A stretch of 64,000 bases of DNA from Bacteroidota bacterium (GTDB lineage Bacteria > Bacteroidota > Bacteroidia > Flavobacteriales > Flavobacteriaceae), in contig JAJRRO010000092.1 in NCBI GenBank assembly GCA_024279425.1, positions 124,001 through 188,000 on the forward strand, read 5' to 3'. Of the stretch, positions 1 through 64,000 are shown in pieces. Below the pieces are notes generated by a model. It worked only from the letters and a program-made list of their open reading frames with translations, made no database searches and was not told the DNA's origin. A program made the position numbers and the translations under genes. Numbering within the stretch: position 1 is the stretch's first letter; the number at the start of each line of letters is the position of its first letter.

Positions 1-691
1 CTCTACGGTCACTGCTAGATTAAAGCGAAGTGAGGTCATCGATAATGCCAATATACAGGATGGAGATGTTATCGTTGGTCTTGAATCTTTTGGTCAGGCA
101 GTTTACGAAAAGGAGTATAATGGAGGAATGGGTAGCAACGGACTTACATCTGCCCGCCATGATGTTTTCTCAAAATATTTAGCCCAAAAGTATCCTGAAA
201 GTTTTGATGCAGCTGTACCGGAGGAATTGGTGTATTCGGGCAACGTGAAATTAACTGATGCCATTGCTGATTCACCTTTGGATGCAGGTAAATTGGTGCT
301 ATCGCCCACCCGAACCTACGCACCTATAGTAAAGAAGATATTGACAAAATATAATTCTTCAAACGTTCATGGTATGGTACATTGCAGTGGAGGGGCCCAG
401 ACTAAAATCCTTCATTTCGTTGATAATCTTCATATCATCAAAGATAATTTGTTCCCGATTCCTCCTTTGTTCAGATTAATACAGGAACAATCAAATACCG
501 ATTGGCGCGAAATGTACCAAGTTTTTAATTGTGGACATCGCTTAGAGATTTACACAAATAAGACTACGGCACAGGATTTGATTGCTATTTCCAAGAGTTT
601 TGGCGTTGATGCCAGAATTGTGGGTAGGGTAGAGGATAATCCAACCAAGAAACTCACAATATATAGTGAGTTTGGCACCTTTGTATATTAA
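1..691 (+). CDS. purM: Phosphoribosylformylglycinamidine cyclo-ligase, C-terminal part
   Basis: AIR synthase of de novo purine synthesis, closing the imidazole ring of FGAM with ATP; cytoplasmic. The window opens inside the gene, in frame from base 2, so the N-terminal ATP-binding half is missing. The visible part reads G-D-V-I-V-G-L-E-S-F-G and then M-G-S-N-G-L-T-S-A-R-H-D, which matches the PurM pattern of a glycine-rich turn followed by 'SNGxSLxR'. The C-terminal half contains H-G-M-V-H-C-S-G-G-A, the place of the family's 'ITGGG' loop. The ATG at 128 is internal, not a start. The next gene begins 50 bp downstream. Identification is good; the 5' end lies outside the window. Confidence 0.88.
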   Translation, partial: STVTARLKRSEVIDNANIQDGDVIVGLESFGQAVYEKEYNGGMGSNGLTSARHDVFSKYLAQKYPESFDAAVPEELVYSGNVKLTDAIADSPLDAGKLVLSPTRTYAPIVKKILTKYNSSNVHGMVHCSGGAQTKILHFVDNLHIIKDNLFPIPPLFRLIQEQSNTDWREMYQVFNCGHRLEIYTNKTTAQDLIAISKSFGVDARIVGRVEDNPTKKLTIYSEFGTFVY

Positions 692-740
692 GACATACGA
701 TTAGCCCAATTAACACGTTGTAAAGAGTAAATAAGTTGCT

Positions 741-1172
741 ATGGAAAGAAATAAATTTCTTAGAAATTTAGGGGTTGGTGCGGCCTTTGCACTAACTTTT
801 CCTTGTTTACAGGGTTGCTCAAAAGATAGTGTGGATGGTGATATTGTACCTATACCTTCTGGAGTTGATTTCACAATAGATTTAAGTTCGACCGAAGGGG
901 CCAAATTGGCCGACAATGGTAGTTTTATTCTTAAGAATTTAGTAGTTGTGGTAAAAAACCTGGAAGGCAACTTCGTTGCCGCTAGTCAAATATGTAGTCA
1001 TCAAGGATATGATCAAGTCAGATTTGTTGATAATAATGGAGGTATTTTTCATTGCGACGTTCATGGGTCGCGTTTTGATCAAGAAGGAAAGCCCATTAAC
1101 GCAGTTACAGGAAATTCATTAAAAATTTATAATATTGAGCGAAACGGGGATGTACTCCGAGTTTTCGAATAA
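741..1172 (+). CDS. Rieske [2Fe-2S] lipoprotein
   Basis: A 143-residue exported Rieske protein. The N-terminus has an arginine near the start, a hydrophobic stretch (10-21) and a possible lipobox ending at C26 (L-Q-G-C). The cluster ligands are visible as C85-x-H87 and C105-x-x-H108 inside I-C-S-H-Q-G-Y and H-C-D-V-H-G-S. The second cysteine pair that forms a disulfide in bc1-type Rieske proteins is absent, so this resembles Rieske ferredoxins more than respiratory subunits. It is the first gene of a tight run with thioredoxin, ApbE, DUF4266 and DUF3570 genes (15 bp to the next gene), which suggests envelope electron transfer. The partner is not known. Confidence 0.85.
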   Translation: MERNKFLRNLGVGAAFALTFPCLQGCSKDSVDGDIVPIPSGVDFTIDLSSTEGAKLADNGSFILKNLVVVVKNLEGNFVAASQICSHQGYDQVRFVDNNGGIFHCDVHGSRFDQEGKPINAVTGNSLKIYNIERNGDVLRVFE

Positions 1173-1186
1173 ATTGAACTAAATCT

Positions 1187-1630
1187 TTGTCTATTTTGAA
1201 AAAGTTGACCTGTATTCTAATTTTATTGTTTTCAGTTTTGGTTTCTGCACAAGACTGGAAAGAATCCTATGCACAGGCTTTGACCTTCGCGAAAAAAGAA
1301 AACAAACCAATTGTACTTGTTTTTGCAGGATCAGATTGGTGTGCCCCTTGTATAAAGTTGGAAAGGTCGATATGGAAATCAAGTGAGTTTATTCAATTTT
1401 CAGAGCGTAATTATATACTCTACAAGGCCGATTTTCCAAGAAAGAAAGGCAATCAATTGGCTGCTGAAATAACCAAGAAAAATAGAGCCTTAGCCGGCAC
1501 TTTTAATCCTAACGGTCATTTTCCGCTTGTAGTGGTGCTAAATTCAAAGGAGGAGGTATTGGGTAAAATAGGATATAAAAAACTTTCTCCGAATCAATAT
1601 ATTTCACTTTTAAATTCCTTCATGAAGTGA
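1187..1630 (+). CDS. Exported thioredoxin-fold protein (WCAPC)
   Basis: 147 residues with a signal peptide (about 1-21, ending V-S-A-Q) and a thioredoxin-like fold with the redox motif W51-C52-A-P-C55. The segment before it, P-I-V-L-V-F-A-G-S-D-W-C, fits the thioredoxin_7/DUF255-like group. It probably reduces or oxidises thiols in the periplasm. The start is a TTG at 1187; a second TTG at 1196 is possible. The stop overlaps the GTG start of apbE by 4 bp (GTGA), which indicates translational coupling. Its position next to a Rieske protein and a Cys-tailed DUF4266 lipoprotein suggests it maintains the thiols of this system; that role is inference. Confidence 0.82.
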   Translation: MSILKKLTCILILLFSVLVSAQDWKESYAQALTFAKKENKPIVLVFAGSDWCAPCIKLERSIWKSSEFIQFSERNYILYKADFPRKKGNQLAAEITKKNRALAGTFNPNGHFPLVVVLNSKEEVLGKIGYKKLSPNQYISLLNSFMK

Positions 1631-2622
1631 AAAAACTAATCCCCCTGTTTTTTGTTCTTTGTGCCTTGGCGGGCTTTGGGCAGGAACGAGAATATGTAAC
1701 AGTCCATAGAACCCAAAAATTAATGGGTAATCGTTTCGATATTACGGTTGTTGCGGTAAATGAAGAGATTGGCTATATAAACATAGATGAGGCAATTTCC
1801 GAAATTACAAGGATAGAAAAACTGATTTCTTCCTGGGACCCTGGTTCAGAAACTTCAAAGGTCAACAAAAACGCGGGCATAAAGCCTGTAAAGGTAAGTT
1901 CGGAACTTTATAACCTCATTGAGAGGGCTAAGCAGATTTCGGAACTTACTGACGGTGCTTTCGATATTTCTTATGCCTCAATGGATGGGATTTGGAAATT
2001 CGACGGTAGTATGAGACATAAACCAACGAAAGAAGAGGTTGGTGATTCAGTGGCCAAAGTAGGGTACACCAGCATAATCCTGAATAGTGCGGATCAGACC
2101 GTTTTTTTGAGACAAAAGGGCATGAAGATTTCCTTTGGAGCTATTGGCAAGGGGTATGCGGCTGATAAGGCAAAGGAATTATTGGTGTCAAAACAAGTTA
2201 TAGCCGGAATAATTAATGCGTCCGGAGACCTGACAACATGGGGGACAAAGACCAGTGGCGAAAAATGGCTTATAGGAATTTCAAATCCTTTGAACAAGGA
2301 TAAGGTTTTTTCTTGGCTTCCTATCGTTGAATCCTCAGTGGCTACATCCGGGAACTACGAAAAATTTGTGATTTTTGATGGAAAAAAATATTCCCATATT
2401 ATAGATCCGAGGACAGGTTATCCTTCCAGAGGGATCAATAGCGTTTCTGTTTTTACGAAAAGCGCGGAACTATGCGACGCCTTGGCTACGGCTGTCTTTA
2501 TCATGGGTAAGGATACAGGTTTGTCTTTAATCAATCAACTTGGTGGTACCGAGGTTATTATTGTTGATGGAAACAATAAAATACATAAAAGCAGCGGAAT
2601 TCTCTTTGATAATAATCCGTAA
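1627..2622 (+). CDS. apbE: FAD:protein FMN transferase (ApbE family)
   Basis: 331 residues, the usual size. ApbE enzymes cleave FAD and attach FMN covalently to a Thr or Ser in a target protein outside the cytoplasm, with Mg2+. A signal peptide is visible at 1-18 (ending G-F-G-Q). Family features include M-G-N-R-F-D-I-T-V near 33-41, the W-x-P-G-S-E-T-S-K-V-N loop, D-G-A-F-D-I-S, F-G-A-I-G-K-G-Y-A-A-D-K near 172-183, N-A-S-G-D-L, and H-I-I-D-P-R-T-G-Y-P. Translation starts at GTG 1627, overlapping the thioredoxin stop. A candidate substrate with a flavinylation motif lies at 60587-61123 in this window. Confidence 0.93.
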   Translation: MKKLIPLFFVLCALAGFGQEREYVTVHRTQKLMGNRFDITVVAVNEEIGYINIDEAISEITRIEKLISSWDPGSETSKVNKNAGIKPVKVSSELYNLIERAKQISELTDGAFDISYASMDGIWKFDGSMRHKPTKEEVGDSVAKVGYTSIILNSADQTVFLRQKGMKISFGAIGKGYAADKAKELLVSKQVIAGIINASGDLTTWGTKTSGEKWLIGISNPLNKDKVFSWLPIVESSVATSGNYEKFVIFDGKKYSHIIDPRTGYPSRGINSVSVFTKSAELCDALATAVFIMGKDTGLSLINQLGGTEVIIVDGNNKIHKSSGILFDNNP

Positions 2623-2631
2623 CTTTGAATT

Positions 2632-2841
2632 ATGAGAAAGATAATCCTACTATTGGCTTTTGCGACTTTTGCGACGTCTTGTGTTGTTGTGAGGGAATAC
2701 GATAAAGTATATCTGAATGATGAGGAAATGGTGTTAAGTGCGAAAGGTTCTGAGCGTTTTGAGACTAATTTTCAAATATATCGTGAAGCCGCCTCTGGTG
2801 CCAATGGAGGTAAATCGGGTGGTGGATGCGGGTGTAATTAA
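2632..2841 (+). CDS. DUF4266 small lipoprotein with Cys-rich tail
   Basis: 69-residue lipoprotein: signal sequence then lipobox A-T-S-C (C17). The C-terminus is glycine-rich and ends G-G-G-C-G-C-N, the hallmark of DUF4266. Two closely spaced cysteines at the very end could bind a metal or serve as a thiol switch; the function is not established. It sits 9 bp after apbE and 26 bp before the DUF3570 gene. DUF4266 and DUF3570 are, as far as I recall, repeatedly found beside apbE in other Gram-negative genomes. Confidence 0.85.
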   Translation: MRKIILLLAFATFATSCVVVREYDKVYLNDEEMVLSAKGSERFETNFQIYREAASGANGGKSGGGCGCN

Positions 2842-2867
2842 ATTGTTAATCCTTTTAATCTATTTCT

Positions 2868-4151
2868 TTGGATAAAATAACCTTCCTATTTGTTTTTCTG
2901 CTTTCTACATTGTGTTTTTCCCAAGAGGAGAACTCCGGTTCCTATCAAAAGAGGGTTTTAGAAACCACGGAAATTGATTTATTGTTCAGTTTTTATAATC
3001 AAGATGGACAAAATGCTGCTGTAACGGGTGGTCAGGGTACGGAGGAGCTTACTGATGCGACTTCTAGCATTGTGGTGAAAATACCTGTGAATCAAAATGA
3101 TATACTTACCGTAGATGTGGGTATATCAGCTTATTCTTCTGCTTCTACCAGCAACGTGGATCCCTTTAATAATGGCAGTAATCGAGCAAACCCATTTAGT
3201 GCTTCTTCAGGTGCATCCCAAAGCGATGCCTTGATTCATTTTAATCCGTCATATCAGCATAGTTCAGAAAATAGAAATTCAGTCTATACGGCGCAGGCTT
3301 ATGTTGCATCTGAATACGATTATTTTTCCATAGGATTCGGCGGTGGTTATGCCTACCTATTCAATGAGAAAAATACTGTGGTCTCTGCAAGCTTTCAAAT
3401 GTTTTTGGATAAGTGGAATCCACAATACCCCATAGAATTAAGAAATGGATTCTCTGACCCTAGAATTACCGGTAGTGGAGGCACGTATAATTCAATTTTT
3501 AATGAATTCAATGATGAAACAAGAAACTCGTATTCAGTGTCCTTAAGCCTTTCGCAGATACTTGGTAAAAGAATACAAGGCTCTTTGTTTATGGACATTG
3601 TATCCCAAAAGGGATTATTGAGTACCCCGCATCAAAGAATCTATTTCGGGGATACCAGCGATTTTTTTATTGAAGATTTTCAATTGGCAGATGATGTGGA
3701 GCAGTTACCTAACAGTCGCTTAAAGATCCCCATAGGCGGGCGTTTGAATTATTTCTTGAATGATTTGATCGTACTTCGCAGCTATTACAGATATTATTCA
3801 GATAATTGGGGCATAAATGCACATACCGCAAGTTTAGAAGTGCCTATTAAACTAAATGATAAGTTTACATTATATCCCACATATAGATATTATAACCAAA
3901 CTGCAGCAGATTATTTTTATGAAAAGGAAATGGCTGTTTCAAGCCTTGATTTTTATACATCTGATTATGACCTTTCTGCCTACAGTTCTCATCAATATGG
4001 AATAGGCATACGATATAAAGACATCTTCGCGAGTTCCAAAGTGTTCGCTTTTGGTCTAAAGACAATTGATTTTCGCTTTGGTAAATATGACCGTAGTGAT
4101 GGACTCAATTCCTATATTTTCAGTCTAGGAACTACTTTTGTTGGGGACTGA
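2868..4151 (+). CDS. DUF3570 outer-membrane beta-barrel protein
   Basis: 427 residues with a signal peptide (1-19, ending C-F-S-Q) followed by alternating aromatic beta-strand sequence to the C-terminus, as in outer-membrane barrels. The whole-length pattern fits DUF3570, usually found with apbE and DUF4266. The segment S-S-G-A-S at 113-117 resembles the [S/T]GA[S/T] core of flavinylation sites, but whether it is modified is unknown. The start is TTG at 2868, which precedes the signal peptide correctly. The 3' end overlaps the convergent ABC gene by 20 bp. It is the last gene of the five-gene operon. Confidence 0.82.
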   Translation: MDKITFLFVFLLSTLCFSQEENSGSYQKRVLETTEIDLLFSFYNQDGQNAAVTGGQGTEELTDATSSIVVKIPVNQNDILTVDVGISAYSSASTSNVDPFNNGSNRANPFSASSGASQSDALIHFNPSYQHSSENRNSVYTAQAYVASEYDYFSIGFGGGYAYLFNEKNTVVSASFQMFLDKWNPQYPIELRNGFSDPRITGSGGTYNSIFNEFNDETRNSYSVSLSLSQILGKRIQGSLFMDIVSQKGLLSTPHQRIYFGDTSDFFIEDFQLADDVEQLPNSRLKIPIGGRLNYFLNDLIVLRSYYRYYSDNWGINAHTASLEVPIKLNDKFTLYPTYRYYNQTAADYFYEKEMAVSSLDFYTSDYDLSAYSSHQYGIGIRYKDIFASSKVFAFGLKTIDFRFGKYDRSDGLNSYIFSLGTTFVGD

Positions 4152-4797
4152 CAGAAATATAACCTTCATTCTCTAATTCAGTTGCGCTACGTATCAGTTT
4201 GGAATACCCATTTTTCAATACGTAAACTGAATCACTGACCTCTACAATATCCCGATGAAAATGGTCGGTAATGATGATGATACTTTCTTTCTTCTTCGAT
4301 TGGATCATTTTTTTAAATCTTTCTACATAAATAGGAGCGATGAAAGAAAAGGGTTCATCTAAAAGAATAATGGCCTTTTTAGTTTGCAATATTAAATAGG
4401 TCTCTATCACTCGAAGCTCCCCGGAAGATAATTTATTTACTCTCGTTTGTCTGTAAATTTTGAATGAATCAAATTGATGGGTAAAGTCATTCCAATTGGC
4501 ATCAAAAAGTGAAAAAGCCTTAGATAACTTTATGTTTTTTGGTAAAAGTTGATGTTGTGGCAAATAAGCAATATCGCTATTTGTGTAAAGCCTTTTTCTT
4601 TGGTTGATTCCATTTTTTCTTATCGTTTTGTACTTGGAATCAAGAATTCCAAATATGATTCGGAGCAAACAAGTCTTTCCACAACCATTGCGTCCAAGAA
4701 TTCCTGTTACTTTTCCGGTCATACCTTTTAAGTATACGCCATAAAGAATCCTTTTAGGGCCAAAACTAAGTTCGATATTGTCAATTTCCAATATCAA
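4132..4797 (-). CDS. ABC transporter ATP-binding protein
   Basis: 221-residue single nucleotide-binding domain. Walker A is G-R-N-G-C-G-K-T at 35-42, the signature is L-S-S-G-E-L-R, Walker B is A-I-I-L-L-D-E-P-F and the switch histidine follows in I-I-T-D-H. It overlaps the upstream 110-residue membrane protein gene by 17 bp, so the two are translated together. The partner is much smaller than normal ABC permeases, so the transported substrate and even whether it is a transporter cannot be told. The short C-terminus carries no substrate-binding extension. Confidence 0.85.
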   Translation of the reverse strand: MILEIDNIELSFGPKRILYGVYLKGMTGKVTGILGRNGCGKTCLLRIIFGILDSKYKTIRKNGINQRKRLYTNSDIAYLPQHQLLPKNIKLSKAFSLFDANWNDFTHQFDSFKIYRQTRVNKLSSGELRVIETYLILQTKKAIILLDEPFSFIAPIYVERFKKMIQSKKKESIIIITDHFHRDIVEVSDSVYVLKNGYSKLIRSATELENEGYISVSPQQK

Positions 4798-5113
4798 AAT
4801 ATATCAAAACTAAGATTATGGTTATTGTTAACAGCATATCAATAAGAATCGAATTCAAGAAAAGATGAAGTTTCGAGAGTCCAAAATTTTTATAAAATGT
4901 CAATTTCTGATTCAGTTGGGTTTCACTGAATATCAAGTATGTCACTCCTGCAAGAATTAGCTTTACGAGAATTATTTTAGGAATAATTCCGCCAATGTCT
5001 AAAGTTATTAGGGAGAAATATTGGATAATCGTAATTAGGGCGGAAACCAATAGGAATTGTCTGTAAAATTGAATTGAGAGTATATAAGTCTTTAAACTTA
5101 ATATTGTTTTCAT
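4781..5113 (-). CDS. Small three-helix membrane protein paired with ABC ATPase
   Basis: 110 residues with about three hydrophobic helices (roughly 15-38, 43-63 and 84-107). I recognise no family. It overlaps the downstream ABC ATPase gene by 17 bp and is therefore probably its membrane partner. It is far shorter than standard ABC permease domains with six helices, so it would have to oligomerise or join another subunit. It is divergent from prfA. Confidence 0.6.
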   Translation of the reverse strand: MKTILSLKTYILSIQFYRQFLLVSALITIIQYFSLITLDIGGIIPKIILVKLILAGVTYLIFSETQLNQKLTFYKNFGLSKLHLFLNSILIDMLLTITIILVLIYFDIGN

Positions 5114-5180
5114 CTAATGGATTGGATATACCTAAATGTACAAATTTATCGTAAATTCGCAGTCCAACAGAGGTAAGATT

Positions 5181-6257
5181 ATGATTGATAAATTGAACAT
5201 TGTAAAACAGCGTTTCGATGAGGTTTCTGACCTAATCATTCAACCGGATGTTATAACAGACCAAAAAAGGTATGTGCAACTAACCAAAGAATATAAGGAC
5301 CTTAGAGACCTTATGGTCAAGAGAGATGAGTACATTGAACTTACCAATAATATTCAGGAGGCCGAAGAGATAATTTCTGATGAGAGCGATGCCGAAATGT
5401 TGGAAATGGCCAAATTACAATTAGAAGAGGCTAAAGCGGCATTTCCTCAATTGGAAGAGGATATTAAATTAATGCTGATTCCCAAGGACCCTGAAGATGC
5501 TAAAGACGTTGTTGTTGAAATAAGAGCAGGTACGGGTGGTGACGAGGCCAGTATTTTTGCTGGAGACCTTTTTAGAATGTATACCAAGTATTGTGAAAAC
5601 AAAGGTTGGAAAACCAATGTAATAGATTTAAGCGAAGGTACCAGTGGGGGGTATAAGGAAATACAGTTCGAGGTTACGGGAGAGGATGTTTATGGTACCT
5701 TGAAGTTTGAGGCGGGTGTTCATCGCGTTCAACGGGTACCCCAAACAGAGACCCAAGGTAGGGTGCATACCAGTGCTGCTACGGTTATGGTATTACCAGA
5801 AGCTGAGGATTTTGATGTGCAGGTAGACCCAAAGGAAGTACGAATAGATTTTTTCTGTTCTTCAGGCCCTGGAGGACAATCGGTGAACACAACCTATTCA
5901 GCAGTACGATTGACCCACTTACCCACGGGCTTGGTTGCACAATGTCAAGATCAAAAGTCCCAGCATAAGAACAAGGAAAAGGCCTTCAAAGTTTTAAGGT
6001 CTCGTTTGTACGATATGGAGCTAGCCAAAAAACAAGAGGAAGATGCGGCTAAAAGAAATTCGCAAGTAAGTAGTGGTGATCGTTCCGCAAAAATTAGAAC
6101 CTACAATTATCCACAAGGCAGGGTGACCGAGCATAGGATTGGACTCACATTGTACGATTTACAAAATATCATAAATGGTGATATTCAAAAAATCATTGAT
6201 GAACTTAGTTTGGTCGAGAATACCGAAAAGTTAAAAGAAGCTTCCGAGATATTTTAG
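5181..6257 (+). CDS. prfA: Peptide chain release factor 1
   Basis: 358 residues from ATG 5181; an upstream in-frame ATG at 5136 would add 15 residues unlike RF1, so 5181 is preferred. RF1 reads UAA and UAG stop codons. The stop-codon recognition tripeptide is P-Q-T (in R-V-P-Q-T-E-T-Q), the PxT form of RF1, not the SPF of RF2. The catalytic G-G-Q occurs in [12 protein letters not shown] near residue 230. The full coiled N-terminal domain and C-terminal domain are present. pyrF follows after 10 bp. Confidence 0.96.
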
Positions 6258-6267
6258 AGCCTTTTTA

Positions 6268-7089
6268 ATGAAGATTGAACAGCTTATTGAACAGATCCAG
6301 AAAAAACAATCCTTTCTTTGTATAGGTTTGGATACTGATTTGGATAAAATCCCAGCACATTTATTAAGTGAAGAAGACCCAATTTTTGCTTTTAATAAGG
6401 CCATAATTGAGGCAACACACCATTTATGTGTTGCTTATAAACCGAATACGGCGTTCTACGAAGCGTATGGAATAAAAGGTTGGTCGGCCCTTGAAAAAAC
6501 AATCAATTACTTAAATGAAAATTACCCAGAAATATTCACTATTGCAGATGCGAAACGTGGAGACATTGGGAATACTTCCACTAGATATGCCAAGGCATTT
6601 TTTGAGGAGTTGGGTTTTGACTCGGTAACGGTCGCTCCGTATATGGGCAAGGATTCAGTAGAACCTTTTTTAGCCTTTGAAAATAAGCATACCATACTAT
6701 TGGCTTTGACCTCTAACCAGGGCGCCTACGATTATCAAACAAATATGGTAGATGGGATTGAACTTTATAAAAAGGTTTTGCAGGTCTCACAAGCCTATCA
6801 AAATTCGAAAAATCTAATGTATGTAGTTGGGGCAACCAAAGCGAGTTATCTTGCTGATATTCGAAAGATAATCCCAAATAGCTTTTTGTTGGTGCCAGGG
6901 GTCGGTGCCCAAGGTGGAAGTTTAAAAGAGGTATGCCACTTTGGTATGAACAAACAAATTGGATTGTTGGTGAATTCCTCAAGAGGAATCATTTACGCTT
7001 CCAATACTATTGATTTTGCAAAAGAAGCTACCGTGAAAGCTGAAGAACTTCAGCAGCAGATGGCTGAAGAGTTACAATCTATGCGCTGA
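6268..7089 (+). CDS. pyrF: Orotidine 5'-phosphate decarboxylase
   Basis: 273 residues, the longer type-2 OMP decarboxylase. It makes UMP, the last step of de novo pyrimidine synthesis. Visible motifs are F-L-C-I-G-L-D-T-D near 16-24 and the catalytic [12 protein letters not shown] segment with the essential D-x-K-R-x-D. The C-terminus has V-P-G-V-G-A-Q-G-G for phosphate binding and S-S-R-G-I-I-Y. It lies 10 bp after prfA and is probably co-transcribed. Confidence 0.95.
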
Positions 7090-7095
7090 ATAATT

Positions 7096-7290
7096 CTAAA
7101 CCAACCCCTCTAAGGTCTTTTTGATTTTTTTGGCCTTTTGCTCAAAAAATTCTCTCAATTTGGTTTCACTATATTTTATATTCGAAGCTTTTTCCACAAA
7201 ATTTTGATATTGGTATTCCAAAAGGGCGATCGCTTGTCTTCCGGTTGTCATCGGAGTAACCGTACCTACTTTACAATATTGCTTTTCCAT
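7096..7290 (-). CDS. Small conserved-looking hypothetical protein
   Basis: 64 residues from ATG 7290. The frame stays open up to 7329, but a TATATTTG -7 box lies at 7307-7314 on this strand, so transcription would begin near 7300 and the start must be M-E-K-Q-Y-C-K-V-G. No signal peptide; the C-terminus is basic and helical (E-Q-K-A-K-K-I-K-K-T). I recognise no family. It converges on pyrF with 6 bp between stops. Confidence 0.5.
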   Translation of the reverse strand: MEKQYCKVGTVTPMTTGRQAIALLEYQYQNFVEKASNIKYSETKLREFFEQKAKKIKKTLEGLV

Positions 7291-7306
7291 AGTATTATTG
7301 TTCTTA

Positions 7307-7314
7307 CAAATATA
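7307..7314 (-). promoter_or_regulatory. -7 promoter box TATATTTG
   Basis: Match to the Bacteroidota -7 consensus TAnnTTTG, about 17 bp before the ATG at 7290. It decides the start of the small gene downstream. A clear -33 TTTG is not seen. Confidence 0.45.
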
Positions 7315-7517
7315 CGTTCGAAATGCCATTTTGGATGTTTATAGCCATGTTATACGTCTAATTTTTAGATTATTTATCTATTTATTAACAATATCTTAAT
7401 GATATTGACAAAAAACCTAAGTTTTAGTTGTTAAAAAGAGTACTAAAATTAACGGACTAGCAAAAAGTTTTAATACATTGCAAAGTTCCTAAATTGGGGC
7501 GCTTTTAGAGAACACTT

Positions 7518-8303
7518 TTGTTGAACTATAGTACATATCTACATAAAAACTCCACTACTTGGGTTACCTTCGTACATGGAGCAGGGGGGAGTTCGTCTAT
7601 TTGGTATAAACAAGTGCGGGAATTTAAAAAGCACTTTAATATCTTATTGTTAGACCTAAGAGGCCATGGAGATTCTAAACCTAGTTTAAAGGATGCTTTT
7701 AATGACAGATACACCTTTGATTCGATTACCGAGGATATTGTTGAAGTCATAGATTATCTTAAAATTGAAAAATCAAATTTTGTCGGTATTTCTTTAGGTA
7801 CGATCTTAATTAGGAACCTTGCAGAAAAATATCCACATCGTGTGGAAAGTATGGTTATGGGAGGGGCTATAATGAAGCTTGATGTTCGATCTCAGATTTT
7901 GATGCGCTTGGGAATTATTTTCAAGTCAATTATCCCATATTTATGGTTGTATAAGTTTTTTGCATTTATCATTATGCCCAACAGGAATCATAAAGAATCC
8001 AGATTGCTGTTTGTTAGAGAGGCAAAGAAATTGTATCAAAAAGAATTTACAAGATGGTTTAGACTTACTTCGGAAATAAATCCTTTATTGAAGTTGTTCC
8101 GAGCTGTTGATATTAAAATACCCACCTTATATGTGATGGGTGGGGAAGATTATCTCTTTTTGCCATCCATAAAAAAAATAGTACAAAAACATACGGCCAG
8201 TAGCTTATTGACCATAGAGTACTGTGGACATGTGGTAAATGTAGAACAACCACAAATATTCAATCGTCTGGTGATTGACTATGTCACAGAGATTAGTTCG
8301 TAA
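7518..8303 (+). CDS. Alpha/beta hydrolase
   Basis: 261 residues without a signal peptide. The fold is shown by the oxyanion segment F-V-H-G-A-G-G (18-24), D-L-R-G-H-G-D-S (46-53), the nucleophile elbow G-I-S-L-G with S92, an acid candidate in V-M-G-G-E-D-Y and a late histidine in C-G-H-V-V-N. The substrate is unknown; relatives include esterases and C-C hydrolases. The start is TTG at 7518, with a second TTG at 7521; no ATG is close. It is followed by a broken gene (8335). Confidence 0.82.
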   Translation: MLNYSTYLHKNSTTWVTFVHGAGGSSSIWYKQVREFKKHFNILLLDLRGHGDSKPSLKDAFNDRYTFDSITEDIVEVIDYLKIEKSNFVGISLGTILIRNLAEKYPHRVESMVMGGAIMKLDVRSQILMRLGIIFKSIIPYLWLYKFFAFIIMPNRNHKESRLLFVREAKKLYQKEFTRWFRLTSEINPLLKLFRAVDIKIPTLYVMGGEDYLFLPSIKKIVQKHTASSLLTIEYCGHVVNVEQPQIFNRLVIDYVTEISS

Positions 8304-8334
8304 TAATACGAGTAACTTAATCTACATCCATAAA

Positions 8335-8847
8335 ATGAAAATCAAGAAACAATATGTAATATGTATTGTCATCTTATTGTGCTACATGGGCGTAGCTCAA
8401 GATGAATCCTGCGCCTGCTGTACGGAAAACCACTAGGCATTTGATTTTTGGATAGGCAAATGGACAGTAACAAACCCTGATGGCACTGCTGCGGGAAACA
8501 GCACAATTATAAAGTCTGAACGTGATTGTGTGATTCGGGAAAATTGGGTAAGTGCCAAAGCTGGGTATACGGGAACAAGTATAAATTTCTATAATGTGAC
8601 TTTAGGAGAATGGGAACAATTATGGATTGATAACTTAGGTGTACATTTAAAACTTAAAGGAAATAAGGAGGGCAATCAAATGATACTTTGTTCGGATGAA
8701 TTTCAGGATTCAACAGGCACTTTGGTTAGGAATAGAATAACCTGGACCTTGAATAATGATGGGACGGTCGGTCAACTCTGGGAAATACTAAAAGGTGAGA
8801 AGGTTGAGAGTATAGCTTTTAACGGGATGTATAGAAAGATGAAATAA
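8335..8847 (+). pseudogene. Secreted protein gene interrupted by an amber codon
   Basis: An ATG at 8335 opens a frame with a signal peptide (M-K-I-K-K ... M-G-V-A-Q), then a cysteine cluster E-S-C-A-C-C-T-E-N-H, and meets TAG at 8434-8436. The same frame resumes at once with A-F-D-F-W-I-G-K-W-T-V and stays open to the stop at 8847; F-D-F-W-I-G-x-W is the usual opening of small DUF1579-like secreted proteins. The downstream part alone can only start internally (ATG 8530) and would lack the signal peptide. A single base change (for example from CAG or AAG) explains the stop. Either a recent pseudogene or a sequencing error. Confidence 0.72.
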
Positions 8848-8851
8848 CAAA

Positions 8852-8877
8852 AAAAACCGGCGCTCCCACCGGTTTTT
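8852..8877 (+). terminator. Rho-independent terminator
   Basis: Arms AAAAACCGG (8852-8860) and CCGGTTTTT (8869-8877) with an 8-base loop, right after the stop of the broken gene. The T-run lies on the + strand, and the A-run makes it work in both directions. Confidence 0.8.
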
Positions 8878-8939
8878 AACTAACTAACTCAAAAAATTAC
8901 TAACTCAAATAAATCGGTTTAAGAATCTTTATTTCCTCT

Positions 8940-8961
8940 AATCTTTGATTGATCAAAGATT
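8940..8961. repeat. Inverted repeat downstream of the DUF4197 gene
   Basis: Perfect arms AATCTTTGAT (8940-8949) and ATCAAAGATT (8952-8961) around TG. No T-run follows on either strand. It could be an mRNA 3' hairpin of the DUF4197 gene or an operator. Confidence 0.4.
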
Positions 8962-9043
8962 GACAATATGTTAAATTCAACTTTTTCTTATAACGAATTT
9001 TCAATGGTTTTATTGCGTCTGTTGATGTAAATTTATTCTGATT

Positions 9044-9751
9044 TCAATCCTGCAAAGTAAAAACCTTCCTCAAAAGATCGGAGGTCCTGGAAGACACTTT
9101 ATTTCGAATTTCTTTTTCCTCAATAGAAATCATAGTATACACCCCTTTTAATGCCTCATTGGTTACATAGTCAGTGAGATTGGGATTGACCTTTTTTACC
9201 AGTGGAATGCTATTGTACCGAGTTATAAGATTGTTCCAAATTGCATCCGCCCTCACTTTTTCGAACGAACTTCTTATAATTGGATTGAATTTTGCGTAAA
9301 GTGCAGTCTGGGTTTTATTCGATAGGTACCGGGTTGCAGCATCATCATTACCCAAGAGTATATTTTTGGCACCAACAAAGGTAATTTCCTTTACAGCATC
9401 AATGAAGATCGGGGTGGCTTCGCCTACAGCAGTTTCGGCAGCCCTATTAAGAATTCGAAGGCCTTCATCTGCCATTTTCCCCAATCCAATATCCCTAAGG
9501 GTCTTATCCACTTTCCTAAGTTCTTCAGGAAGCAATATCTTCACTAAAGCGTTGTTATAAAAACCGTCTGTTGCTGTAAGTTTACTTACCTGTTTGTCTA
9601 TGCCGATATTCAAGGCTTCCCGTAACCCTTGGCCAATTTCTAAATTGGTGACGCCCATTCCCACTTGGGGTAATTGATTTACAATTTGTTGAAGTTCACC
9701 ACAGGCCAAAAGTTGAATGAGTACGATGACTAAAAGTACTTTCTTTTTCAT
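9044..9751 (-). CDS. DUF4197 lipoprotein
   Basis: 235 residues: signal sequence with lipobox L-L-A-C (C17), then a mostly helical body. The pattern G-L-R-E-A-L-N-I-G-I-D-K-Q-V near 42-55 and the late L-T-D-Y-V-T-N-E-A-L-K-G-V-Y are typical of DUF4197, a family of unknown function common in Proteobacteria and Bacteroidota. Predicted to sit on a membrane facing the periplasm. It lies between a + strand terminator and purU on the same strand, 35 bp from the purU stop. Confidence 0.8.
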   Translation of the reverse strand: MKKKVLLVIVLIQLLACGELQQIVNQLPQVGMGVTNLEIGQGLREALNIGIDKQVSKLTATDGFYNNALVKILLPEELRKVDKTLRDIGLGKMADEGLRILNRAAETAVGEATPIFIDAVKEITFVGAKNILLGNDDAATRYLSNKTQTALYAKFNPIIRSSFEKVRADAIWNNLITRYNSIPLVKKVNPNLTDYVTNEALKGVYTMISIEEKEIRNKVSSRTSDLLRKVFTLQD

Positions 9752-9786
9752 TGTTTAGTACATTGATTTGTTCCTAATAGTTTAAA

Positions 9787-10638
9787 TCAGGAGAATATTA
9801 CGGTTTTATTGTTATAGACCATTGTCTTTCTTTGTATATGCAGGTTAACTGCCCTTGAGAGTACAATTTTCTCCAAATCCCTACCTTTTAAAATAAAATC
9901 TTTTATGGTATGGGAATGTGATACTGTAGTTACATCCTGCTCTATAATAGGTCCTGCGTCGAGTTCTTCGGTTACGTAGTGACTTGTTGCCCCAATTATC
10001 TTGACCCCTCTTTCAAAGGCCGCGTGATAGGGCTTAGCTCCAGCGAAAGCTGGCAAAAACGAATGATGTATATTGATGATTTTATTTGGAAATTCCGCGA
10101 TTAAGGAAGGAGTGATAATTTGCATGTATCGGGCCAAAACAATAAAGTCTACATTATGACTCTTTAATAGCGCCAACTGTTGAATTCTCCCTTCTTCTTT
10201 TAAATCTTTGGTGAACGGAATGTGGTAAAATGGAATGTCGAATTGATTTACAATATCCTCTAAATCTCTATGGTTACTAATGACAAACGGAATTTCCGCC
10301 TTAAGTTCCTCAGATTTGAACCGACTTAATAAATCGTAAAGACAGTGATTATATTTAGAAACGAAAATAGCCATTTTGGGCTTTACATCGTCCTGGTGTA
10401 AACTCCATTTCATTTGATAGAAATCTGCCAATTTTGTCTGGAACTCTTCCTTAAAACTGTCGATGTGTAGTGAACCTGTTTTGAAATCACTTTCAAGTCG
10501 CATAAAAAACACATCTGCCTCCTTATCAACGTGTTGGTCAAGATAAACTATGTTTCCGCCTTTGGAGTGAATAAAACTGGTGATTGCACTAATAATCCCG
10601 GATTCGTCTCGGCAATGAATTAAAATGGTTGTTTTCAA
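9787..10638 (-). CDS. purU: Formyltetrahydrofolate deformylase
   Basis: About 283 residues. PurU hydrolyses 10-formyl-THF to THF and formate, balancing one-carbon units for purine synthesis. An N-terminal ACT domain (about 1-80, R-D-E-S-G-I-I-S-A-I) precedes the formyltransferase domain with N-I-H-H-S-F-L-P-A-F near 215 and the D-A-G-P-I-I-E-Q-D loop. The frame is open to a TTG at 10659, but that codon lies inside a TAATTTTG -7 box, so the TTG at 10638 (M-K-T-T-I-L-I-H-C) is the better start. Confidence 0.92.
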   Translation of the reverse strand: MKTTILIHCRDESGIISAITSFIHSKGGNIVYLDQHVDKEADVFFMRLESDFKTGSLHIDSFKEEFQTKLADFYQMKWSLHQDDVKPKMAIFVSKYNHCLYDLLSRFKSEELKAEIPFVISNHRDLEDIVNQFDIPFYHIPFTKDLKEEGRIQQLALLKSHNVDFIVLARYMQIITPSLIAEFPNKIINIHHSFLPAFAGAKPYHAAFERGVKIIGATSHYVTEELDAGPIIEQDVTTVSHSHTIKDFILKGRDLEKIVLSRAVNLHIQRKTMVYNNKTVIFS

Positions 10639-10656
10639 AGTGGTTGTTTTACATTC

Positions 10657-10664
10657 CAAAATTA
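10657..10664 (-). promoter_or_regulatory. -7 promoter box TAATTTTG of purU
   Basis: Exact TAnnTTTG match on the minus strand. It overlaps the upstream alternative TTG codon of purU and so rules that start out, placing the start at 10638. Confidence 0.5.
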
Positions 10665-10741
10665 GGATATATAACGCATCAAACCATTAAAATAGTGTTG
10701 GTTTTTTTAAGAACGATAAGGTAGGTGAAAAACAAATCGGT

Positions 10742-11155
10742 CTAGTTGAAGGATATGTTTCCCTTATTAGGAAGGGAACCTGTCCATTTTTTAAAAGATT
10801 TTCGAAAACTTCTTATTTCTTTTCGTAGCAAGTTGAGATATTCCTTTTCTTTCACCCCATCTTTCTCTAAACCAGTGCAATACGAATTTATGTTCTGTAT
10901 CATGATATTTATGTATGATACATTTTTAATTCTTTCGTCATTGGAAACGGTGAATTCGGTCTGTGCAATTTTTTGAGGAATTAAAATGGCATCTGTCAGC
11001 AAAGAATCAGCAATAATATCCCTTAGACTGTTCGATTTATAAAGTTTTAATAAATCCTTGTTGAAGGTGACATAAGAAGCAATCTCCCTGCTCATTTTGC
11101 AAAGTTCCAAAGCCTTCCTATACACAGGAACCGATCTTAAATTTTTGTGAGACAT
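10742..11155 (-). CDS. Hypothetical helical protein, S23-like
   Basis: 137 residues from ATG 11155 (a TTG at 11173 would add six). The sequence is nearly all amphipathic helix, with V-Y-R-K-A-L-E-L-C-K-M-S-R-E-I at 10-25 resembling the first helix of four-helix-bundle 'S23' proteins. No signal peptide, no catalytic motif. The basic C-terminus includes K-S-F-K-K-W. The assignment to the four-helix group is weak. It is divergent from the Lrp-type regulator. Confidence 0.5.
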   Translation of the reverse strand: MSHKNLRSVPVYRKALELCKMSREIASYVTFNKDLLKLYKSNSLRDIIADSLLTDAILIPQKIAQTEFTVSNDERIKNVSYINIMIQNINSYCTGLEKDGVKEKEYLNLLRKEIRSFRKSFKKWTGSLPNKGNISFN

Positions 11156-11242
11156 TAATTTTCTTAATCGCAATTTTGATACTATAAAGTTACTTTCGAA
11201 ATTTAAAAGACGGCTTTGGATTTAAAAGCAAAATATTATTTT

Positions 11243-11250
11243 TACCTTTG
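11243..11250 (+). promoter_or_regulatory. -7 promoter box TACCTTTG of the Lrp-type gene
   Basis: TAnnTTTG match. The most upstream in-frame TTG (11248) lies inside it, so translation should begin at the TTG at 11278. Confidence 0.45.
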
Positions 11251-11277
11251 ATTATTAATTATATAATTCATAAAGTT

Positions 11278-11721
11278 TTGAATACAAACATTGATGATTT
11301 GAATTGGAACATATTACGCTGTCTTCAGGAAAATGCGAGAGAATCATTTGCAAGTATAGGACGAAAAGTTGGCCTAACGCCCCCAGCGGTTGCAGAACGA
11401 GTTAGAAAGCTTGAGGATTTGGGGGTGGTTCAAGGTTATAGGGCCATGGTTTCCCATACTCTTACTGGACATCAGCTAAAAGCAATTATAACTTTACGTG
11501 CATTTATGGGAAAATTAAAACCCTTTTTGGCAACGGTTAAAAGTTTTAAAGAGGTTGTTAATTGCTATCGGGTTACCGGAAATGAAAATATTGTTATGGA
11601 AGTAGTGCTCAAAGATCAATTTCATTTGGAGCGGTTTATTGATAAATTGATACAATATGGTGAGGCAAGGACACACATAATTCTTTCCGATGTTATATCT
11701 GGAGGAGTGATAGGGAAATAA
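11278..11721 (+). CDS. Lrp/AsnC family transcriptional regulator
   Basis: 147 residues from TTG 11278. The N-terminal winged helix-turn-helix reads L-D-D... then N-I-L-R-C-L-Q-E-N-A-R, S-I-G-R-K-V-G-L-T-P-P-A-V and R-V-R-K-L-E-D-L-G-V, the standard AsnC recognition helix order. The C-terminal half is a RAM/AsnC ligand domain ending I-L-S-D-V-I-S-G. Such proteins form octamers and sense amino acids. No nearby target is obvious. Upstream, a TACCTTTG box supports the start chosen. Confidence 0.88.
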   Translation: MNTNIDDLNWNILRCLQENARESFASIGRKVGLTPPAVAERVRKLEDLGVVQGYRAMVSHTLTGHQLKAIITLRAFMGKLKPFLATVKSFKEVVNCYRVTGNENIVMEVVLKDQFHLERFIDKLIQYGEARTHIILSDVISGGVIGK

Positions 11722-11997
11722 ATGTCACATTGCAAATTGGACTATTCCAATATTTGTAAGGTATATTCGCCACGCAGTATTCAATTATTGATTTGCCCCT
11801 ATGCAGGGCAGGGCGATTATTGGAAGATAATATTCCAGATTGACAAGACAATGAAAGGGCATTCAACAACAATGACATCAAGTTACGCATTCAGAAGGAA
11901 TTGAAATCAGTAGTATTGAGAATAAATATTTTTAAAGTGACCATATTTGTATCTTTGATAGGTTCATTTTGGCGAGATTTTTGATGTATTCATCCGT

Positions 11998-13410
11998 ATG
12001 AAGAAATTATTAGTTTTACTTACATTTGGCATTGCCTTTTTTTCCACAGCACAACAATTTACTTTTAAAAAAGGGGCTATTGTAGATAGTGTCAGCGTAA
12101 AAGACACAGTTTCAGAAAGTTTTGCTTTATTTCTTCCCAGTAGTTTTGAACCTGCAAAAAAGTGGCCCATAATCTTTGTTTTTGATATGCATGGGAGGGG
12201 CAGGCAAGCCCTTAGTATGTTAGTGCGGGCTGCGGAGAAGAACAAATACATCCTTGCGGCTTCAAACAATGTCAATGATAGTCTCTCATTGACTGAAAAT
12301 GTATTGGTTTCCAGAAGAATGTTCAATACCGTAGTTTCGCTATTTCCTATCCAAAAAGATAGAGTGTATACTGCGGGATTTTCGGGGGGGGCGAGAATAG
12401 CATCGGTAATCCCGACTTTCATAAGTCAAGTGAAAGGTGTGATATCTTGTGGTTCGCCTGTTGCGAATATTGATGTGTTGTCTAGTAAAAAACCAGTGCA
12501 TTTTATTAGTATCGTTGGTGTTGAGGATTTCAACTATCCCCGTGTACTCAGCGTTAAAAAAAGATTGGACGTGTTAAAATTTCCCAATCAAATTTTGATT
12601 TTCAATGGGGGTAGCAAATGGCCACCATCACCTTATCTCTCTAAGGCTATGGAATATTTTGACTTGGAGGCGATGGCCAAGAATATAATACCCAAGGATT
12701 CGGTGTTAATAGTTAGGTCGTATAATGAAAGCATGCTGGCAATAAACAATCTAGTTTCCGAAAATAAATCAGTGATCGCTTATAAAATACTTGATGAAAT
12801 TGTTGGAATATATAAACCTTTTCAAAAAGTTGATTATCTAAATGAAAGTATCAAGACCTTAAAAAGAAGCACTACTTATAAATCCCAAAACAGAAACCAA
12901 AATGCGATTTTTTTTAAAGAATCGCTCATTAAGGAGGACTACGACTATTATTTGGAAGAAGATATTCTAACCAATAATTATAATAACCTTGGTTGGTGGA
13001 ATTATCAAATGGGAGAATTAAAAAAACACAAAAAAAGCTCGAATGCCTTTCAAAGACAAATGGGAATAAGGCTTGAGGGTTACCTAAATGCCTTGATTGA
13101 TGATAATTTAGATTTGATTGGACTTAATGAGCCAATAGATGAGGAATCCTTGAATTTTCTTTGGATGCTCAAGACTATTATATCTCCTAAGGATTTTTCC
13201 AATTATCTAAAAGTCATATCATTAAATGCCAAAGTAGAGGACTATAGCACGGCATTGTTTTACCTTGAGGAACTTCTGAAGAATGGGTACAAAAATATCG
13301 ATGAACTTTATACTTTGGAAAACACGGCTCTTTTAAGAATTACTCCGGAATTCAATGCTTTGGTAGCCAAATATCTAAAAGAGTCACGTTACATGATTAT
13401 TGAAGAATAA
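11998..13410 (+). CDS. Exported alpha/beta hydrolase with long C-terminal extension
   Basis: 470 residues with a signal peptide (1-18, F-F-S-T-A-Q). The first half is an alpha/beta hydrolase: W-P-I-I-F-V-F-D-M-H-G-R-G (56-68) and the nucleophile elbow G-F-S-G-G with S129. The second half (about 240-470) is helical, TPR-like in spacing, with no motif I recognise. It is probably a periplasmic esterase or peptidase-like protein. Its 3' end overlaps the convergent DJ-1-like gene by 14 bp. Confidence 0.72.
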   Translation: MKKLLVLLTFGIAFFSTAQQFTFKKGAIVDSVSVKDTVSESFALFLPSSFEPAKKWPIIFVFDMHGRGRQALSMLVRAAEKNKYILAASNNVNDSLSLTENVLVSRRMFNTVVSLFPIQKDRVYTAGFSGGARIASVIPTFISQVKGVISCGSPVANIDVLSSKKPVHFISIVGVEDFNYPRVLSVKKRLDVLKFPNQILIFNGGSKWPPSPYLSKAMEYFDLEAMAKNIIPKDSVLIVRSYNESMLAINNLVSENKSVIAYKILDEIVGIYKPFQKVDYLNESIKTLKRSTTYKSQNRNQNAIFFKESLIKEDYDYYLEEDILTNNYNNLGWWNYQMGELKKHKKSSNAFQRQMGIRLEGYLNALIDDNLDLIGLNEPIDEESLNFLWMLKTIISPKDFSNYLKVISLNAKVEDYSTALFYLEELLKNGYKNIDELYTLENTALLRITPEFNALVAKYLKESRYMIIEE

Positions 13411-14161
13411 GACTTGGAACTTGTGTGATATTCCAATCTATTACTAAACCTTTTGCAATGGTTTCAGTAATTTTCTTACCATATAAAAGCTCGCATAAAT
13501 ATAAAGAGGCTTCAAAACTTTTGGCCCCTCCGACTGAAGTAATGTATTTGCCATCGTGAACAAATAGTACGCTGTCCTCAACCTGTAAAGACGGAAACAT
13601 TTTCCGGTATCGCGTAATATCGCTGGGGAAAGTGGTAGACACAATGTTATCCAAAACACCTGCTTTTGCCAATACGAAGGCCCCATCGCAATGAGAGGTC
13701 ATATAAAGAGCCATTTTGTCAACTCTTTTAATGAAATTCAACATGACCTCGTCTTTTAAGTCCGTATCCAAATGATGTTCAGCACTGGCTACAACCAAAA
13801 TATCAATCCGGGGAATGGAATCTTTGGTGTAATCAAAATCAGGTAATATACGAATACCTTCAAAAGTTGTAATTGGCTTTAAGGTATTTGCAACGGTAAA
13901 GGTATTCATGGCCTTGATTCCTTTTCTGAACTGGGTGTGCTGAAAAATATCAAAAGGAGCTGTAAATTCAGTATTGTAGGTGCCATCCATAATCAAGAAT
14001 GCGACATTGTACCGATTGGGCTCCAATTTTGGAATATATTTTTCTTTTTTTATGGTTGTATTTTGCTCCTTCTTGTTTGGACTGCAGCCGTATATCAGAA
14101 GAAAAAGTAAAATGAGCAGTATTTTGGACCTTATATAGGGTATGCTATGTTTTTTAAACAT
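13397..14161 (-). CDS. DJ-1/PfpI-family lipoprotein
   Basis: 254 residues. A signal sequence with lipobox I-Y-G-C (C26) precedes a DJ-1/PfpI (class I glutamine amidotransferase-like) domain. The acid is E65 in N-T-E-F-T-A-P-F and the nucleophile is C158 in T-S-H-C-D-G-A-F-V-L-A, followed by V-G-G-A-K-S-F-E. This pattern resembles the N-terminal domain of GlxA-type AraC regulators, but the DNA-binding part is absent and the protein is exported. The activity is unknown. Confidence 0.75.
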   Translation of the reverse strand: MFKKHSIPYIRSKILLILLFLLIYGCSPNKKEQNTTIKKEKYIPKLEPNRYNVAFLIMDGTYNTEFTAPFDIFQHTQFRKGIKAMNTFTVANTLKPITTFEGIRILPDFDYTKDSIPRIDILVVASAEHHLDTDLKDEVMLNFIKRVDKMALYMTSHCDGAFVLAKAGVLDNIVSTTFPSDITRYRKMFPSLQVEDSVLFVHDGKYITSVGGAKSFEASLYLCELLYGKKITETIAKGLVIDWNITQVPSLILQ

Positions 14162-14454
14162 GGTTTTTGAATGTTATAGGTAGCAAGATACCTAAAAAGC
14201 GCATATTGAAAATAGTAAACTATCAAGGATGTTACTCAAAACATATTGGTGGTTATCTCTGTGACTGTATAATATTGAAATACAAAAGCAAATAGACAAA
14301 GCTCTTTTGAATTTGATCAGCGAGAAGGATCCAATGTTTTTTTTGGTATGGCATTGGACTTTATAGACAGGGTGTCTGGTTATATATTTGTAAATTGACG
14401 CTTCCGATTTTTAGTATGACCTTCAATAAATCTGGCTAAAAATAGGATATATTG
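14162..14454. other. Intergenic region with no recognisable gene
   Basis: AT-rich stretch between divergent genes. A TATATTTG box occurs on the + strand near 14383, followed by no plausible start. A 30-codon open stretch (about 14290-14398) lacks a start codon and resembles nothing I know. Confidence 0.3.
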
Positions 14455-14462
14455 TATTTTTG
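14455..14462 (+). promoter_or_regulatory. -7 promoter box TATTTTTG of the DUF1684 gene
   Basis: TAnnTTTG match 19 bp before ATG 14482. It excludes the earlier in-frame ATG at 14452. Confidence 0.5.
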
Positions 14463-14481
14463 CCAAATAATACCATTTTTA

Positions 14482-15138
14482 ATGAAACGAATTGTTTTAA
14501 TAGTGTTTACTTTATTTGTTGGCTTTGGATGTCAACAGAAAAAGAAATATCATGATGAGATAAAAAATGGAATTGTTCCAATTCAGTTAGATTCATTACA
14601 AGGAATACTCGAGTTTCGGTCTAAATTAAATGAAGGGTTCAGGAATCCAGAAACCTCTCCTTTGCCTGATAGACATCGAAATGATTTTGAAGGCCTCAAT
14701 TTTTTTGAGCCCGACCTTAGTTATGTTGTCAAGGCCAAATTTGAATTAACACCTGAAGCATTACCTTTTTTGATGCCTACCACCACTGATCGAAGATCTG
14801 AAGAAGTAGTTTTTGGCATAGCCCATTTCAAGCTTAATGGTGTTTCGCATCAATTGGAAATATATCAAAACAAGGAACTCATGCTTAAAGAAGAATACAG
14901 AGATTATCTGTTCTTACCATTCACAGACAAAACCAATGGTGAGGAAACATATACCGGTGGGCGATATTTAGATTTGTCGATTCCCAAGGGAGATTCGATA
15001 ATCATTGATTTTAATAAAGCTTACAATCCGTATTGTGTATATAATAAAAAATATTCTTGTCCAATTGTACCCAGTGTCAATGCCCTTGATACCAAGATTT
15101 TAGCTGGAGTGAAGGATTTTAAAGTTGGTAAAAAATAA
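14482..15138 (+). CDS. DUF1684 lipoprotein
   Basis: 218 residues from ATG 14482. Signal sequence with lipobox G-F-G-C, then a beta-rich domain. Family marks are F-G-I-A-H-F-K-L-N-G, the L-F-L-P-F-T-D-K-T-N-G-E-E-T-Y-x-G-G-R-Y block, F-N-K-A-Y-N-P-Y-C and the C-terminal C-P-I-V-P-S-V-N-A-L followed by A-G-V-K. DUF1684 has no settled function. A strong bidirectional hairpin follows immediately. Confidence 0.85.
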   Translation: MKRIVLIVFTLFVGFGCQQKKKYHDEIKNGIVPIQLDSLQGILEFRSKLNEGFRNPETSPLPDRHRNDFEGLNFFEPDLSYVVKAKFELTPEALPFLMPTTTDRRSEEVVFGIAHFKLNGVSHQLEIYQNKELMLKEEYRDYLFLPFTDKTNGEETYTGGRYLDLSIPKGDSIIIDFNKAYNPYCVYNKKYSCPIVPSVNALDTKILAGVKDFKVGKK

Positions 15139-15166
15139 ATACCCTGACGATGTCGTCAGGGTATTT
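15137..15166. terminator. Bidirectional terminator
   Basis: Perfect 14-bp arms (15137-15150 and 15153-15166) around TG, starting within the stop codon of the DUF1684 gene. It lies between convergent genes and has A/T runs on both sides. Confidence 0.8.
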
Positions 15167-15198
15167 CTACTCAACAATTAATCTAATCGGTTTTTATA

Positions 15199-16209
15199 CT
15201 AGAACGAGTAAATCGCTGCTAACAAGAAAGAGGATAAACTTTTTGATGGGCCACCATCCATATCAAAGTATGGCTCAACATCACTACCCCAAGAATCTAA
15301 TCTAATCTCAGGCTTTATAGTTAAATTTTCAACGGTCAAACTACCGGTCAAAGTTGCTGCAAAAACACTTGGATCATCACCTGCCCCATCTGAATGAGTT
15401 GCGAAATATTCACCACGAAGCCCTAATGAAAAACTATCGCAAGTTGCCAATTGAGGGTAAAGAGCTACTCCTGAAAACCCTTCACCGTCATTGTCTGCAT
15501 AGGCCGCGTTGATGCCCAAGAAGAAATCATCGGACAAGTCAAATCCTCCAGTATAATCAATTTCATAGCCCAAGACTTCCCCACCATCATAATAGAAGTT
15601 GAAATATTGTCCTGAGAATCCTAGCTGTGCCCCAACCGAGTAAACACCAGTAAGGTTGTTATTGGTGTCGGTAACGTTCATTAATGCAAGCATTAAGCTG
15701 ACGTCCTCGGATAGGGAGAAATCAGCTTTTAAACCTACATGGGAAAAAGGACCACTTGAGAAAAGGTATGAGGTACTATAGTTGAAATTTCCAGCAGGTG
15801 AAATAACTTCATATCCCAGAAAAGTATTGAACCTACCCATTGTTAAGGTTGTTCCTTCAGACACATTCCAGTAGGCATACAATTGATTTAGATTGTAACC
15901 TCCAGTTGCAGCATCACCCCTTGGTCCATAAGTTAGGTCGGCAACAGCACCAGTTTTTTCGCCTTCATAGGAGGCGATGATATTAGCCATTCCCAAGGCG
16001 AATCCTAATTCATCTGCAAATGAAGTGCCGAAAGATTGTGGCTCGGTGTCAGAGGCACTTAAATTTGTTTGGTAGTACGCATCCACGGTACCGCTAATTG
16101 AAACTTTTTTTGATTCCTCTTCATCTTGGGCAAAAGTTACTGCCGACAGTAGCACAATGGCCAATAGAACTAAATTTTTTATGTAATTTGTATTTATAAT
16201 CGTTTTCAT
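15199..16209 (-). CDS. Outer-membrane porin-like barrel protein
   Basis: 336 residues: signal peptide (about 1-27, T-F-A-Q) and a beta-barrel pattern ending in an aromatic residue (A-A-I-Y-S-F), as required for outer-membrane insertion. The opening V-S-I-S-G-T-V-D-A-Y-Y fits 'BBP2/putative porin' proteins of Bacteroidota, which often lie beside amt. It is downstream of amt and PII on the same strand and may pass ammonium or small solutes; that link is inference from context. Confidence 0.8.
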   Translation of the reverse strand: MKTIINTNYIKNLVLLAIVLLSAVTFAQDEEESKKVSISGTVDAYYQTNLSASDTEPQSFGTSFADELGFALGMANIIASYEGEKTGAVADLTYGPRGDAATGGYNLNQLYAYWNVSEGTTLTMGRFNTFLGYEVISPAGNFNYSTSYLFSSGPFSHVGLKADFSLSEDVSLMLALMNVTDTNNNLTGVYSVGAQLGFSGQYFNFYYDGGEVLGYEIDYTGGFDLSDDFFLGINAAYADNDGEGFSGVALYPQLATCDSFSLGLRGEYFATHSDGAGDDPSVFAATLTGSLTVENLTIKPEIRLDSWGSDVEPYFDMDGGPSKSLSSFLLAAIYSF

Positions 16210-16288
16210 ACTTCAATAATTTGTATATCCTATTTTAAAGGATGTTAGCTATTTTTGATTTGAGAATTAATATTGAAAAGGGTTATTA

Positions 16289-16319
16289 ACGGAGCGTTCT
16301 GCCAAACGCTCCGTTTTTT
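16289..16319. terminator. Hairpin between amt and the porin gene
   Basis: Arms ACGGAGCGTT (16289-16298) and AACGCTCCGT (16305-16314). The T-run (16315-16319) is on the + strand, while the genes run on the minus strand, where only TTAATAA follows. It may be an mRNA 3' stabiliser or a leaky terminator after amt. Confidence 0.6.
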
Positions 16320-16331
16320 ATTTCCTGTTAT

Positions 16332-17582
16332 TTAATGCTGGTTCATTCTAAAGTCTGGATAAGCATCCATACCATGTTCATGAATATCAAGGCCTTCTAA
16401 TTCTTCCTCTTTTGGAACCCTAATACCCATTGTTTTCTTCAAGGTAAATATTATGATAAAAGCTGAAAGGCAACAGAAAACGGCAGCTGCTCCAACTCCT
16501 GTCAACTGATAGAAAAATTGATCCAAACCAGCCTTGTCACCAAATATCCCTACAGCTAAGGTTCCCCAGATACCACAGATAAGGTGAACGGTAACGGCAC
16601 CTACGGGATCATCTAACTTTATTCTATCTATAAATGCTACTCCAAAAACAATAATAACACCGGCGATTGACCCGATTGCTATGGCCTCTAAGGGAGACAT
16701 TAAATCTGCTCCGGCAGTAATACCTACAAGGCCTCCTAAAATACCATTAAGAAACATGGTCAAGTCAAAGTTCTTATATAGAAGGGTTGAGGTAATGAAA
16801 GCTGATACTCCACCCGCAGCAGCAGCCAAACAAGTTGTCACCAATACTAAGGATGTTAATGCTGGGTCTGCAGAGAGTACAGATCCTCCGTTAAATCCGA
16901 ACCAGCCCAACCATAATATTAAAACACCTGCAGCTGCAAGAGGAATATTATGTCCAGGTATCGCTTTGGGCTTTCCATCTTCACCAAATTTACCAATACG
17001 GGCTCCTAATAAATAAATGGCAACCAAGGCTCCCCATCCACCTACAGAGTGAACCAAGGTAGAACCTGCAAAATCATAGAATCCTGCATCATCACCGCCT
17101 AGTGTAGAAAGGAAGCCACCTCCCCATTGCCATGAGCCCACAATAGGGTATACCAAGCCTACATAGAAAACAACAAATATCATAAATGCCCCAAGTTTGA
17201 TTCTTTCTGCAACAGCGCCCGAAACGATGGTTGCTGCCGTGGCCGCGAACATTGCTTGGAATAGAAAATCTGTCCAATAGGTATACCCTTCGTTATAGGC
17301 CAGATCCAATGCGCCTTCCGCATTTATAGGGCCTTCAATGCCGAAACCTGCAAACCCTAAATAACCATTAAAGTCACCGGGGTACATTAAATTAAAGCCT
17401 CCTATATAGTACAATAATAATCCTGCACATATAATAAAGACGTTTTTGAATAATATATTGATTGTGTTTTTTTGTCTGGTAAGCCCTATTTCCAAAAATG
17501 CAAATCCCGTATGCATAAAGAAAACCAAGGCGGTACATACCATCATCCAAACGTTGTTCGTTGTTAATAATCCTGTATCCAT
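16332..17582 (-). CDS. amt: Ammonium transporter
   Basis: 416 residues with about eleven transmembrane helices, the Amt/MEP/Rh fold. Visible family marks are the pore segment F-F-M-H-T-G-F-A-F-L-E near 22-32, the D-F-A-G-S-T-L-V-H-S-V-G-G block with the first pore histidine near 178, and the later V-T-V-H-L-I-C-G-I-W-G-T-L block with the second. It brings NH3/NH4+ into the cell. The PII gene lies 27 bp upstream on the same strand, and the two are almost certainly one operon. Confidence 0.95.
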   Translation of the reverse strand: MDTGLLTTNNVWMMVCTALVFFMHTGFAFLEIGLTRQKNTINILFKNVFIICAGLLLYYIGGFNLMYPGDFNGYLGFAGFGIEGPINAEGALDLAYNEGYTYWTDFLFQAMFAATAATIVSGAVAERIKLGAFMIFVVFYVGLVYPIVGSWQWGGGFLSTLGGDDAGFYDFAGSTLVHSVGGWGALVAIYLLGARIGKFGEDGKPKAIPGHNIPLAAAGVLILWLGWFGFNGGSVLSADPALTSLVLVTTCLAAAAGGVSAFITSTLLYKNFDLTMFLNGILGGLVGITAGADLMSPLEAIAIGSIAGVIIVFGVAFIDRIKLDDPVGAVTVHLICGIWGTLAVGIFGDKAGLDQFFYQLTGVGAAAVFCCLSAFIIIFTLKKTMGIRVPKEEELEGLDIHEHGMDAYPDFRMNQH

Positions 17583-17609
17583 TTTATAAAAGTTTAGTTG
17601 TTTTAAAAT

Positions 17610-17948
17610 TTAGTTTATTCCGGCATGACCGTTTTCCTTTGTTCGTATTCTATAGGCTTCCAAAATTTCGGAAACAAATATTTTTCCATCCCCTACATTG
17701 CCGGTGTAAGCTGATTCAAGAATTGTTTCTACCGTTCTTTCCAAAAACTCATCCGACACCACTATTGTGAGATATCTTCTTTGGATATCAGAAGTGCTAT
17801 AGGAGATGCCTCGGTACACATGACCTTGTTTTTCGTTTCCTACTCCGGTAACATCCCAGTAACTAAAAAAGTTCACCTCTATTTCATGCAACGCCTTTTT
17901 GACATCGTCAAACTTGGATTTTCTAATAATTGCTTCGATTTGTTTCAT
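17610..17948 (-). CDS. glnK: P-II family nitrogen regulatory protein
   Basis: 112 residues, the standard PII length. PII proteins sense ATP/ADP and 2-oxoglutarate and plug Amt when nitrogen is ample. The N-terminal M-K-Q-I-E-A-I-I-R-K-S-K-F-D-D and the C-terminal G-N-V-G-D-G-K-I-F-V-S and Y-R-I-R-T are diagnostic. The T-loop (V-T-G-V-G-N-E-K-Q-G-H-V-Y-R-G) is one residue shorter than in E. coli GlnB, but keeps a tyrosine at 45 before R-G. Its place ahead of amt supports the GlnK role. Confidence 0.93.
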   Translation of the reverse strand: MKQIEAIIRKSKFDDVKKALHEIEVNFFSYWDVTGVGNEKQGHVYRGISYSTSDIQRRYLTIVVSDEFLERTVETILESAYTGNVGDGKIFVSEILEAYRIRTKENGHAGIN

Positions 17949-17970
17949 AATTGTGTTATTTAGTATGGGT

Positions 17971-17978
17971 CAAATATA
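17971..17978 (-). promoter_or_regulatory. -7 promoter box TATATTTG of glnK-amt
   Basis: Exact TAnnTTTG match about 22 bp before the PII start on the minus strand. No sigma-54 -24/-12 element is visible. Confidence 0.5.
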
Positions 17979-18047
17979 GTTTTATTTCATGACCCCTATA
18001 AAAAACGGGGGTTAGTTTAGACATTTTTACAATAATATCAATTTTAC

Positions 18048-18063
18048 CCCTAAAAATTTAGGG
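18048..18063. promoter_or_regulatory. Palindrome upstream of glnK-amt
   Basis: Seven-base arms CCCTAAA and TTTAGGG around AA, about 70 bp upstream of the glnK -7 box. A possible operator; the regulator is unknown. Confidence 0.35.
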
Positions 18064-18229
18064 TATGTGCTTTTTTAATGTAATTATATGAAAATGTGAA
18101 CACAGCTATATGCAGTTTCAGAGTTTATTTTGAACTAATAATAGCTTTTAGGCAGTTTCATTGAAAATTATTCAATGAATAGCTGTATCTCCTTTAAAAA
18201 ATAATAATAATAAAAAGGGAGTGTTGTGC

Positions 18230-18601
18230 TTATAGCAATTTGGAAATCCATAATCCAATGGCAACAGCAAGAATACCAATGCAGATACTGGCAATAAGAT
18301 AGAAAGAGAAATGGAAAATTTCACCCATTTTCAAAAGGGAGTGTTTTTCAAAGGCAAATGTCGAAAAAGTCGTAAAACCTCCACAGAACCCTGTGGTTAA
18401 TAATAAGGTTTGGTTTTGGGTAAGATAGTTACCCTTAAAAGAAAGTCCCAATATGAACCCTATAAGAAGGCAACCTATTATATTGACTAAAAAAGTACCA
18501 AGAAAAAAATGATGAAAATAGGTGTTAAAGGTCTTTGAGATAATAAATCGGAGAATACTTCCAATCCCTCCACCGAGAAAAACAAGTAATATTTGTTTCA
18601 T
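18230..18601 (-). CDS. crcB: Fluoride channel CrcB/FluC
   Basis: 123 residues from M-K-Q-I-L-L-V (two residues after an upstream ATG). Four hydrophobic helices and the family signatures G-G-G-I-G-S-I-L-R near 11-19 and G-F-C-G-G-F-T-T-F-S-T-F near 72-83, the latter holding the pore phenylalanines. It works as a dual-topology dimer exporting fluoride. No fluoride riboswitch is visible upstream. Confidence 0.93.
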   Translation of the reverse strand: MKQILLVFLGGGIGSILRFIISKTFNTYFHHFFLGTFLVNIIGCLLIGFILGLSFKGNYLTQNQTLLLTTGFCGGFTTFSTFAFEKHSLLKMGEIFHFSFYLIASICIGILAVAIGLWISKLL

Positions 18602-18724
18602 CAGCACAAGTTACGGTTTTAACAAGAAATAAAAATGACCACTAATACATTGAAGAAAATTAATAAGAGGCAAAATCAGCAACCGTTTTTTATTGAAAGA
18701 ATGGACTACATTCAAAAGTTAAAA

Positions 18725-18904
18725 CTATACTGCTTTTTTGTAGTCACCAGTGGTCAAATCCAAAGGATATATTTTTGAAATTTTAGCATCTGGAAGGTTC
18801 TCGGAGACTTTACTTGAATTCTTGTTCGTGCCATAAAGGCTTACAAGCATCATGGCTGTATTAACGCAGACTAGGACAATGAGTATGGTGAAAAATGTCG
18901 TCAT
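18725..18904 (-). CDS. 59-residue single-pass membrane protein (micro-family member 1)
   Basis: ATG 18904 to TAG 18725. Residues 4-23 form one transmembrane helix (F-F-T-I-L-I-V-L-V-C-V-N-T-A-M-M-L-V-S-L); the tail is hydrophilic and ends T-G-D-Y-K-K-A-V. F4, F5, I7, L11, N15, L20 and S22 recur in the micro-ORFs at 34870 and 35104, which supports real coding. It lies downstream of a 62-residue membrane protein on the same strand. The function is unknown. Confidence 0.6.
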   Translation of the reverse strand: MTTFFTILIVLVCVNTAMMLVSLYGTNKNSSKVSENLPDAKISKIYPLDLTTGDYKKAV

Positions 18905-19018
18905 TTGATTGCTCTTTAGATGAATAACGCAAAATTACGCTGTTTGGTATTATCTACGGGATAAAATGCCCTAATTGTTGTCAAAGAGCCGTTTTTTGTG
19001 GTATACGTAAATTATTCG

Positions 19019-19207
19019 TTAATTATTAAGTAAATACTTAATACAAAATAGAATTAACAAGAAGATTATAAAGATTATTCCTACCCACTTCACGCCCTTA
19101 TAGTTCTTGGCATGCAATTTTTTATCTTTTTTATAGGTAAAAGTAATTATCAAGGTAAAGACAATGATAAAAAGAATGGCAAATACGACTTGTCCGGTAC
19201 TGAACAT
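19019..19207 (-). CDS. Small two-helix membrane protein
   Basis: 62 residues with hydrophobic helices at about 6-25 and 42-60 joined by a basic loop K-K-D-K-K-L-H-A-K-N-Y-K-G-V-K. I believe similar proteins beginning M-F-S-T-G-Q are common in flavobacteria, but no function is known. The 59-residue membrane protein follows 114 bp downstream. Confidence 0.6.
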   Translation of the reverse strand: MFSTGQVVFAILFIIVFTLIITFTYKKDKKLHAKNYKGVKWVGIIFIIFLLILFCIKYLLNN

Positions 19208-19374
19208 AACTTGAATTCAAAATAGTTATTCAATAAGGGTGAAAAAATAACTCCCAAGTATTAAGTACATAACGGTGAAATATGTTATGGTCATTGAAAA
19301 CTTGTGAATAAAATGATTTAGTATTTCAGCCCTTGTTTCATATTTTTATACAAAGCTAATCTAATTATAGAAAT

Positions 19375-19761
19375 ATGAAACACAAAATAAATGCCGTTGA
19401 ATTGTTTCATAACTCATTTGGACTTGGGGTTTCAAAAACCATGAAAGCCGATTTGGGAAGGGAAAAGAACTTGTTAAGATTCAATTTAATGGATGAGGAG
19501 AACAAAGAATATTTTGAAGCGGCCAGTGCTAATGATTTAGTCGAAGTGGCCGATGCTTTGGGAGATATGCTGTATATATTATGTGGAACCATATTGGAAC
19601 ACGGTATGCAGTATAAGATTGAAGAGGTGTTTGAAGAAATTCAAAGGAGCAATATGAGTAAATTGGGAGCTGATGGTAAACCTATTTATCGGGCAGATGG
19701 CAAGGTTCTCAAAGGGCCAAATTATTTTAAGCCAAATATCGAAGAAATTTTAAGTAAATAA
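19375..19761 (+). CDS. MazG-like nucleotide pyrophosphohydrolase
   Basis: 128 residues of the all-alpha NTP-PPase fold (MazG/PRA-PH group), cleaving a nucleotide to NMP and PPi with Mg2+. The metal-binding pairs are visible as D-E-E-N-K-E-Y-F-E-A (E-x-x-E, near 40-49) and V-E-V-A-D-A-L-G-D-M-L-Y (E-x-x-D, near 56-67). The C-terminal G-K-P-I-Y-R-A-D-G-K-V-x-K-G-P-N-Y is typical of the subgroup whose substrate is unclear. It converges on ilvE across a short hairpin. Confidence 0.82.
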   Translation: MKHKINAVELFHNSFGLGVSKTMKADLGREKNLLRFNLMDEENKEYFEAASANDLVEVADALGDMLYILCGTILEHGMQYKIEEVFEEIQRSNMSKLGADGKPIYRADGKVLKGPNYFKPNIEEILSK

Positions 19762-19782
19762 AAAGGGGCTTCAAGCCCCTTT
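19762..19782. terminator. Bidirectional terminator
   Basis: AAAGGGGC (19762-19769) and GCCCCTTT (19775-19782) around a five-base loop, between the convergent MazG-like and ilvE genes. Confidence 0.75.
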
Positions 19783-19794
19783 ATGGAATATATC

Positions 19795-20859
19795 TTAAAC
19801 TTTAAATCGCCAACCAAATTTATCCTGATCCCTGTTGTATTGAATATCTGTGATACGCTTTTTAAGCCTAGCGGCATAGCTGTTAGGTATTTCAGGAAGG
19901 TCATAATCGGTACCTCTATAACCAAATGTGGCAATTGGGGAAACCACGGCAGCAGTACCTGCCCCGAACATTTCCTTTAGTGACCCATTTTTCGCAGCTT
20001 CAACAACCTCAGAAACGGTAATTTTACGAACCTCGACTGCTATGCCTTCATCCTTGGCAATTTCCAAAATGCTTTTACGGGTAATTCCGTCAAGAATCCT
20101 ATCGCTGGTCGGTCCGGTTATTAAGGTATCATTGATTCGTACAAAGATATTCATTGCACCAGCTTCCTCGATATACTCGTGCGTGTTGTCGTCGGTCCAA
20201 ATGACCTGGTTGTACCCTTTTTCAATGGCCAATTGGGTTGGGTAGAATTGTCCCGCATAATTACCACCTGCCTTGGCATAACCTACCCCACCATTAGCTG
20301 ATCTGGAATAGGTCTCTTCGATTAGAACTTTAACTTTTCCCGAAAAATAGGCGCCTGAAGGGGCACATATTACTATAAAGGTATAGGCATCGGCTGGGGA
20401 AGCATGTAAGCCATTTCCAGACGCAAAAACAAAGGGTCTAATATATAAAGAACTGCCAGCAGTCTCTGGAATCCATTTTTTATCCAATTCCAAAAGCGCT
20501 GTAAGACCATCGATAAAATACTCCTCAGGCAATTCAGGAATGGCCATTCTCTTTGCAGAGATATTCAATCGTTTGTGATTGTCAAAGGGACGAAACAACC
20601 AAACATCATCGTTTTCGTCTTTATAAGCCTTCATGCCTTCAAAAATTGATTGCCCATAATGAAATATTTTGGCCGAAGGGTCAAGGTTTATTGGCTGATA
20701 GGGCATAATTTCAGGGAGTTCCCAGGCACCATTTTGATATTTGCAAACCAACATATGGTCTGTAAAAACACTTCCAAAGGCCAGATTATCAAAATCGACT
20801 TGATCAATTTTCGATGTTTTTGCTTTTTCGATTTTCAAGTTTTTTGTGCTTGTCTCCAT
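19795..20859 (-). CDS. ilvE: Branched-chain amino acid aminotransferase
   Basis: 354 residues, class IV PLP aminotransferase. It interconverts Val, Leu and Ile with their 2-keto acids. Visible are H-Y-G-Q-S-I-F-E-G-M-K-A (67-78), the R-P-F segment, the PLP lysine K196 in G-Y-A-K-A-G-G-N-Y-A and the E-x-G-A-M-N-I-F block. The long form fits the IlvE type II group. It is divergent from the DUF4920 gene. Confidence 0.95.
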   Translation of the reverse strand: METSTKNLKIEKAKTSKIDQVDFDNLAFGSVFTDHMLVCKYQNGAWELPEIMPYQPINLDPSAKIFHYGQSIFEGMKAYKDENDDVWLFRPFDNHKRLNISAKRMAIPELPEEYFIDGLTALLELDKKWIPETAGSSLYIRPFVFASGNGLHASPADAYTFIVICAPSGAYFSGKVKVLIEETYSRSANGGVGYAKAGGNYAGQFYPTQLAIEKGYNQVIWTDDNTHEYIEEAGAMNIFVRINDTLITGPTSDRILDGITRKSILEIAKDEGIAVEVRKITVSEVVEAAKNGSLKEMFGAGTAAVVSPIATFGYRGTDYDLPEIPNSYAARLKKRITDIQYNRDQDKFGWRFKV

Positions 20860-20967
20860 AGGTAATATTGAATTAAAAGAATAAAATTAGAAAATTATCC
20901 CAATCCACTCTTCTTTTTTTATCTAAAAATGCCCAATTTTACGGGAGTCATCCAAATTTTAGGAAAT

Positions 20968-21471
20968 ATGAGAAGTTTTAACGTTTTACTTGTGTTTTTT
21001 GTACTGAATTCCGTTTGTAATGGCCAGGAACCTGATAAAGAAAGGGTGTTATTTGTCGATGGGGGTCAGGAATTGATGGCTTTTGGAGATAAAATAGACG
21101 TCGAAGGAAGTGTTTCAAGTCAAATGATGGCCATCAAATACAATCGTATGACGATTACAGATACAGTACATGCTAAATTCACAGGAATTGTGACCAACGT
21201 ATGTCAAGCTAAGGGTTGTTGGATGAAAGTACAACTCGGGGATGGTCAGGAGGCCATGGTACGCTTTAAAGATTATGGCTTTTTCGTACCAAAAGATATT
21301 AAGGGAAGACAGGTTGTGGTCAATGGATGGGCTTTTGTTGAGGAAATGGGAATTGAGGACCAAAAGCATTTCGCCAGGGATGCTGGAAAATCTGAGGAGG
21401 AAATAGCAAAAATAGACCAATCAAAAAGAAGCTATGGTTTTGAGGCTAACGGTGTTCTATTGAAAGAATAA
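20968..21471 (+). CDS. DUF4920 exported protein
   Basis: 167 residues from ATG 20968; an earlier ATG at 20929 would add 13 residues before the signal peptide. Signal peptide ends near C-N-G-Q. The body is a small beta domain with the cysteine motif V-C-Q-A-K-G-C-W-M near 77-85 and the D-Y-G-F-F-V-P block, both marks of DUF4920. The two cysteines could bind metal; the function is unknown. mnmD begins 5 bp after its stop. Confidence 0.82.
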   Translation: MRSFNVLLVFFVLNSVCNGQEPDKERVLFVDGGQELMAFGDKIDVEGSVSSQMMAIKYNRMTITDTVHAKFTGIVTNVCQAKGCWMKVQLGDGQEAMVRFKDYGFFVPKDIKGRQVVVNGWAFVEEMGIEDQKHFARDAGKSEEEIAKIDQSKRSYGFEANGVLLKE

Positions 21472-21475
21472 TGTC

Positions 21476-22138
21476 ATGCAGCGTGAGATAATAACGACTT
21501 CAGATGGTTCCAAGACCATTCAGATCAAGGATTGGAATGAGCAGTATCATTCCAAACATGGGGCCATACAAGAGGCATACCACGTTTTTATAAAACACGG
21601 ACTGAGTTTATTTAAAAACGAATCAATCAGTATATTGGAAATTGGGTTCGGCACAGGTCTTAATGCTTTAATTAGCCTTTTAGAAGCACCTAATCATTGC
21701 CTGAATATTGAGTATACTGGTGTTGAGGCGTATCCCATAAAGAAAGATGAACTGAGGCAACTAAATTATATTTCAGAGCTGAAGGCAGATTTATTCGCGG
21801 AGCACTTTAAGCAAATGCATCAATCTCCTTGGGAAGAAGAGATTTACATTTCGGACTATTTTCAGCTAAAAAAACAAATGTCGGATTTTAGGGAGATTAA
21901 GGCTGATAACATATTCGATTTGGTGTATTTCGATGCCTTTGGCGCACGTGTTCAACCCGAATTATGGACCGAAAGTATTTTTGAAATAATGTTCAAAGCC
22001 CTCAAGAAAGAAGGCGTTCTGGTCACATATTCTGCCAAAGGTAGTGTAAGAAGAGCCATGCAAGCCGTGGGTTTGATAGTTGAAAGATTACCAGGGCCAC
22101 CAGGCAAAAGAGAAATGCTTAGGGCAACCAAACCCTAA
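21476..22138 (+). CDS. mnmD: tRNA (5-methylaminomethyl-2-thiouridine) methyltransferase
   Basis: 220 residues, a stand-alone form of the methyltransferase half of E. coli MnmC. It methylates nm5s2U to mnm5s2U at tRNA wobble position 34 with SAM. Marks: E-A-Y-H-V-F-I near 33, the SAM loop L-E-I-G-F-G-T-G-L-N near 56-65, D-A-F-G-A-R-V-Q-P-E-L-W near 151-162 and the closing G-P-P-G-K-R-E-M-L-R-A. The oxidase domain of MnmC is absent, as is normal in Bacteroidota. Confidence 0.9.
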   Translation: MQREIITTSDGSKTIQIKDWNEQYHSKHGAIQEAYHVFIKHGLSLFKNESISILEIGFGTGLNALISLLEAPNHCLNIEYTGVEAYPIKKDELRQLNYISELKADLFAEHFKQMHQSPWEEEIYISDYFQLKKQMSDFREIKADNIFDLVYFDAFGARVQPELWTESIFEIMFKALKKEGVLVTYSAKGSVRRAMQAVGLIVERLPGPPGKREMLRATKP

Positions 22139-22341
22139 TATGTTCTTTATAAAAGGTTAAAACGGTCATTTCCTTATAACAAGCTTAACATTAGGGAAAT
22201 AACAGTGTTAAATCAAAACTAAAATCCAACCTTCCTAGCTTTAATTCGCATACCTTTATTCTATCGAATGAGTCGTTTTAACACACAGGTCCGAGACGGT
22301 CCAGGGGTGTTGCATTAGACTTTAAAAAAACATTGGTGCAG

Positions 22342-23289
22342 ATGAAAATCTTGGTTACTGGGGCTACAGGGTTAATTGGAAGGGAGATTGTAGAATTGAG
22401 CAATAAGCAGGGGATTTCCGTAAACTATCTAACCACAAATCGAGACAAAATAGTTTCCAATGAAAACTTTCAAGGATTTTATTGGAATCCTACTACGAAA
22501 GAAATAGATATAAAGTGCTTTGAGGGGGTAACTGGGATTATTAATCTTGCTGGTGCAAATATTTTCAATAAATGGACTTCCAATTACAAGAATCAAATCT
22601 TGTCCAGTAGATTGAATTCGATTAAAACACTAACTCAGGCTTTGGGTAAAATAGACTCCAAGCATATAACTTCTTTTGTTTCGGCATCAGCAATTGGTAT
22701 TTACCCAAGTTCTTTGAGCAATTATTACAATGAGGAAGAAAAAAAAATAGATGATAGTTTGTTGGGTGAAGTAGTTGATTCTTGGGAAAAAGAAATTGAT
22801 ACATTAGCTCAATTTGGATTTTTGGTCTCCAAGATTAGGATTGGGATGGTATTGTCTCTTGACGGAGGAGCGTTGCCTAAGATTGCAAAAGCCATAAGAA
22901 GCTATGTAGGTGCACCATTTGGCACAGGAAAACAATGGCAGTCATGGATTCATGTGTCTGATTTGGCGCGGATGTTTTTATTCATAACCCAAAATGGTCT
23001 GAATGGTATTTATAATGGTGTAAGTCCTAACCCCGTTACCAACGCTAAAATGATTAAAGAAATGGCAAAGACATTGGGTAAACCATTGATTTTGCCCAAA
23101 ATCCCAAAATTTGTACTACAAATTATTCTGGGCCAAAAGTCCTATTTGCTTTTTTCCAGTCATAGGGTAAGCAGTAAAAAAATAGCCGAGGAAGGTTTTG
23201 TTTTCGAGTGCCCGAATATTACCAATGCCCTTGAACAATTTTTTAATAACACCTTCTTGAAAAATTTGCGTGACGATACTTACACCTAA
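22342..23289 (+). CDS. TIGR01777-family epimerase (SDR)
   Basis: 315 residues from ATG 22342. Extended short-chain dehydrogenase fold with N-terminal G-A-T-G-L-I-G (7-13) for NAD(P), I-N-L-A-G-A-N-I, S-A-S-A-I-G-I-Y-P and the family block F-G-T-G-K-Q-W-Q-S-W-I-H-V-S-D-L. This matches TIGR01777 (YfcH/SulA-like) proteins, whose substrate is unknown. The upstream 200 bp contain no gene. Confidence 0.85.
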   Translation: MKILVTGATGLIGREIVELSNKQGISVNYLTTNRDKIVSNENFQGFYWNPTTKEIDIKCFEGVTGIINLAGANIFNKWTSNYKNQILSSRLNSIKTLTQALGKIDSKHITSFVSASAIGIYPSSLSNYYNEEEKKIDDSLLGEVVDSWEKEIDTLAQFGFLVSKIRIGMVLSLDGGALPKIAKAIRSYVGAPFGTGKQWQSWIHVSDLARMFLFITQNGLNGIYNGVSPNPVTNAKMIKEMAKTLGKPLILPKIPKFVLQIILGQKSYLLFSSHRVSSKKIAEEGFVFECPNITNALEQFFNNTFLKNLRDDTYT

Positions 23290-23370
23290 GAGTTTTTGTC
23301 CTAAAAAGACTTGGATAAGCCCCATTAGAATTTCAGAAATCTGCGACTCGTACCATTTTTCAATAAAGAT

Positions 23371-23412
23371 TGGTGACATTTTGACATTTTTAAAGAAATG
23401 GCAGTACTTTTG
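23371..23412 (+). promoter_or_regulatory. grpE-dnaJ promoter region
   Basis: The -7 box TACTTTTG is at 23405-23412 and a TTTG at 23380-23383 lies 21 bp before it. The same stretch contains a direct repeat TGACATTT TGACATTT, spaced as a possible heat-shock regulator site. Confidence 0.5.
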
Positions 23413-23448
23413 CCATCCTACAAATTAAGATTTAAACGACTATTTTAA

Positions 23449-24018
23449 ATGAATAAAAAAAATAAAGCTGAAGAGATATTGAATGAAGAAATCTCTAAGG
23501 AACAGATAAATAAGAATGCTGAAGTCATTGACGGTCAAGAAGAAGTTGTAAGCGAAGAAAAAACCAAGAGTAAGGAAGAGCGGTTTGAAGAAGATCTGAT
23601 AAAAGAGAAAGATAAATTTTTACGCCTATTCGCAGAATTTGAAAATTATAAAAAGCGGACCTCTAAGGAGCGTATTGATTTGTTCAAAACGGCCGGTCAA
23701 GAGGTCATTGTCGCATTACTTCCGGTACTAGATGATTTTGATCGGGCTCTAAAGGAATTGGTGAAATCAGAGGATAAAGAAATGTTCAAGGGCGTTGAAC
23801 TTATCAATGGTAAATTAAAGGAGGCCCTAAAATCAAAAGGGATGGAGGAAGTGCAGGCAAAACAGGGAGATACCTTTGATGCTGAAATTCATGATGCCAT
23901 TACACAAATACCTGCACCGAGTAAAAAACTTAAGGGGAAGATCATAGATGTTGTTGAAAAAGGTTATAAACTGGGAGATAGGATAATTCGCCATCCGAAA
24001 GTGGTAGTCGGAAACTAA
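23449..24018 (+). CDS. grpE: Nucleotide exchange factor GrpE
   Basis: 189 residues. It releases ADP from DnaK. A charged N-terminal tail (1-55) is followed by the long dimerisation helix (K-D-K-F-L-R-L-F-A-E-F-E-N-Y-K-K-R) and the C-terminal beta-wing with H-D-A-I-T-Q-I-P and V-V-E-K-G-Y-K-L-G-D-R-I-I-R-H-P-K-V-V-V-G, the family's end. dnaJ follows after 9 bp. Confidence 0.96.
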   Translation: MNKKNKAEEILNEEISKEQINKNAEVIDGQEEVVSEEKTKSKEERFEEDLIKEKDKFLRLFAEFENYKKRTSKERIDLFKTAGQEVIVALLPVLDDFDRALKELVKSEDKEMFKGVELINGKLKEALKSKGMEEVQAKQGDTFDAEIHDAITQIPAPSKKLKGKIIDVVEKGYKLGDRIIRHPKVVVGN

Positions 24019-24027
24019 AAATCGAGC

Positions 24028-25131
24028 ATGAAGGAAGATTATTATGACATACTGGGCATTGATAAAAATGCTACAGCGGCTGAAATTAAAAAAGCATATC
24101 GAAAGAAAGCACTAGAGCACCATCCTGACAAAAATCCAGGTAATCCAAAGGCAGAAGAGATATTTAAAAAATCTGCTGAAGCCTACGAAGTTCTTAGTAA
24201 TGCAGATAAAAAGGCACGTTATGACCAGTATGGCCATGCTGCTTTTGAAAGTGGCGGAGGATTTGGCGGCGGAGGAATGAACATGGATGATATCTTTAGC
24301 CAGTTTGGAGATATTTTTGGTGGAGCTTTTGGTGGTGGTGGTTGCGGTGGCGGTGGTCAACGAAGGGTAAAGGGTAGTAATCTTAGAATAAGGGTAAAGC
24401 TTACTTTGGAAGAAGTCGCTCATGGTGTCGAGAAAAAAGTAAAGGTTCGTAGAAAGATACAGGCTGCCGGAGTTACCTATAAGACCTGTGCAACCTGTGG
24501 TGGTAGGGGGCAGGTAACCAAAATCACCAATACCATTCTTGGTAGAATGCAGACTGCTGCGGTATGTAATGCCTGTAGTGGTAGCGGACAAATTATAGAT
24601 AAACGACCAAGCGATGCTGATGGCCAAGGTTTGAAAATAGCAGAAGAAACGGTTTCGATTAAAATTCCGGCGGGCGTTGAGGAAGGTATGCAGTTAAAAG
24701 TGCCTGGAAAAGGAAATGAAGCACCGGGAAATGGAATTTCAGGAGATTTGTTGGTGGCCATTGAGACGCTGGACCATGATACTCTTAAACGAGAAGGGGA
24801 TAATTTACATTATGACCTTTATATCAGCTTTTCCGAAGCGGTATTAGGAACTTCAAAGGAGATTGATGCCGTTAGTGGTAAAGTTCGAATTAAATTGGAG
24901 TCGGGCATTCAATCAGGTAAGATCCTGAGACTGAGAGGTAAAGGTATATCGAGTATAAACGGTTATGGAAGTGGCGACCTTTTGGTACATGTGAATGTCT
25001 GGACGCCTAAAGAACTGAATAGGGAGCAAAAAGAGTTTTTTGAGAGAATGAGTGGCAATGAGAATTTTGAGCCAAAACCGGAGAAATCTGATAAATCTTT
25101 CTTTGAAAAAGTAAAAGATATGTTCTCCTAA
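24028..25131 (+). CDS. dnaJ: Chaperone DnaJ with a two-motif zinc finger
   Basis: 367 residues. J domain (1-70) with H-P-D at 32-34 stimulates DnaK ATPase; a Gly/Phe-rich linker follows to about 120. The zinc-finger region shows only two CxxCxGxG repeats (C-A-T-C-G-G-R-G and C-N-A-C-S-G-S-G) where classic DnaJ has four, so one zinc site is expected. The C-terminal substrate domains are complete ([17 protein letters not shown]). This shortened form is, to my knowledge, usual in flavobacteria. Confidence 0.95.
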
Positions 25132-25222
25132 CGAATATCAGATTGAGTATTAAATAAAAAACGTATATTTGGTTTAATATTGGGAAACCAATATTAATTT
25201 TCTTTTTCATAGCAATTTTTTT

Positions 25223-25260
25223 CCCATCCTTGATTTTTTGAGGGTGGGTTTTGTTTTTTA
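25223..25260 (+). terminator. Terminator after grpE-dnaJ
   Basis: Arms CCCATCCT (25223-25230) and AGGGTGGG (25241-25248, one G-T pair) followed by TTTTGTTTTTT. Confidence 0.75.
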
Positions 25261-25421
25261 GGTGCCCTCTCATATTAAAATATATCAAAGAGATGTATTT
25301 AAAATAGAATGTTAAACGCATACCGAGATCTATGTGAATCTTAACATTTTATTAATAGGGGTTTTGTTTTTTGGAGTCATACAGTTTATAGCAATTCTAT
25401 ATCTTTGGCAAAATTGCCTAC

Positions 25422-26357
25422 ATGAACTACATTTTGGTTACTAAAGAGGTTACCAAACAATTTGGGAAGCACATCGCTCTAAATAAAGTTTCCTTGGAAA
25501 TTCCTGAAAATAGTATTTATGGGCTTCTTGGCCCAAACGGTGCTGGTAAAACTACCCTCATACGCATTATAAACCAAATAATCTATCCCGATAGCGGGGA
25601 GGTGTTTTTTGATGGAGAGCTTTTAAAGCCACATCATATAAGTACCATTGGATATTTGCCAGAAGAAAGAGGCTTGTATAAAAGCATGAAGGTTGGCGAG
25701 CAGGCCCTGTATTTGGCCCAGTTAAAAGGGCTTAAAAGAAATGAAGCCAAAAAGCGCTTGAAATTTTGGTTTGAAAAATTGGATATCGGAAATTGGTGGA
25801 ACAAAAAGGTTCAAGAACTTTCTAAGGGTATGGCCCAGAAAATCCAATTTATTATTACTGTCCTTCATGAGCCCAAGTTGCTCATTTTTGACGAACCCTT
25901 TAGTGGTTTTGACCCTATTAATGCCAATATCATAAAGGATGAGATACTCAACCTAAGGAATAATGGGACTTCAATTATCTTTTCGACACATCGAATGGAA
26001 TCTGTGGAGGAATTATGCGATCATATTGCATTGATACATCAATCTGAAAAAATATTGGATGGTAAATTATCAGATATAAAGAAAGCATATAAAAACAATA
26101 TTTTCAAAGTTGGTTTGGAAGTTGAAAATGGCAAGGGTCTTTTGAATGAGTTGTCCAATAAATTCCAGTTGACATCCTCAGAATTCAATCCCGATGGAAA
26201 TCAACTGGACTTCACTGTGCAGCTTCCAAACGGTAATTCCAAAGATATTTTGGCATTTTTGGCGGGCAAAGCTAATATGAATCAGTTTGTGGAGACCATT
26301 CCATCAGCAAACGAGATATTTATCCAAACTGTTCAAAATAAGGATGCCAATGAATAA
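25422..26357 (+). CDS. ABC-2 exporter ATP-binding protein
   Basis: 311 residues. NatA/CcmA-type NBD with Walker A G-P-N-G-A-G-K-T near 38-45, signature L-S-K-G-M-A-Q-K, Walker B L-L-I-F-D-E-P-F-S-G-F-D-P and switch S-T-H-R-M. The C-terminal 80 residues form the DUF4162-like extension found in NatA-type ATPases. It overlaps the permease gene by 8 bp. The substrate is unknown; NatAB of Bacillus exports Na+. Confidence 0.9.
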   Translation: MNYILVTKEVTKQFGKHIALNKVSLEIPENSIYGLLGPNGAGKTTLIRIINQIIYPDSGEVFFDGELLKPHHISTIGYLPEERGLYKSMKVGEQALYLAQLKGLKRNEAKKRLKFWFEKLDIGNWWNKKVQELSKGMAQKIQFIITVLHEPKLLIFDEPFSGFDPINANIIKDEILNLRNNGTSIIFSTHRMESVEELCDHIALIHQSEKILDGKLSDIKKAYKNNIFKVGLEVENGKGLLNELSNKFQLTSSEFNPDGNQLDFTVQLPNGNSKDILAFLAGKANMNQFVETIPSANEIFIQTVQNKDANE

Positions 26358-27690
26358 GTTACCACTGATCATACGTCGGGAATACTTGGCAAAGGTGCGG
26401 AACAAATCCTTTGTCGTAATGACCTTTTTAAGTCCAATATTAATGGTTGGCATGGTGGTTCTAATAGCTTATTTGACGAAGATAAATGACAATGAAAAGC
26501 GCATCATTGGAGTGTTTAATGAGAGCATATATTTTTCAAACGATTTCCATACTACAGAGAACACCTCCTATGTTCAATTTAGGGACATCTCTTTGCAAGC
26601 CGCCAAGGATTCAACGGCGAGTGTTGGGTACTACGGACTGTTGTATATACCGAGGGAAAAAAGTTTGGAAGAGGTGGTGCAGAAGACTTATTTTTTTACC
26701 AAAGAGGCCCCAAGTGCATCGACAATTGACCAATTGGAAGACATTTTTGAAGAAAGACTAAGGGCAAGAAGGTTACAAGACCTTGGTATTTCGGCAGAGC
26801 AATTCGCCGCCATGGACAAAGAATATGAGATTAAAACAGCAACATTTGAGGGGCGACAAAACTTGAAGGGAATCAATGAGATAAAAGCTATCATTGGGGG
26901 CGGTTTTGGTTATTTGATTATGATGTTCATTATTATTTATGGTGGTTTTGTAATGCGTAGTGTTATAGAGGAAAAAACAAGTAGGATCATAGAGGTGATT
27001 ATATCTTCCGTAAAACCTTTTCAATTGATGATGGGTAAAATAATTGGCACTTCCTTGGCAGGTATTACACAATTCGCAATTTGGATCGTCTGCGGAACAT
27101 TACTATTGATGTTGACATTTTCAATTTTAGATATTGATCCATCTGCTCTGAACAGGGGTACAGAAATTGCTTCTGGGATGAACTCCAACATGACACCCAC
27201 TATTCCAACGGCCAATCAAACCATGCAGGCGTATGCACAAGAGCTTTATGAAATTCCTTGGTTTATGCTCATTTGCTTTTTTGTCATTTATTTTGCCTTG
27301 GGCTATTTGATCTATAGCTCAATATATGCGGCAATAGGAGCAGCGGTTGATAATGAGTCCGATACTCAACAATTTATTTTTCCGGTTATATTGCCATTGA
27401 TGTTGGCTATTTATGTTGGTTTCTTTTCGGTTTTCAGCAATCCACACGGCCCCATTGCAGTAGGGTTTTCTTTATTTCCGCTAACCTCACCCATAGTTAT
27501 GCTTATGCGACTGCCTGGCGGTATAGGTGAAGGAGGTGTACCCATTTGGGAAATAGTAACTTCAATTGTTTTGTTGATAATAACCTTTGTGGGGATTGTC
27601 TGGTTGGCCGCCAAAATTTATAGAGTAGGTATTTTGATGTATGGAAAAAAACCTACCTATAAGGAATTGTTCAAGTGGATAAAGTATTGA
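26350..27690 (+). CDS. ABC-2 exporter permease
   Basis: 446 residues from ATG 26350. One helix at the N-terminus (about 22-43), a large extracytoplasmic domain (about 44-190), then five or six helices, the NatB/ABC-2 arrangement. R-E-Y-L-A-K-V-R-N-K-S-F near 10-21 and V-I-E-E-K-T-S-R-I-I-E-V-I-I-S-S are typical of the family. It forms the transporter with the preceding ATPase and overlaps it by 8 bp. Confidence 0.88.
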   Translation: MNKLPLIIRREYLAKVRNKSFVVMTFLSPILMVGMVVLIAYLTKINDNEKRIIGVFNESIYFSNDFHTTENTSYVQFRDISLQAAKDSTASVGYYGLLYIPREKSLEEVVQKTYFFTKEAPSASTIDQLEDIFEERLRARRLQDLGISAEQFAAMDKEYEIKTATFEGRQNLKGINEIKAIIGGGFGYLIMMFIIIYGGFVMRSVIEEKTSRIIEVIISSVKPFQLMMGKIIGTSLAGITQFAIWIVCGTLLLMLTFSILDIDPSALNRGTEIASGMNSNMTPTIPTANQTMQAYAQELYEIPWFMLICFFVIYFALGYLIYSSIYAAIGAAVDNESDTQQFIFPVILPLMLAIYVGFFSVFSNPHGPIAVGFSLFPLTSPIVMLMRLPGGIGEGGVPIWEIVTSIVLLIITFVGIVWLAAKIYRVGILMYGKKPTYKELFKWIKY

Positions 27691-27692
27691 TT

Positions 27693-28505
27693 ATGAATCA
27701 AGATAAATCCAACAAGGTAAAGGAAGTAATAGAAAAAGATATTTGGGGGTCTATTGAGGAATTCCTTGATTTGGGCTTGCATATTGGAGAAGGGGATAGA
27801 TCTATTAATGTAACTGTAGGGTTGTTAATAATACTTTCCATTGCATTTGTAATAACAGGATTTGGTCTTAAATGGCTTGGGTTATTTTTTACACGTAAGA
27901 TGAACCAGGATGATAAACTAAAGTTTATCAGCGTTTTTCAGTTTATCAAATATACGGTTTATGTCATTGTAGTCCTGATTACGATTAGTGCTTCCGGAAT
28001 TGATATAACAATATTGATTACGGCATCAGCTGCTCTTTTTGTAGGTTTGGGCCTTGCACTGCGAGAACTGTTTCAGGATGTAATAGGCGGAATATTTATT
28101 ATTGTAGATAAATCACTAAGCGTTGGTGATATTATTGAAGTAGGCGGAAAAACAGGTAAGGTTATCGAAATTAAATTAAGAACGGTAAGGGCAATAACAA
28201 GGGAAGATAAGATTGTGATTATCCCCAACCATAAATTCATTAACGATATTATTTACAACTATACCCAAAATCATAAAACCACAAGAGAAAAGGTGGATGT
28301 TGGAGTGGCCTATGGGAGCGATGTGCAACTGGTCACCAAGGTATTGGAAGAAGTTACGAGTAATCAAAAAGGGGTTTTGAAAAATTCAAAACCTTTTGTG
28401 TTGTTTGAGGATTTTGGTGATTCGGCCCTTTTATTCTCTTTAAACTTTTTTATTGCCGATAGTTTTTTTGATCCAAAGAGATATTCATGTATTTCAGCAA
28501 TCTAA
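27693..28505 (+). pseudogene. MscS-type mechanosensitive channel, C-terminus damaged
   Basis: 270 residues. Two or three helices, then the pore helix with A-A-L-F-V-G-L-G-L-A-L-R, and the beta domain with D-I-I-E-V-G-G-K-T-G-K-V and I-P-N-H. Near the end the reading runs F-F-D-P-K and then an unrelated eight-residue tail, stopping at 28505. In another frame the DNA immediately continues R-D-I-H-V-F-Q-Q-S-K-G-N to a TGA at 28513-28515, the kind of 'PFPQRDxH' ending MscS proteins have. A deletion of roughly 25-30 codons joined at CAAAGA explains this. The pore part may still work. Confidence 0.75.
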
Positions 28506-28529
28506 AGGCAATTGAATAGTAAGGAAGAA

Positions 28530-29402
28530 ATGATAAAGATATCTTTGATTTGTTCTTTTCTTTTAATATTGTGCACCTTTAACGGTTATGCGCAATCACC
28601 TGATATATTTAGGGTTGAGTATATGCTAATGCCTAAAAACAATGCCGATGCCGAGTTGTCGCGAATTAAATTTGTGGCCAATATCCCTTTTAAAGTTCGA
28701 GAAATAGATAATGTCATTGTAGGTGCTGAATATAATTATCTTGCGTATGAAATTGGAGGTGATACCCCTTTTGATAATACAGGCCTTGAGAATCTTCACA
28801 TAGTAGACCTAAATTTGGCCTATGTGTTCAAATACAATCAAGATTGGCGTTTTATCGGGGTGGTAACGCCAAGGCTATCCTCAACATTGACCAATAGCCT
28901 AGAAAATGGCGATGTTTCGGTAAATATTACAATCGGAGTCTTTAAAGACCGTCAAAACATTGAAAAACCTATGCGCTTGGTTTTGGGATTGGCTTATAAC
29001 TCAACTGTGGCACTTCGGATTCCTTTACCGATTATTTATTATGAAAAGCGATTTCACCCTAATTGGACATATGTAGTTGGGGTGCCAAAGACGGGATTAA
29101 AATATCATTTGAAAAAAAATCACATGATTCAAACGGAATTTATTTTGGATGGATATTTCGTAAACCTCCAAAATAATATTATTCTGCCCAATACTGGTTT
29201 TGCCTCGTCAATATCATCTTCCGCGGCATTATTTACAGTAGGTTATCAATATAACATCACTAAGAATATGTCCTTTTATGGTTATGCGGGGCATACATTA
29301 TTTCAAGATGGGGTTTTACGCGATAAGGATAGAAATGATATTTTTACATTAAACGACGAACCTAGTCTATATTTTAGGACGGGTTTTAGAATAGGAATAT
29401 AA
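28530..29402 (+). CDS. DUF6268-like outer-membrane protein
   Basis: 290 residues from ATG 28530. Signal peptide ends near N-G-Y-A-Q. The rest is beta-barrel-like with alternating aromatic residues and ends F-R-T-G-F-R-I-G-I. It resembles DUF6268 proteins of Bacteroidota. It lies between the damaged MscS gene and a sigma-54 regulator on the same strand, 12 bp before the latter. Confidence 0.68.
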   Translation: MIKISLICSFLLILCTFNGYAQSPDIFRVEYMLMPKNNADAELSRIKFVANIPFKVREIDNVIVGAEYNYLAYEIGGDTPFDNTGLENLHIVDLNLAYVFKYNQDWRFIGVVTPRLSSTLTNSLENGDVSVNITIGVFKDRQNIEKPMRLVLGLAYNSTVALRIPLPIIYYEKRFHPNWTYVVGVPKTGLKYHLKKNHMIQTEFILDGYFVNLQNNIILPNTGFASSISSSAALFTVGYQYNITKNMSFYGYAGHTLFQDGVLRDKDRNDIFTLNDEPSLYFRTGFRIGI

Positions 29403-29414
29403 ATTAAGCAAATT

Positions 29415-30578
29415 ATGTCAAAAATTTTAATAATTGAAGACGAATCGGCTATTCGTAGAGTCTTGGTAAAGATACTCTCTGAAGAGAGTGAATCATATCA
29501 AGTTGAGGAGGCAGAAGATGGATTACGAGGACTAGAGGCCATTAAGGGCAATGATTATGATTTGGTCTTATGTGATATAAAAATGCCAAAAATGGATGGT
29601 GTTGAGGTTCTTGAGGCTGCTCGAAAAATCAAACCGGAAATCCCTTTTGTCATGATTTCAGGGCATGGAGACCTTGATACTGCGGTTAATACAATGCGTT
29701 TGGGAGCTTTTGATTACATATCGAAACCACCAGATTTAAATCGTTTGTTGACGACGGTCCGAAATGCGCTAGATCGAAAGGAATTGGTTGTTGAAAATAA
29801 GGCCTTAAAGAAAAAGGTCAGCAAGAATTATGAAATGATCGGTGATAGCAAGGAAATAAATAATGTCAAGGATATTATTGAAAAGGTCGCCCCCACGGAT
29901 GCACGTGTATTGATTACGGGTTTAAACGGTACCGGTAAGGAGCTGGTTGCGAATTGGATACATGAAAAGAGTCCCAGAAGCTCAGCTCCATTTATAGAGG
30001 TTAATTGTGCTGCAATACCCTCAGAATTGATTGAAAGCGAATTGTTTGGTCACGTAAAAGGGGCTTTTACATCAGCAGTCAAAGATCGAGCAGGTAAGTT
30101 TGAGGCTGCTAATAAGGGAACTATATTTTTAGATGAAATTGGTGATATGAGCTTATCGGCCCAGGCGAAGGTCTTGCGAGTTCTCCAGGAGAATAAGATT
30201 TCAAGGGTCGGGTCGGATAAGGATATAAAAGTAGACGTTCGAGTAATTGCAGCAACGAACAAAGATCTTGACAAAGAAATAAAGGATAACAAGTTTAGGG
30301 AGGATCTGTACCATCGTCTTGCCGTTATTTTGATTAAAGTACCATCGTTAAACGATAGAAGAGACGATATTCCGCTTTTGATCAATCATTTTGCGGATAA
30401 AATTGCAGGAGAACAGGGTATCACTCCCAAAGAATTTTCCCAAGGTGCCATAAAGCAGCTTAAAGGTTATGATTGGACGGGTAATATCAGGGAATTGCGA
30501 AATGTTGTAGAGCGTCTGATAATATTGGGTGGTAAAGAGGTTACTGAAGAAGATGTAAAGCTGTTTGCAAGTAAATAG
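29415..30578 (+). CDS. Sigma-54 response regulator without HTH domain
   Basis: 387 residues. Receiver domain 1-120 with phospho-acceptor D54 in L-V-L-C-D-I-K-M-P, then an AAA+ domain (about 140-375) with Walker A G-L-N-G-T-G-K-E and Walker B G-T-I-F-L-D-E-I-G-D-M. The sigma-54-contact loop is G-A-F-T-S-A instead of GAFTGA. The sequence ends at V-K-L-F-A-S-K with no Fis-type helix-turn-helix, so it may act without direct DNA binding. No histidine kinase lies beside it. It closes the ABC-MscS-DUF6268 series. Confidence 0.9.
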   Translation: MSKILIIEDESAIRRVLVKILSEESESYQVEEAEDGLRGLEAIKGNDYDLVLCDIKMPKMDGVEVLEAARKIKPEIPFVMISGHGDLDTAVNTMRLGAFDYISKPPDLNRLLTTVRNALDRKELVVENKALKKKVSKNYEMIGDSKEINNVKDIIEKVAPTDARVLITGLNGTGKELVANWIHEKSPRSSAPFIEVNCAAIPSELIESELFGHVKGAFTSAVKDRAGKFEAANKGTIFLDEIGDMSLSAQAKVLRVLQENKISRVGSDKDIKVDVRVIAATNKDLDKEIKDNKFREDLYHRLAVILIKVPSLNDRRDDIPLLINHFADKIAGEQGITPKEFSQGAIKQLKGYDWTGNIRELRNVVERLIILGGKEVTEEDVKLFASK

Positions 30579-30588
30579 AACCAAGTTG

Positions 30589-31275
30589 TTAGTTGCAATC
30601 TTTTAGTTTTTCTAGAGCTTTGCCCGTAATTTCTTTTGTTCTGAGGTTATAATATTTCTTGCCTTCTGTAAGATCGGGGCGCAAAAGTTGCTGTTCGCAA
30701 CGTAAATAGATGTTTTCAACGAATGCCCGTGCTTCTTTACAATCAACTGAACTGACTATTTTATCCAAAGATTCCCGATATTTCTCTAAAGACGTATCAA
30801 TCGTATTTTCTAGCTCACTTTTTTCAAGTTTCTTAAAAGCCACCTTTTCATTATTGGAGACAATGGTGTTCATTACTAGTACGTTACTAGCGTAGCGACT
30901 ATTATGAAGTTCATGTTCTTGTAGTGCCTCTAGTCCGCCCAAGGTATTTTCCAAGGCCTTGTTCAATAGTATCCGAGTGCTACCCAAAGAAATTGCCTTA
31001 GTAGCGAATTTTAGATTTTTAAGTCCGTCAGCAATACTTTCCGCAGCATAATCACATCCACATTCCTTAAGGTGGTATTTTGATTTTTCGATCGCATTTA
31101 GTGCTTTATAAGCGTTGTAATGGGCAAGGTTAACATCTTCAACAGCAAGGGCCTTTTCAATCTGCTTTTTTGCAAAATTAATATTAGAACCCGCATATTC
31201 ACATGCTTTGTAAACATTGAAAGAGGAAAAGAGGAAAACCAATACAACTATAAATATCGAATAATAGCTCTTCAT
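30589..31275 (-). CDS. Exported helical protein with cysteines, unknown
   Basis: 228 residues. Signal peptide (about 1-24), then all-helical sequence of repeating hairpins with cysteines at E-C-G-C-D-Y-A, D-C-K-E-A, R-C-E-Q-Q and the C-terminal D-C-N. I know no family or function. The cysteine spacing suggests disulfides in the periplasm. It ends 10 bp after the convergent response regulator gene. Confidence 0.6.
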   Translation of the reverse strand: MKSYYSIFIVVLVFLFSSFNVYKACEYAGSNINFAKKQIEKALAVEDVNLAHYNAYKALNAIEKSKYHLKECGCDYAAESIADGLKNLKFATKAISLGSTRILLNKALENTLGGLEALQEHELHNSRYASNVLVMNTIVSNNEKVAFKKLEKSELENTIDTSLEKYRESLDKIVSSVDCKEARAFVENIYLRCEQQLLRPDLTEGKKYYNLRTKEITGKALEKLKDCN

Positions 31276-31476
31276 AATGCAGGAATTTTATAGCGCGTAA
31301 GATTTGGGAATATTACACTGTAAAAATAGTTATGGAGCTCAATACAATCCTATTTTTTTCGATACATGGCAGTAACTATTGGATATAATGGATAAACTGA
31401 AAAATGGGGCGGTTAAACGGTAATTTTTTTTAACATAGCTTGTATTTCAACGATAAAAATATTCTATATTCAAGGT

Positions 31477-32355
31477 ATGAAGAACATAGATATATCTTTT
31501 TATGAGGCCAATGCCAGTCTGAAACTTGATAAAGTTGCGACTTTTGAGAATTTTGGGGTCACAGATAAAGCATTAAAAAAGAGTGTGGAAGAAATTAGAA
31601 AAGACCTTGGGGATTTTCAAGATATCTTGTATGCCCATGGGAAATATAGTGTTTTGATATGCCTACAAGGTATGGATACTTCTGGTAAAGACAGTCTGAT
31701 TCGTGAGGTGTTTAAAGACTTTAATGTCAGCGGCATTGAAGTTCATAGCTTTAAGGTCCCAACTGAATTGGAACTAAAACACGATTATCTTTGGAGGCAT
31801 TATATTGCCTTGCCGGCGAAAGGTAAATTTGGGGTATTTAATCGAACACATTATGAAAATGTATTGGTTACAAGGGTTCATCCTGAGTACATTTTGGGCG
31901 AAAATATTCCTGGCATTCACGAAGTGAACGATATTGACCAAAAGTTTTGGGATACTCGTTTTGATCAGATAAACAATTTTGAGCGGAACCTGGCAGAGAA
32001 CGGAACCCTTATATTCAAATTTTTCCTGCACCTTTCAAAAGAGGAGCAGCGACAAAGATTGCTCAGGCGTTTACGATTGAAACAAAAGCATTGGAAGTTT
32101 TCACCTGGTGATCTTAAGGAAAGAAAACTGTGGGACAAATATCAAAATTGTTATGAAGAGGCCATAAGGAGTACCTCTAAACCTCATGCCCTTTGGTATG
32201 TTGTTCCCGCAGATAATAAAAAAGCGGCAAGGGTGATTGTGTCATCCATTTTGCTAGAAGAGTTAAAAAAATACAAAGATATATCCGAACCAGAACTTGA
32301 TGGAGAAATAAAAGCTAATTTAGAAGCTTATAATCAGCAATTGGAAAACGAATGA
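31477..32355 (+). CDS. ppk2: Polyphosphate kinase 2 family protein
   Basis: 292 residues, one PPK2 domain. Such enzymes move phosphate between polyphosphate and nucleotides. Walker A is G-M-D-T-S-G-K-D at 65-72, Walker B lies in F-N-R-T-H-Y-E-N-V-L near 122-131, and the lid is R-L-R-L-K-Q-K-H-W-K-F-S. The R-x-K-H-W-K-F-S form fits the class that phosphorylates AMP or ADP. The M28 peptidase gene overlaps its stop by 4 bp. Confidence 0.9.
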   Translation: MKNIDISFYEANASLKLDKVATFENFGVTDKALKKSVEEIRKDLGDFQDILYAHGKYSVLICLQGMDTSGKDSLIREVFKDFNVSGIEVHSFKVPTELELKHDYLWRHYIALPAKGKFGVFNRTHYENVLVTRVHPEYILGENIPGIHEVNDIDQKFWDTRFDQINNFERNLAENGTLIFKFFLHLSKEEQRQRLLRRLRLKQKHWKFSPGDLKERKLWDKYQNCYEEAIRSTSKPHALWYVVPADNKKAARVIVSSILLEELKKYKDISEPELDGEIKANLEAYNQQLENE

Positions 32356-33737
32356 GGCTAATAAAGTTTACCGTATTATTTTTAACCATATCGCTTCAGG
32401 TATCGGCACAAACAGCAGATGAGATACAAATCAAGACAATTTACGATGTGGCCCTTACTAAGGGTAAATCTTATGACTGGTTAAATTATTTGTCAAATCA
32501 AATTGGCGGAAGGCTTTCCGGTTCGATACAAGCACAGCAAGCTGTGAATTATACAAAATCGCAATTGGATTCTTTGGGAATTGATCGCGTTTGGTTGCAA
32601 CCGGTAATGGTTCCAAAATGGGTGCGGGGAACTCCAGAATTCGCCTATTTGGAAACTGCTCCTGGTTTAACAAACAATGTGCCTATTTGTGCATTGGGAG
32701 GCTCAGTAGCTACCCCTGCAGGGGGAATAAAAGCGAGTATAATTGAGGTTAAGGGTGTTGAGGAACTGAGTAAGTTGGGAAAGAACAAAATATCCGGTAA
32801 AATAATTTTCTTTAACAGACCAATGGATCCGACCAATATAAACACCTTTCAATCCTATTCCGGTTGTGTAGACCAACGATATTCCGGAGCAGCCGAAGCG
32901 GCAAAATATGGTGCCGTTGGCGTCATAGTACGTTCCATGAATTTAAGGCTTGACGACTATCCGCACACGGGATCTATGAGTTATGGCGATTTATCAGAGT
33001 CAAATAGAATTCCGGCAGCTGCAATAAGTACGAATGGGGCAGAATTATTAAGTACTACCTTAAAACTAAATCCAAGTATTAAATTTTATTTTAAACAGAA
33101 TTGCAAAGTATTTGAAGACGTTGAATCGTATAACGTGGTCGGAGAAATACGAGGTTCTACATATCCCAATGAAATAATGCTGGTAGGTGGGCATTTAGAT
33201 TCATGGGACCTAGGTGATGGTTCACATGACGACGGAGCTGGTTGCGTTCAAAGCATGGAAGTACTGCGATTATTGAAGGAGAGCGGTTACAGGCCACAGC
33301 GCACCATAAGAGTGGTTTTGTTTATGAACGAGGAAAATGGACTTCGAGGAGGAAATAAATATGCACAGCTGGCCAAAGAAAAAAATGAAAACCATGTTTT
33401 TGCCTTGGAAAGTGATGCTGGTGGATTTACACCCCGTGGTTTTTCTTTTGATTGCTCAGATGCCAATTTTGAGCGAGTAGAGGCTTGGAAAAAATTATTT
33501 GAGCCTTATTTGATTCATATGTTCGTAAAAGGAGGGAGTGGTGCTGATATCAATCCATTAAAAAATGATGCTATGGTTTTGGCTGGATTGCGTCCCGACT
33601 CCCAACGGTATTTTGACCATCACCATGCCGAAAACGACACTTTTGAACATGTAAATAAGCGAGAATTGGAGCTTGGTGCGGCCGCAATGACAAGCTTAAT
33701 CTACTTATTTGATAAATACGGTATTGTTACCCCTTAA
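32352..33737 (+). CDS. Exported M28-family aminopeptidase
   Basis: 461 residues with signal peptide (1-19, Q-V-S-A-Q). A PA-like insert (about 130-240) interrupts the peptidase domain. Zinc ligands are visible in G-G-H-L-D-S-W-D-L-G, H-D-D-G-A-G, the catalytic M-N-E-E-N-G, E-S-D-A-G-G and the final D-H-H-H-A-E-N-D-T-F. This is the di-zinc pattern of the PSMA/Q-type M28 group. It is coupled to ppk2 by a 4-bp ATGA overlap. Confidence 0.92.
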   Translation: MRLIKFTVLFLTISLQVSAQTADEIQIKTIYDVALTKGKSYDWLNYLSNQIGGRLSGSIQAQQAVNYTKSQLDSLGIDRVWLQPVMVPKWVRGTPEFAYLETAPGLTNNVPICALGGSVATPAGGIKASIIEVKGVEELSKLGKNKISGKIIFFNRPMDPTNINTFQSYSGCVDQRYSGAAEAAKYGAVGVIVRSMNLRLDDYPHTGSMSYGDLSESNRIPAAAISTNGAELLSTTLKLNPSIKFYFKQNCKVFEDVESYNVVGEIRGSTYPNEIMLVGGHLDSWDLGDGSHDDGAGCVQSMEVLRLLKESGYRPQRTIRVVLFMNEENGLRGGNKYAQLAKEKNENHVFALESDAGGFTPRGFSFDCSDANFERVEAWKKLFEPYLIHMFVKGGSGADINPLKNDAMVLAGLRPDSQRYFDHHHAENDTFEHVNKRELELGAAAMTSLIYLFDKYGIVTP

Positions 33738-33831
33738 GGGTAAGGGATAGTTACAACATGTTGTAACTTTATATCCAAATTTCCAAAATCGGGGTTCTGA
33801 ATACGGTTCTGCCATTTCCTGCAGTCTCTCA

Positions 33832-33861
33832 TTGAACTAATTCTTAATTTCCTTACCTTTG
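33832..33861 (+). promoter_or_regulatory. Promoter of the cyclophilin-FKBP gene
   Basis: TTG (33832-33834), 19 bp spacing, TACCTTTG (33854-33861): a good Bacteroidota promoter match. Confidence 0.55.
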
Positions 33862-33884
33862 CCGTTCATAAAAAAAAGCTTAAA

Positions 33885-34817
33885 ATGGAAAACGGAATTT
33901 ACGCAAAATTCAATACTTCGAAAGGAGAAATAGTAGTAAGACTTACTCATGATAAAACTCCGGGTACCGTAGGCAACTTTGTTGCTTTGGCCGAAGGAAA
34001 AATGGAAAACACGGCTAAGTCAGTGGGTGAGCCTTATTATAATGGTTTAAAATTCCATAGGGTTATTCCGGATTTTATGGTTCAAGGAGGTTGTCCTTTG
34101 GGAACAGGAACTGGGGATGCGGGTTATAAGTTTGATGATGAATTCCATCCAGAGCTTACCCATGCCGAGCCAGGTGTATTGTCCATGGCTAATTCTGGTC
34201 CAGGTACCAATGGAAGTCAATTTTTTATCACCCATTTGCCGACACCTTGGTTAGATAATAAGCATACTGTTTTTGGACATGTAGCTTCGGGACAGGAAGT
34301 TGTTGATGCTGTTACTCAGAATGATGAACTTGAAAGTATAGAAATTGTACGTGTTGGTGCTGAGGCAGAGGGCTGGGATGCAATTGATGCTTTTAAAACA
34401 TTTACAAGTTCTGGTGAAGAAAGACAAGCAGCGGAAAATGAAAGACAAGCAGCTGAATTGGATAAAGTTGCTGCTGGTTTTGAAGAAACAGATAGTGGCT
34501 TACGCTATAAATTAATCCAAAAAGGAAATGGCTCGCGAGCAGAGACCGGTCAGACGGTTTCAGTCCATTATGAAGGTTCCTTGCTCAATGGCCAGGTCTT
34601 CGATTCTTCATACAAACGTAATGAGCCTATAGATTTTCAATTAGGGATTGGACAGGTGATTCCTGGATGGGATGAAGGTATCGCACTCTTGCAAGTGGGT
34701 GATAAGGCTCGTTTTGTAATTCCTTCCAACTTGGCTTATGGTAGTGCAGGAGCCGGTGGGGAAATACCACCTGATGCTACTTTGATTTTCGATGTGGAAT
34801 TGATGGCCGTTAAATAG
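33885..34817 (+). CDS. Cyclophilin-FKBP fusion peptidyl-prolyl isomerase
   Basis: 310 residues without signal peptide, so cytoplasmic. Residues 1-150 are cyclophilin (F-H-R-V-I-P-D-F-M-V-Q-G-G, N-G-S-Q-F-F-I-T), an acidic linker with E-R-Q-A-A-E-N-E-R-Q-A-A follows, and 205-310 are FKBP (V-H-Y-E-G, G-W-D-E-G-I, P-S-N-L-A-Y-G). Both active sites look intact. Such dual immunophilins are known from Flavobacterium. It is monocistronic, between its own promoter and terminator. Confidence 0.95.
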   Translation: MENGIYAKFNTSKGEIVVRLTHDKTPGTVGNFVALAEGKMENTAKSVGEPYYNGLKFHRVIPDFMVQGGCPLGTGTGDAGYKFDDEFHPELTHAEPGVLSMANSGPGTNGSQFFITHLPTPWLDNKHTVFGHVASGQEVVDAVTQNDELESIEIVRVGAEAEGWDAIDAFKTFTSSGEERQAAENERQAAELDKVAAGFEETDSGLRYKLIQKGNGSRAETGQTVSVHYEGSLLNGQVFDSSYKRNEPIDFQLGIGQVIPGWDEGIALLQVGDKARFVIPSNLAYGSAGAGGEIPPDATLIFDVELMAVK

Positions 34818-34865
34818 AAAGGTGCATACATCTCTAGCAAAAGCTAGGAAATAATTGATCAAATC

Positions 34866-34893
34866 GACCTCAGTTGATAACTGGGGTCTTTTG
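34866..34893 (+). terminator. Terminator after the cyclophilin-FKBP gene
   Basis: Arms GACCTCAGTT (34866-34875) and AACTGGGGTC (34879-34888) with one G-T pair, followed by TTTTG. It overlaps the last codons of the 47-residue micro-ORF on the other strand. Confidence 0.7.
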
Positions 34894-35013
34894 TTTGCCA
34901 TACCATGTAATTTTCTTACGAATCACTTTTTTTTGTCGTTGGCCCAGACTTGCCAAAAAGAGTAATATGTTTAGTAAGACCAGGCACAATAAAATGGCGA
35001 AAAATGAAGGCAT
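34870..35013 (-). CDS. 47-residue single-pass membrane protein (micro-family member 2)
   Basis: ATG 35013 to TGA 34870. M-P-S-F-F-A-I-L-L-C-L-V-L-L-N-I-L-L-F-L then A-S-L-G, so helix 4-23 is followed by a basic tail (Q-R-Q-K-K-V-I-R-K-K). It shares F4, F5, A6, I7, L11, N15, L20 and S22 with the 29-residue ORF at 35104 and most of these with the 59-residue ORF at 18725. Coding is inferred from this similarity; the expression signal is not clear. Confidence 0.5.
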   Translation of the reverse strand: MPSFFAILLCLVLLNILLFLASLGQRQKKVIRKKITWYGKQKTPVIN

Positions 35014-35103
35014 AATAGCTGAAATCAAGAGTTGATACCGTGTTTACTTACTAAACAGCTCAAAATTCAAAAACCCTACTTTTATTTGATAAACATTTGT
35101 TTG

Positions 35104-35193
35104 TCAAGACCTTTTGCCCGCTCCGACGCTTAGAAGTAATAGCATTATGTTGATAATCAAAAGAGCGGCCATAATGGCAAAAAAGGTGAACAT
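35104..35193 (-). CDS. 29-residue single-pass membrane peptide (micro-family member 3)
   Basis: ATG 35193 to TGA 35104. M-F-T-F-F-A-I-M-A-A-L-L-I-I-N-I-M-L-L-L, then L-S-V-G-A-G-K-R-S. It is almost only a transmembrane helix with a basic end. It lies 90 bp upstream of the 47-residue relative on the same strand, which suggests tandem duplication. Confidence 0.48.
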   Translation of the reverse strand: MFTFFAIMAALLIINIMLLLLSVGAGKRS

Positions 35194-35329
35194 GGTTAAT
35201 TTATTTATGGTGAGACCGGGGGATGGTCATAGTGTTTAATATTTAGATTGATTAAGTGTAAATAGGTTGCGTTGAAAAATCAAGTAAATATAAAAAATTA
35301 TCACCAATGTAGGAAAATACGTAAAATAA

Positions 35330-35362
35330 AAGACCCCGATGATTAAAAATCATCGGGGTCTT
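35330..35362. terminator. Strong bidirectional terminator of csp
   Basis: Perfect 15-bp arms (35330-35344 and 35348-35362) with loop AAA. It lies directly downstream of the minus-strand csp gene. Confidence 0.85.
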
Positions 35363-35387
35363 ACTATAAAAAAGTTAAAATCGTTAC

Positions 35388-35582
35388 CTAGTCAACTACT
35401 TTCACATTAACGGCGTTCAATCCTTTTTTACCTTGTTGTAGTTCAAATTCCACAACATCACCTTCACGAACTTCATCGATTAAGCCAGAAATGTGTACAA
35501 AATGATCTTCGTTTGAACCATCTTCAGTGATGAAACCATAACCTTTGGAATCGTTGAAGAATTTTACTGTTCCTTTACTCAT
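35388..35582 (-). CDS. Cold-shock protein
   Basis: 64 residues, one CSD domain binding single-stranded RNA/DNA. RNP1 is K-G-Y-G-F-I and RNP2 is D-H-F-V-H-I-S. Acidic E-D-G-S-N-E-D follows RNP1. Its own promoter (-7 TATCTTTG at 35612-35619) and a strong terminator flank it. Which of the cold-shock paralogues it is cannot be told. Confidence 0.93.
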   Translation of the reverse strand: MSKGTVKFFNDSKGYGFITEDGSNEDHFVHISGLIDEVREGDVVEFELQQGKKGLNAVNVKVVD

Positions 35583-35611
35583 AATAAAAAAATTAAATAT
35601 TAATTAATGGG

Positions 35612-35619
35612 CAAAGATA
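35612..35619 (-). promoter_or_regulatory. -7 promoter box TATCTTTG of csp
   Basis: TAnnTTTG match about 29 bp before the csp start. A separate TATCTTTG at 35656-35663 points the other way and has no gene after it. Confidence 0.5.
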
Positions 35620-35743
35620 CTGTTAAAAATATTAAAAGCGTGGCAATTTGTAGGTTATCTTTGTATTAAGCCTTTTGAACATATCACTATGGACCGAAAC
35701 CTCCTGAGATTACCCCTTATTCTTTTATAAAAATATTTTAGAT

Positions 35744-36382
35744 TTAAGCCGAAGGGTCTGGCGTCATTCTTAGATATGTTTTTACTTCTTCCACACCTTT
35801 AGGAAAAATTTCCCTGGCTTCATCGGTAGGGATAGACGGACTTACGACAACGTCTTGCCCATGTTCCCAATTTGCAGGTGTTGCTACTTTATGGTAGGCC
35901 GTTAATTGCAATGAATCCACTACTCTTAAAAGCTCATAAAAATTGCGTCCTGTTGAGGCGGGATAGGTCAGCGTTAATTTTACGGTTTTATCAGGAGCAA
36001 TAATGAATACTGAACGTACCGTCAGATTATTATCAGCATTGGGGTGAATCATATCATACAGATGAGATACCTTTTTGTCCTCATCAGCGATTATAGGGAA
36101 ATTCACTGTAGTGTTTTGCACTTCATTAATATCCTTTATCCATTCCGTATGGGAAGCCACTCCATCTACGCTTAATGCCAACATTTTTACGTTACGCTTG
36201 TCAAATTCGGCTTTAAATTTCGCAGCAGTACCCAACTCTGTTGTACAAACTGGGGTGAAATCTGCAGGATGTGAAAAAAGAATTCCCCATCCGTCTCCTA
36301 AATAATCGTATAAATTAACCGTTCCTATAGAACTTTCCGCGGTAAAATCCGGGGCTTTGTCGCCCAACCTAATTGTTGCCAT
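35744..36382 (-). CDS. 1-Cys peroxiredoxin (Prx6 type)
   Basis: 212 residues. Reduces hydroperoxides with the peroxidatic C46 in H-P-A-D-F-T-P-V-C-T-T-E. The length and the C-terminal domain with P-A-N-W-E-H-G-Q-D-V-V-V fit the Prx6/1-Cys class, which lacks the resolving cysteine; no second conserved cysteine is visible. It is divergent from the DinB-like gene at 36495. Confidence 0.93.
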   Translation of the reverse strand: MATIRLGDKAPDFTAESSIGTVNLYDYLGDGWGILFSHPADFTPVCTTELGTAAKFKAEFDKRNVKMLALSVDGVASHTEWIKDINEVQNTTVNFPIIADEDKKVSHLYDMIHPNADNNLTVRSVFIIAPDKTVKLTLTYPASTGRNFYELLRVVDSLQLTAYHKVATPANWEHGQDVVVSPSIPTDEAREIFPKGVEEVKTYLRMTPDPSA

Positions 36383-36494
36383 TTTTGGTGTTTTTAAATT
36401 TCTAATTCAGTTATCCCATAAAATTAGAAGATTATATAATTGAACGTGATTTCCAAATGGTTAAAACTGTATTAAATTTTGTTAATTTTAACTT

Positions 36495-37040
36495 ATGGAA
36501 AACACAGATTTAGAACAATTAAAATATCCTATTGGGCATTTCAAATATCCTGAGAATGTTACAAAACAAATTATAGATGAATGGCTTCAGATTTTGGAAA
36601 ATTTACCCAATCTACTTGAAAATTTGGTAAAAGATTTGTCTTCTGAGCAATTAGAAACATCGTATAGACCTGAGGGTTGGACAGTTAGACAATTAGTGCA
36701 CCATATTGCTGATAGCCATCATCACAGCTATACGCGCTTTAAATGGGCCCTGACTGAGCATGAACCAATAATCAAGGCTTATGAGGAAAAAGATTGGAGT
36801 AACTTATTTGATGCGCGAACTGCGCCCATTCAACTGTCAATTTCATATTTAAAGGCATTACATGCCAAAATGGTTTATCTGTTGAGGGGATTATCGTTCA
36901 AGGAACTTGAAAAATATTACATTCATCCTGAGGGGGACTTCAAGGTAACCGTTAAAGAGAACATAGGTAAGTATGCTTGGCACAGCCAACATCATTGTGC
37001 TCATATCCAGGGCTTGTTGGAACGAAAGGGTTGGTTGTAA
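36495..37040 (+). CDS. YfiT/BstA-like DinB-fold metal-dependent enzyme
   Basis: 181 residues. DinB_2 four-helix fold with three metal histidines, seen in L-V-H-H-I-A-D-S-H-H-H-S near 72-83 and Y-A-W-H-S-Q-H-H-C-A-H-I near 160-171. The opening Y-P-I-G-H-F and E-G-W-T-V-R-Q-L are typical of YfiT (Bacillus) relatives, described as metal hydrolases or bacillithiol S-transferases. The thiol used here is not known. Confidence 0.85.
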   Translation: MENTDLEQLKYPIGHFKYPENVTKQIIDEWLQILENLPNLLENLVKDLSSEQLETSYRPEGWTVRQLVHHIADSHHHSYTRFKWALTEHEPIIKAYEEKDWSNLFDARTAPIQLSISYLKALHAKMVYLLRGLSFKELEKYYIHPEGDFKVTVKENIGKYAWHSQHHCAHIQGLLERKGWL

Positions 37041-37061
37041 GTGTATGACAAAAATTTTAAA

Positions 37062-37382
37062 TCAGCATTTTTCACCTCCTTCAGGGCCGTAAAAAATAAC
37101 CCAAGTTGAAAAATCGTCTGTAAAATTTTTAAAACGGTGTTCTATTCCGGTCGGTACAAATAGAAAATCACCAGGAGTGAATGTGGTACGCTCACCATTA
37201 TTTAAAAACTCTCCACTACCCGAAATGATAATATAAACTTCGTCGCGTGAATGCGGTTGTTGTAAATCAACCTTTTCAGGTTTATACGCTTCAACAGACA
37301 ATGTGCCATGTTCAAAGAGGGTTTTAAAAGGCACATTAAATTCGGAGAGTTTCCCTAGGGCCTCTTTCTTGCCAATCTTCAT
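37062..37382 (-). CDS. Cupin-domain protein
   Basis: 106 residues, one small cupin barrel. Motif 1 is P-H-S-R-D-E-V-Y-I-I-I near 43-53 with H44 and E48, and motif 2 is P-G-D-F-L-F-V-P-T-G-I-E-H-R-F near 70-84 with the last histidine. The substrate is unknown. It starts 4 bp after the redoxin gene on the same strand, so the two are co-transcribed. Confidence 0.85.
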   Translation of the reverse strand: MKIGKKEALGKLSEFNVPFKTLFEHGTLSVEAYKPEKVDLQQPHSRDEVYIIISGSGEFLNNGERTTFTPGDFLFVPTGIEHRFKNFTDDFSTWVIFYGPEGGEKC

Positions 37383-37386
37383 TTCT

Positions 37387-37956
37387 TTATTTTTGTTGAT
37401 TATCCTTCCATTTTATACCACAACCGATACTGGGCTTTTGATTCGGGCTTGTCTCCTTTCCATAAAGCGTGGCTTCTATGGCATTTCGAAGATCAGTACC
37501 CGAAACCCGAATTCCACTTCCAGGCCGTGAATCATCCAATTGTCCTCTATAGGTCAGTATCAAATTGGCGTCGAACAAATAGAAATCAGGAGTGCATGCA
37601 GCAGCATAAGACCTGGCCACTTTTTGTGTTATATCATATAAATAGGTGAACGGATAATCAGCTTCAAGTGCTATTTTTTTCATTAAATGTGGAGCATCCT
37701 GCGGATAATTGATCACGTCGTTACTAGATATCGCAATGAATGAAATACCCTTCTTTTGATATTCCTTGGCCATATCTATAATTTTAGGCATAACATGTAT
37801 GACAAAAGGGCAATGGTTGCAAATAAACATTATTACGGTCCCTTTTTTTCCTTTCAATGACTCAAGATCAATGGTCATATCCGTTATCGTATCCAATAAA
37901 TCAAAAAAAGGTGCTTTCGTTCCCAAGGGCAACATGTTACTCGAGGTATCTGCCAT
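37387..37956 (-). CDS. Thioredoxin-like redoxin (CNHCP)
   Basis: 189 residues without signal peptide. AhpC/TSA-like thioredoxin fold with the motif C46-N-H-C49-P-F in M-F-I-C-N-H-C-P-F-V. The later P-D-F-Y-L-F-D gives the cis-proline loop, and G-Q-L-D-D-S-R-P-G follows. The family is common but uncharacterised; a thiol oxidoreductase role is inferred. The cupin gene follows after 4 bp. Confidence 0.85.
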   Translation of the reverse strand: MADTSSNMLPLGTKAPFFDLLDTITDMTIDLESLKGKKGTVIMFICNHCPFVIHVMPKIIDMAKEYQKKGISFIAISSNDVINYPQDAPHLMKKIALEADYPFTYLYDITQKVARSYAAACTPDFYLFDANLILTYRGQLDDSRPGSGIRVSGTDLRNAIEATLYGKETSPNQKPSIGCGIKWKDNQQK

Positions 37957-38068
37957 TTTTCAAGCTTTTAGGTTTAACCCAAAGTTAAAAGTAATTCATC
38001 AATTCTTTATGGTTTGAATTGCTATTTTTGAATTTACCCAATGAGACCGACTAATCCACATATTTAGT

Positions 38069-38407
38069 ATGGAAGAGACCATAGTTTGGAAAGATTATGA
38101 GAAAATTGATAGGCGTGTAGTAACAATTATTGAAGTAAAGGATTTCCTTAAGGCACCTAACCCGGCATATTGGGTAAAAATTGATTTTGGAAATGGCATC
38201 GGAATCAAAAAATATTCAGCCCAAATTACAACCTTGTATAAAAAGGAAGACCTTTTTGGTAAACAAGTAATAGCTGTGGTTAACTTTCCTAAAAAACAAA
38301 TAACGAATTTTATGGGCGAATGTCTTATCTTGGGAGCAGTAGAGGGGAAGGAAGTTGTATTGATAAAACCTGATTCAGCTATTCCCAACGGACTTATAAT
38401 ATCCTAA
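38069..38407 (+). CDS. csaA: CsaA-type tRNA-binding chaperone-like protein
   Basis: 112 residues, one tRNA-binding OB fold. Marks: the start I-D-R-R-V-V-T-I-I-E-V, P-A-Y-W-V-K-I-D-F-G, I-K-K-Y-S-A-Q-I-T and the closing P-D-S-A-I-P-N-G. In Bacillus CsaA is a secretion-related chaperone that also binds tRNA. The next gene begins 4 bp after its stop. Confidence 0.9.
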   Translation: MEETIVWKDYEKIDRRVVTIIEVKDFLKAPNPAYWVKIDFGNGIGIKKYSAQITTLYKKEDLFGKQVIAVVNFPKKQITNFMGECLILGAVEGKEVVLIKPDSAIPNGLIIS

Positions 38408-38411
38408 CCGT

Positions 38412-39335
38412 TTGACCGAAACAGTTTTAGATAATGTACATATTAATTTTGATAGCCAAATCTTATGGGTGTTGAATGTGGCATTGGCATTGGTAATGTT
38501 CGGTATTGCGTTGGAAATTTCCATTAGTGATTTTAAGAGATTGACCCAAAATCCCAAGCCTATTTTTGTAGGTGTTTTCAGTCAATTTATTCTACTGCCG
38601 ATAGTCACCTATTTTTTGGTATGGTTAATAAATCCAATGCCCAGCATAGCTTTAGGAATGATTATGGTCGCTGCATGTCCAGGAGGAAATATTTCGAACT
38701 TTATCACACATCTTGCCAAAGGCAATTCTGCATTATCCGTTGGTCTCACTGCCATAGCCACTTTATTGGCTGTTTTTATGACCCCGATGAACCTACAATT
38801 TTGGGGCTCAATGTACGGGCCTACCGCAACAATTTTGAAAGAAGTAGCTATTTCACCATTAGAAATGGTAAAGTTGGTATCTCTTTTGTTGGCTATTCCC
38901 TTGATTTTGGGAATGTGGGTAAACCATCTCAAACCGGCATTGGCTAAAAGAATGGCAAAAATATTAAAGATAGTTTCTTTATTATTCTTTATTTCGCTCA
39001 TATTCTTGGCGCTATATAATAACCGTGAAATCTTCATGGATTATATTTTCTATGTTTTTTGGATAGTGCTCTTGCATAACCTTTTGGCTTTTACCACGGG
39101 ATTTTCATTAGCTAAAATGATGGGACTATCACAGAAAGATATAAGATCGATAACCATAGAAACAGGTATTCAAAACTCTGGATTGGGATTATTGCTGATT
39201 TTTACTTTTTTTGAAGGATTGGGCGGGATGGCTTTGTTAGCTGCTTTTTGGGGGATATGGCATTTAGTTTCAGGCTTGGTTCTTTCTGGTTTTTGGGGAT
39301 TTAGGCCTATCAGAAAAGAAGAGTTTGTTTCATGA
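38412..39335 (+). CDS. Bile acid:sodium symporter family transporter
   Basis: 307 residues with about nine helices, SBF/BASS fold. Seen are A-L-E-I-S-I-S-D-F near 35-43, A-A-C-P-G-G-N-I-S-N-F near 91-101 (Na+ site), and E-T-G-I-Q-N-S-G-L-G near 249-258, the crossover helix. The substrate is unknown. Start is TTG 38412. It shares 4 bp with the next gene. Confidence 0.88.
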   Translation: MTETVLDNVHINFDSQILWVLNVALALVMFGIALEISISDFKRLTQNPKPIFVGVFSQFILLPIVTYFLVWLINPMPSIALGMIMVAACPGGNISNFITHLAKGNSALSVGLTAIATLLAVFMTPMNLQFWGSMYGPTATILKEVAISPLEMVKLVSLLLAIPLILGMWVNHLKPALAKRMAKILKIVSLLFFISLIFLALYNNREIFMDYIFYVFWIVLLHNLLAFTTGFSLAKMMGLSQKDIRSITIETGIQNSGLGLLLIFTFFEGLGGMALLAAFWGIWHLVSGLVLSGFWGFRPIRKEEFVS

Positions 39336-40375
39336 AAATAGGGTACTACATTTTTAAACTTTGGTTGCGCACGGGGCTTTTTTTTTACTATCGTGAAATA
39401 AAGGTCATCGGTAAAGATAATATACCAAAAGGCAAACCGATTATGCTTTTGGCCAATCACCAAAATGCGTTGATAGACCCACTGATTATTGCAACAAGTA
39501 GTGGTTTAAAACCCTATTTTTTGGCACGGTCAGACCTTTTCAAAAATGGAGTGGTAAGCAGGTTATTGAATTATCTACAAATGATGCCCATTTATAGATT
39601 AAGGGATGGCATTGGAACTTTGAAAAATAATCCGTCGATTTTTAAAAAATGTGGTGAACTACTGGTAAAGGAGAAGACGGTAATGCTATTTCCAGAAGGG
39701 GATCATGGTATTCAAAGACGCGTTAGGCTACCCATGCGAAAAGGGTTCACAAAAATGATATTCAGTGCTTTAGGACAAAAGCCTGATTTGGATATTCGAA
39801 TACTTCCTGTTGGTCTTAATTATAGGAAGGCTGAAAGTTTTCCGGATAGTGTTGCGCTGTACATAGGAGAGGATTTTGCGGTCCAGGATTATTATGACCC
39901 TGCTGATCTTAAAGAGTCTGAGGCCAAATTGAAAGAAGTTGTATTCAATAATATCAAGAAGTTAACTACGCATATTCACGATGAGAATACCTATGATAAT
40001 GTACTTGCCCAGTTGAATAATCTAAAAGTGGATTACCTAAAGCCTCAAAGAGTAAATAGAATTATCAAGGATATTGATCCGAACTTTGCAGCTGAAACTG
40101 AAAAGATAAAAACTCCTTGGCCTTCGCAAATGGCTCGAATATTATTTGTAATTATCAATTTTCCTATGATAGTCCTATGGCGCAAAGTTCTAAAACCACT
40201 AATAACCGATTTGGAATTCATGGCAACGCTACGTTTTTTACTCAGTTTGATTATTTTCCCGGTTTTTTATTTGTTAGTTTACCTTATGACCAGACTTGCG
40301 CTAGGTCAAGAAATAGCCTTAACCGTTTTCTTGACCTATATTGTATTTAATTTTGTCTATGTAAAGTTAAATTAG
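39332..40375 (+). CDS. PlsC-like 1-acyl-glycerol-phosphate acyltransferase
   Basis: 347 residues. The acyltransferase block is N-H-Q-N-A-L-I-D-P with H43 and D49, one residue longer than the usual H-x4-D, and then F-P-E-G-D-H, where most members have FPEGTR. Both variants recur in Bacteroidota, as far as I recall. Two or three helices lie at the C-terminus (about 260-345). It probably acylates a glycerophosphate or a related lipid. It overlaps the SBF gene by 4 bp. Confidence 0.82.
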   Translation: MKIGYYIFKLWLRTGLFFYYREIKVIGKDNIPKGKPIMLLANHQNALIDPLIIATSSGLKPYFLARSDLFKNGVVSRLLNYLQMMPIYRLRDGIGTLKNNPSIFKKCGELLVKEKTVMLFPEGDHGIQRRVRLPMRKGFTKMIFSALGQKPDLDIRILPVGLNYRKAESFPDSVALYIGEDFAVQDYYDPADLKESEAKLKEVVFNNIKKLTTHIHDENTYDNVLAQLNNLKVDYLKPQRVNRIIKDIDPNFAAETEKIKTPWPSQMARILFVIINFPMIVLWRKVLKPLITDLEFMATLRFLLSLIIFPVFYLLVYLMTRLALGQEIALTVFLTYIVFNFVYVKLN

Positions 40376-40376
40376 C

Positions 40377-42908
40377 TTACATCATATTGCCAAAGAAGAT
40401 GGCATTCATCAATAATTTATTAGTGCCATACCAAAAGGCCCTAAAATTGGTATTGTCGGTAAATACGATTACACGACCTTTACCCACTCTTTTTACCTGA
40501 AAGGGGACTGATCCTTTAATAAGTTCTAGATTCTCTTCAGATATATAACCACTCAACAAGGGGTTGTTTGTATATTGAATGGGATTGTTATAACTATTTT
40601 TATCAGGTTCAATATACACATTGGTATTTCTGAATAAAGCTAACTTATCGTTGTTGTAGCCAAAATTAATAGGGTGGGAACGATCAAGTTTTGCCTCAAA
40701 AATTGCCCCACCCGTTACCTGGGCTCTATTAAAATCATCTTTTTCACCAAATGAGATATTTTTGGCAACCAAAGTGTCTTTTCTGAATTTTAACTTTATA
40801 ATCTCGTTCTTATTCAGCCATTCAGCAACGTTGCGATAACCAATTAAAGTCCCACCATCTTTAATCCACTCTTTTAATTTCCCTGCGTATTTTTTATTAA
40901 AGGAATTACCGTTCCAAGAACTTGAACTCGGAACAATGATATCGGTGTACTTGCTTAAATCCACTCCGCTCAAATAATCTACGTCAATTTTGGTCAGCTT
41001 CATATTGAAACGGGTATCGAATAAATGCCAAATTTCTCCGGCGTCATAGGAACGAATGCCTTTACCCACGAGAATGGCGACTTTTTGTTTCTTAATGGGG
41101 TCAAAATCATTGCTTCCTAAATCTATACCCTTGGTAAGTCCGGTACTTACTGCTGTGATTTGCAATTTACTTTCTTGGGCCAACTCTTTTAGAAATGTGT
41201 ACAGATCTTCAGCATTTAAATCCTGATTCTGTACTGGGATCATTATAGTTCCGTAGTCATATTGCTTTCCTTCCAAGCTAAATGGAGATTTTGCCACTTT
41301 AGCCCTTAACCCCTTTTCAACAACCTTGTTTAGGGCTTTGGGGGTATAATACCCATTCCATTCAAATAAATATGCATAATTGCTTTTGGCAGTTACATTT
41401 CCGGATAAGGGTAGGAAATCTGTTATTTCGGCTCCTGCATGATTCATTGAGCTTTGTTCATTATAGTCAACATTGAAGGCCAAGGGGAATGTCCAGGCAG
41501 AAATGTCATAAAAGAGACTATCTGTAAATGTGGTGCGTTTCTCGAACATAGCCTTTACCAATCTATGGTTCTTTTGGTTCATTGGAACTACGTAGCTATT
41601 TCCTTTTTTATATTTCTTTCCGCCAATAATGGCATCATCAGCTAGTTCATGGAATTTTATCTTATGTCGATTCAGAATTTCGGCCAAATGCCAGGACTTT
41701 GCCGCATCTTTAATGTCCCCAAAAACAATGGATTTAATTTTACTCTTAGCTGCCTCATTTCTCACTCCTTTGTAGAAACTACGCTGATAATCCAATATTT
41801 TGGTACGCATATTTTTGGCCGCCTCAATGGTAGAAAGTGCAGCGGTAAATTGGTTACGGATTGTAAATGGAAACGTTAAGAGTCCGTTTTCGCTCTCTTG
41901 AATATGACCTCTGGAACTACCCTGTTCAAATAATATTCCGATACTTCCATTTACATCGGGAAAAGTAGAGCCTTTGCCATAATAATAGTCATCATAATTC
42001 TCTCCCGAATAATATAAGGATCCAATTCTGTCCAAGGCCTTAGCATGGTATGTACCAATTTCAGCTGTAAGCTCTTGGTTCATTTTAGGCGTTAAGGGAT
42101 GTACCCTCGTAGGTTCTCCGGGCTGAAAGAAGAAAGTGGAATTGGTGCCCATTTCATGGTGGTCAGTTAGTATATTGGGCAACCACTTATGAAAACTTTG
42201 TATACGTGCTCTACTTTCGGGTAATTGTACTGGAAGCCAATCGCGGTTCATATCAAACCAATAATGGTTTGTGCGACCTCCCGGCCATACTTCATGATAT
42301 TCCCTTTCGTTATTGTCCGCGACTAAATTGACGCTTTTATTGGTATTTGCCCAATAAGCGAAACGTTGTAATCCATCTGGGTTAAAAGAAGGGTCCATCA
42401 AAATAACCAAGTTATCCAACAGCTCCTCAATTTGAGGACCTTGGGCAGCGGCCAAATAATAGGCATAGGCCAAACCGGCATTTGCGCCACTGGGTTCATT
42501 ACCATGAATAGAGAAGCCTTGGTAAACTATAATGGGCATATCATTGGTTACTAATGAGCTGCCTTCAACCTCGGTAAGCGCAATATGGTCTTGTTTGATT
42601 TTTTCAATATTTTGATGATTTTCAGGTGAAGTAAAGGTTAGTAATAAAATAGGTCTTCCCTCAAAGGTTGCCCCTCTATTTTCAATGGTGATTCTGTCAC
42701 TGGTCTTAGCCAAGGTCTGCATATAGAATACAAGTTTGTCATGTGTAACATGCCACTCACCAACTTCATGACCTATGACTTCCTTTGGGGTGGGTATATT
42801 TTTGTCATAAGTAACATTTTGGGGTAAATAATAATTTAACCCAAAGGCCTCTTGGGCAATAGAAAAATAAGAGACCAAAAGTGTTAGAAGGAAGGTTGTT
42901 TTTTTCAT
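40377..42908 (-). CDS. Exported M14 zinc carboxypeptidase
   Basis: 843 residues with signal peptide (1-18, F-S-I-A-Q). The M14 domain (about 50-370) has the zinc motif H135-G-N-E138 in S-I-H-G-N-E-P-S-G, the second histidine in L-T-D-H-H-E-M-G-T, and the catalytic glutamate in I-L-F-E-Q-G-S-S-R-G. The C-terminal half (about 390-843) contains a GATase1-like segment (V-A-I-L-V-G-K-G-I-R-S-Y; P-S-S-S-S-W). This long form is typical of Bacteroidota and not of digestive carboxypeptidases. Confidence 0.9.
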   Translation of the reverse strand: MKKTTFLLTLLVSYFSIAQEAFGLNYYLPQNVTYDKNIPTPKEVIGHEVGEWHVTHDKLVFYMQTLAKTSDRITIENRGATFEGRPILLLTFTSPENHQNIEKIKQDHIALTEVEGSSLVTNDMPIIVYQGFSIHGNEPSGANAGLAYAYYLAAAQGPQIEELLDNLVILMDPSFNPDGLQRFAYWANTNKSVNLVADNNEREYHEVWPGGRTNHYWFDMNRDWLPVQLPESRARIQSFHKWLPNILTDHHEMGTNSTFFFQPGEPTRVHPLTPKMNQELTAEIGTYHAKALDRIGSLYYSGENYDDYYYGKGSTFPDVNGSIGILFEQGSSRGHIQESENGLLTFPFTIRNQFTAALSTIEAAKNMRTKILDYQRSFYKGVRNEAAKSKIKSIVFGDIKDAAKSWHLAEILNRHKIKFHELADDAIIGGKKYKKGNSYVVPMNQKNHRLVKAMFEKRTTFTDSLFYDISAWTFPLAFNVDYNEQSSMNHAGAEITDFLPLSGNVTAKSNYAYLFEWNGYYTPKALNKVVEKGLRAKVAKSPFSLEGKQYDYGTIMIPVQNQDLNAEDLYTFLKELAQESKLQITAVSTGLTKGIDLGSNDFDPIKKQKVAILVGKGIRSYDAGEIWHLFDTRFNMKLTKIDVDYLSGVDLSKYTDIIVPSSSSWNGNSFNKKYAGKLKEWIKDGGTLIGYRNVAEWLNKNEIIKLKFRKDTLVAKNISFGEKDDFNRAQVTGGAIFEAKLDRSHPINFGYNNDKLALFRNTNVYIEPDKNSYNNPIQYTNNPLLSGYISEENLELIKGSVPFQVKRVGKGRVIVFTDNTNFRAFWYGTNKLLMNAIFFGNMM

Positions 42909-42935
42909 TTTGGTTTGAATTAGCTCAGCCTTAAA

Positions 42936-42973
42936 AATAGAAAACGACCCTTTTTTCAGGGTCGTTTTCTATT
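42936..42973 (-). terminator. Terminator after the PUR-family gene
   Basis: Perfect 16-bp arms (42936-42951 and 42958-42973) with a six-base loop. On the minus strand it is followed by TTTTT, and lies between the PUR gene and the M14 gene. Confidence 0.82.
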
Positions 42974-42990
42974 AAAACTTATAAATGGTT

Positions 42991-43362
42991 CTAGATATCA
43001 TCAAAATCAACATCGGTAAAACTTTCTTCCGATTTTGCCTCATCGTTCTGATGGTGCTCTTCTTTTTTAAAATCCTTTTGATGTCTTTCTGAAATTACCT
43101 CAGTTCCTTTTTCATCAACTATAAATTCCATCATTTCCTCAACATTTTCCTTGAAAGCCACAAAGTCTTCTTTATATAGATAAATTTTGTGCTTTTTGTA
43201 ATGAAATGAACCATCATCATGAGTGAATTTTTTACTTTCGGTAATTGTCAAGTAATAATCTCCTGCCTTGGTGCTTCTGACATCGAAAAAATAAGTTCTT
43301 CTTCCAGCTCTTAAAACTTTTGAATGTATCTCTTCTTGGTCAATTAAATCCCTTTCGCTCAT
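42991..43362 (-). CDS. PUR-family nucleic-acid-binding protein (DUF3276)
   Basis: 123 residues. One PUR repeat with Y-F-F-D-V-R-S-T-K-A-G-D-Y-Y-L-T-I-T-E-S at 24-43 and I-Y-L-Y-K-E-D-F. The tail is acidic (E-S-F-T-D-V-D-F-D-D-I). Bacterial PUR proteins bind single-stranded DNA or RNA. The ABC exporter gene lies upstream on the same strand. Confidence 0.9.
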   Translation of the reverse strand: MSERDLIDQEEIHSKVLRAGRRTYFFDVRSTKAGDYYLTITESKKFTHDDGSFHYKKHKIYLYKEDFVAFKENVEEMMEFIVDEKGTEVISERHQKDFKKEEHHQNDEAKSEESFTDVDFDDI

Positions 43363-43442
43363 TTTGTGTAGTGTATAGTTAATCTAAAATTAGTGTTTGT
43401 GGTTCAAAAGTGTAAAAAAAAAGCTTATGGAACAACAATTTT

Positions 43443-45197
43443 TTAGTTTTCTTTCTCTGTAAGTTGGTGTAAATAAAGCTCTTTGTAGTATCCATCGATA
43501 GTATTCAACTCTTCATGCGTGCCTTCTTGTAGTAGTTTGCCCTCATCTAAAACTAGAATTCTGTCGGCATTTTTTGCCGAAGAAATCCTATGGCTCACAA
43601 TAATCGTCGTTTTGTTGCTTGATGCCTTTTCAAGATTGTTCAAAATGGTTTCCTCTGTTTCTGTATCGACCGCTGAGAGACAATCATCGAACAGATAAAT
43701 TTGTGGGTCTTTCAATAGTGCCCTAGCTATTGAAACTCGCTGTTTTTGACCACCACTCAATGTGATTCCGCGTTCGCCCAGGATTGTGTTATACCGGTTC
43801 TTAAATTCCATTATATTTTCATGGACCACAGCATTTTTTGAAACTGTGAAAACAGCTTCATCTGAGGATTCATGATTCCCGAATTTTATATTATTTTTAA
43901 TCGAATCGGAAAATAGAAATGCATCTTGTGGTACAGCTCCAATAGATTTGCGTAAAGTATTTAGATTAACATTGTTAATGGGAACATTGTCAATTAAAAT
44001 CTCCCCTGAAGTTGCTTCATAAAGTCGGGCTATTAAATCGAGAATGGTCGACTTACCAGAACCAGTTTTGCCGAGAATTGCAATGGTTTGCCCTTCTTCA
44101 ATTACAAACGAAAGATTTTTTAAGGCGGTTATATTGGTGTCATCATACTTGAATGTCACATTTTTGAATTCTATTTTGCCATTAATAGGAGTAAGTTCCA
44201 TAACATTATTCTTAATTTCTGGAACTTGGTTCAAAAACTCATTGATTCTCTTTTGAGAGGCTTCGGCACGTTGAATTATTGATGTCAGCCAACCTACAAT
44301 GGCAACGGGCCATGTCAACATGTTTACATAAAGGACGAACTCAGCAATAACCCCGACTGAGTCAATTTCACCATTGATATATTGTTGCCCTCCAATGTAT
44401 ATGACAAAAATGTTACTTATGCCAATAAGCAGGATCATTAAAGGGAAAAACCATGCATTTATTTTTGCGAGATCCATGCTTTTTTGCTTTCCTTCCAATG
44501 CCAATGCCGTTAACTCAGCATTTATTTGAGGCTCAATAGCATAAGCCTTTATAACCGAAACTCCTGAAAAGATCTCTTGTGTAAATGTGGAAAGCGACGA
44601 AAGGTATTCTTGTACCACCGTACTTCGCTTATGTATTATTTTGCTTATCTGATATATAAGAACAGAAAGTATGGGTAACGGAATCAAAGTATAAGCGGCC
44701 AAGGTCGGAGCGGTTATGAACATTATCGGGATAATACATGCGAACAGGGTAACAGTGTTCATGCCATACATCAGGGCTGGCCCTGCATACATTCTTACTT
44801 GTCCTATATCTTCACTAATGCGGTTCATGAGGTCACCCGTTCTATTCTTCTTATAGAAATTTAGGCTCAAGGACTGGTAATGATCAAATACCTCATTCTT
44901 TAAATCGAATTCTATGTATCGGGAAACGTAAATGATGGTTTGCCGCATTAAAAATGTGAAAAACCCCGATAATAGAGCGGCACCGACAATAATGAGAATA
45001 TATTCAAATAGTGTGCTTTTGGCTATTTCGGTCGATATTTCACCACCAATAAAATCTTCGACGACCCTAATTGATTTATTCGCATAGGACGGCATAACCA
45101 ATTGAAATATTTTGGCGATTACGGTGATAACCATACCAACCAAAAGTTTTAACCAATATTTTTTGAAGTATTTGTTTAAATGTTTTAGTTCTTTCAT
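43443..45197 (-). CDS. ABC exporter, fused permease and ATPase
   Basis: 584 residues. Six-helix type IV permease (about 15-310) and an NBD with Walker A G-K-T-G-S-G-K-S-T, Q-loop V-P-Q-D-A, signature L-S-G-G-Q-K-Q-R, Walker B I-Y-L-F-D-D-C-L-S-A-V-D, and H-loop S-H-R. The Walker B glutamate position is D in F-D-D-C, a frequent heterodimer-type feature, although only one half-transporter gene lies here. MsbA/MdlB-like; the substrate is unknown. Confidence 0.88.
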   Translation of the reverse strand: MKELKHLNKYFKKYWLKLLVGMVITVIAKIFQLVMPSYANKSIRVVEDFIGGEISTEIAKSTLFEYILIIVGAALLSGFFTFLMRQTIIYVSRYIEFDLKNEVFDHYQSLSLNFYKKNRTGDLMNRISEDIGQVRMYAGPALMYGMNTVTLFACIIPIMFITAPTLAAYTLIPLPILSVLIYQISKIIHKRSTVVQEYLSSLSTFTQEIFSGVSVIKAYAIEPQINAELTALALEGKQKSMDLAKINAWFFPLMILLIGISNIFVIYIGGQQYINGEIDSVGVIAEFVLYVNMLTWPVAIVGWLTSIIQRAEASQKRINEFLNQVPEIKNNVMELTPINGKIEFKNVTFKYDDTNITALKNLSFVIEEGQTIAILGKTGSGKSTILDLIARLYEATSGEILIDNVPINNVNLNTLRKSIGAVPQDAFLFSDSIKNNIKFGNHESSDEAVFTVSKNAVVHENIMEFKNRYNTILGERGITLSGGQKQRVSIARALLKDPQIYLFDDCLSAVDTETEETILNNLEKASSNKTTIIVSHRISSAKNADRILVLDEGKLLQEGTHEELNTIDGYYKELYLHQLTEKEN

Positions 45198-45376
45198 AGA
45201 GCTGGTTAGCTATTCGGCCTTGTGTTTGTCCATTTGCCAAAGATAGAAGATTGCCTTAAAACCAAATGTTATAAAATATATAAATAAGATTATGATCTAA
45301 CTCTAGTAAGGATTAAAAATAGATTACTATTTTTACGCCCAGAAAGTAACACAATTCAATAAAAAGTTCTTTAAAC

Positions 45377-46324
45377 ATGCTTACAAGAAGGCACATTAGG
45401 GTAAAAGTAATGCAATGTATCTACGCCCTGACCCAATCAAAGGATGACTCCCTTGAAAAACAGGAGAAGTTTTTAAAAGTAAGTATTGAGAATATGTATA
45501 CCCTTTATTTGCTTGTGTTAAGCCTGTTCATTGAAGTCCAGCAACTAGCGGCGACCCAGGTACGACTTTCCTCAAAAAAATATCTTTCAAACAGCTCTGA
45601 TGCGTTTCCCGATAAGGAAAGATTTGTAAACAATAGATTATTATTGCAATTGGTTGACAATGGTCCGCTGAAATCCGAACTCGAAAAAAGAAAATTGAAG
45701 AATTGGTATTTGAATGAAGAATATGTAAAGCTCATTCATAAGGCAATTGTTGAAAGCAAGGTTTACCTAGATTACATGAACAAATCTTCCAATTCCTATC
45801 AAGAGGATAAAGAATTCATTAGCACGCTGTTTAAAGAGGTCATTGCACCTAATGAAAAGATATATGAATATTTTGAGGATGATAAACTGACATGGGTAGA
45901 TGATGTACCTATTGTGAACACCTTTATTTTAAGGCAGTTTAAGAAAGTTAAGGAAGAACAGAATGATTCTTTCTTTTTGCCCAGATTGCTCAAAGATGAT
46001 GAGGACATGAATTTTGCCAACAAACTTTTGACCAAAACCCTATTGAATAACAGCATGTGGGAAAAAGAGATTGAAGGTAAAACCCCGAACTGGGACAAAG
46101 ACCGAATAGCTGATATAGATTCCATTTTGTTGAAAATGGCGATTTGTGAGTTGTTGAATTTCCCTTCGATACCAGAGAAAGTCACGATTAACGAGTTTTT
46201 AGAGATAGCCAAGGAGTACTCAACACCTAAAAGCAGCATTTTTATAAATGGTATCCTGGATAAACTAGTGAAGGAGTATAAGACCGAAGGCAAACTAAAA
46301 AAGGTGGGGCGGGGTCTATTATAA
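45377..46324 (+). CDS. nusB: Transcription antitermination factor NusB
   Basis: 315 residues, twice the E. coli length, as in Bacteroidota. The opening T-R-R-H-I-R-V-K-V-M-Q-C-I-Y-A matches NusB, and the C-terminal core has D-I-D-S-I-L-L-K-M-A-I-C-E-L, I-N-E-F-L-E-I-A-K-E-Y-S and F-I-N-G-I-L-D-K-L. It binds boxA RNA with NusE during rRNA transcription. The middle insertion (about 70-170) has no known role. Confidence 0.93.
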   Translation: MLTRRHIRVKVMQCIYALTQSKDDSLEKQEKFLKVSIENMYTLYLLVLSLFIEVQQLAATQVRLSSKKYLSNSSDAFPDKERFVNNRLLLQLVDNGPLKSELEKRKLKNWYLNEEYVKLIHKAIVESKVYLDYMNKSSNSYQEDKEFISTLFKEVIAPNEKIYEYFEDDKLTWVDDVPIVNTFILRQFKKVKEEQNDSFFLPRLLKDDEDMNFANKLLTKTLLNNSMWEKEIEGKTPNWDKDRIADIDSILLKMAICELLNFPSIPEKVTINEFLEIAKEYSTPKSSIFINGILDKLVKEYKTEGKLKKVGRGLL

Positions 46325-46334
46325 ATTATTTCTT

Positions 46335-46342
46335 TAATTTTG
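46335..46342 (+). promoter_or_regulatory. -7 promoter box TAATTTTG of the DUF1573 gene
   Basis: TAnnTTTG match 24 bp before the DUF1573 ATG, 10 bp after the nusB stop. Confidence 0.45.
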
Positions 46343-46365
46343 CAACGAATTAAAAATTTTGACAA

Positions 46366-46836
46366 ATGAAAAGAGCAATAGTAAGCCTAAGTCTTCTATC
46401 AATTATGGCCTTTGTTTCCTGTAAGGAGAATGCCTCAAGTAAAGTAAAAACAGATAATGTTGCGGTTGCCGCTGAAAGAGATGAAGCCTCAAAACTGGTT
46501 CCTGTTATGGAATTCGAAAAAGCAGAGCATGATTTCGGAACTATTGAGCAAGGCACCCCCCAAGAGACGGTATTTATCTTTACCAATACAGGTAATGCAC
46601 CATTGATCATTACCAATGCAACAAGTAGCTGTGGTTGTACAGTTCCAAATCCTCCTAAAGAGCCAATTGCTCCAGGTAAAAAAGGGGAACTATTGGTTAA
46701 ATTCAATGGGTCAGGGCAAAACCAAGTGACAAAAACCATTACCGTTACGGCCAACACGGCCAAAGGTTCAGAGCTTTTGAGAATAAAGGCTTTTGTCAAC
46801 CCTAAGGGCGCAGCACCAGTAGGTCCTGTAAAATAA
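46366..46836 (+). CDS. DUF1573 lipoprotein
   Basis: 156 residues. Lipobox F-V-S-C (C19), then an immunoglobulin-like beta domain with E-H-D-F-G-T-I-E-Q-G and the family cysteine motif S-S-C-G-C-T-V-P. DUF1573 is common in Bacteroidota, with unknown function. It lies between nusB and yajC, 26 bp before yajC. Confidence 0.88.
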   Translation: MKRAIVSLSLLSIMAFVSCKENASSKVKTDNVAVAAERDEASKLVPVMEFEKAEHDFGTIEQGTPQETVFIFTNTGNAPLIITNATSSCGCTVPNPPKEPIAPGKKGELLVKFNGSGQNQVTKTITVTANTAKGSELLRIKAFVNPKGAAPVGPVK

Positions 46837-46862
46837 GTAAGATTTAATTTTAAATATATAGA

Positions 46863-47156
46863 ATGGGAAGTGGTAATATAATGGATTTTCTCCCGATGAT
46901 ATTGATTTTTGTGGTGGCGTATTTTTTTATGATACGGCCGCAAATGAAGCGTCAAAAAGATGAGAAAAAGTTTGCGGCAAAATTAAAAAGGGGAGATAAG
47001 ATCATCACAAAAAGTGGTCTTCACGGCAAAGTGATAGATCTCAATGAAAAAGATGCCTCCTGTGTCATTGAAACTATGGCTGGGAAGCTAAAATTTGATC
47101 GTTCGGCAATATCGATGGAAATGAGTAAAAAGCTGAATCCACCCGCTGCAAAATAG
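46863..47156 (+). CDS. yajC: Preprotein translocase subunit YajC
   Basis: 97 residues. One N-terminal helix (about 8-24, V-V-A-Y-F-F-M-I-R-P-Q) followed by the small basic-acidic beta domain with G-D-K-I-I-T-K-S-G-L-H-G-K-V. YajC associates with SecDF in protein export. nusB-DUF1573-yajC is a usual order in flavobacteria. Confidence 0.93.
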   Translation: MGSGNIMDFLPMILIFVVAYFFMIRPQMKRQKDEKKFAAKLKRGDKIITKSGLHGKVIDLNEKDASCVIETMAGKLKFDRSAISMEMSKKLNPPAAK

Positions 47157-47183
47157 ATAAAGATTTACCGTCAAATAACCTTA

Positions 47184-47212
47184 AAAATCCGATTGCGAAA
47201 TCGGCTTTTTTG
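47184..47212 (+). terminator. Terminator after yajC
   Basis: CCGATT/AATCGG core stem with A-rich and T-rich flanks (one mismatch), 28 bp after yajC. Confidence 0.7.
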
Positions 47213-47265
47213 TGCTTGAACCTGAACAGGAATCGTTATATTCATACCTTACTAAATTATAAGAT

Positions 47266-48615
47266 ATGTACCACGATAGACGAAATTTCATTAAGAAAAG
47301 TTCATTGGTTCTGGCCGGCTCTGGAGCAGCGTTTTTATTTCCTATAGAACTTCTGGCGACACTGCGTAAAAAGGTAGGTCCCAACGATACGATCAATGTT
47401 GGCTTAATAGGCTGTAATGGGATGGGTTTTAGCGATCTTACCTCAATGTTGAAAATCAGTGAAGTCAATGTAATTGCTCTTTGTGATGTAGATGAGGATG
47501 TGCTCAAATCTAGAACTTTGGATCTGGATAAAGCCGGAATTAAAAAACCGAAATGGTACAAGGACTATAGGAAATTACTTGAGAACAAGGATATAGATGT
47601 AGTGGTCATAGGAACACCGGATCACTGGCATTGCTTGCAATTAACCGACGCTCTTCAAGCGGGTAAAGACGTCTATTGCGAGAAACCAATTGCCAACTCT
47701 ATTCAAGAGGCTAATATCATGTTAAACCATGTTGGGGCAAGTGACCGTATTGTACAGATTGGGCAATGGCAAAGAAGCCAACCACATTTCGTGGAGGCTA
47801 TAAATTATGTGCATTCTGGCAAGCTGGGAGAAATACGTTTGGCAAAGGCCTGGGCATACCAAGGTTGGATGAGTCCCGTGCCTGTTGTTTCTGATGCTCC
47901 TGTGCCACAGGGGGTAGATTATGATATGTGGTTGGGCCCTGCTTCGAAAAGGCCTTTTAACAAGAACAGGTTTCATTTCAGCTTCAGATGGTTTTGGGAT
48001 TATGCAGGTGGATTAATGACCGATTGGGGGGTTCATTTAATAGATTACGCCTTGTATGGGATGAAAGTAGGAATGCCAAAATCCGTCATGGCCTTGGGCG
48101 GTAAATTTGCATATCCCGATGATGCTTCAGAAACGCCTGATACATTGCAGACGGTTTTTGAATACGAAGGTTTTTCAATCTTATGGGAACATGCCACAGG
48201 TATAGATGGTGGTAATTATGGGCGAAATCATGGCATCGCATTTATTGGGAATAATGGCACTTTGGTACTTGATCGTGGCGGTTGGGAGGTTATTGCCGAA
48301 AATGAATTCAAGGGCTGGGGTAAGGAACCTGGCAAACGTATGGAAAGTATCCCAATACAACAAAGCAAAGGCAGTGGTTTGGATTTGCATACTGTTAACT
48401 TTATTGAGGCCGTCAAAAGTAGGGATACCTCCTCATTGAATGCGCCTATCGAAGTTGGTTATGATGCTGCTATGGTATCCCATATGGGTAATGTTGCCTT
48501 CAAATCTGGGGATAGGATTTATTGGGATGAAACAACAGGGAAATTTAAGCAAGAATCTGCAAATGAGTTCTTAAAGGCGACGTATCACAACGGTTGGAAA
48601 TTGCCAAGGATTTGA
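47266..48615 (+). CDS. Exported Gfo/Idh/MocA-family oxidoreductase
   Basis: 449 residues. A Tat-type leader (D-R-R-N-F-I-K-K at 4-11, hydrophobic to about 30) indicates export with cofactor bound. The Rossmann start is G-L-I-G-C-N-G-M-G, C-E-K-P-I-A provides the catalytic-lysine motif of the fold, and W-D-Y-A-G-G-L-M-T-D-W-G-V-H follows. Such Tat-exported members oxidise sugars or glycosides with tightly bound NAD(P). The DUF1080 gene at 54 kb may be functionally related. Confidence 0.9.
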   Translation: MYHDRRNFIKKSSLVLAGSGAAFLFPIELLATLRKKVGPNDTINVGLIGCNGMGFSDLTSMLKISEVNVIALCDVDEDVLKSRTLDLDKAGIKKPKWYKDYRKLLENKDIDVVVIGTPDHWHCLQLTDALQAGKDVYCEKPIANSIQEANIMLNHVGASDRIVQIGQWQRSQPHFVEAINYVHSGKLGEIRLAKAWAYQGWMSPVPVVSDAPVPQGVDYDMWLGPASKRPFNKNRFHFSFRWFWDYAGGLMTDWGVHLIDYALYGMKVGMPKSVMALGGKFAYPDDASETPDTLQTVFEYEGFSILWEHATGIDGGNYGRNHGIAFIGNNGTLVLDRGGWEVIAENEFKGWGKEPGKRMESIPIQQSKGSGLDLHTVNFIEAVKSRDTSSLNAPIEVGYDAAMVSHMGNVAFKSGDRIYWDETTGKFKQESANEFLKATYHNGWKLPRI

Positions 48616-48662
48616 TTTAGTTTTGTATGAAATAGGGATTGTCGCTAAAGCGGGAATCCCCC

Positions 48663-49259
48663 TTATTTTCGGTATTTATCATTAAGTCCAACACCTTGGT
48701 CGATCATAGGGATGATTTTTGTTAGTCTTGCCAATTTTGTTTGATCCTGTTTGGCATATGCAATATATTCGCAAAAGTCCCTTTGTTTGTAGGGCGAAGA
48801 AGCGTTGAAGGCTTCCATGACGTTAGGATTCTTTTCAAGTTCGGTTCTCAAAAGGTCAGGAATTTCAGCTTTGACAGTTTTGTTCTTTTCGGGCATTACC
48901 CTCAACCCCTTTTTCTGGTTTTCAATGGCTTCATTCATGTAGGCCAATACAGTTACCTTGTCAAAAGTGTTTGATTTGAATTTCCAATGACGCATGGCTT
49001 TGGTCTTCCCTTCTTGGGCATTTTCCAATATTTTTTTGGGGTCGGATAAAAACACCCCATTAAAAAACCACAATCCAAAATGATTCTTGAAGGCCATAAT
49101 GCCCAATACGTTTTTACCGTCTATCGTGTAAATCGGTGCCCCCCATTTATAATTTTCGGCCAACTCGGTCTTAAGGGCTAATTCCCTAAGTTTTGCAATG
49201 CCCTCCAGAAATGGATTTTCTTTGGCGAAATAGGTTTCTATTTTTTCTGAATTATCCAT
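48663..49259 (-). CDS. DUF1801/YdeI (OmpD-associated) protein
   Basis: 198 residues from ATG 49259 (the frame is open further into pepT, but that part reads antigenically random and would overlap pepT by over 100 bp). The N-terminal DUF1801 fold has A-P-I-Y-T-I-D-G-K-N and F-G-L-W-F-F-N-G; the C-terminal YdeI/OmdA part has F-N-A-S-S-P-Y-K-Q-R-D-F and Y-I-A-Y-A-K. The function is unknown. It lies 4 bp after pepT on the same strand. Confidence 0.82.
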   Translation of the reverse strand: MDNSEKIETYFAKENPFLEGIAKLRELALKTELAENYKWGAPIYTIDGKNVLGIMAFKNHFGLWFFNGVFLSDPKKILENAQEGKTKAMRHWKFKSNTFDKVTVLAYMNEAIENQKKGLRVMPEKNKTVKAEIPDLLRTELEKNPNVMEAFNASSPYKQRDFCEYIAYAKQDQTKLARLTKIIPMIDQGVGLNDKYRK

Positions 49260-49263
49260 AAAA

Positions 49264-50490
49264 TCAGACTTGGCCAGCAGTGATTTCGCAAATTTTAACG
49301 ATAACCTCAACTGCTTTTTGCATACTTTCCACAGGAACATATTCGTATTTACCATGAAAGTTATGACCACCTGCAAAGATATTGGGACAGGGCAGGCCCA
49401 TAAAGCTCAATTGGGATCCATCGGTACCTCCCCTGATAGGTTTTATAATAGGGGTAATGCCAATTGTTTCCATCGCTTCTTTTGCAATCTCCACGATATG
49501 AAAAGCAGGTTCTATTTTTCCCCGCATATTGTAATATTGGTCCGTTATTATCAGTTCAATGCAATTGTTGTGATCGTTATTTAATTTTTTGGCGATTTTA
49601 CGCAACAAGTCTTTCCGCTTCTCAAAATGTGATTTATCATGGTCTCGGATGATTAATTCAAATTCTGCATGCTCAATCTCACCTTGAAAATGATGAACAT
49701 GAAAAAAACCTTGCCTGCCACTAGTGCATTGCGGTGTTTCTTCTGGAGGTAGAATCGCAATGAACTCATTGGCGATACTTATGGCATTGACCATTTTTCC
49801 TTTCGCGTAACCCGGATGTACACTTTTACCTTTTATAACTACTTTGGCACCAGCTGCATTGAAATTCTCATATTCCAATTCCCCTACTTGGCTTCCGTCA
49901 ACAGTATAGGCCCAATCAGCACCAAATTTTACCACATCGAATTTATGCGCTCCGCGACCTATTTCCTCATCAGGGGTGAAGGCAACTTTAACTTCGCCAT
50001 GTTTTATTTCCGGGTGCTGGATAATAAATTCCATGGCAGTCACAATCTCAGCAATTCCAGCTTTGTCATCTGCTCCAAGTAACGTCGTCCCATCTGTGGT
50101 GATTAGGGTCTGACCTTTATAAAGCAATAGGTCTTCAAAATAATCGGGAGATAAAATGATATTTTCCTGAGCGTTCAGAACAATATCCTTTCCGTCATAA
50201 TTTCTTATAATTTGTGGTTTTATATCAGTGCTAGAGAAATCAGGGGTAGTGTCAAAATGCGAAATAAACCCGATTGTAGGAGTAGGCTTATCCATATTGC
50301 TTGGTAAAGTGGCCATGATGTAAGCATTATCATCTATAGTTACATCCTTTAAACCTATGCGTTCCAATTCGTAAGCCAATTCCGTGGCCAAATTCCACTG
50401 TTTTTCCGTACTTGGTGTGGTATCTGAGTTGGGATCGCTCTGGGTATCAACAGTCACATATCCCAGAAATCGTTCTATAAGCTGTTGCAT
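49264..50490 (-). CDS. pepT: Peptidase T (tripeptidase)
   Basis: 408 residues, M20B zinc aminotripeptidase. Zinc ligands appear in G-F-I-S-H-F-D-T near 74-81, L-L-G-A-D-D-K-A-G near 135-143, P-D-E-E-I-G near 171-176, D-G-S near 196 and the last histidine in F-A-G-G-H-N-F-H-G-K-Y. The cytoplasmic enzyme removes the N-terminal residue of tripeptides. The DUF1801 gene follows after 4 bp. Confidence 0.95.
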   Translation of the reverse strand: MQQLIERFLGYVTVDTQSDPNSDTTPSTEKQWNLATELAYELERIGLKDVTIDDNAYIMATLPSNMDKPTPTIGFISHFDTTPDFSSTDIKPQIIRNYDGKDIVLNAQENIILSPDYFEDLLLYKGQTLITTDGTTLLGADDKAGIAEIVTAMEFIIQHPEIKHGEVKVAFTPDEEIGRGAHKFDVVKFGADWAYTVDGSQVGELEYENFNAAGAKVVIKGKSVHPGYAKGKMVNAISIANEFIAILPPEETPQCTSGRQGFFHVHHFQGEIEHAEFELIIRDHDKSHFEKRKDLLRKIAKKLNNDHNNCIELIITDQYYNMRGKIEPAFHIVEIAKEAMETIGITPIIKPIRGGTDGSQLSFMGLPCPNIFAGGHNFHGKYEYVPVESMQKAVEVIVKICEITAGQV

Positions 50491-50567
50491 CTAAAAAGAA
50501 TTTGCTCAAAAATACAGATTATTATTAGTATTTTGGTTTAAGAATATGTGATTCAAAAGGCTAGTAT

Positions 50568-51014
50568 ATGAAGGCTATGGTTTTTAATTTTTCAATATTG
50601 CTCTACCTATCAGCAATAGGCAATTTAATGGCTCAGAAAGATTGTGTTCTTGGTGTGGGCATCACCAAAAATGAGACAATTATCGAGGTTTTTCAGCTAA
50701 ATCAGGAACAAGCGGGGCAAATGACGAATTTTAGTGCCGAACTTAAGTATAGAAATGAAATATTGAATAATCAGGCAAAAAATATGATGAAGCGCCACCC
50801 ACAAGGTACGGTTGCTGAATTAACGGTATTGGCCGAGAAATATAATGTGATTCGGGATAGTATGGAACGTATTCAAAGAATGATAGACATGAGGACATTA
50901 AAATTGTTCAATAAGAAACAGTATGAGAGATACTTGGTGCTTTGCGATGAGGCCTTCCGTCAACCTTTAAGAGTAATTCCTATGCGTTATAGAGACAGTA
51001 TTCCTCAAGAGTGA
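50568..51014 (+). CDS. Exported hypothetical protein
   Basis: 148 residues with a signal peptide (about 1-22, N-L-M-A-Q). The rest is helical and charged (L-N-Q-E-Q-A-G-Q-M, then K-N-M-M-K-R-H), faintly like Spy/CpxP periplasmic helical proteins. No family is recognised. It is monocistronic, between pepT (divergent) and pyrD. Confidence 0.55.
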   Translation: MKAMVFNFSILLYLSAIGNLMAQKDCVLGVGITKNETIIEVFQLNQEQAGQMTNFSAELKYRNEILNNQAKNMMKRHPQGTVAELTVLAEKYNVIRDSMERIQRMIDMRTLKLFNKKQYERYLVLCDEAFRQPLRVIPMRYRDSIPQE

Positions 51015-51103
51015 TATTAATTTTTGTATGTTGACAAAATTGCCGGGGATACCGTAAATACTAATATTGAGTTTGTACTTTTGTCTAAACTTTACTTTCC
51101 TCC

Positions 51104-52138
51104 ATGTATAAGATTTTAGTTCGCCCCATACTTTTTCTTCTAGACCCAGAAAAGGTACACCATTTGACTTTTTTAATGCTTCGATTTTTTGGAAAAATCG
51201 GGCTATCCTCTTTGTTTAAATCTCTCTACGTCATCGAAGATAAGCGATTAGAACGAGAGGTGTTTGGACTTAAGTTTAAAAACCCAGTGGGTCTAGCGGC
51301 CGGTTTCGACAAAGACGCAAAATTGTTCAATGAGCTTTCTGATTTTGGATTTGGGTTTGTAGAGATAGGAACCCTTACTCCAAAACCCCAAGATGGCAAT
51401 ACCAAAAAGCGACTCTTTCGATTAAAGGTTGACCAGGCTATTATTAATCGAATGGGGTTTAATAATAAGGGGGTGTTTGATGCTGTGGAGCGATTAAAAA
51501 AGAAGCACAATGTACTTATCGGTGGCAATATTGGCAAGAACAAGAGTACGCCAAACGATAAGGCCATTAAGGACTACCTTATTTGTTTTGATGCCCTTTT
51601 TGAGTATGTGGATTATTTTGTGGTAAATGTAAGCTCTCCCAACACCCCTGGATTAAGGGAACTTCAGGATAGAGAACCATTAACGGCCCTGCTCAAGGAG
51701 CTGAAAAAAGAGAATGGAAAAATGGCTTTGAAATGCAATGGTTCTGAAAAACCAATATTGCTTAAAATCGCTCCCGATTTGACTGACAATCAATTGATGG
51801 ACATTATTAAAATAGTGAAGCATACAAAGATTGATGGAATTATAGCCACCAATACGACTATAGCCCGTGAAGGACTTAAATCTTTATATATAGAGACCGA
51901 AGAAAAAGGAGGACTCAGTGGTAAACCATTGACCAAAAGAAGTACTGAAGTAATTCGGTTTTTGGCTGAGAAGAGCAACAAGGCATTTCCAATTATTGGG
52001 GTTGGTGGAATACATTCTGCAGAAGATGCCATAGAAAAATTGGAAGCCGGTGCCGATTTGGTCCAGCTTTATACAGGGTTCATATATGAAGGTCCTGCCT
52101 TGATCAAAAGAATCAATAAGGCAATCCTGGCCAAGTAA
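51104..52138 (+). CDS. pyrD: Dihydroorotate dehydrogenase (quinone), class 2
   Basis: 344 residues. It oxidises dihydroorotate to orotate with FMN and quinone at the inner membrane. An N-terminal helix (about 1-32) is the membrane-docking, quinone-binding part of class 2. Marks: [25 protein letters not shown]-x-[14 protein letters not shown] (catalytic Ser), and I-I-G-V-G-G-I. Together with pyrF it belongs to pyrimidine synthesis. Confidence 0.95.
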
Positions 52139-52150
52139 GCTGTTTTCCAG

Positions 52151-52573
52151 TTAGTGTGAAGCCCAATAGTCAATGACAAGCACATCACCTAAATGAGGGG
52201 TAAGAACTTGTCCAAATGCTTTATGGTCCGGATGTGGAAGGTAAATGGACCGATCTTCCTCACTGTTGAAAGTTAGAAAAAAACAATGCGTAAATCCTTT
52301 GTCCAAACCCTCTGGGCTATTGTTCAGCCCCCATTCATAGGACTTTATTTGTGGTATCTTTGAGGGTAGTGCGGCAAAAGCCGTTTCAACTTTCTTAATG
52401 TTCGCCGAGGATGTTCCTTCTTTGAATTTGAATAGCACTACATGGCGTAATACACTGTCCTGTTTTTTGTACATATCAAATTTTGATGATTGTTGCTTTT
52501 CCAATATAGGATTCAAAAGGCCTAGTACTAAAAAAGCAAATAAGGTACTTAATGAAATATATATGATTTTCAT
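52151..52573 (-). CDS. Dabb-domain protein with N-terminal anchor
   Basis: 140 residues. A hydrophobic helix (about 4-24) suggests a membrane anchor or an uncleaved signal. The rest is a stress-responsive A/B barrel (Dabb): R-H-V-V-L-F-K-F-K-E-G, and the closing H-P-D-H-K-A-F with D-V-L-V-I-D-Y. Dabb proteins include dimeric cyclases and heme-related enzymes; the role of this one is unknown. It converges on pyrD with a 12-bp gap. Confidence 0.8.
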   Translation of the reverse strand: MKIIYISLSTLFAFLVLGLLNPILEKQQSSKFDMYKKQDSVLRHVVLFKFKEGTSSANIKKVETAFAALPSKIPQIKSYEWGLNNSPEGLDKGFTHCFFLTFNSEEDRSIYLPHPDHKAFGQVLTPHLGDVLVIDYWASH

Positions 52574-52961
52574 GCGAAATATTTTCCGTAAGATATAAAA
52601 AATAAGGGTTTCTGTCTTGATTTGTAGTTTACAAACTAAAATCTATTCCAATTGAATTAAGAAATACTTTCTGCCTTTGTGATTGCTTAGGTGTTGTGCC
52701 TAGACCAGACAATCATGTTTTAAAGCAAAGTGTCGTCAATGGTCTAAAATATGGGATAGCAACCGTGTCTGGTCTCTGTTAGTTTTCGTTGTTTTTGGTG
52801 ATAGCCTCGTTATTAGGGAGTATATCGTTTTATATTATAGGCAATTCCCAAGTCGGACATTTTTTAAAATGACTCTAAATAGTGGTCTTTGTAGGTAGAG
52901 TGTCATTTATGGTATTATCGAATAAATAATGTAATTTTGAATAAGAATCTCAGTAAAATAA
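52574..52961. other. Intergenic region with inverted repeats
   Basis: 388 bp without a gene. It holds a TAGTTT-AC-AAACTA palindrome (52625-52638), a 10-bp perfect inverted repeat AGACCAGACA (52702-52711) with TGTCTGGTCT (52766-52775), an imperfect one near 52867-52908, and a TAATTTTG box (52932-52939) probably serving the HMG-CoA lyase gene. Confidence 0.4.
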
Positions 52962-53828
52962 ATGGCAGGTAAGGTTAAAATAATTGAATGCCCGAGGGAT
53001 GCGATGCAGGGTATAAAAACCTTCATTCCTGCCAAGCAAAAGGCAAGGTATATCCAGTCTTTGTTGGGTTGTGGTTTTGACACCATTGATTTTGGAAGTT
53101 TTGTTTCACCTAGAGCAATACCGCAAATGGTCGATACGGCCGAAGTAATTTCACTGTTGGATTTGTCGAAGACCAAAAGTAAACTTTTGACTATAGTGGC
53201 CAATGTTCGGGGAGCGCACGAAGCAATTAAATATGAGGCTATTGATTATTTGGGTTTTCCTTTTTCTATTTCAGAGAACTTTCAAATGAGGAATACCCAT
53301 AAAACGATTAGCCAATCTGTTGAGACTTTGAGGGAGATCTTGGGCATAGCTGCGGCTAACGATAAGGAGGTGGTGACCTATATTTCAATGGGTTTTGGTA
53401 ATCCGTATGGTGATCCTTGGAATGTTGATATTGTGGGAGAGTGGACAGAGAAGTTGGCAGAAATGGGAGCACGTATTCTATCGTTGTCGGATACTGTAGG
53501 TACTTCGTCGCCAGAAGATATCACCTATTTATTTTCTAATCTAATCCCTAAATACCCCGAAATAGAATTTGGCGCCCATTTACATACAACACCTGCAAAA
53601 TGGCATGAGAAAATCGACGCTGCGTTTAAATCGGGTTGTCGTCGGTTTGACGGAGCTGTCCAAGGGTTTGGAGGCTGCCCAATGGCCAAAGACGAACTAA
53701 CAGGGAATATGCCTACCGAAAAAATGCTTTCTTATTTTACAGCTGCTAAAGTTGATACAAAAACCAACTGGATTGTTTTTGAGGCTGCCTACAATAAAGC
53801 CTCGGAATTGTTTTTAGGTTATTCTTAA
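52962..53828 (+). CDS. mvaB: Hydroxymethylglutaryl-CoA lyase family protein
   Basis: 288 residues, HMGL-like TIM barrel. HMG-CoA lyase splits HMG-CoA into acetyl-CoA and acetoacetate in leucine breakdown. Marks: E-C-P-R-D-A-M-Q-G at the start (usually E-V-G-P-R-D), the metal histidines in F-G-A-H-L-H-T-T, and the catalytic loop G-C-P-M-A-K-D-E-L-T-G-N, with its cysteine. Other HMGL-family activities (citramalate-type) are less likely given that loop. Confidence 0.88.
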   Translation: MAGKVKIIECPRDAMQGIKTFIPAKQKARYIQSLLGCGFDTIDFGSFVSPRAIPQMVDTAEVISLLDLSKTKSKLLTIVANVRGAHEAIKYEAIDYLGFPFSISENFQMRNTHKTISQSVETLREILGIAAANDKEVVTYISMGFGNPYGDPWNVDIVGEWTEKLAEMGARILSLSDTVGTSSPEDITYLFSNLIPKYPEIEFGAHLHTTPAKWHEKIDAAFKSGCRRFDGAVQGFGGCPMAKDELTGNMPTEKMLSYFTAAKVDTKTNWIVFEAAYNKASELFLGYS

Positions 53829-54069
53829 CTATGAATTTGTGTAGGTGCTGTTTTGTAATCGCTTTCAAATCTTTTTTTTCAATATAAGACCACCGCGTAA
53901 TAATTGAAGAGGTAAGAAGTTAAATTCAAATTAAAACCCTATTTTTAATGCATTGCTGATTCGATTGGTAAATAGGTCATGAGATAGGCTTTAGCAATAT
54001 TGAATATCTAACAATATAAAATCGCTGATGTACCGCGCTTATTACTTCACCTAAAGGCATAACAATACT

Positions 54070-54708
54070 ATGAAGTCCTTTCCATTTTATTTCATTCTTT
54101 TAGTATTTCTAATATCTAGTTGTAAAGAGTATCAAGAAAATAAATCGACTGTACTTTTTGATGGCAAGACCTTTAATGGTTTTGAGGGCGATACCCTAGA
54201 GACTTGGCGTATCGAAAATGGTGCCATTGTGGGTGGCTCACTAAACGAAACCGTACCCAATAATGATTTTTTATGTACGGATCGATCTTTTGTAAACTTT
54301 AGTTTAAAGCTAAAAATCAAATTAATAGGTCACGATGGCTTTATTAATTCGGGCATACAATTTCGAAGCAAACGCCTTAAAGATCCGGCTTATGAAATGA
54401 CGGGTTACCAAGCCGATTGGGGTGAAGACTATTGGGCCAGCTTATATGATGAATCCCGAAGGAATTTGACCTTAATAGAGCCCGATTCCCTTCAAGTGCT
54501 TCAGTGGATAAAAATAGATGACTGGAATGACTATGAAATTTTGGCCGAAAATCGTCGCATCAGATTGTATATCAATGGCCATCAGACAGTCGACTATACA
54601 GAATTGGATGAAAGTATACCACAATCAGGTTTGATTGGTTTTCAGATACATGGTGGCGGTAAAGCGCAAGTCGCCTTTAAGGACATCACAATTGAGGAAT
54701 TAGAATAA
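54070..54708 (+). CDS. DUF1080 lipoprotein (3-keto-disaccharide hydrolase family)
   Basis: 212 residues. Lipobox I-S-S-C (C18), then a concanavalin-like beta domain with L-F-D-G-K-T-F-N-G-F, N-S-G-I-Q-F-R-S, Y-Q-A-D-W-G and G-L-I-G-F-Q-I-H-G-G-G. DUF1080 enzymes cut 3-keto-glycosides. It begins a three-gene run with an oxidative PVC-type protein (55 bp gap), and one Gfo/Idh oxidoreductase lies at 47 kb. Confidence 0.85.
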   Translation: MKSFPFYFILLVFLISSCKEYQENKSTVLFDGKTFNGFEGDTLETWRIENGAIVGGSLNETVPNNDFLCTDRSFVNFSLKLKIKLIGHDGFINSGIQFRSKRLKDPAYEMTGYQADWGEDYWASLYDESRRNLTLIEPDSLQVLQWIKIDDWNDYEILAENRRIRLYINGHQTVDYTELDESIPQSGLIGFQIHGGGKAQVAFKDITIEELE

Positions 54709-54763
54709 AAGTTATGGGTTCGAAGGTAGAAACCATTAGAAAATACAAATTAAACGAAGCTGT

Positions 54764-57640
54764 ATGACAAAATACCTATATCCTTTACTTGCACTAGTAT
54801 TTCTACTGTTGGTTAGTATTAACGTTTCATGTCGTTCAAAAGAAAAAAAGAGCCCATCGGCTGCCCTAGTTAGGGATTCTACCTTTATTGATCGAGAATA
54901 TACCCTTGAGGCGAGCATGTTGGGCTATTTTGCCCCGGACGGTACTCGTAATCCGACCTTACGTGCCCATAAAGGAGACCGTGTGCGAATAACGATTACC
55001 AACGGCGAAACCATGACCCATGATGTTGCTTTGGAAAAATTGGGTATAAAAAGCGGAACCTTACTTGAAAAGGGTACCAGTACCAGTATTACATTTTGGG
55101 CTGAGGCTGATGATACGTATTATTGTACCGTTCCTGGACATCGTGAAGCAGGAATGGTGGGCAAGTTTGAACTTGTTGAAGGCGATATCCTTGCTCCGGT
55201 AATTGCCGGAACTGTACCTAAGAAAGAGGGTAAGCCATTGAACCTCGGCTTTGAAAGAGGAAATTTAAGCGATTGGAAGGTAAAGGGTGAAGCTTTTAAA
55301 GCTCCGCTTTTTACCGATGCGTTATCAGTGTATGGCGAAGATAATCAAATAGGTTTTGATGGTGATTTCTTCTTGAGTAGTGGAGGAACTACAAATTACA
55401 AGCAAAAAGGCACATTGACTTCGGTATCTTTTGAGGTTACCCACCCATTTGCATCTTTTAGGGTGTCGGGAGGGGCTTTGGCCGATACTCGGGTAGAAAT
55501 TGTCCTTGCCGATACCAATGCCGTGATTTTTAAGTCAACTGGACAAGGCCGCGCCACCTTACAACCTGTAGTGGCTGATCTTTCGCCTTATTTGAACAAG
55601 GATATCTTCTTGCGTGTCATTGACAATGAAACAGGAATTTCGTCCATTCCGTATATCAGGGATGATAAATGGGCGCACATCAGCTTTGATGATTTTCTGT
55701 TTTATCCAAGTCGCCCCAGCTTTCCAAATCAGCTCAGTCAAGATGACATTATTGTTCTACCACCTCTAGATCCGGTTTTAAATTCTGGCCTTAGCGGAAT
55801 TAAAGCGGCAAAGGCTATGACCCTGTCCAAAGATTTTAAGATTACACTTGCGGCTGCAGAACCTGATGTGGTACGTCCTATTAGTTTTACCATCGATGCT
55901 CGTGGAAGGCTTTGGGTCGTTGAAGGACATACCTATCCTGTTCCTGCGGAAGAGGGGAAAGGGAAAGATCGCATTCTTATTTTTGAAGATACCAATGGTG
56001 ATGGTACATTGGATAAAAGGAAAATCTTCACAGATGGATTAAATCTAGTTAGTGGTATTGAAGTTGGTATGGGCGGAGTTTGGCTTGGAGCCGCACCTTA
56101 TCTATTGTTCATTCCCATTGATGAAGCAAACGATAAACCAGCAGGGCCTCCACAAAAACTTTTGGACGGTTGGGGGGTAGATGATACGCATGAGGTGCTC
56201 AATAACCTGCGATGGGGCCCCGACGGATGGCTTTATGGAGTGCATGGGGTGTTTACCCATTCAAATGTTGGTAAGCCTGGGGCTACAGATGAAGAACGAA
56301 CAAAGCTGAATGCCGCCGTTTGGCGTTATCATCCTACAAAGTATGAATTTGAAATCTTTTCAGAAGGCACAAGTAATCCCTGGGGAATTGATTTCAATGA
56401 CCACGGACATCCCTTTGTTACGGTATGTGTAATTCCCCATATGTATCATATTGTGCAGGGAGCACGCTATCAACGTCAGGGTGGTAAACATTTTAATCCC
56501 TTTACGTATGATGATATCAAGACAATCGGCGACCATGTACATTACTTAGGAGATCGCGGCCCCCATGCAGGTAATTTTAGGTCGGCAGTAGCAGGAGGAG
56601 GTCACGCCCATGCAGGGGCTATGATTTATTTAGGAGGCAATACCTGGCCAAAAGAATATCACAACACAATCTTTATGAACAATATCAATGGGGCACGATT
56701 GAACAACGATATACTTACCCGTTCAGGATCTGGTTATACGGCCTCTCATAATAAGGACTTTTTGATTATGAATGACTCTTGGTCGCAATGGCTTAATTTT
56801 AAATACGACCCAAGCGGGTCTGTATTTGCGATTGATTGGTATGATCAGAATCAATGCCATAGTCCAAACCCGGATGTACATGACAAAACTTTGGGTAGAA
56901 TCTTTAAAATCACCCACAAAGATGATAAGTGGGTACAGGTAGATTTATTCAAGGCTTCCGATATCGATTTGGTCAATTATCAATTAAATGCCAATGAATG
57001 GTATGTGAGGCAGGCCAGGACTATTTTACAAGAACGAGGGCCAAATCCAGAAGTTCATGAGGCGTTACGGAAAATATTGGAGACCCATCCAGATGTTACC
57101 CGAAAGCTACGGGCACTATGGACGTTACACGTAACAAATGGACTTAAGGAAAATGAATTGGCCCAATTATTGAACCATTCCGATGAATACATAAGAAGCT
57201 GGTCGATTCAACTATTGACCGAAGATAAAAGCATACAGCAATCCACATTGGAAAAATTTGAAAGTATGGCCAAAAGCGATGATTCTGCTTTGGTAAGACT
57301 TTATTTAGTATCGGGAATACTAAGATTGGAACCGAATAAGCGTTGGAAAGTATTGGAGTCTTTGGTGCAGCGACCCGAGGATATCAATGACCATAATTTG
57401 CCTCTTATGTTGTGGTATGCTGCAGAACCATTGGCAGAAATAAATGCTGACCGCATGCTCCAGATGGCGGAAAAGGCAAAAGCACCACAATTTTTGAAGT
57501 ATGCGATCCAAAGGGTAGGAGCACTTAATACACCAAAGTCAAGTAAATTGTTGCAAGACCTTGAGAAACGCTTAAATGAAAATAACACTGAAGAATCACA
57601 TATGGCCCAGGCAACCATTGATTCGATACTTGTAAAATAG
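54764..57640 (+). CDS. Cupredoxin plus PVC-type dehydrogenase fusion
   Basis: 958 residues. Signal with possible lipobox (I-N-V-S-C). Residues 45-140 form a cupredoxin whose type-1 copper set is H86, C121, H126 and M131 (Y-Y-C-T-V-P-G-H-R-E-A-G-M). Residues 150-320 hold a beta domain, 335-740 the PVC-type membrane-bound dehydrogenase propeller (E-G-H-T-Y-P; F-T-H-S-N-V), and 750-958 HEAT-like repeats. No CxxCH heme motif is present, so copper may replace the usual cytochrome. Substrate probably a carbohydrate, by context. Confidence 0.82.
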   Translation: MTKYLYPLLALVFLLLVSINVSCRSKEKKSPSAALVRDSTFIDREYTLEASMLGYFAPDGTRNPTLRAHKGDRVRITITNGETMTHDVALEKLGIKSGTLLEKGTSTSITFWAEADDTYYCTVPGHREAGMVGKFELVEGDILAPVIAGTVPKKEGKPLNLGFERGNLSDWKVKGEAFKAPLFTDALSVYGEDNQIGFDGDFFLSSGGTTNYKQKGTLTSVSFEVTHPFASFRVSGGALADTRVEIVLADTNAVIFKSTGQGRATLQPVVADLSPYLNKDIFLRVIDNETGISSIPYIRDDKWAHISFDDFLFYPSRPSFPNQLSQDDIIVLPPLDPVLNSGLSGIKAAKAMTLSKDFKITLAAAEPDVVRPISFTIDARGRLWVVEGHTYPVPAEEGKGKDRILIFEDTNGDGTLDKRKIFTDGLNLVSGIEVGMGGVWLGAAPYLLFIPIDEANDKPAGPPQKLLDGWGVDDTHEVLNNLRWGPDGWLYGVHGVFTHSNVGKPGATDEERTKLNAAVWRYHPTKYEFEIFSEGTSNPWGIDFNDHGHPFVTVCVIPHMYHIVQGARYQRQGGKHFNPFTYDDIKTIGDHVHYLGDRGPHAGNFRSAVAGGGHAHAGAMIYLGGNTWPKEYHNTIFMNNINGARLNNDILTRSGSGYTASHNKDFLIMNDSWSQWLNFKYDPSGSVFAIDWYDQNQCHSPNPDVHDKTLGRIFKITHKDDKWVQVDLFKASDIDLVNYQLNANEWYVRQARTILQERGPNPEVHEALRKILETHPDVTRKLRALWTLHVTNGLKENELAQLLNHSDEYIRSWSIQLLTEDKSIQQSTLEKFESMAKSDDSALVRLYLVSGILRLEPNKRWKVLESLVQRPEDINDHNLPLMLWYAAEPLAEINADRMLQMAEKAKAPQFLKYAIQRVGALNTPKSSKLLQDLEKRLNENNTEESHMAQATIDSILVK

Positions 57641-57662
57641 TGACATCTATAAAATTCAAAAA

Positions 57663-58847
57663 ATGAACTTAAAAAGACATATACGTTTTAGTAAGATACT
57701 CAATGTTGCGATAGTGCTCGGTATTTGTGCACAGTTGTCACATGGTCAATCCAAAACATCTAATGACTTTAAGAAAACGACGATAACCAGAGATTTTATT
57801 TCCGAAGGTGCTGCCATTGCTGATTTAAATAAAGATGGCCTATTGGACATTGTCGCAGGGTATTATTGGTTTGAAGCACCCCTTTGGACAAGGCACGAAA
57901 TGGCCCCATCACGCTTATATGATCCAAGAAAGGAATACAGCGAATCTTTTTTGACGCTTGGAATGGATGTTAACCTTGACGGATGGGATGATGTGGTAAT
58001 CATTGATTTTCCGGGAAAGCCTGGTTTTTGGTTTGAGAATCCCAAAAACAAACCTGGGACCTGGAAAAAACATTTTATTGCCAATTCCATGGGAATTTCT
58101 AATGAATCTCCCGGATTTATTGATGTTGATGGAGATGGTAGGGTCGATATCCTTTGTGGGGATGTCGATAAAAAGCAGATTGTGTGGTTGCAGGCTCCCT
58201 TAGAATTTGGAGAAACCGAATGGAAACGTTTTGAACTAAGTGGAGAAAATGTGCAGGGAACGGAAAAATTTTCACATGGAATTGGATTTGGGGACATTGA
58301 CAAGGATGGCTTTAATGATGTGGTAATCCGTGAAGGATGGTTTAAGGGAAAGGCTGATAAAAGTTCGGGGGATTGGGTGTTTCATTCAACAAATCTGGGA
58401 GAGCCCTGTTCGCATATGCAGGTTCTCGATGTTAACGGGGATGGTAAAAACGACGTTGTGAGTGCCTCAGCCCACAAACTTGGCATTTGGTGGCACGAAC
58501 AATTAGACAATCAAGATTTCACAACACATGTGATCAGTACGACCACGGCCCAAACACATTCTTCGTTAATGGCCGATTTGAATGGAGATGGGAGTAAGGA
58601 TTATGTCACGGGAAAACGATTTCTTGCTCATAATGGTCGAGACCCGGGAGATAGTGATGCCCCCTACTTGCTGTGGATAGAATTTACTCCTGGTAAACAG
58701 CCCTATTTTAAAGAGCATGTGATTGACAATGACTCGGGTGCGGGACTCAATATTGCCATTAGGGATATGAACAAAGATCAAACCCTCGATATAGTGGTTG
58801 CCAATAAAAATGGAGTTTTCCTTTTTGAAAATATGATTCAAAACTGA
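57663..58847 (+). CDS. FG-GAP/VCBS-repeat exported protein
   Basis: 394 residues with a signal peptide (ending near H-G-Q). Repeated calcium-loop motifs A-D-L-N-K-D-G-L-L-D-I-V, D-V-D-G-D-G-R-V-D-I-L, D-I-D-K-D-G-F-N-D-V-V and D-V-N-G-D-G-K-N-D-V-V build a seven-blade-like propeller. It probably binds a ligand or partner outside the cell. It follows the cupredoxin fusion by 22 bp. Confidence 0.88.
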   Translation: MNLKRHIRFSKILNVAIVLGICAQLSHGQSKTSNDFKKTTITRDFISEGAAIADLNKDGLLDIVAGYYWFEAPLWTRHEMAPSRLYDPRKEYSESFLTLGMDVNLDGWDDVVIIDFPGKPGFWFENPKNKPGTWKKHFIANSMGISNESPGFIDVDGDGRVDILCGDVDKKQIVWLQAPLEFGETEWKRFELSGENVQGTEKFSHGIGFGDIDKDGFNDVVIREGWFKGKADKSSGDWVFHSTNLGEPCSHMQVLDVNGDGKNDVVSASAHKLGIWWHEQLDNQDFTTHVISTTTAQTHSSLMADLNGDGSKDYVTGKRFLAHNGRDPGDSDAPYLLWIEFTPGKQPYFKEHVIDNDSGAGLNIAIRDMNKDQTLDIVVANKNGVFLFENMIQN

Positions 58848-58890
58848 CTGGGGACTTAAATTAAGGCTATAGAAAAATCCTTTCCTTTTT

Positions 58891-59052
58891 AGAGCTTGTT
58901 TTGAAATATGTCAATTATTTTATTATGTTTTATTTTGCGCACAACTTCGTTAAAATTTTGAACCGTAGCCCCGCTATGCTTAAAAATCCCGCCTTGTCTT
59001 GCCTCAAAAATCGCTTGTAATAATTCTAATCACATATTTCAAAACAAGCTCT
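58891..59052. repeat. 162-bp element with perfect 21-bp terminal inverted repeats
   Basis: The left end 58891-58911 (AGAGCTTGTTTTGAAATATG plus T) is the exact complement of 59032-59052. The inner part has smaller GC-rich pieces such as TAGCCCCGCTA. No ORF. A MITE-like or flavobacterial palindromic repeat unit; a target duplication is not evident. Confidence 0.65.
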
Positions 59053-59198
59053 TACATTAAAAAAACATCGATTCCAGTACTAATTTGGATAGTTTCTGAA
59101 GATGTTTTCAATCAACATATTTTTTTCTTCAATAGATAAATGAGTTTAAAATATTCATAATCAATGATTTGTAAAAGTTGAATAAGACTTTTTGAAAA

Positions 59199-59219
59199 TT
59201 ATTTAGACTTATTTTAAAT
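59199..59219 (+). promoter_or_regulatory. Iron-box-like operator 1
   Basis: 21-bp near-palindrome containing TTTAGACTTATTTTAAA. Its exact reverse complement recurs at 59274-59294. It resembles the Fur/DtxR-type boxes before iron genes in Bacteroidota. Confidence 0.6.
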
Positions 59220-59239
59220 AAAGTCATCCAAATCCCTTT

Positions 59240-59268
59240 TTTGGACTTAAATTTGTGCCCTAATTTTG
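59240..59268 (+). promoter_or_regulatory. Promoter of the porin-FMN-binding operon
   Basis: TTTG (59240-59243), 17 bp, then TAATTTTG (59261-59268). It sits between the two operators, so a repressor on either would block it. Confidence 0.6.
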
Positions 59269-59273
59269 GTGCT

Positions 59274-59294
59274 ATTTAAAATAAGTCTAAATAA
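59274..59294 (-). promoter_or_regulatory. Iron-box-like operator 2
   Basis: Exact reverse complement of operator 1, 54 bp away. It overlaps the expected transcription start and lies 14 bp before the ATG. Confidence 0.6.
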
Positions 59295-59308
59295 GAATAA
59301 CATTTACA

Positions 59309-60487
59309 ATGAAAAAACCAATATTACTTTTAGCAGTACTTTTTGTAACCTTTTTATCTGCCCAAACCAAAACAGATTCAATCATGTTGAATCCACAAAC
59401 TCAATTAAATGCCGCACAACGTTTGTTGTCTGGAAATTACGCCTCGGCTGTTACTATTGGAGCCTATGGAGAAATGCTCTATAATCAACCAGAGGGTGAC
59501 AACGGCGAATTGGATGTTCAGAGACTGGTGTTGCTTTTAGGGTATCGTTTCAATGATAGAACTCAATTTGTTACAGAAATTGAAATGGAACATGTTGAGG
59601 AAATTTTTGTAGAGCAGGCGTTTGTTAACTACAATGTGGGTAATAACGTTAGCCTTCGAGGAGGACTAATGCTCGTACCTATGGGTATTGTCAATGAATT
59701 TCATGAACCTACCACTTTTAATGGTACGGAAAGGCCGGCAATGGATAACGTCATCGTGCCTACTACTTGGCGTGAACTGGGGGTAGGTGTCAATGGTCGT
59801 TTCAATGAAATTTCATTGGGTTACCAGGCCTATATATTTAATGGTTTTAAATCTACCATAGCTGATGGCGAAGGTGGCGTTTCGGGATTCTTAAAGGGGT
59901 CTAACGGACTGAGAAGTGGTCGCCAAAAAGGAATAAAATCAACTGTGGATAGCCCCAATCTATCCACCAAATTAGATTACTACGGTATCCCGGGATTACG
60001 ATTGGGCTTTTCTACATATTTTGGGAAGACGCAAGCCGCGGATGATGTTGAAACCATAGATGGAGCCAATATTGGAATTTCAATGATAGGATTTGATGCA
60101 AGATATGCTTTCCAAAGATTTATAGCCCGTGGTCAATTTATTCATGCTTCTTTGTCGGATACAGAAGATTATAATGTACTCACCGGGCGGGATTTGGGAA
60201 GTGCCCTGCAGGGTTATTATGTAGAAGGAGCTTTTAATCTGTTGCCCAGAGGCAATGAGCAAAAATTGTTTGTCTTTACCCGTTATGAAAAATATGATAC
60301 CCATGCTACCACAGCCGGTTCTTTAGCGGAAAACGAAGCCTATGATAGAACTGATGTCACAACAGGCTTAACCTATCATCTAGCCCCGGGTGTTGTATTA
60401 AAAGGAGATTATCAATTCAGAAGCAATGCTCTTGAAAATGCAGATGTAAAGGATAGATTGAATTTTGGTATCGGGGTTTGGTTCTAG
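59309..60487 (+). CDS. Outer-membrane porin-like barrel protein
   Basis: 392 residues: signal peptide (1-19, F-L-S-A-Q), then beta-strand pattern with N-P-Q-T-Q-L-N-A-A-Q-R-L-L-S-G-N, L-D-V-Q-R-L-V-L-L-L-G-Y and a terminal aromatic G-I-G-V-W-F. It resembles Bacteroidota porins of the OprO/phosphate-selective type. Two iron-box-like operators flank its promoter, and FMN-binding and membrane protein genes follow. It may admit an iron or metal species; that is inference. Confidence 0.8.
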   Translation: MKKPILLLAVLFVTFLSAQTKTDSIMLNPQTQLNAAQRLLSGNYASAVTIGAYGEMLYNQPEGDNGELDVQRLVLLLGYRFNDRTQFVTEIEMEHVEEIFVEQAFVNYNVGNNVSLRGGLMLVPMGIVNEFHEPTTFNGTERPAMDNVIVPTTWRELGVGVNGRFNEISLGYQAYIFNGFKSTIADGEGGVSGFLKGSNGLRSGRQKGIKSTVDSPNLSTKLDYYGIPGLRLGFSTYFGKTQAADDVETIDGANIGISMIGFDARYAFQRFIARGQFIHASLSDTEDYNVLTGRDLGSALQGYYVEGAFNLLPRGNEQKLFVFTRYEKYDTHATTAGSLAENEAYDRTDVTTGLTYHLAPGVVLKGDYQFRSNALENADVKDRLNFGIGVWF

Positions 60488-60586
60488 AACGACATTTGGC
60501 CCTCTTTTCTTTGGAAGAGGAGGCCTAATTACAAAAAGAATGCAATTTCATTATTGAGATTCATTCTAAATTAATACATTTACGCC

Positions 60587-61123
60587 ATGCGATGTGCAAA
60601 ACTTTTTTTAGGGGTCGTTTTTATCTCGTCCTTTTTTTTGGTCGGTTTTGGGTTGCCTAAAAAAATCGAAAAACGAGTTCATAAAGAACTCGAAAAAACA
60701 TTCCAATTTAGTGAGTTTTCATTGCTTTCCATAGAGATTTCTGAAAGCCTTAATGAAAAACTTCCAAAAAAAATCGGTACTAATAATTTATTTAAAATAT
60801 CTCACGACGCTGACCATTTGGGCTATGGCTTTGTAGGTCAGGCACCCAGTAAGACTGCCATGTTCGATTATTTGATTGTCTTTGATAAGGAATTAAGAGT
60901 GGTGCATTCCAAGGTGTTGATTTATCGTGAGGAATATGGTGGGGAAATTGGTAGTAAAAGATGGTTGAAACAGTTCCTGGGTAAAACAGGAGGAGATAGG
61001 GTTAACCACGAAAGCAATATTGACGGTATTGCAGGTGCTACAATTTCGGTTCGTTCCATGACCACTTCAATTGACTATCTTTTGCTGACTATAGAAATAC
61101 TTCAGAAAAACAAGGTCTTATAA
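60587..61123 (+). CDS. FMN-binding-domain protein (flavinylated)
   Basis: 178 residues. One N-terminal helix or signal (about 4-22), then an FMN-binding domain with the flavinylation motif D146-G-I-A-G-A-T152, in which T152 would receive FMN from ApbE (encoded at 1627). The domain is of NqrC/RnfG type, but the other Nqr/Rnf genes are absent. Its stop overlaps the next start by 1 bp (TAATG). An electron carrier at the outer face of the inner membrane is likely. Confidence 0.88.
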   Translation: MRCAKLFLGVVFISSFFLVGFGLPKKIEKRVHKELEKTFQFSEFSLLSIEISESLNEKLPKKIGTNNLFKISHDADHLGYGFVGQAPSKTAMFDYLIVFDKELRVVHSKVLIYREEYGGEIGSKRWLKQFLGKTGGDRVNHESNIDGIAGATISVRSMTTSIDYLLLTIEILQKNKVL

Positions 61124-61623
61124 TGCAATACGAAGGGCTTCTATCTACTTTTCCAAAAGAAGTTAAGCTGTTTATTGGCTCTTTTGTAATCATCCTTTCC
61201 ATAGGATTTTATACAGGACTTTTATTCGTAGGACAGACGAGTACAGCCTCTCCTTCTGGAATAGAATTAAATTACCTCGGAAATGAAAACGATGATGAAG
61301 CTGAAAAAATGATGTTTCGGAAAACGGAGAAAGGAATGCTGACAACCATACATACTCACGTCCTATCCATGTCTTTTATATTTTTTTTATTGGGTATTTT
61401 GGTATGGTTGGCCAAACTGCCCAACAGCGTTAAGTTGTTTCTGACCGTTGAACCCTTTTTGTCTGTGCTACTTACCTTTGGGGGTATATATCTGCTATGG
61501 ACAGGTGTGCTATGGATGAAATATGTTGTGATTTTCTCAGGTGTTTTAATGACCTTGACCTTTATGATTTCATCTGTGTTGGTGCTTTATCAACTGACAT
61601 TGAATCCAACCCGGTCTGATTAA
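61123..61623 (+). CDS. Four-helix membrane protein, partner of the FMN protein
   Basis: 166 residues with helices at about 15-36, 80-97, 105-125 and 130-155. H77 and H79 stand at the start of the second helix (T-T-I-H-T-H-V-L), possibly heme or quinone ligands. A soluble acidic loop (40-70) lies between helices 1 and 2. No family recognised. Translationally coupled to the FMN-binding protein, so it probably passes electrons to it. Confidence 0.65.
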   Translation: MQYEGLLSTFPKEVKLFIGSFVIILSIGFYTGLLFVGQTSTASPSGIELNYLGNENDDEAEKMMFRKTEKGMLTTIHTHVLSMSFIFFLLGILVWLAKLPNSVKLFLTVEPFLSVLLTFGGIYLLWTGVLWMKYVVIFSGVLMTLTFMISSVLVLYQLTLNPTRSD

Positions 61624-61658
61624 ATAAAGAGGTCTCAACATATTACTATTAAATGTAG

Positions 61659-61666
61659 TATATTTG
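61659..61666 (+). promoter_or_regulatory. -7 promoter box TATATTTG of guaB
   Basis: Exact TAnnTTTG match 22 bp before the guaB ATG. Confidence 0.55.
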
Positions 61667-61688
61667 CACGCAATTAATCCTTAATTGC

Positions 61689-63161
61689 ATGGAAGCTCAC
61701 CAAAACAAAATTCTCGGAGAAGGTTTAACATACGATGATGTATTGTTGGTACCGGCCTTTTCGGAAGTTCTCCCAAGAGAAATCAATATCAAAACGAAAT
61801 TCACAAGGAATATTTCAATAAATGTGCCTATTGTCTCTGCGGCAATGGATACTGTAACAGAATCCCGTATGGCCATAGCCATGGCCCAAGAGGGTGGTAT
61901 TGGTGTGCTACACAAGAACATGACCATTGCACAGCAAGCTATGAAAGTCCGCAAAGTTAAAAGGGCGGAAAGTGGGATGATTATCGACCCCGTTACATTA
62001 CCAGCCACGGCTTTGGTCAAAGATGCGAAGGCCAATATGAAAGAATTCAGCATTGGCGGAATTCCCATTGTAGATAGTCAAGGAACGTTGATAGGAATTG
62101 TGACCAATCGTGATCTTCGGTTTGAGAAGAACAATAGTCGACCCATTTCTGAAGTAATGACGTCTGATAATTTGGTCACCGTTGGTGAAGGAACTTCTTT
62201 GGAGGAAGCTGAGGATATATTACAAGTAAATAAAATAGAAAAGCTACCTGTGGTCGATGCCAACAATAGATTGGTGGGGTTGATTACCTTTAGGGATATT
62301 ACAAAGCTAACTCAAAAACCAATGGCCAATAAAGATCATTTTGGTAGATTACGGGTTGCTGCAGCAATAGGTGTCACAGGTGACGCTGTAGACCGGGTAG
62401 AGGCCTTAGTGAATGCTAGTGTTGATGCTGTAATAATAGATACCGCACATGGCCATACCAAAGGTGTGGTGAATGTTTTAAAGGAAGTAAAAAAGAAATT
62501 CCCGAAACTTGAGGTCATTGTTGGTAATATAGCTACGGGAGCGGCTGCAAAATATTTGGTCGAGGCCGGAGCTGATGCTGTAAAAGTTGGTATAGGACCT
62601 GGCTCTATTTGTACGACAAGGGTTGTTGCAGGAGTAGGCTTTCCCCAATTTTCGGCAGTTTTGGAAGTGGCTGCCGCCATAAAAGGTAGCGGTGTTCCTG
62701 TAATTGCTGATGGTGGAATACGCTATACAGGTGATATTCCCAAGGCCATCGCAGCAGGGGCCGATACCGTAATGTTGGGTTCATTATTGGCCGGGACTAA
62801 AGAATCACCAGGAGAAACCATTATCTATGAAGGTCGTAAGTTTAAATCTTATAGGGGTATGGGTTCTATTGAAGCCATGAGGCAAGGGTCTAAAGACCGA
62901 TACTTCCAGGACGTTGAAGACGATATCAAAAAACTTGTTCCCGAAGGTATAGTGGGCCGAGTACCCTATAAAGGAGAACTTTATGAAAGTATCCATCAAT
63001 TCGTTGGAGGTCTTCGTGCGGGTATGGGTTATTGTGGAGCCAAGGATATAAACGCTTTAAAGGAAAACGGAAGGTTTGTGAAAATAACAGCAAGCGGTAT
63101 AAATGAAAGCCACCCTCATGACGTGACCATTACCAAAGAATCTCCAAACTATAGTAGGTAA
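61689..63161 (+). CDS. guaB: IMP dehydrogenase
   Basis: 490 residues, complete. It oxidises IMP to XMP with NAD+, the committed step to GTP. The barrel opens with [10 protein letters not shown]; two CBS domains (about 95-205) follow and the catalytic loop is G-P-G-S-I-C-T-T-R. Further marks are D-G-G-I-R-Y-T-G-D and the flap Y-R-G-M-G-S. Own promoter. Confidence 0.97.
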
Positions 63162-63166
63162 GCAAC

Positions 63167-63700
63167 TTATTTTCCCTGTCCGCTATACGCTTTCCAATCT
63201 TTTTCCTTATAAATATCGTCTCCAAAGTACTTGGCAATATTTAGGAAAGGTTTGGGTTTTTGATATCCTGGTACTGGGGATAACATATTCATTTGTTCAT
63301 CAAGAAAAATAGTGGTGGGATAACTCATGCGTCCCTGCATTAGGGTCGCCGCGAATTCGTGATATCCTTTTCTGCCCGAGGGCACAAAATTATAGGTCTT
63401 TCCTTTGAATTCAATGGGTTCCTTGCCTTCACCATCCATCTTTACCATATAAAAATTGGCAGCCATATAGGTTGCTACTTCGGGATTTTGAAAGGTGTCT
63501 TTATCCATTTTTTTACACCAGCCGCACCAATCTGTATAAACATCAATAAATATTTTCTTTGGATTTTTATCGGTTTGTGCAAGCTCAACAGCTTCGATCC
63601 AGCTAAGCCATTCAACATCCTGTGCTTGGCTCGTAAAGGAGATGAATCCCGCCAAGAAAAAGATAAATAATTTTTGCGAAAAAGACATTTTTCGTTTCAT
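63167..63700 (-). CDS. Exported thioredoxin-fold protein (WCGWC)
   Basis: 177 residues with signal peptide (about 1-26, T-S-Q-A-Q). Motif D-W-C59-G-W-C62-K-K-M, with D-K-D-T-F after it, matches the DUF255/thioredoxin_7 group seen in other envelope proteins. The cis-proline loop is S-Y-P-T-T-I-F-L. The role is probably periplasmic thiol exchange. It converges on guaB. Confidence 0.85.
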   Translation of the reverse strand: MKRKMSFSQKLFIFFLAGFISFTSQAQDVEWLSWIEAVELAQTDKNPKKIFIDVYTDWCGWCKKMDKDTFQNPEVATYMAANFYMVKMDGEGKEPIEFKGKTYNFVPSGRKGYHEFAATLMQGRMSYPTTIFLDEQMNMLSPVPGYQKPKPFLNIAKYFGDDIYKEKDWKAYSGQGK

Positions 63701-63761
63701 TGCAAATTGTTTTTGGGTTTAGTCCAATAACTATACCAAAACTAACGAAAATTTACAACCT

Positions 63762-64000
63762 TTATTTTATGCTGGCTTTTACTTTTTTTGGAGCAAAGAA
63801 ATCCTTTACATCAACCTGATTTTTTATCAAATCATCAAAAGTTTCGCGTTCTCTGATCAAAATAGCTTTGCCCTTATGCCAAAGTACTTCAGGAGGCCTG
63901 AATCTTGAGTTGTAGTTACTGGCCATTGTAAAACAGTAGGCACCGGCATTTTTAAAGCAGAGTATGTCTCCTTCAGATATTTCATTGATTCTGCGGTTAT
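63762..64000 (-). CDS. lysA: Diaminopimelate decarboxylase, C-terminal part
   Basis: The last 79 codons, running off the right edge. G-D-I-L-C-F-K-N-A-G-A-Y followed by C-F-T-M-A-S-N-Y-N-S-R is the closing PLP-barrel motif of LysA, which makes lysine from meso-DAP. The tyrosine of A-G-A-Y contacts PLP/substrate. The final residues are F-F-A-P-K-K-V-K-A-S-I-K. The N-terminal part is not in the window. Confidence 0.88.
   Translation of the reverse strand, partial: NRRINEISEGDILCFKNAGAYCFTMASNYNSRFRPPEVLWHKGKAILIRERETFDDLIKNQVDVKDFFAPKKVKASIK

Follow-up and report, generated by a model that had tools for sequence, protein, structure and literature searches.

A microprotein family at two genomic sites

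Three short minus-strand ORFs in the window (the whole stretch of 64,000 nucleotides that was analysed) are members of a real family of single-helix microproteins of marine flavobacteria, as had been proposed, although understated, in a preliminary description of the same DNA. Judged by gene order, the family genes occupy two separate syntenic sites, which that description did not mention: site A, with a tailed protein, and site B, with one or two tail-less copies. The two site-B genes moreover bear distinct conserved upstream elements that are shaped like ECF-sigma promoters and shared with sigma-factor loci, which is a new observation. The features of the window are the following.

35104..35193, minus strand: B1, tail-less microprotein of 29 aa (ORF; family profile; pN/pS 0.305)
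34870..35013, minus strand: B2, second copy, read as 47 aa (ORF; DNA alignment with four relatives; pooled pN/pS 0.352)
34927-35013, minus strand: homologous part of B2, its first 29 codons; the remaining codons come after an A-run that differs by one base
18725..18904, minus strand: A, tailed microprotein of 59 aa with helix, linker and conserved C-terminus (ORF; alignments; pN/pS 0.391; AlphaFold2 helix 2-32)
35245..35271, minus strand: E1, ECF-promoter-like element of B1, CGCAACC-N16-ATCT (same element before the ECF sigma operon in 30/30 loci, the best 30 of 61)
35054..35079, minus strand: E2, second promoter-like element, of B2, GTAGGGTT-N14-TGTT (same kind before fecR in 11/12 genus genomes)
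18928..18937, minus strand: TAnnTTTGCG, putative sigma-A type promoter box of A (25/35 site-A genes)
18955..18981, minus strand: private conserved block ACAACA...CGTA upstream of A (20/35 site-A genes; sharing with other genes not above control)
19019..19207, minus strand: TM62, hydrophobic two-helix protein of 62 aa, upstream of A (36/36 site-A loci)
18230..18601, minus strand: crcB, downstream of A (NCBIfam; within 130 nt in 29/36 loci)
35388..35582, minus strand: cold-shock protein gene upstream of B1 (Pfam CSD; 22/25 site-B loci, hand count)
35330..35362, minus strand: terminator-like hairpin of the cold-shock gene (sequence)
34866..34888, plus strand: terminator-like hairpin of the convergent FKBP gene, into which the B2 extension reaches (sequence)

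Alignment of the three ORFs confirmed that they share M1, F4, F5, I7, L11, N15, L20 and S22. The preliminary description considered this sharing to be beyond chance and proposed a search for homologues, which were indeed found in related Flavobacteriaceae genomes. A profile of the three sequences, run against 149 genomes of the same family, detected relatives beyond the genus, again at these two sites, with a best E value of 5.3e-16, and 86 of the 149 genomes matched at E<=1, chance matches being counted in. With a 42-row profile, 207 of 395 genomes gave a match at E<=0.01, a figure that will contain chance matches to hydrophobic stretches, and 53 of the 395 did so at E<=1e-8 (hand count from the table). 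Among 296 Bacteroidota genomes, Flavobacteriaceae included, profile A3 matched six, all of them Flavobacteriaceae, and profile A2 (L015 and L028 were excluded from alignment A2) matched ten, comprising nine Flavobacteriaceae and one other genome (E 4.7e-4, two internal stops). Convincing matches were restricted to this one family of bacteria. At least 80 stretches of named records were matched by a DNA pattern for the site-A C-terminus, and 77 of the 80 among the matches listed belong to the microprotein family: the start rule converted these 80 into 73 proteins, one being a chance cyanobacterial match, while five of the remaining seven end in the family C-terminus and two are chance. Hosts among the matches listed include Maribacter, Arenibacter, Eudoraea, Zeaxanthinibacter, Kriegella, Saonia and Cellulophaga.

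As had been stated earlier, no named family corresponds to these proteins: Pfam, NCBIfam, PHROGs and PDB sequences gave nothing above threshold, the best being a sub-cut-off match to ODV-E18 in Pfam (E 0.0032). The lead to solved structures, via PDB sequences, gave nothing for the microproteins, and no description of this family was recognised in the open-access literature searched.

At site A, the microprotein gene follows that of TM62 in 36/36 loci, mostly at a distance of about 118 nt. Downstream, and in the same orientation, crcB lies no more than 130 nt away in 29 of the 36 loci (12 of which show a distance of 17-20 nt); it is absent beside A in four and more than 1 kb away in two. At site B, an FKBP/cyclophilin gene adjoins in 25/25 loci and a cold-shock gene also in 22 of them (hand count). 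Both sites are found on one contig, about 14-18 kb apart, in 16 of the 149 genomes (hand count), which marks the arrangement as old and vertically inherited. The best explanation of these data includes a family of vertically inherited, presumably inner-membrane, single-helix microproteins.

Some further observations concern the neighbourhood of these genes. The near-constant stretch of about 118 nt between TM62 and A (18905-19018 in the window) is highly conserved in different genera, to an extent exceeding that of a plain promoter. TM62 itself (19019-19207) gave weak family matches only. Two genomes (L258 and L261) contain a third tandem copy (MITFLI...) at about position 1004, without E1 or E2. 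Elsewhere in genome G120, a 100-aa protein with the same helix was observed (L089, position 1983).

Coding status and protein anatomy

Substitution patterns indicate that B1, B2 and A are protein-coding and all under purifying selection. Within the genus (10 genomes per gene), pooled pN/pS was 0.305 for B1, 0.352 for B2 and 0.391 for A, against 0.84-2.82 in the other two frames of the same set; the ratios are rough because pS is high (0.61-0.78). The comparison of synonymous and nonsynonymous changes suggested in the preliminary description therefore gave values well below 1 for all three genes. In addition, pN was lower than pS in 45/45 genome pairs for each gene (the pairs are not independent), which also backs an origin other than by chance. 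For the single pair of the window and its sister genome G150, B2 gave a pN/pS of 0.82.

The length of 47 aa for B2 is counted from ATG, with a TTG 15 nt further upstream. DNA alignment with four relatives revealed that an A-run is one A shorter in the sister genome G150, where B2 stops after 29 aa, while the read-through in the window enters the FKBP terminator. On this alignment the 47-aa tail is not a feature of the family and arises from one extra A in the window's genome, either by mutation or by sequencing error; its interpretation as a domain was ruled out by the same one-base difference. The earlier view that tails simply differ in length and that the helix is the conserved part was not supported: the 47-aa tail results from a frame change of one base in this genome, and A possesses a second conserved segment at residues 43-59.

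Of the 34 A proteins, 26 have a length of 59 aa. Among these 26, mean pairwise identity was 0.49 in the helix, 0.16 in the linker and 0.56 in the C-terminus (residues 43-59), for which the consensus is KIYPLDL..S.YKKAV/I-stop, following a variable linker of nearly fixed length. AlphaFold2 predicted for A one helix (2-32) and a low-confidence tail. The site-B proteins are mostly 26-34 aa in length.

Weighted conservation over 133 sequences (2 of the 34 site-A rows were dropped for numbering) was highest at N15 (100%, an invariance partly built in by the inclusion of N15 in the collecting models and regexes), F4 (97%), L11 (95%) and S22 (94%), followed by L18 (74%) and I7 (71%); F5 (61%) and L20 (39%) are less conserved across the family. 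Along the sequence, conservation recurs with a periodicity of 101 degrees per residue, and none of 5000 permutations was equally strong. It sits, on this pattern, on one helix face composed of F4, L11, N15, L18/19 and S22. Residues 6-22 are uncharged in 42/42 B and 34/34 A proteins; a second set, of 37 A proteins, has two charged residues there. The tails carry a net positive charge in 41/42 B and 32/34 A proteins. One uncharged helix of about 20 residues with a positive flank, as expected for a single-pass protein, is therefore present, and the single-helix family with tandem copies was borne out. The net-positive tails suggest an orientation with the N-terminus outside and the C-terminus in the cytoplasm.

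Promoter-like elements shared with sigma-factor loci

Flavobacteria are characterised by unusual transcription and translation signals, and few flavobacterial ECF sigma factors have, to our knowledge, known outputs. Two kinds of two-block element, E1 (GCAACC-N15/16-RTC) and E2 (GTAGGGTT-N14-TGTT), were first noticed by eye in 43 site-B upstream regions, which form the discovery set. With relaxed spacing, E1 or E2 was present before 42 of these 43 genes and before 50 of 58 later ones, the relaxed patterns having been chosen after misses were seen; with patterns fixed beforehand, only 39 of the 58 were found. The relaxed patterns occurred before 1/51 long ORFs of the window and before 0/35 site-A genes. 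The 58 later genes represent 38 of 40 loci, since L268 and L281 yielded none by regex and were dropped there, though retained in the gene-order survey. Shuffles kept single-base composition for the relaxed-pattern and sigma-locus tests and dinucleotides for the fixed-pattern test.

Among the 36 loci with at least two genes, the order of elements was E1-E2 in 26, E1-E2-none in two and none-E2 in eight, never E2-E1. For this survey, 2 of 113 model matches without a nearby Met were dropped, and its 19 genes without E1 or E2 include site-A genes. As a side observation, CCCC is present within 60 nt before the start in 36/46 genes with E1 versus 13/46 with E2 (35194-35238 in the window and other B1 5' regions). 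An A at -3 was found in 18 of 43 site-B genes, which gives little support for a start-context signal.

In 12 genomes of the genus, the strict E1 pattern gave 32 matches and its reversed form none. According to our own classification, six of these lie at B1, 11 before a gene for a lipoprotein of about 139 aa, another 11 about 1.25 kb from the latter in opposite orientation, and four elsewhere. The operon that begins with this lipoprotein gene in the window's genome also contains an ECF sigma gene and encodes a protein with an outer-membrane-barrel domain (Pfam), which we take for a putative anti-sigma factor; recA is situated between the two copies of E1, of which the outward one is followed by a U32 peptidase gene. 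Lipoprotein, U32 and fecR identities in the relatives are based on similar N-termini, and those in the window's own genome on Pfam. The ECF sigma protein gave 61 matches in 49 of 60 Flavobacteriaceae genomes, and for the best 30 of the 61 loci E1 was present within 1500 nt upstream in 30/30, versus 3% of shuffles. The window's own B1 was missed by the strict pattern; a looser one finds it along with three further sites in the genome, and its reversed form gives one match. The element upstream of B1 is the one that the sigma operon itself bears, at fixed spacing, as would be the case for a member of an ECF regulon, and we strongly infer that the ECF sigma factor encoded next to recA in the window's genome drives transcription of B1. 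E1 is also retained at the ECF sigma operon (L305-L334) in genomes without a microprotein-profile match, e.g. G021; the sigma pathway thus looks wider spread than the microproteins.

The strict E2 pattern gave 20 matches in 11 of the 12 genus genomes and four with the reversed pattern. Eleven of the 20 precede fecR (22-23 nt before its start), four GT2 genes, two DUF4382 genes and three B2; Pfam was also run on one GT2 and one DUF4382 protein. The window's own B2 escaped the strict pattern too, and a looser one detects B2, fecR, a site upstream of a GT2 gene and a further site without explanation. In the window's genome fecR is located after a FecI-type sigma gene and before TonB-receptor pieces. 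B2 has in common with fecR the upstream element expected of a FecI/FecR regulon, in 11/12 genomes of one genus, and this points strongly to its transcription by a FecI/FecR-type sigma factor. Both sigma loci, that of E1 and that of fecR, carry outer-membrane parts. In the window's genome, the gene behind fecR that resembles a TonB receptor is divided between two ORFs (L240:1315-3884, minus strand).

Of the 35 site-A genes, 25 have TAnnTTTGCG upstream and 20 a conserved block. This block (ACAACA...CGTATA) was rejected as a shared ECF promoter, as its 23 matches in the 12 genus genomes were about equalled by reversed-pattern controls; the block search in these genomes gave no link of gene A to a sigma factor.

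Two-block promoter-like elements shared with sigma/anti-sigma genes have precedent in flavobacterial ECF regulons: in F. psychrophilum, the ECF-type promoter class SM6 includes a sigma/anti-sigma pair among its targets (PMC9723704), which lends precedent to reading E1 and E2 as sigma-controlled. The E1 and E2 sequences and microprotein targets were not found in the excerpt of that source used here.

Possible function and rival explanations

Tentatively, and with somewhat less than even confidence, we propose that two presumably envelope-sensing sigma pathways induce the tail-less helices, which would act via their Asn15 face on an inner-membrane partner of the tailed protein. A, probably constitutive, would present its conserved cytoplasmic peptide at this partner. 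The Asn15/Ser22 face would be the surface by which all members pack onto one another or onto a single inner-membrane partner, the shared helix face suggesting a shared partner. Upon envelope stress, tail-less helices would occupy or dilute the site of A, and the activity or stability of the partner would change. A narrower version, a regulin-like switch in which 29-residue decoys from two envelope-sensing sigma factors compete with the constitutive tailed paralogue for one partner, is drawn by analogy and seems rather unlikely; if true, outer-membrane signals would converge on a single inner-membrane protein. If tailed and tail-less copies share a partner, they would provide a clean model, in bacteria, of how microproteins consisting of a helix alone exert control. 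The two sigma pathways would in this way gain concrete, tiny and conserved candidate products, together with two promoter signatures that can be checked in RNA-seq data.

Regulins are single-helix micropeptides with a conserved Asn in the helix; of the muscle regulins, phospholamban has a tail and sarcolipin has none. The likeness to the present proteins (single helix, forms with and without cytoplasmic tail, conserved Asn) is one of analogy, not homology, and the flavobacterial microproteins differ in being bacterial and putatively sigma-controlled. MgrB, a stress-induced small membrane regulator, is comparable as a short single-pass inner-membrane protein made in a stress regulon; the sequences differ, and here paralogues are placed under two putative sigma factors.

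CydX and KdpF are small stabilising subunits of larger membrane complexes, and A, B1 and B2 could likewise be such subunits, added by sigma control when needed, with no competition between tailed and tail-less forms. Their size, single uncharged helix and strong conservation agree with this, as does the co-directional crcB close behind A in 29/36 loci. We nevertheless consider it unlikely, since no gene of a complex adjoins site B and crcB is missing beside A in 4/36 loci and more than 1 kb off in two.

A could also act as a MifM-style nascent-chain arrest peptide, in which the helix is inserted and the C-terminal motif stalls the ribosome, thereby controlling the next gene, often crcB, while the B genes would use the helix otherwise. 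Small membrane proteins with an arrest peptide close to their C-terminus have been described (PMC12992588), and A alone resembles the MifM type in its helix, length-fixed linker, C-terminal motif and downstream gene. The best point in favour is the length of 59 in 26/34 A proteins despite a linker identity of 16%; about 36 residues separate the helix end from the stop, and crcB follows after 17-20 nt in 12/36 loci. A thus combines the helix, length-constrained linker and conserved C-terminal motif expected of such a peptide. However, its motif differs from that of the MifM type described there and is no known arrest motif, the tail-less copies have no such end and B1 and B2 are left unexplained, the distance to crcB is variable with crcB sometimes absent, and mRNA folding at the start of A is unremarkable (z +0.87). 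This makes the explanation quite improbable.

That B1 and B2 are type I toxin-like peptides, stress-induced and silenced by antisense RNA, is very doubtful. Their size, hydrophobic helix and tandem copies are reminiscent of such toxins, but their synteny is old and fixed, they possess sigma-type elements of their own, and their mRNAs are plain (z -0.63 and -0.26) where strong structure would be expected. Rfam gave nothing at gathering score on the window, and nothing came of a lead to the sRNA Rfp18.

Most improbable is that the tail of A serves as a degradation signal bringing an ATP-dependent protease to the membrane: the Y/F-KKA-V/I end of 29/34 A proteins does resemble, as YKKAV/I, the MuA degron recognised by ClpX, given as RRKKAI in PMC8138137, but the likeness spans four residues and the conservation of A extends to KIYPLDL.
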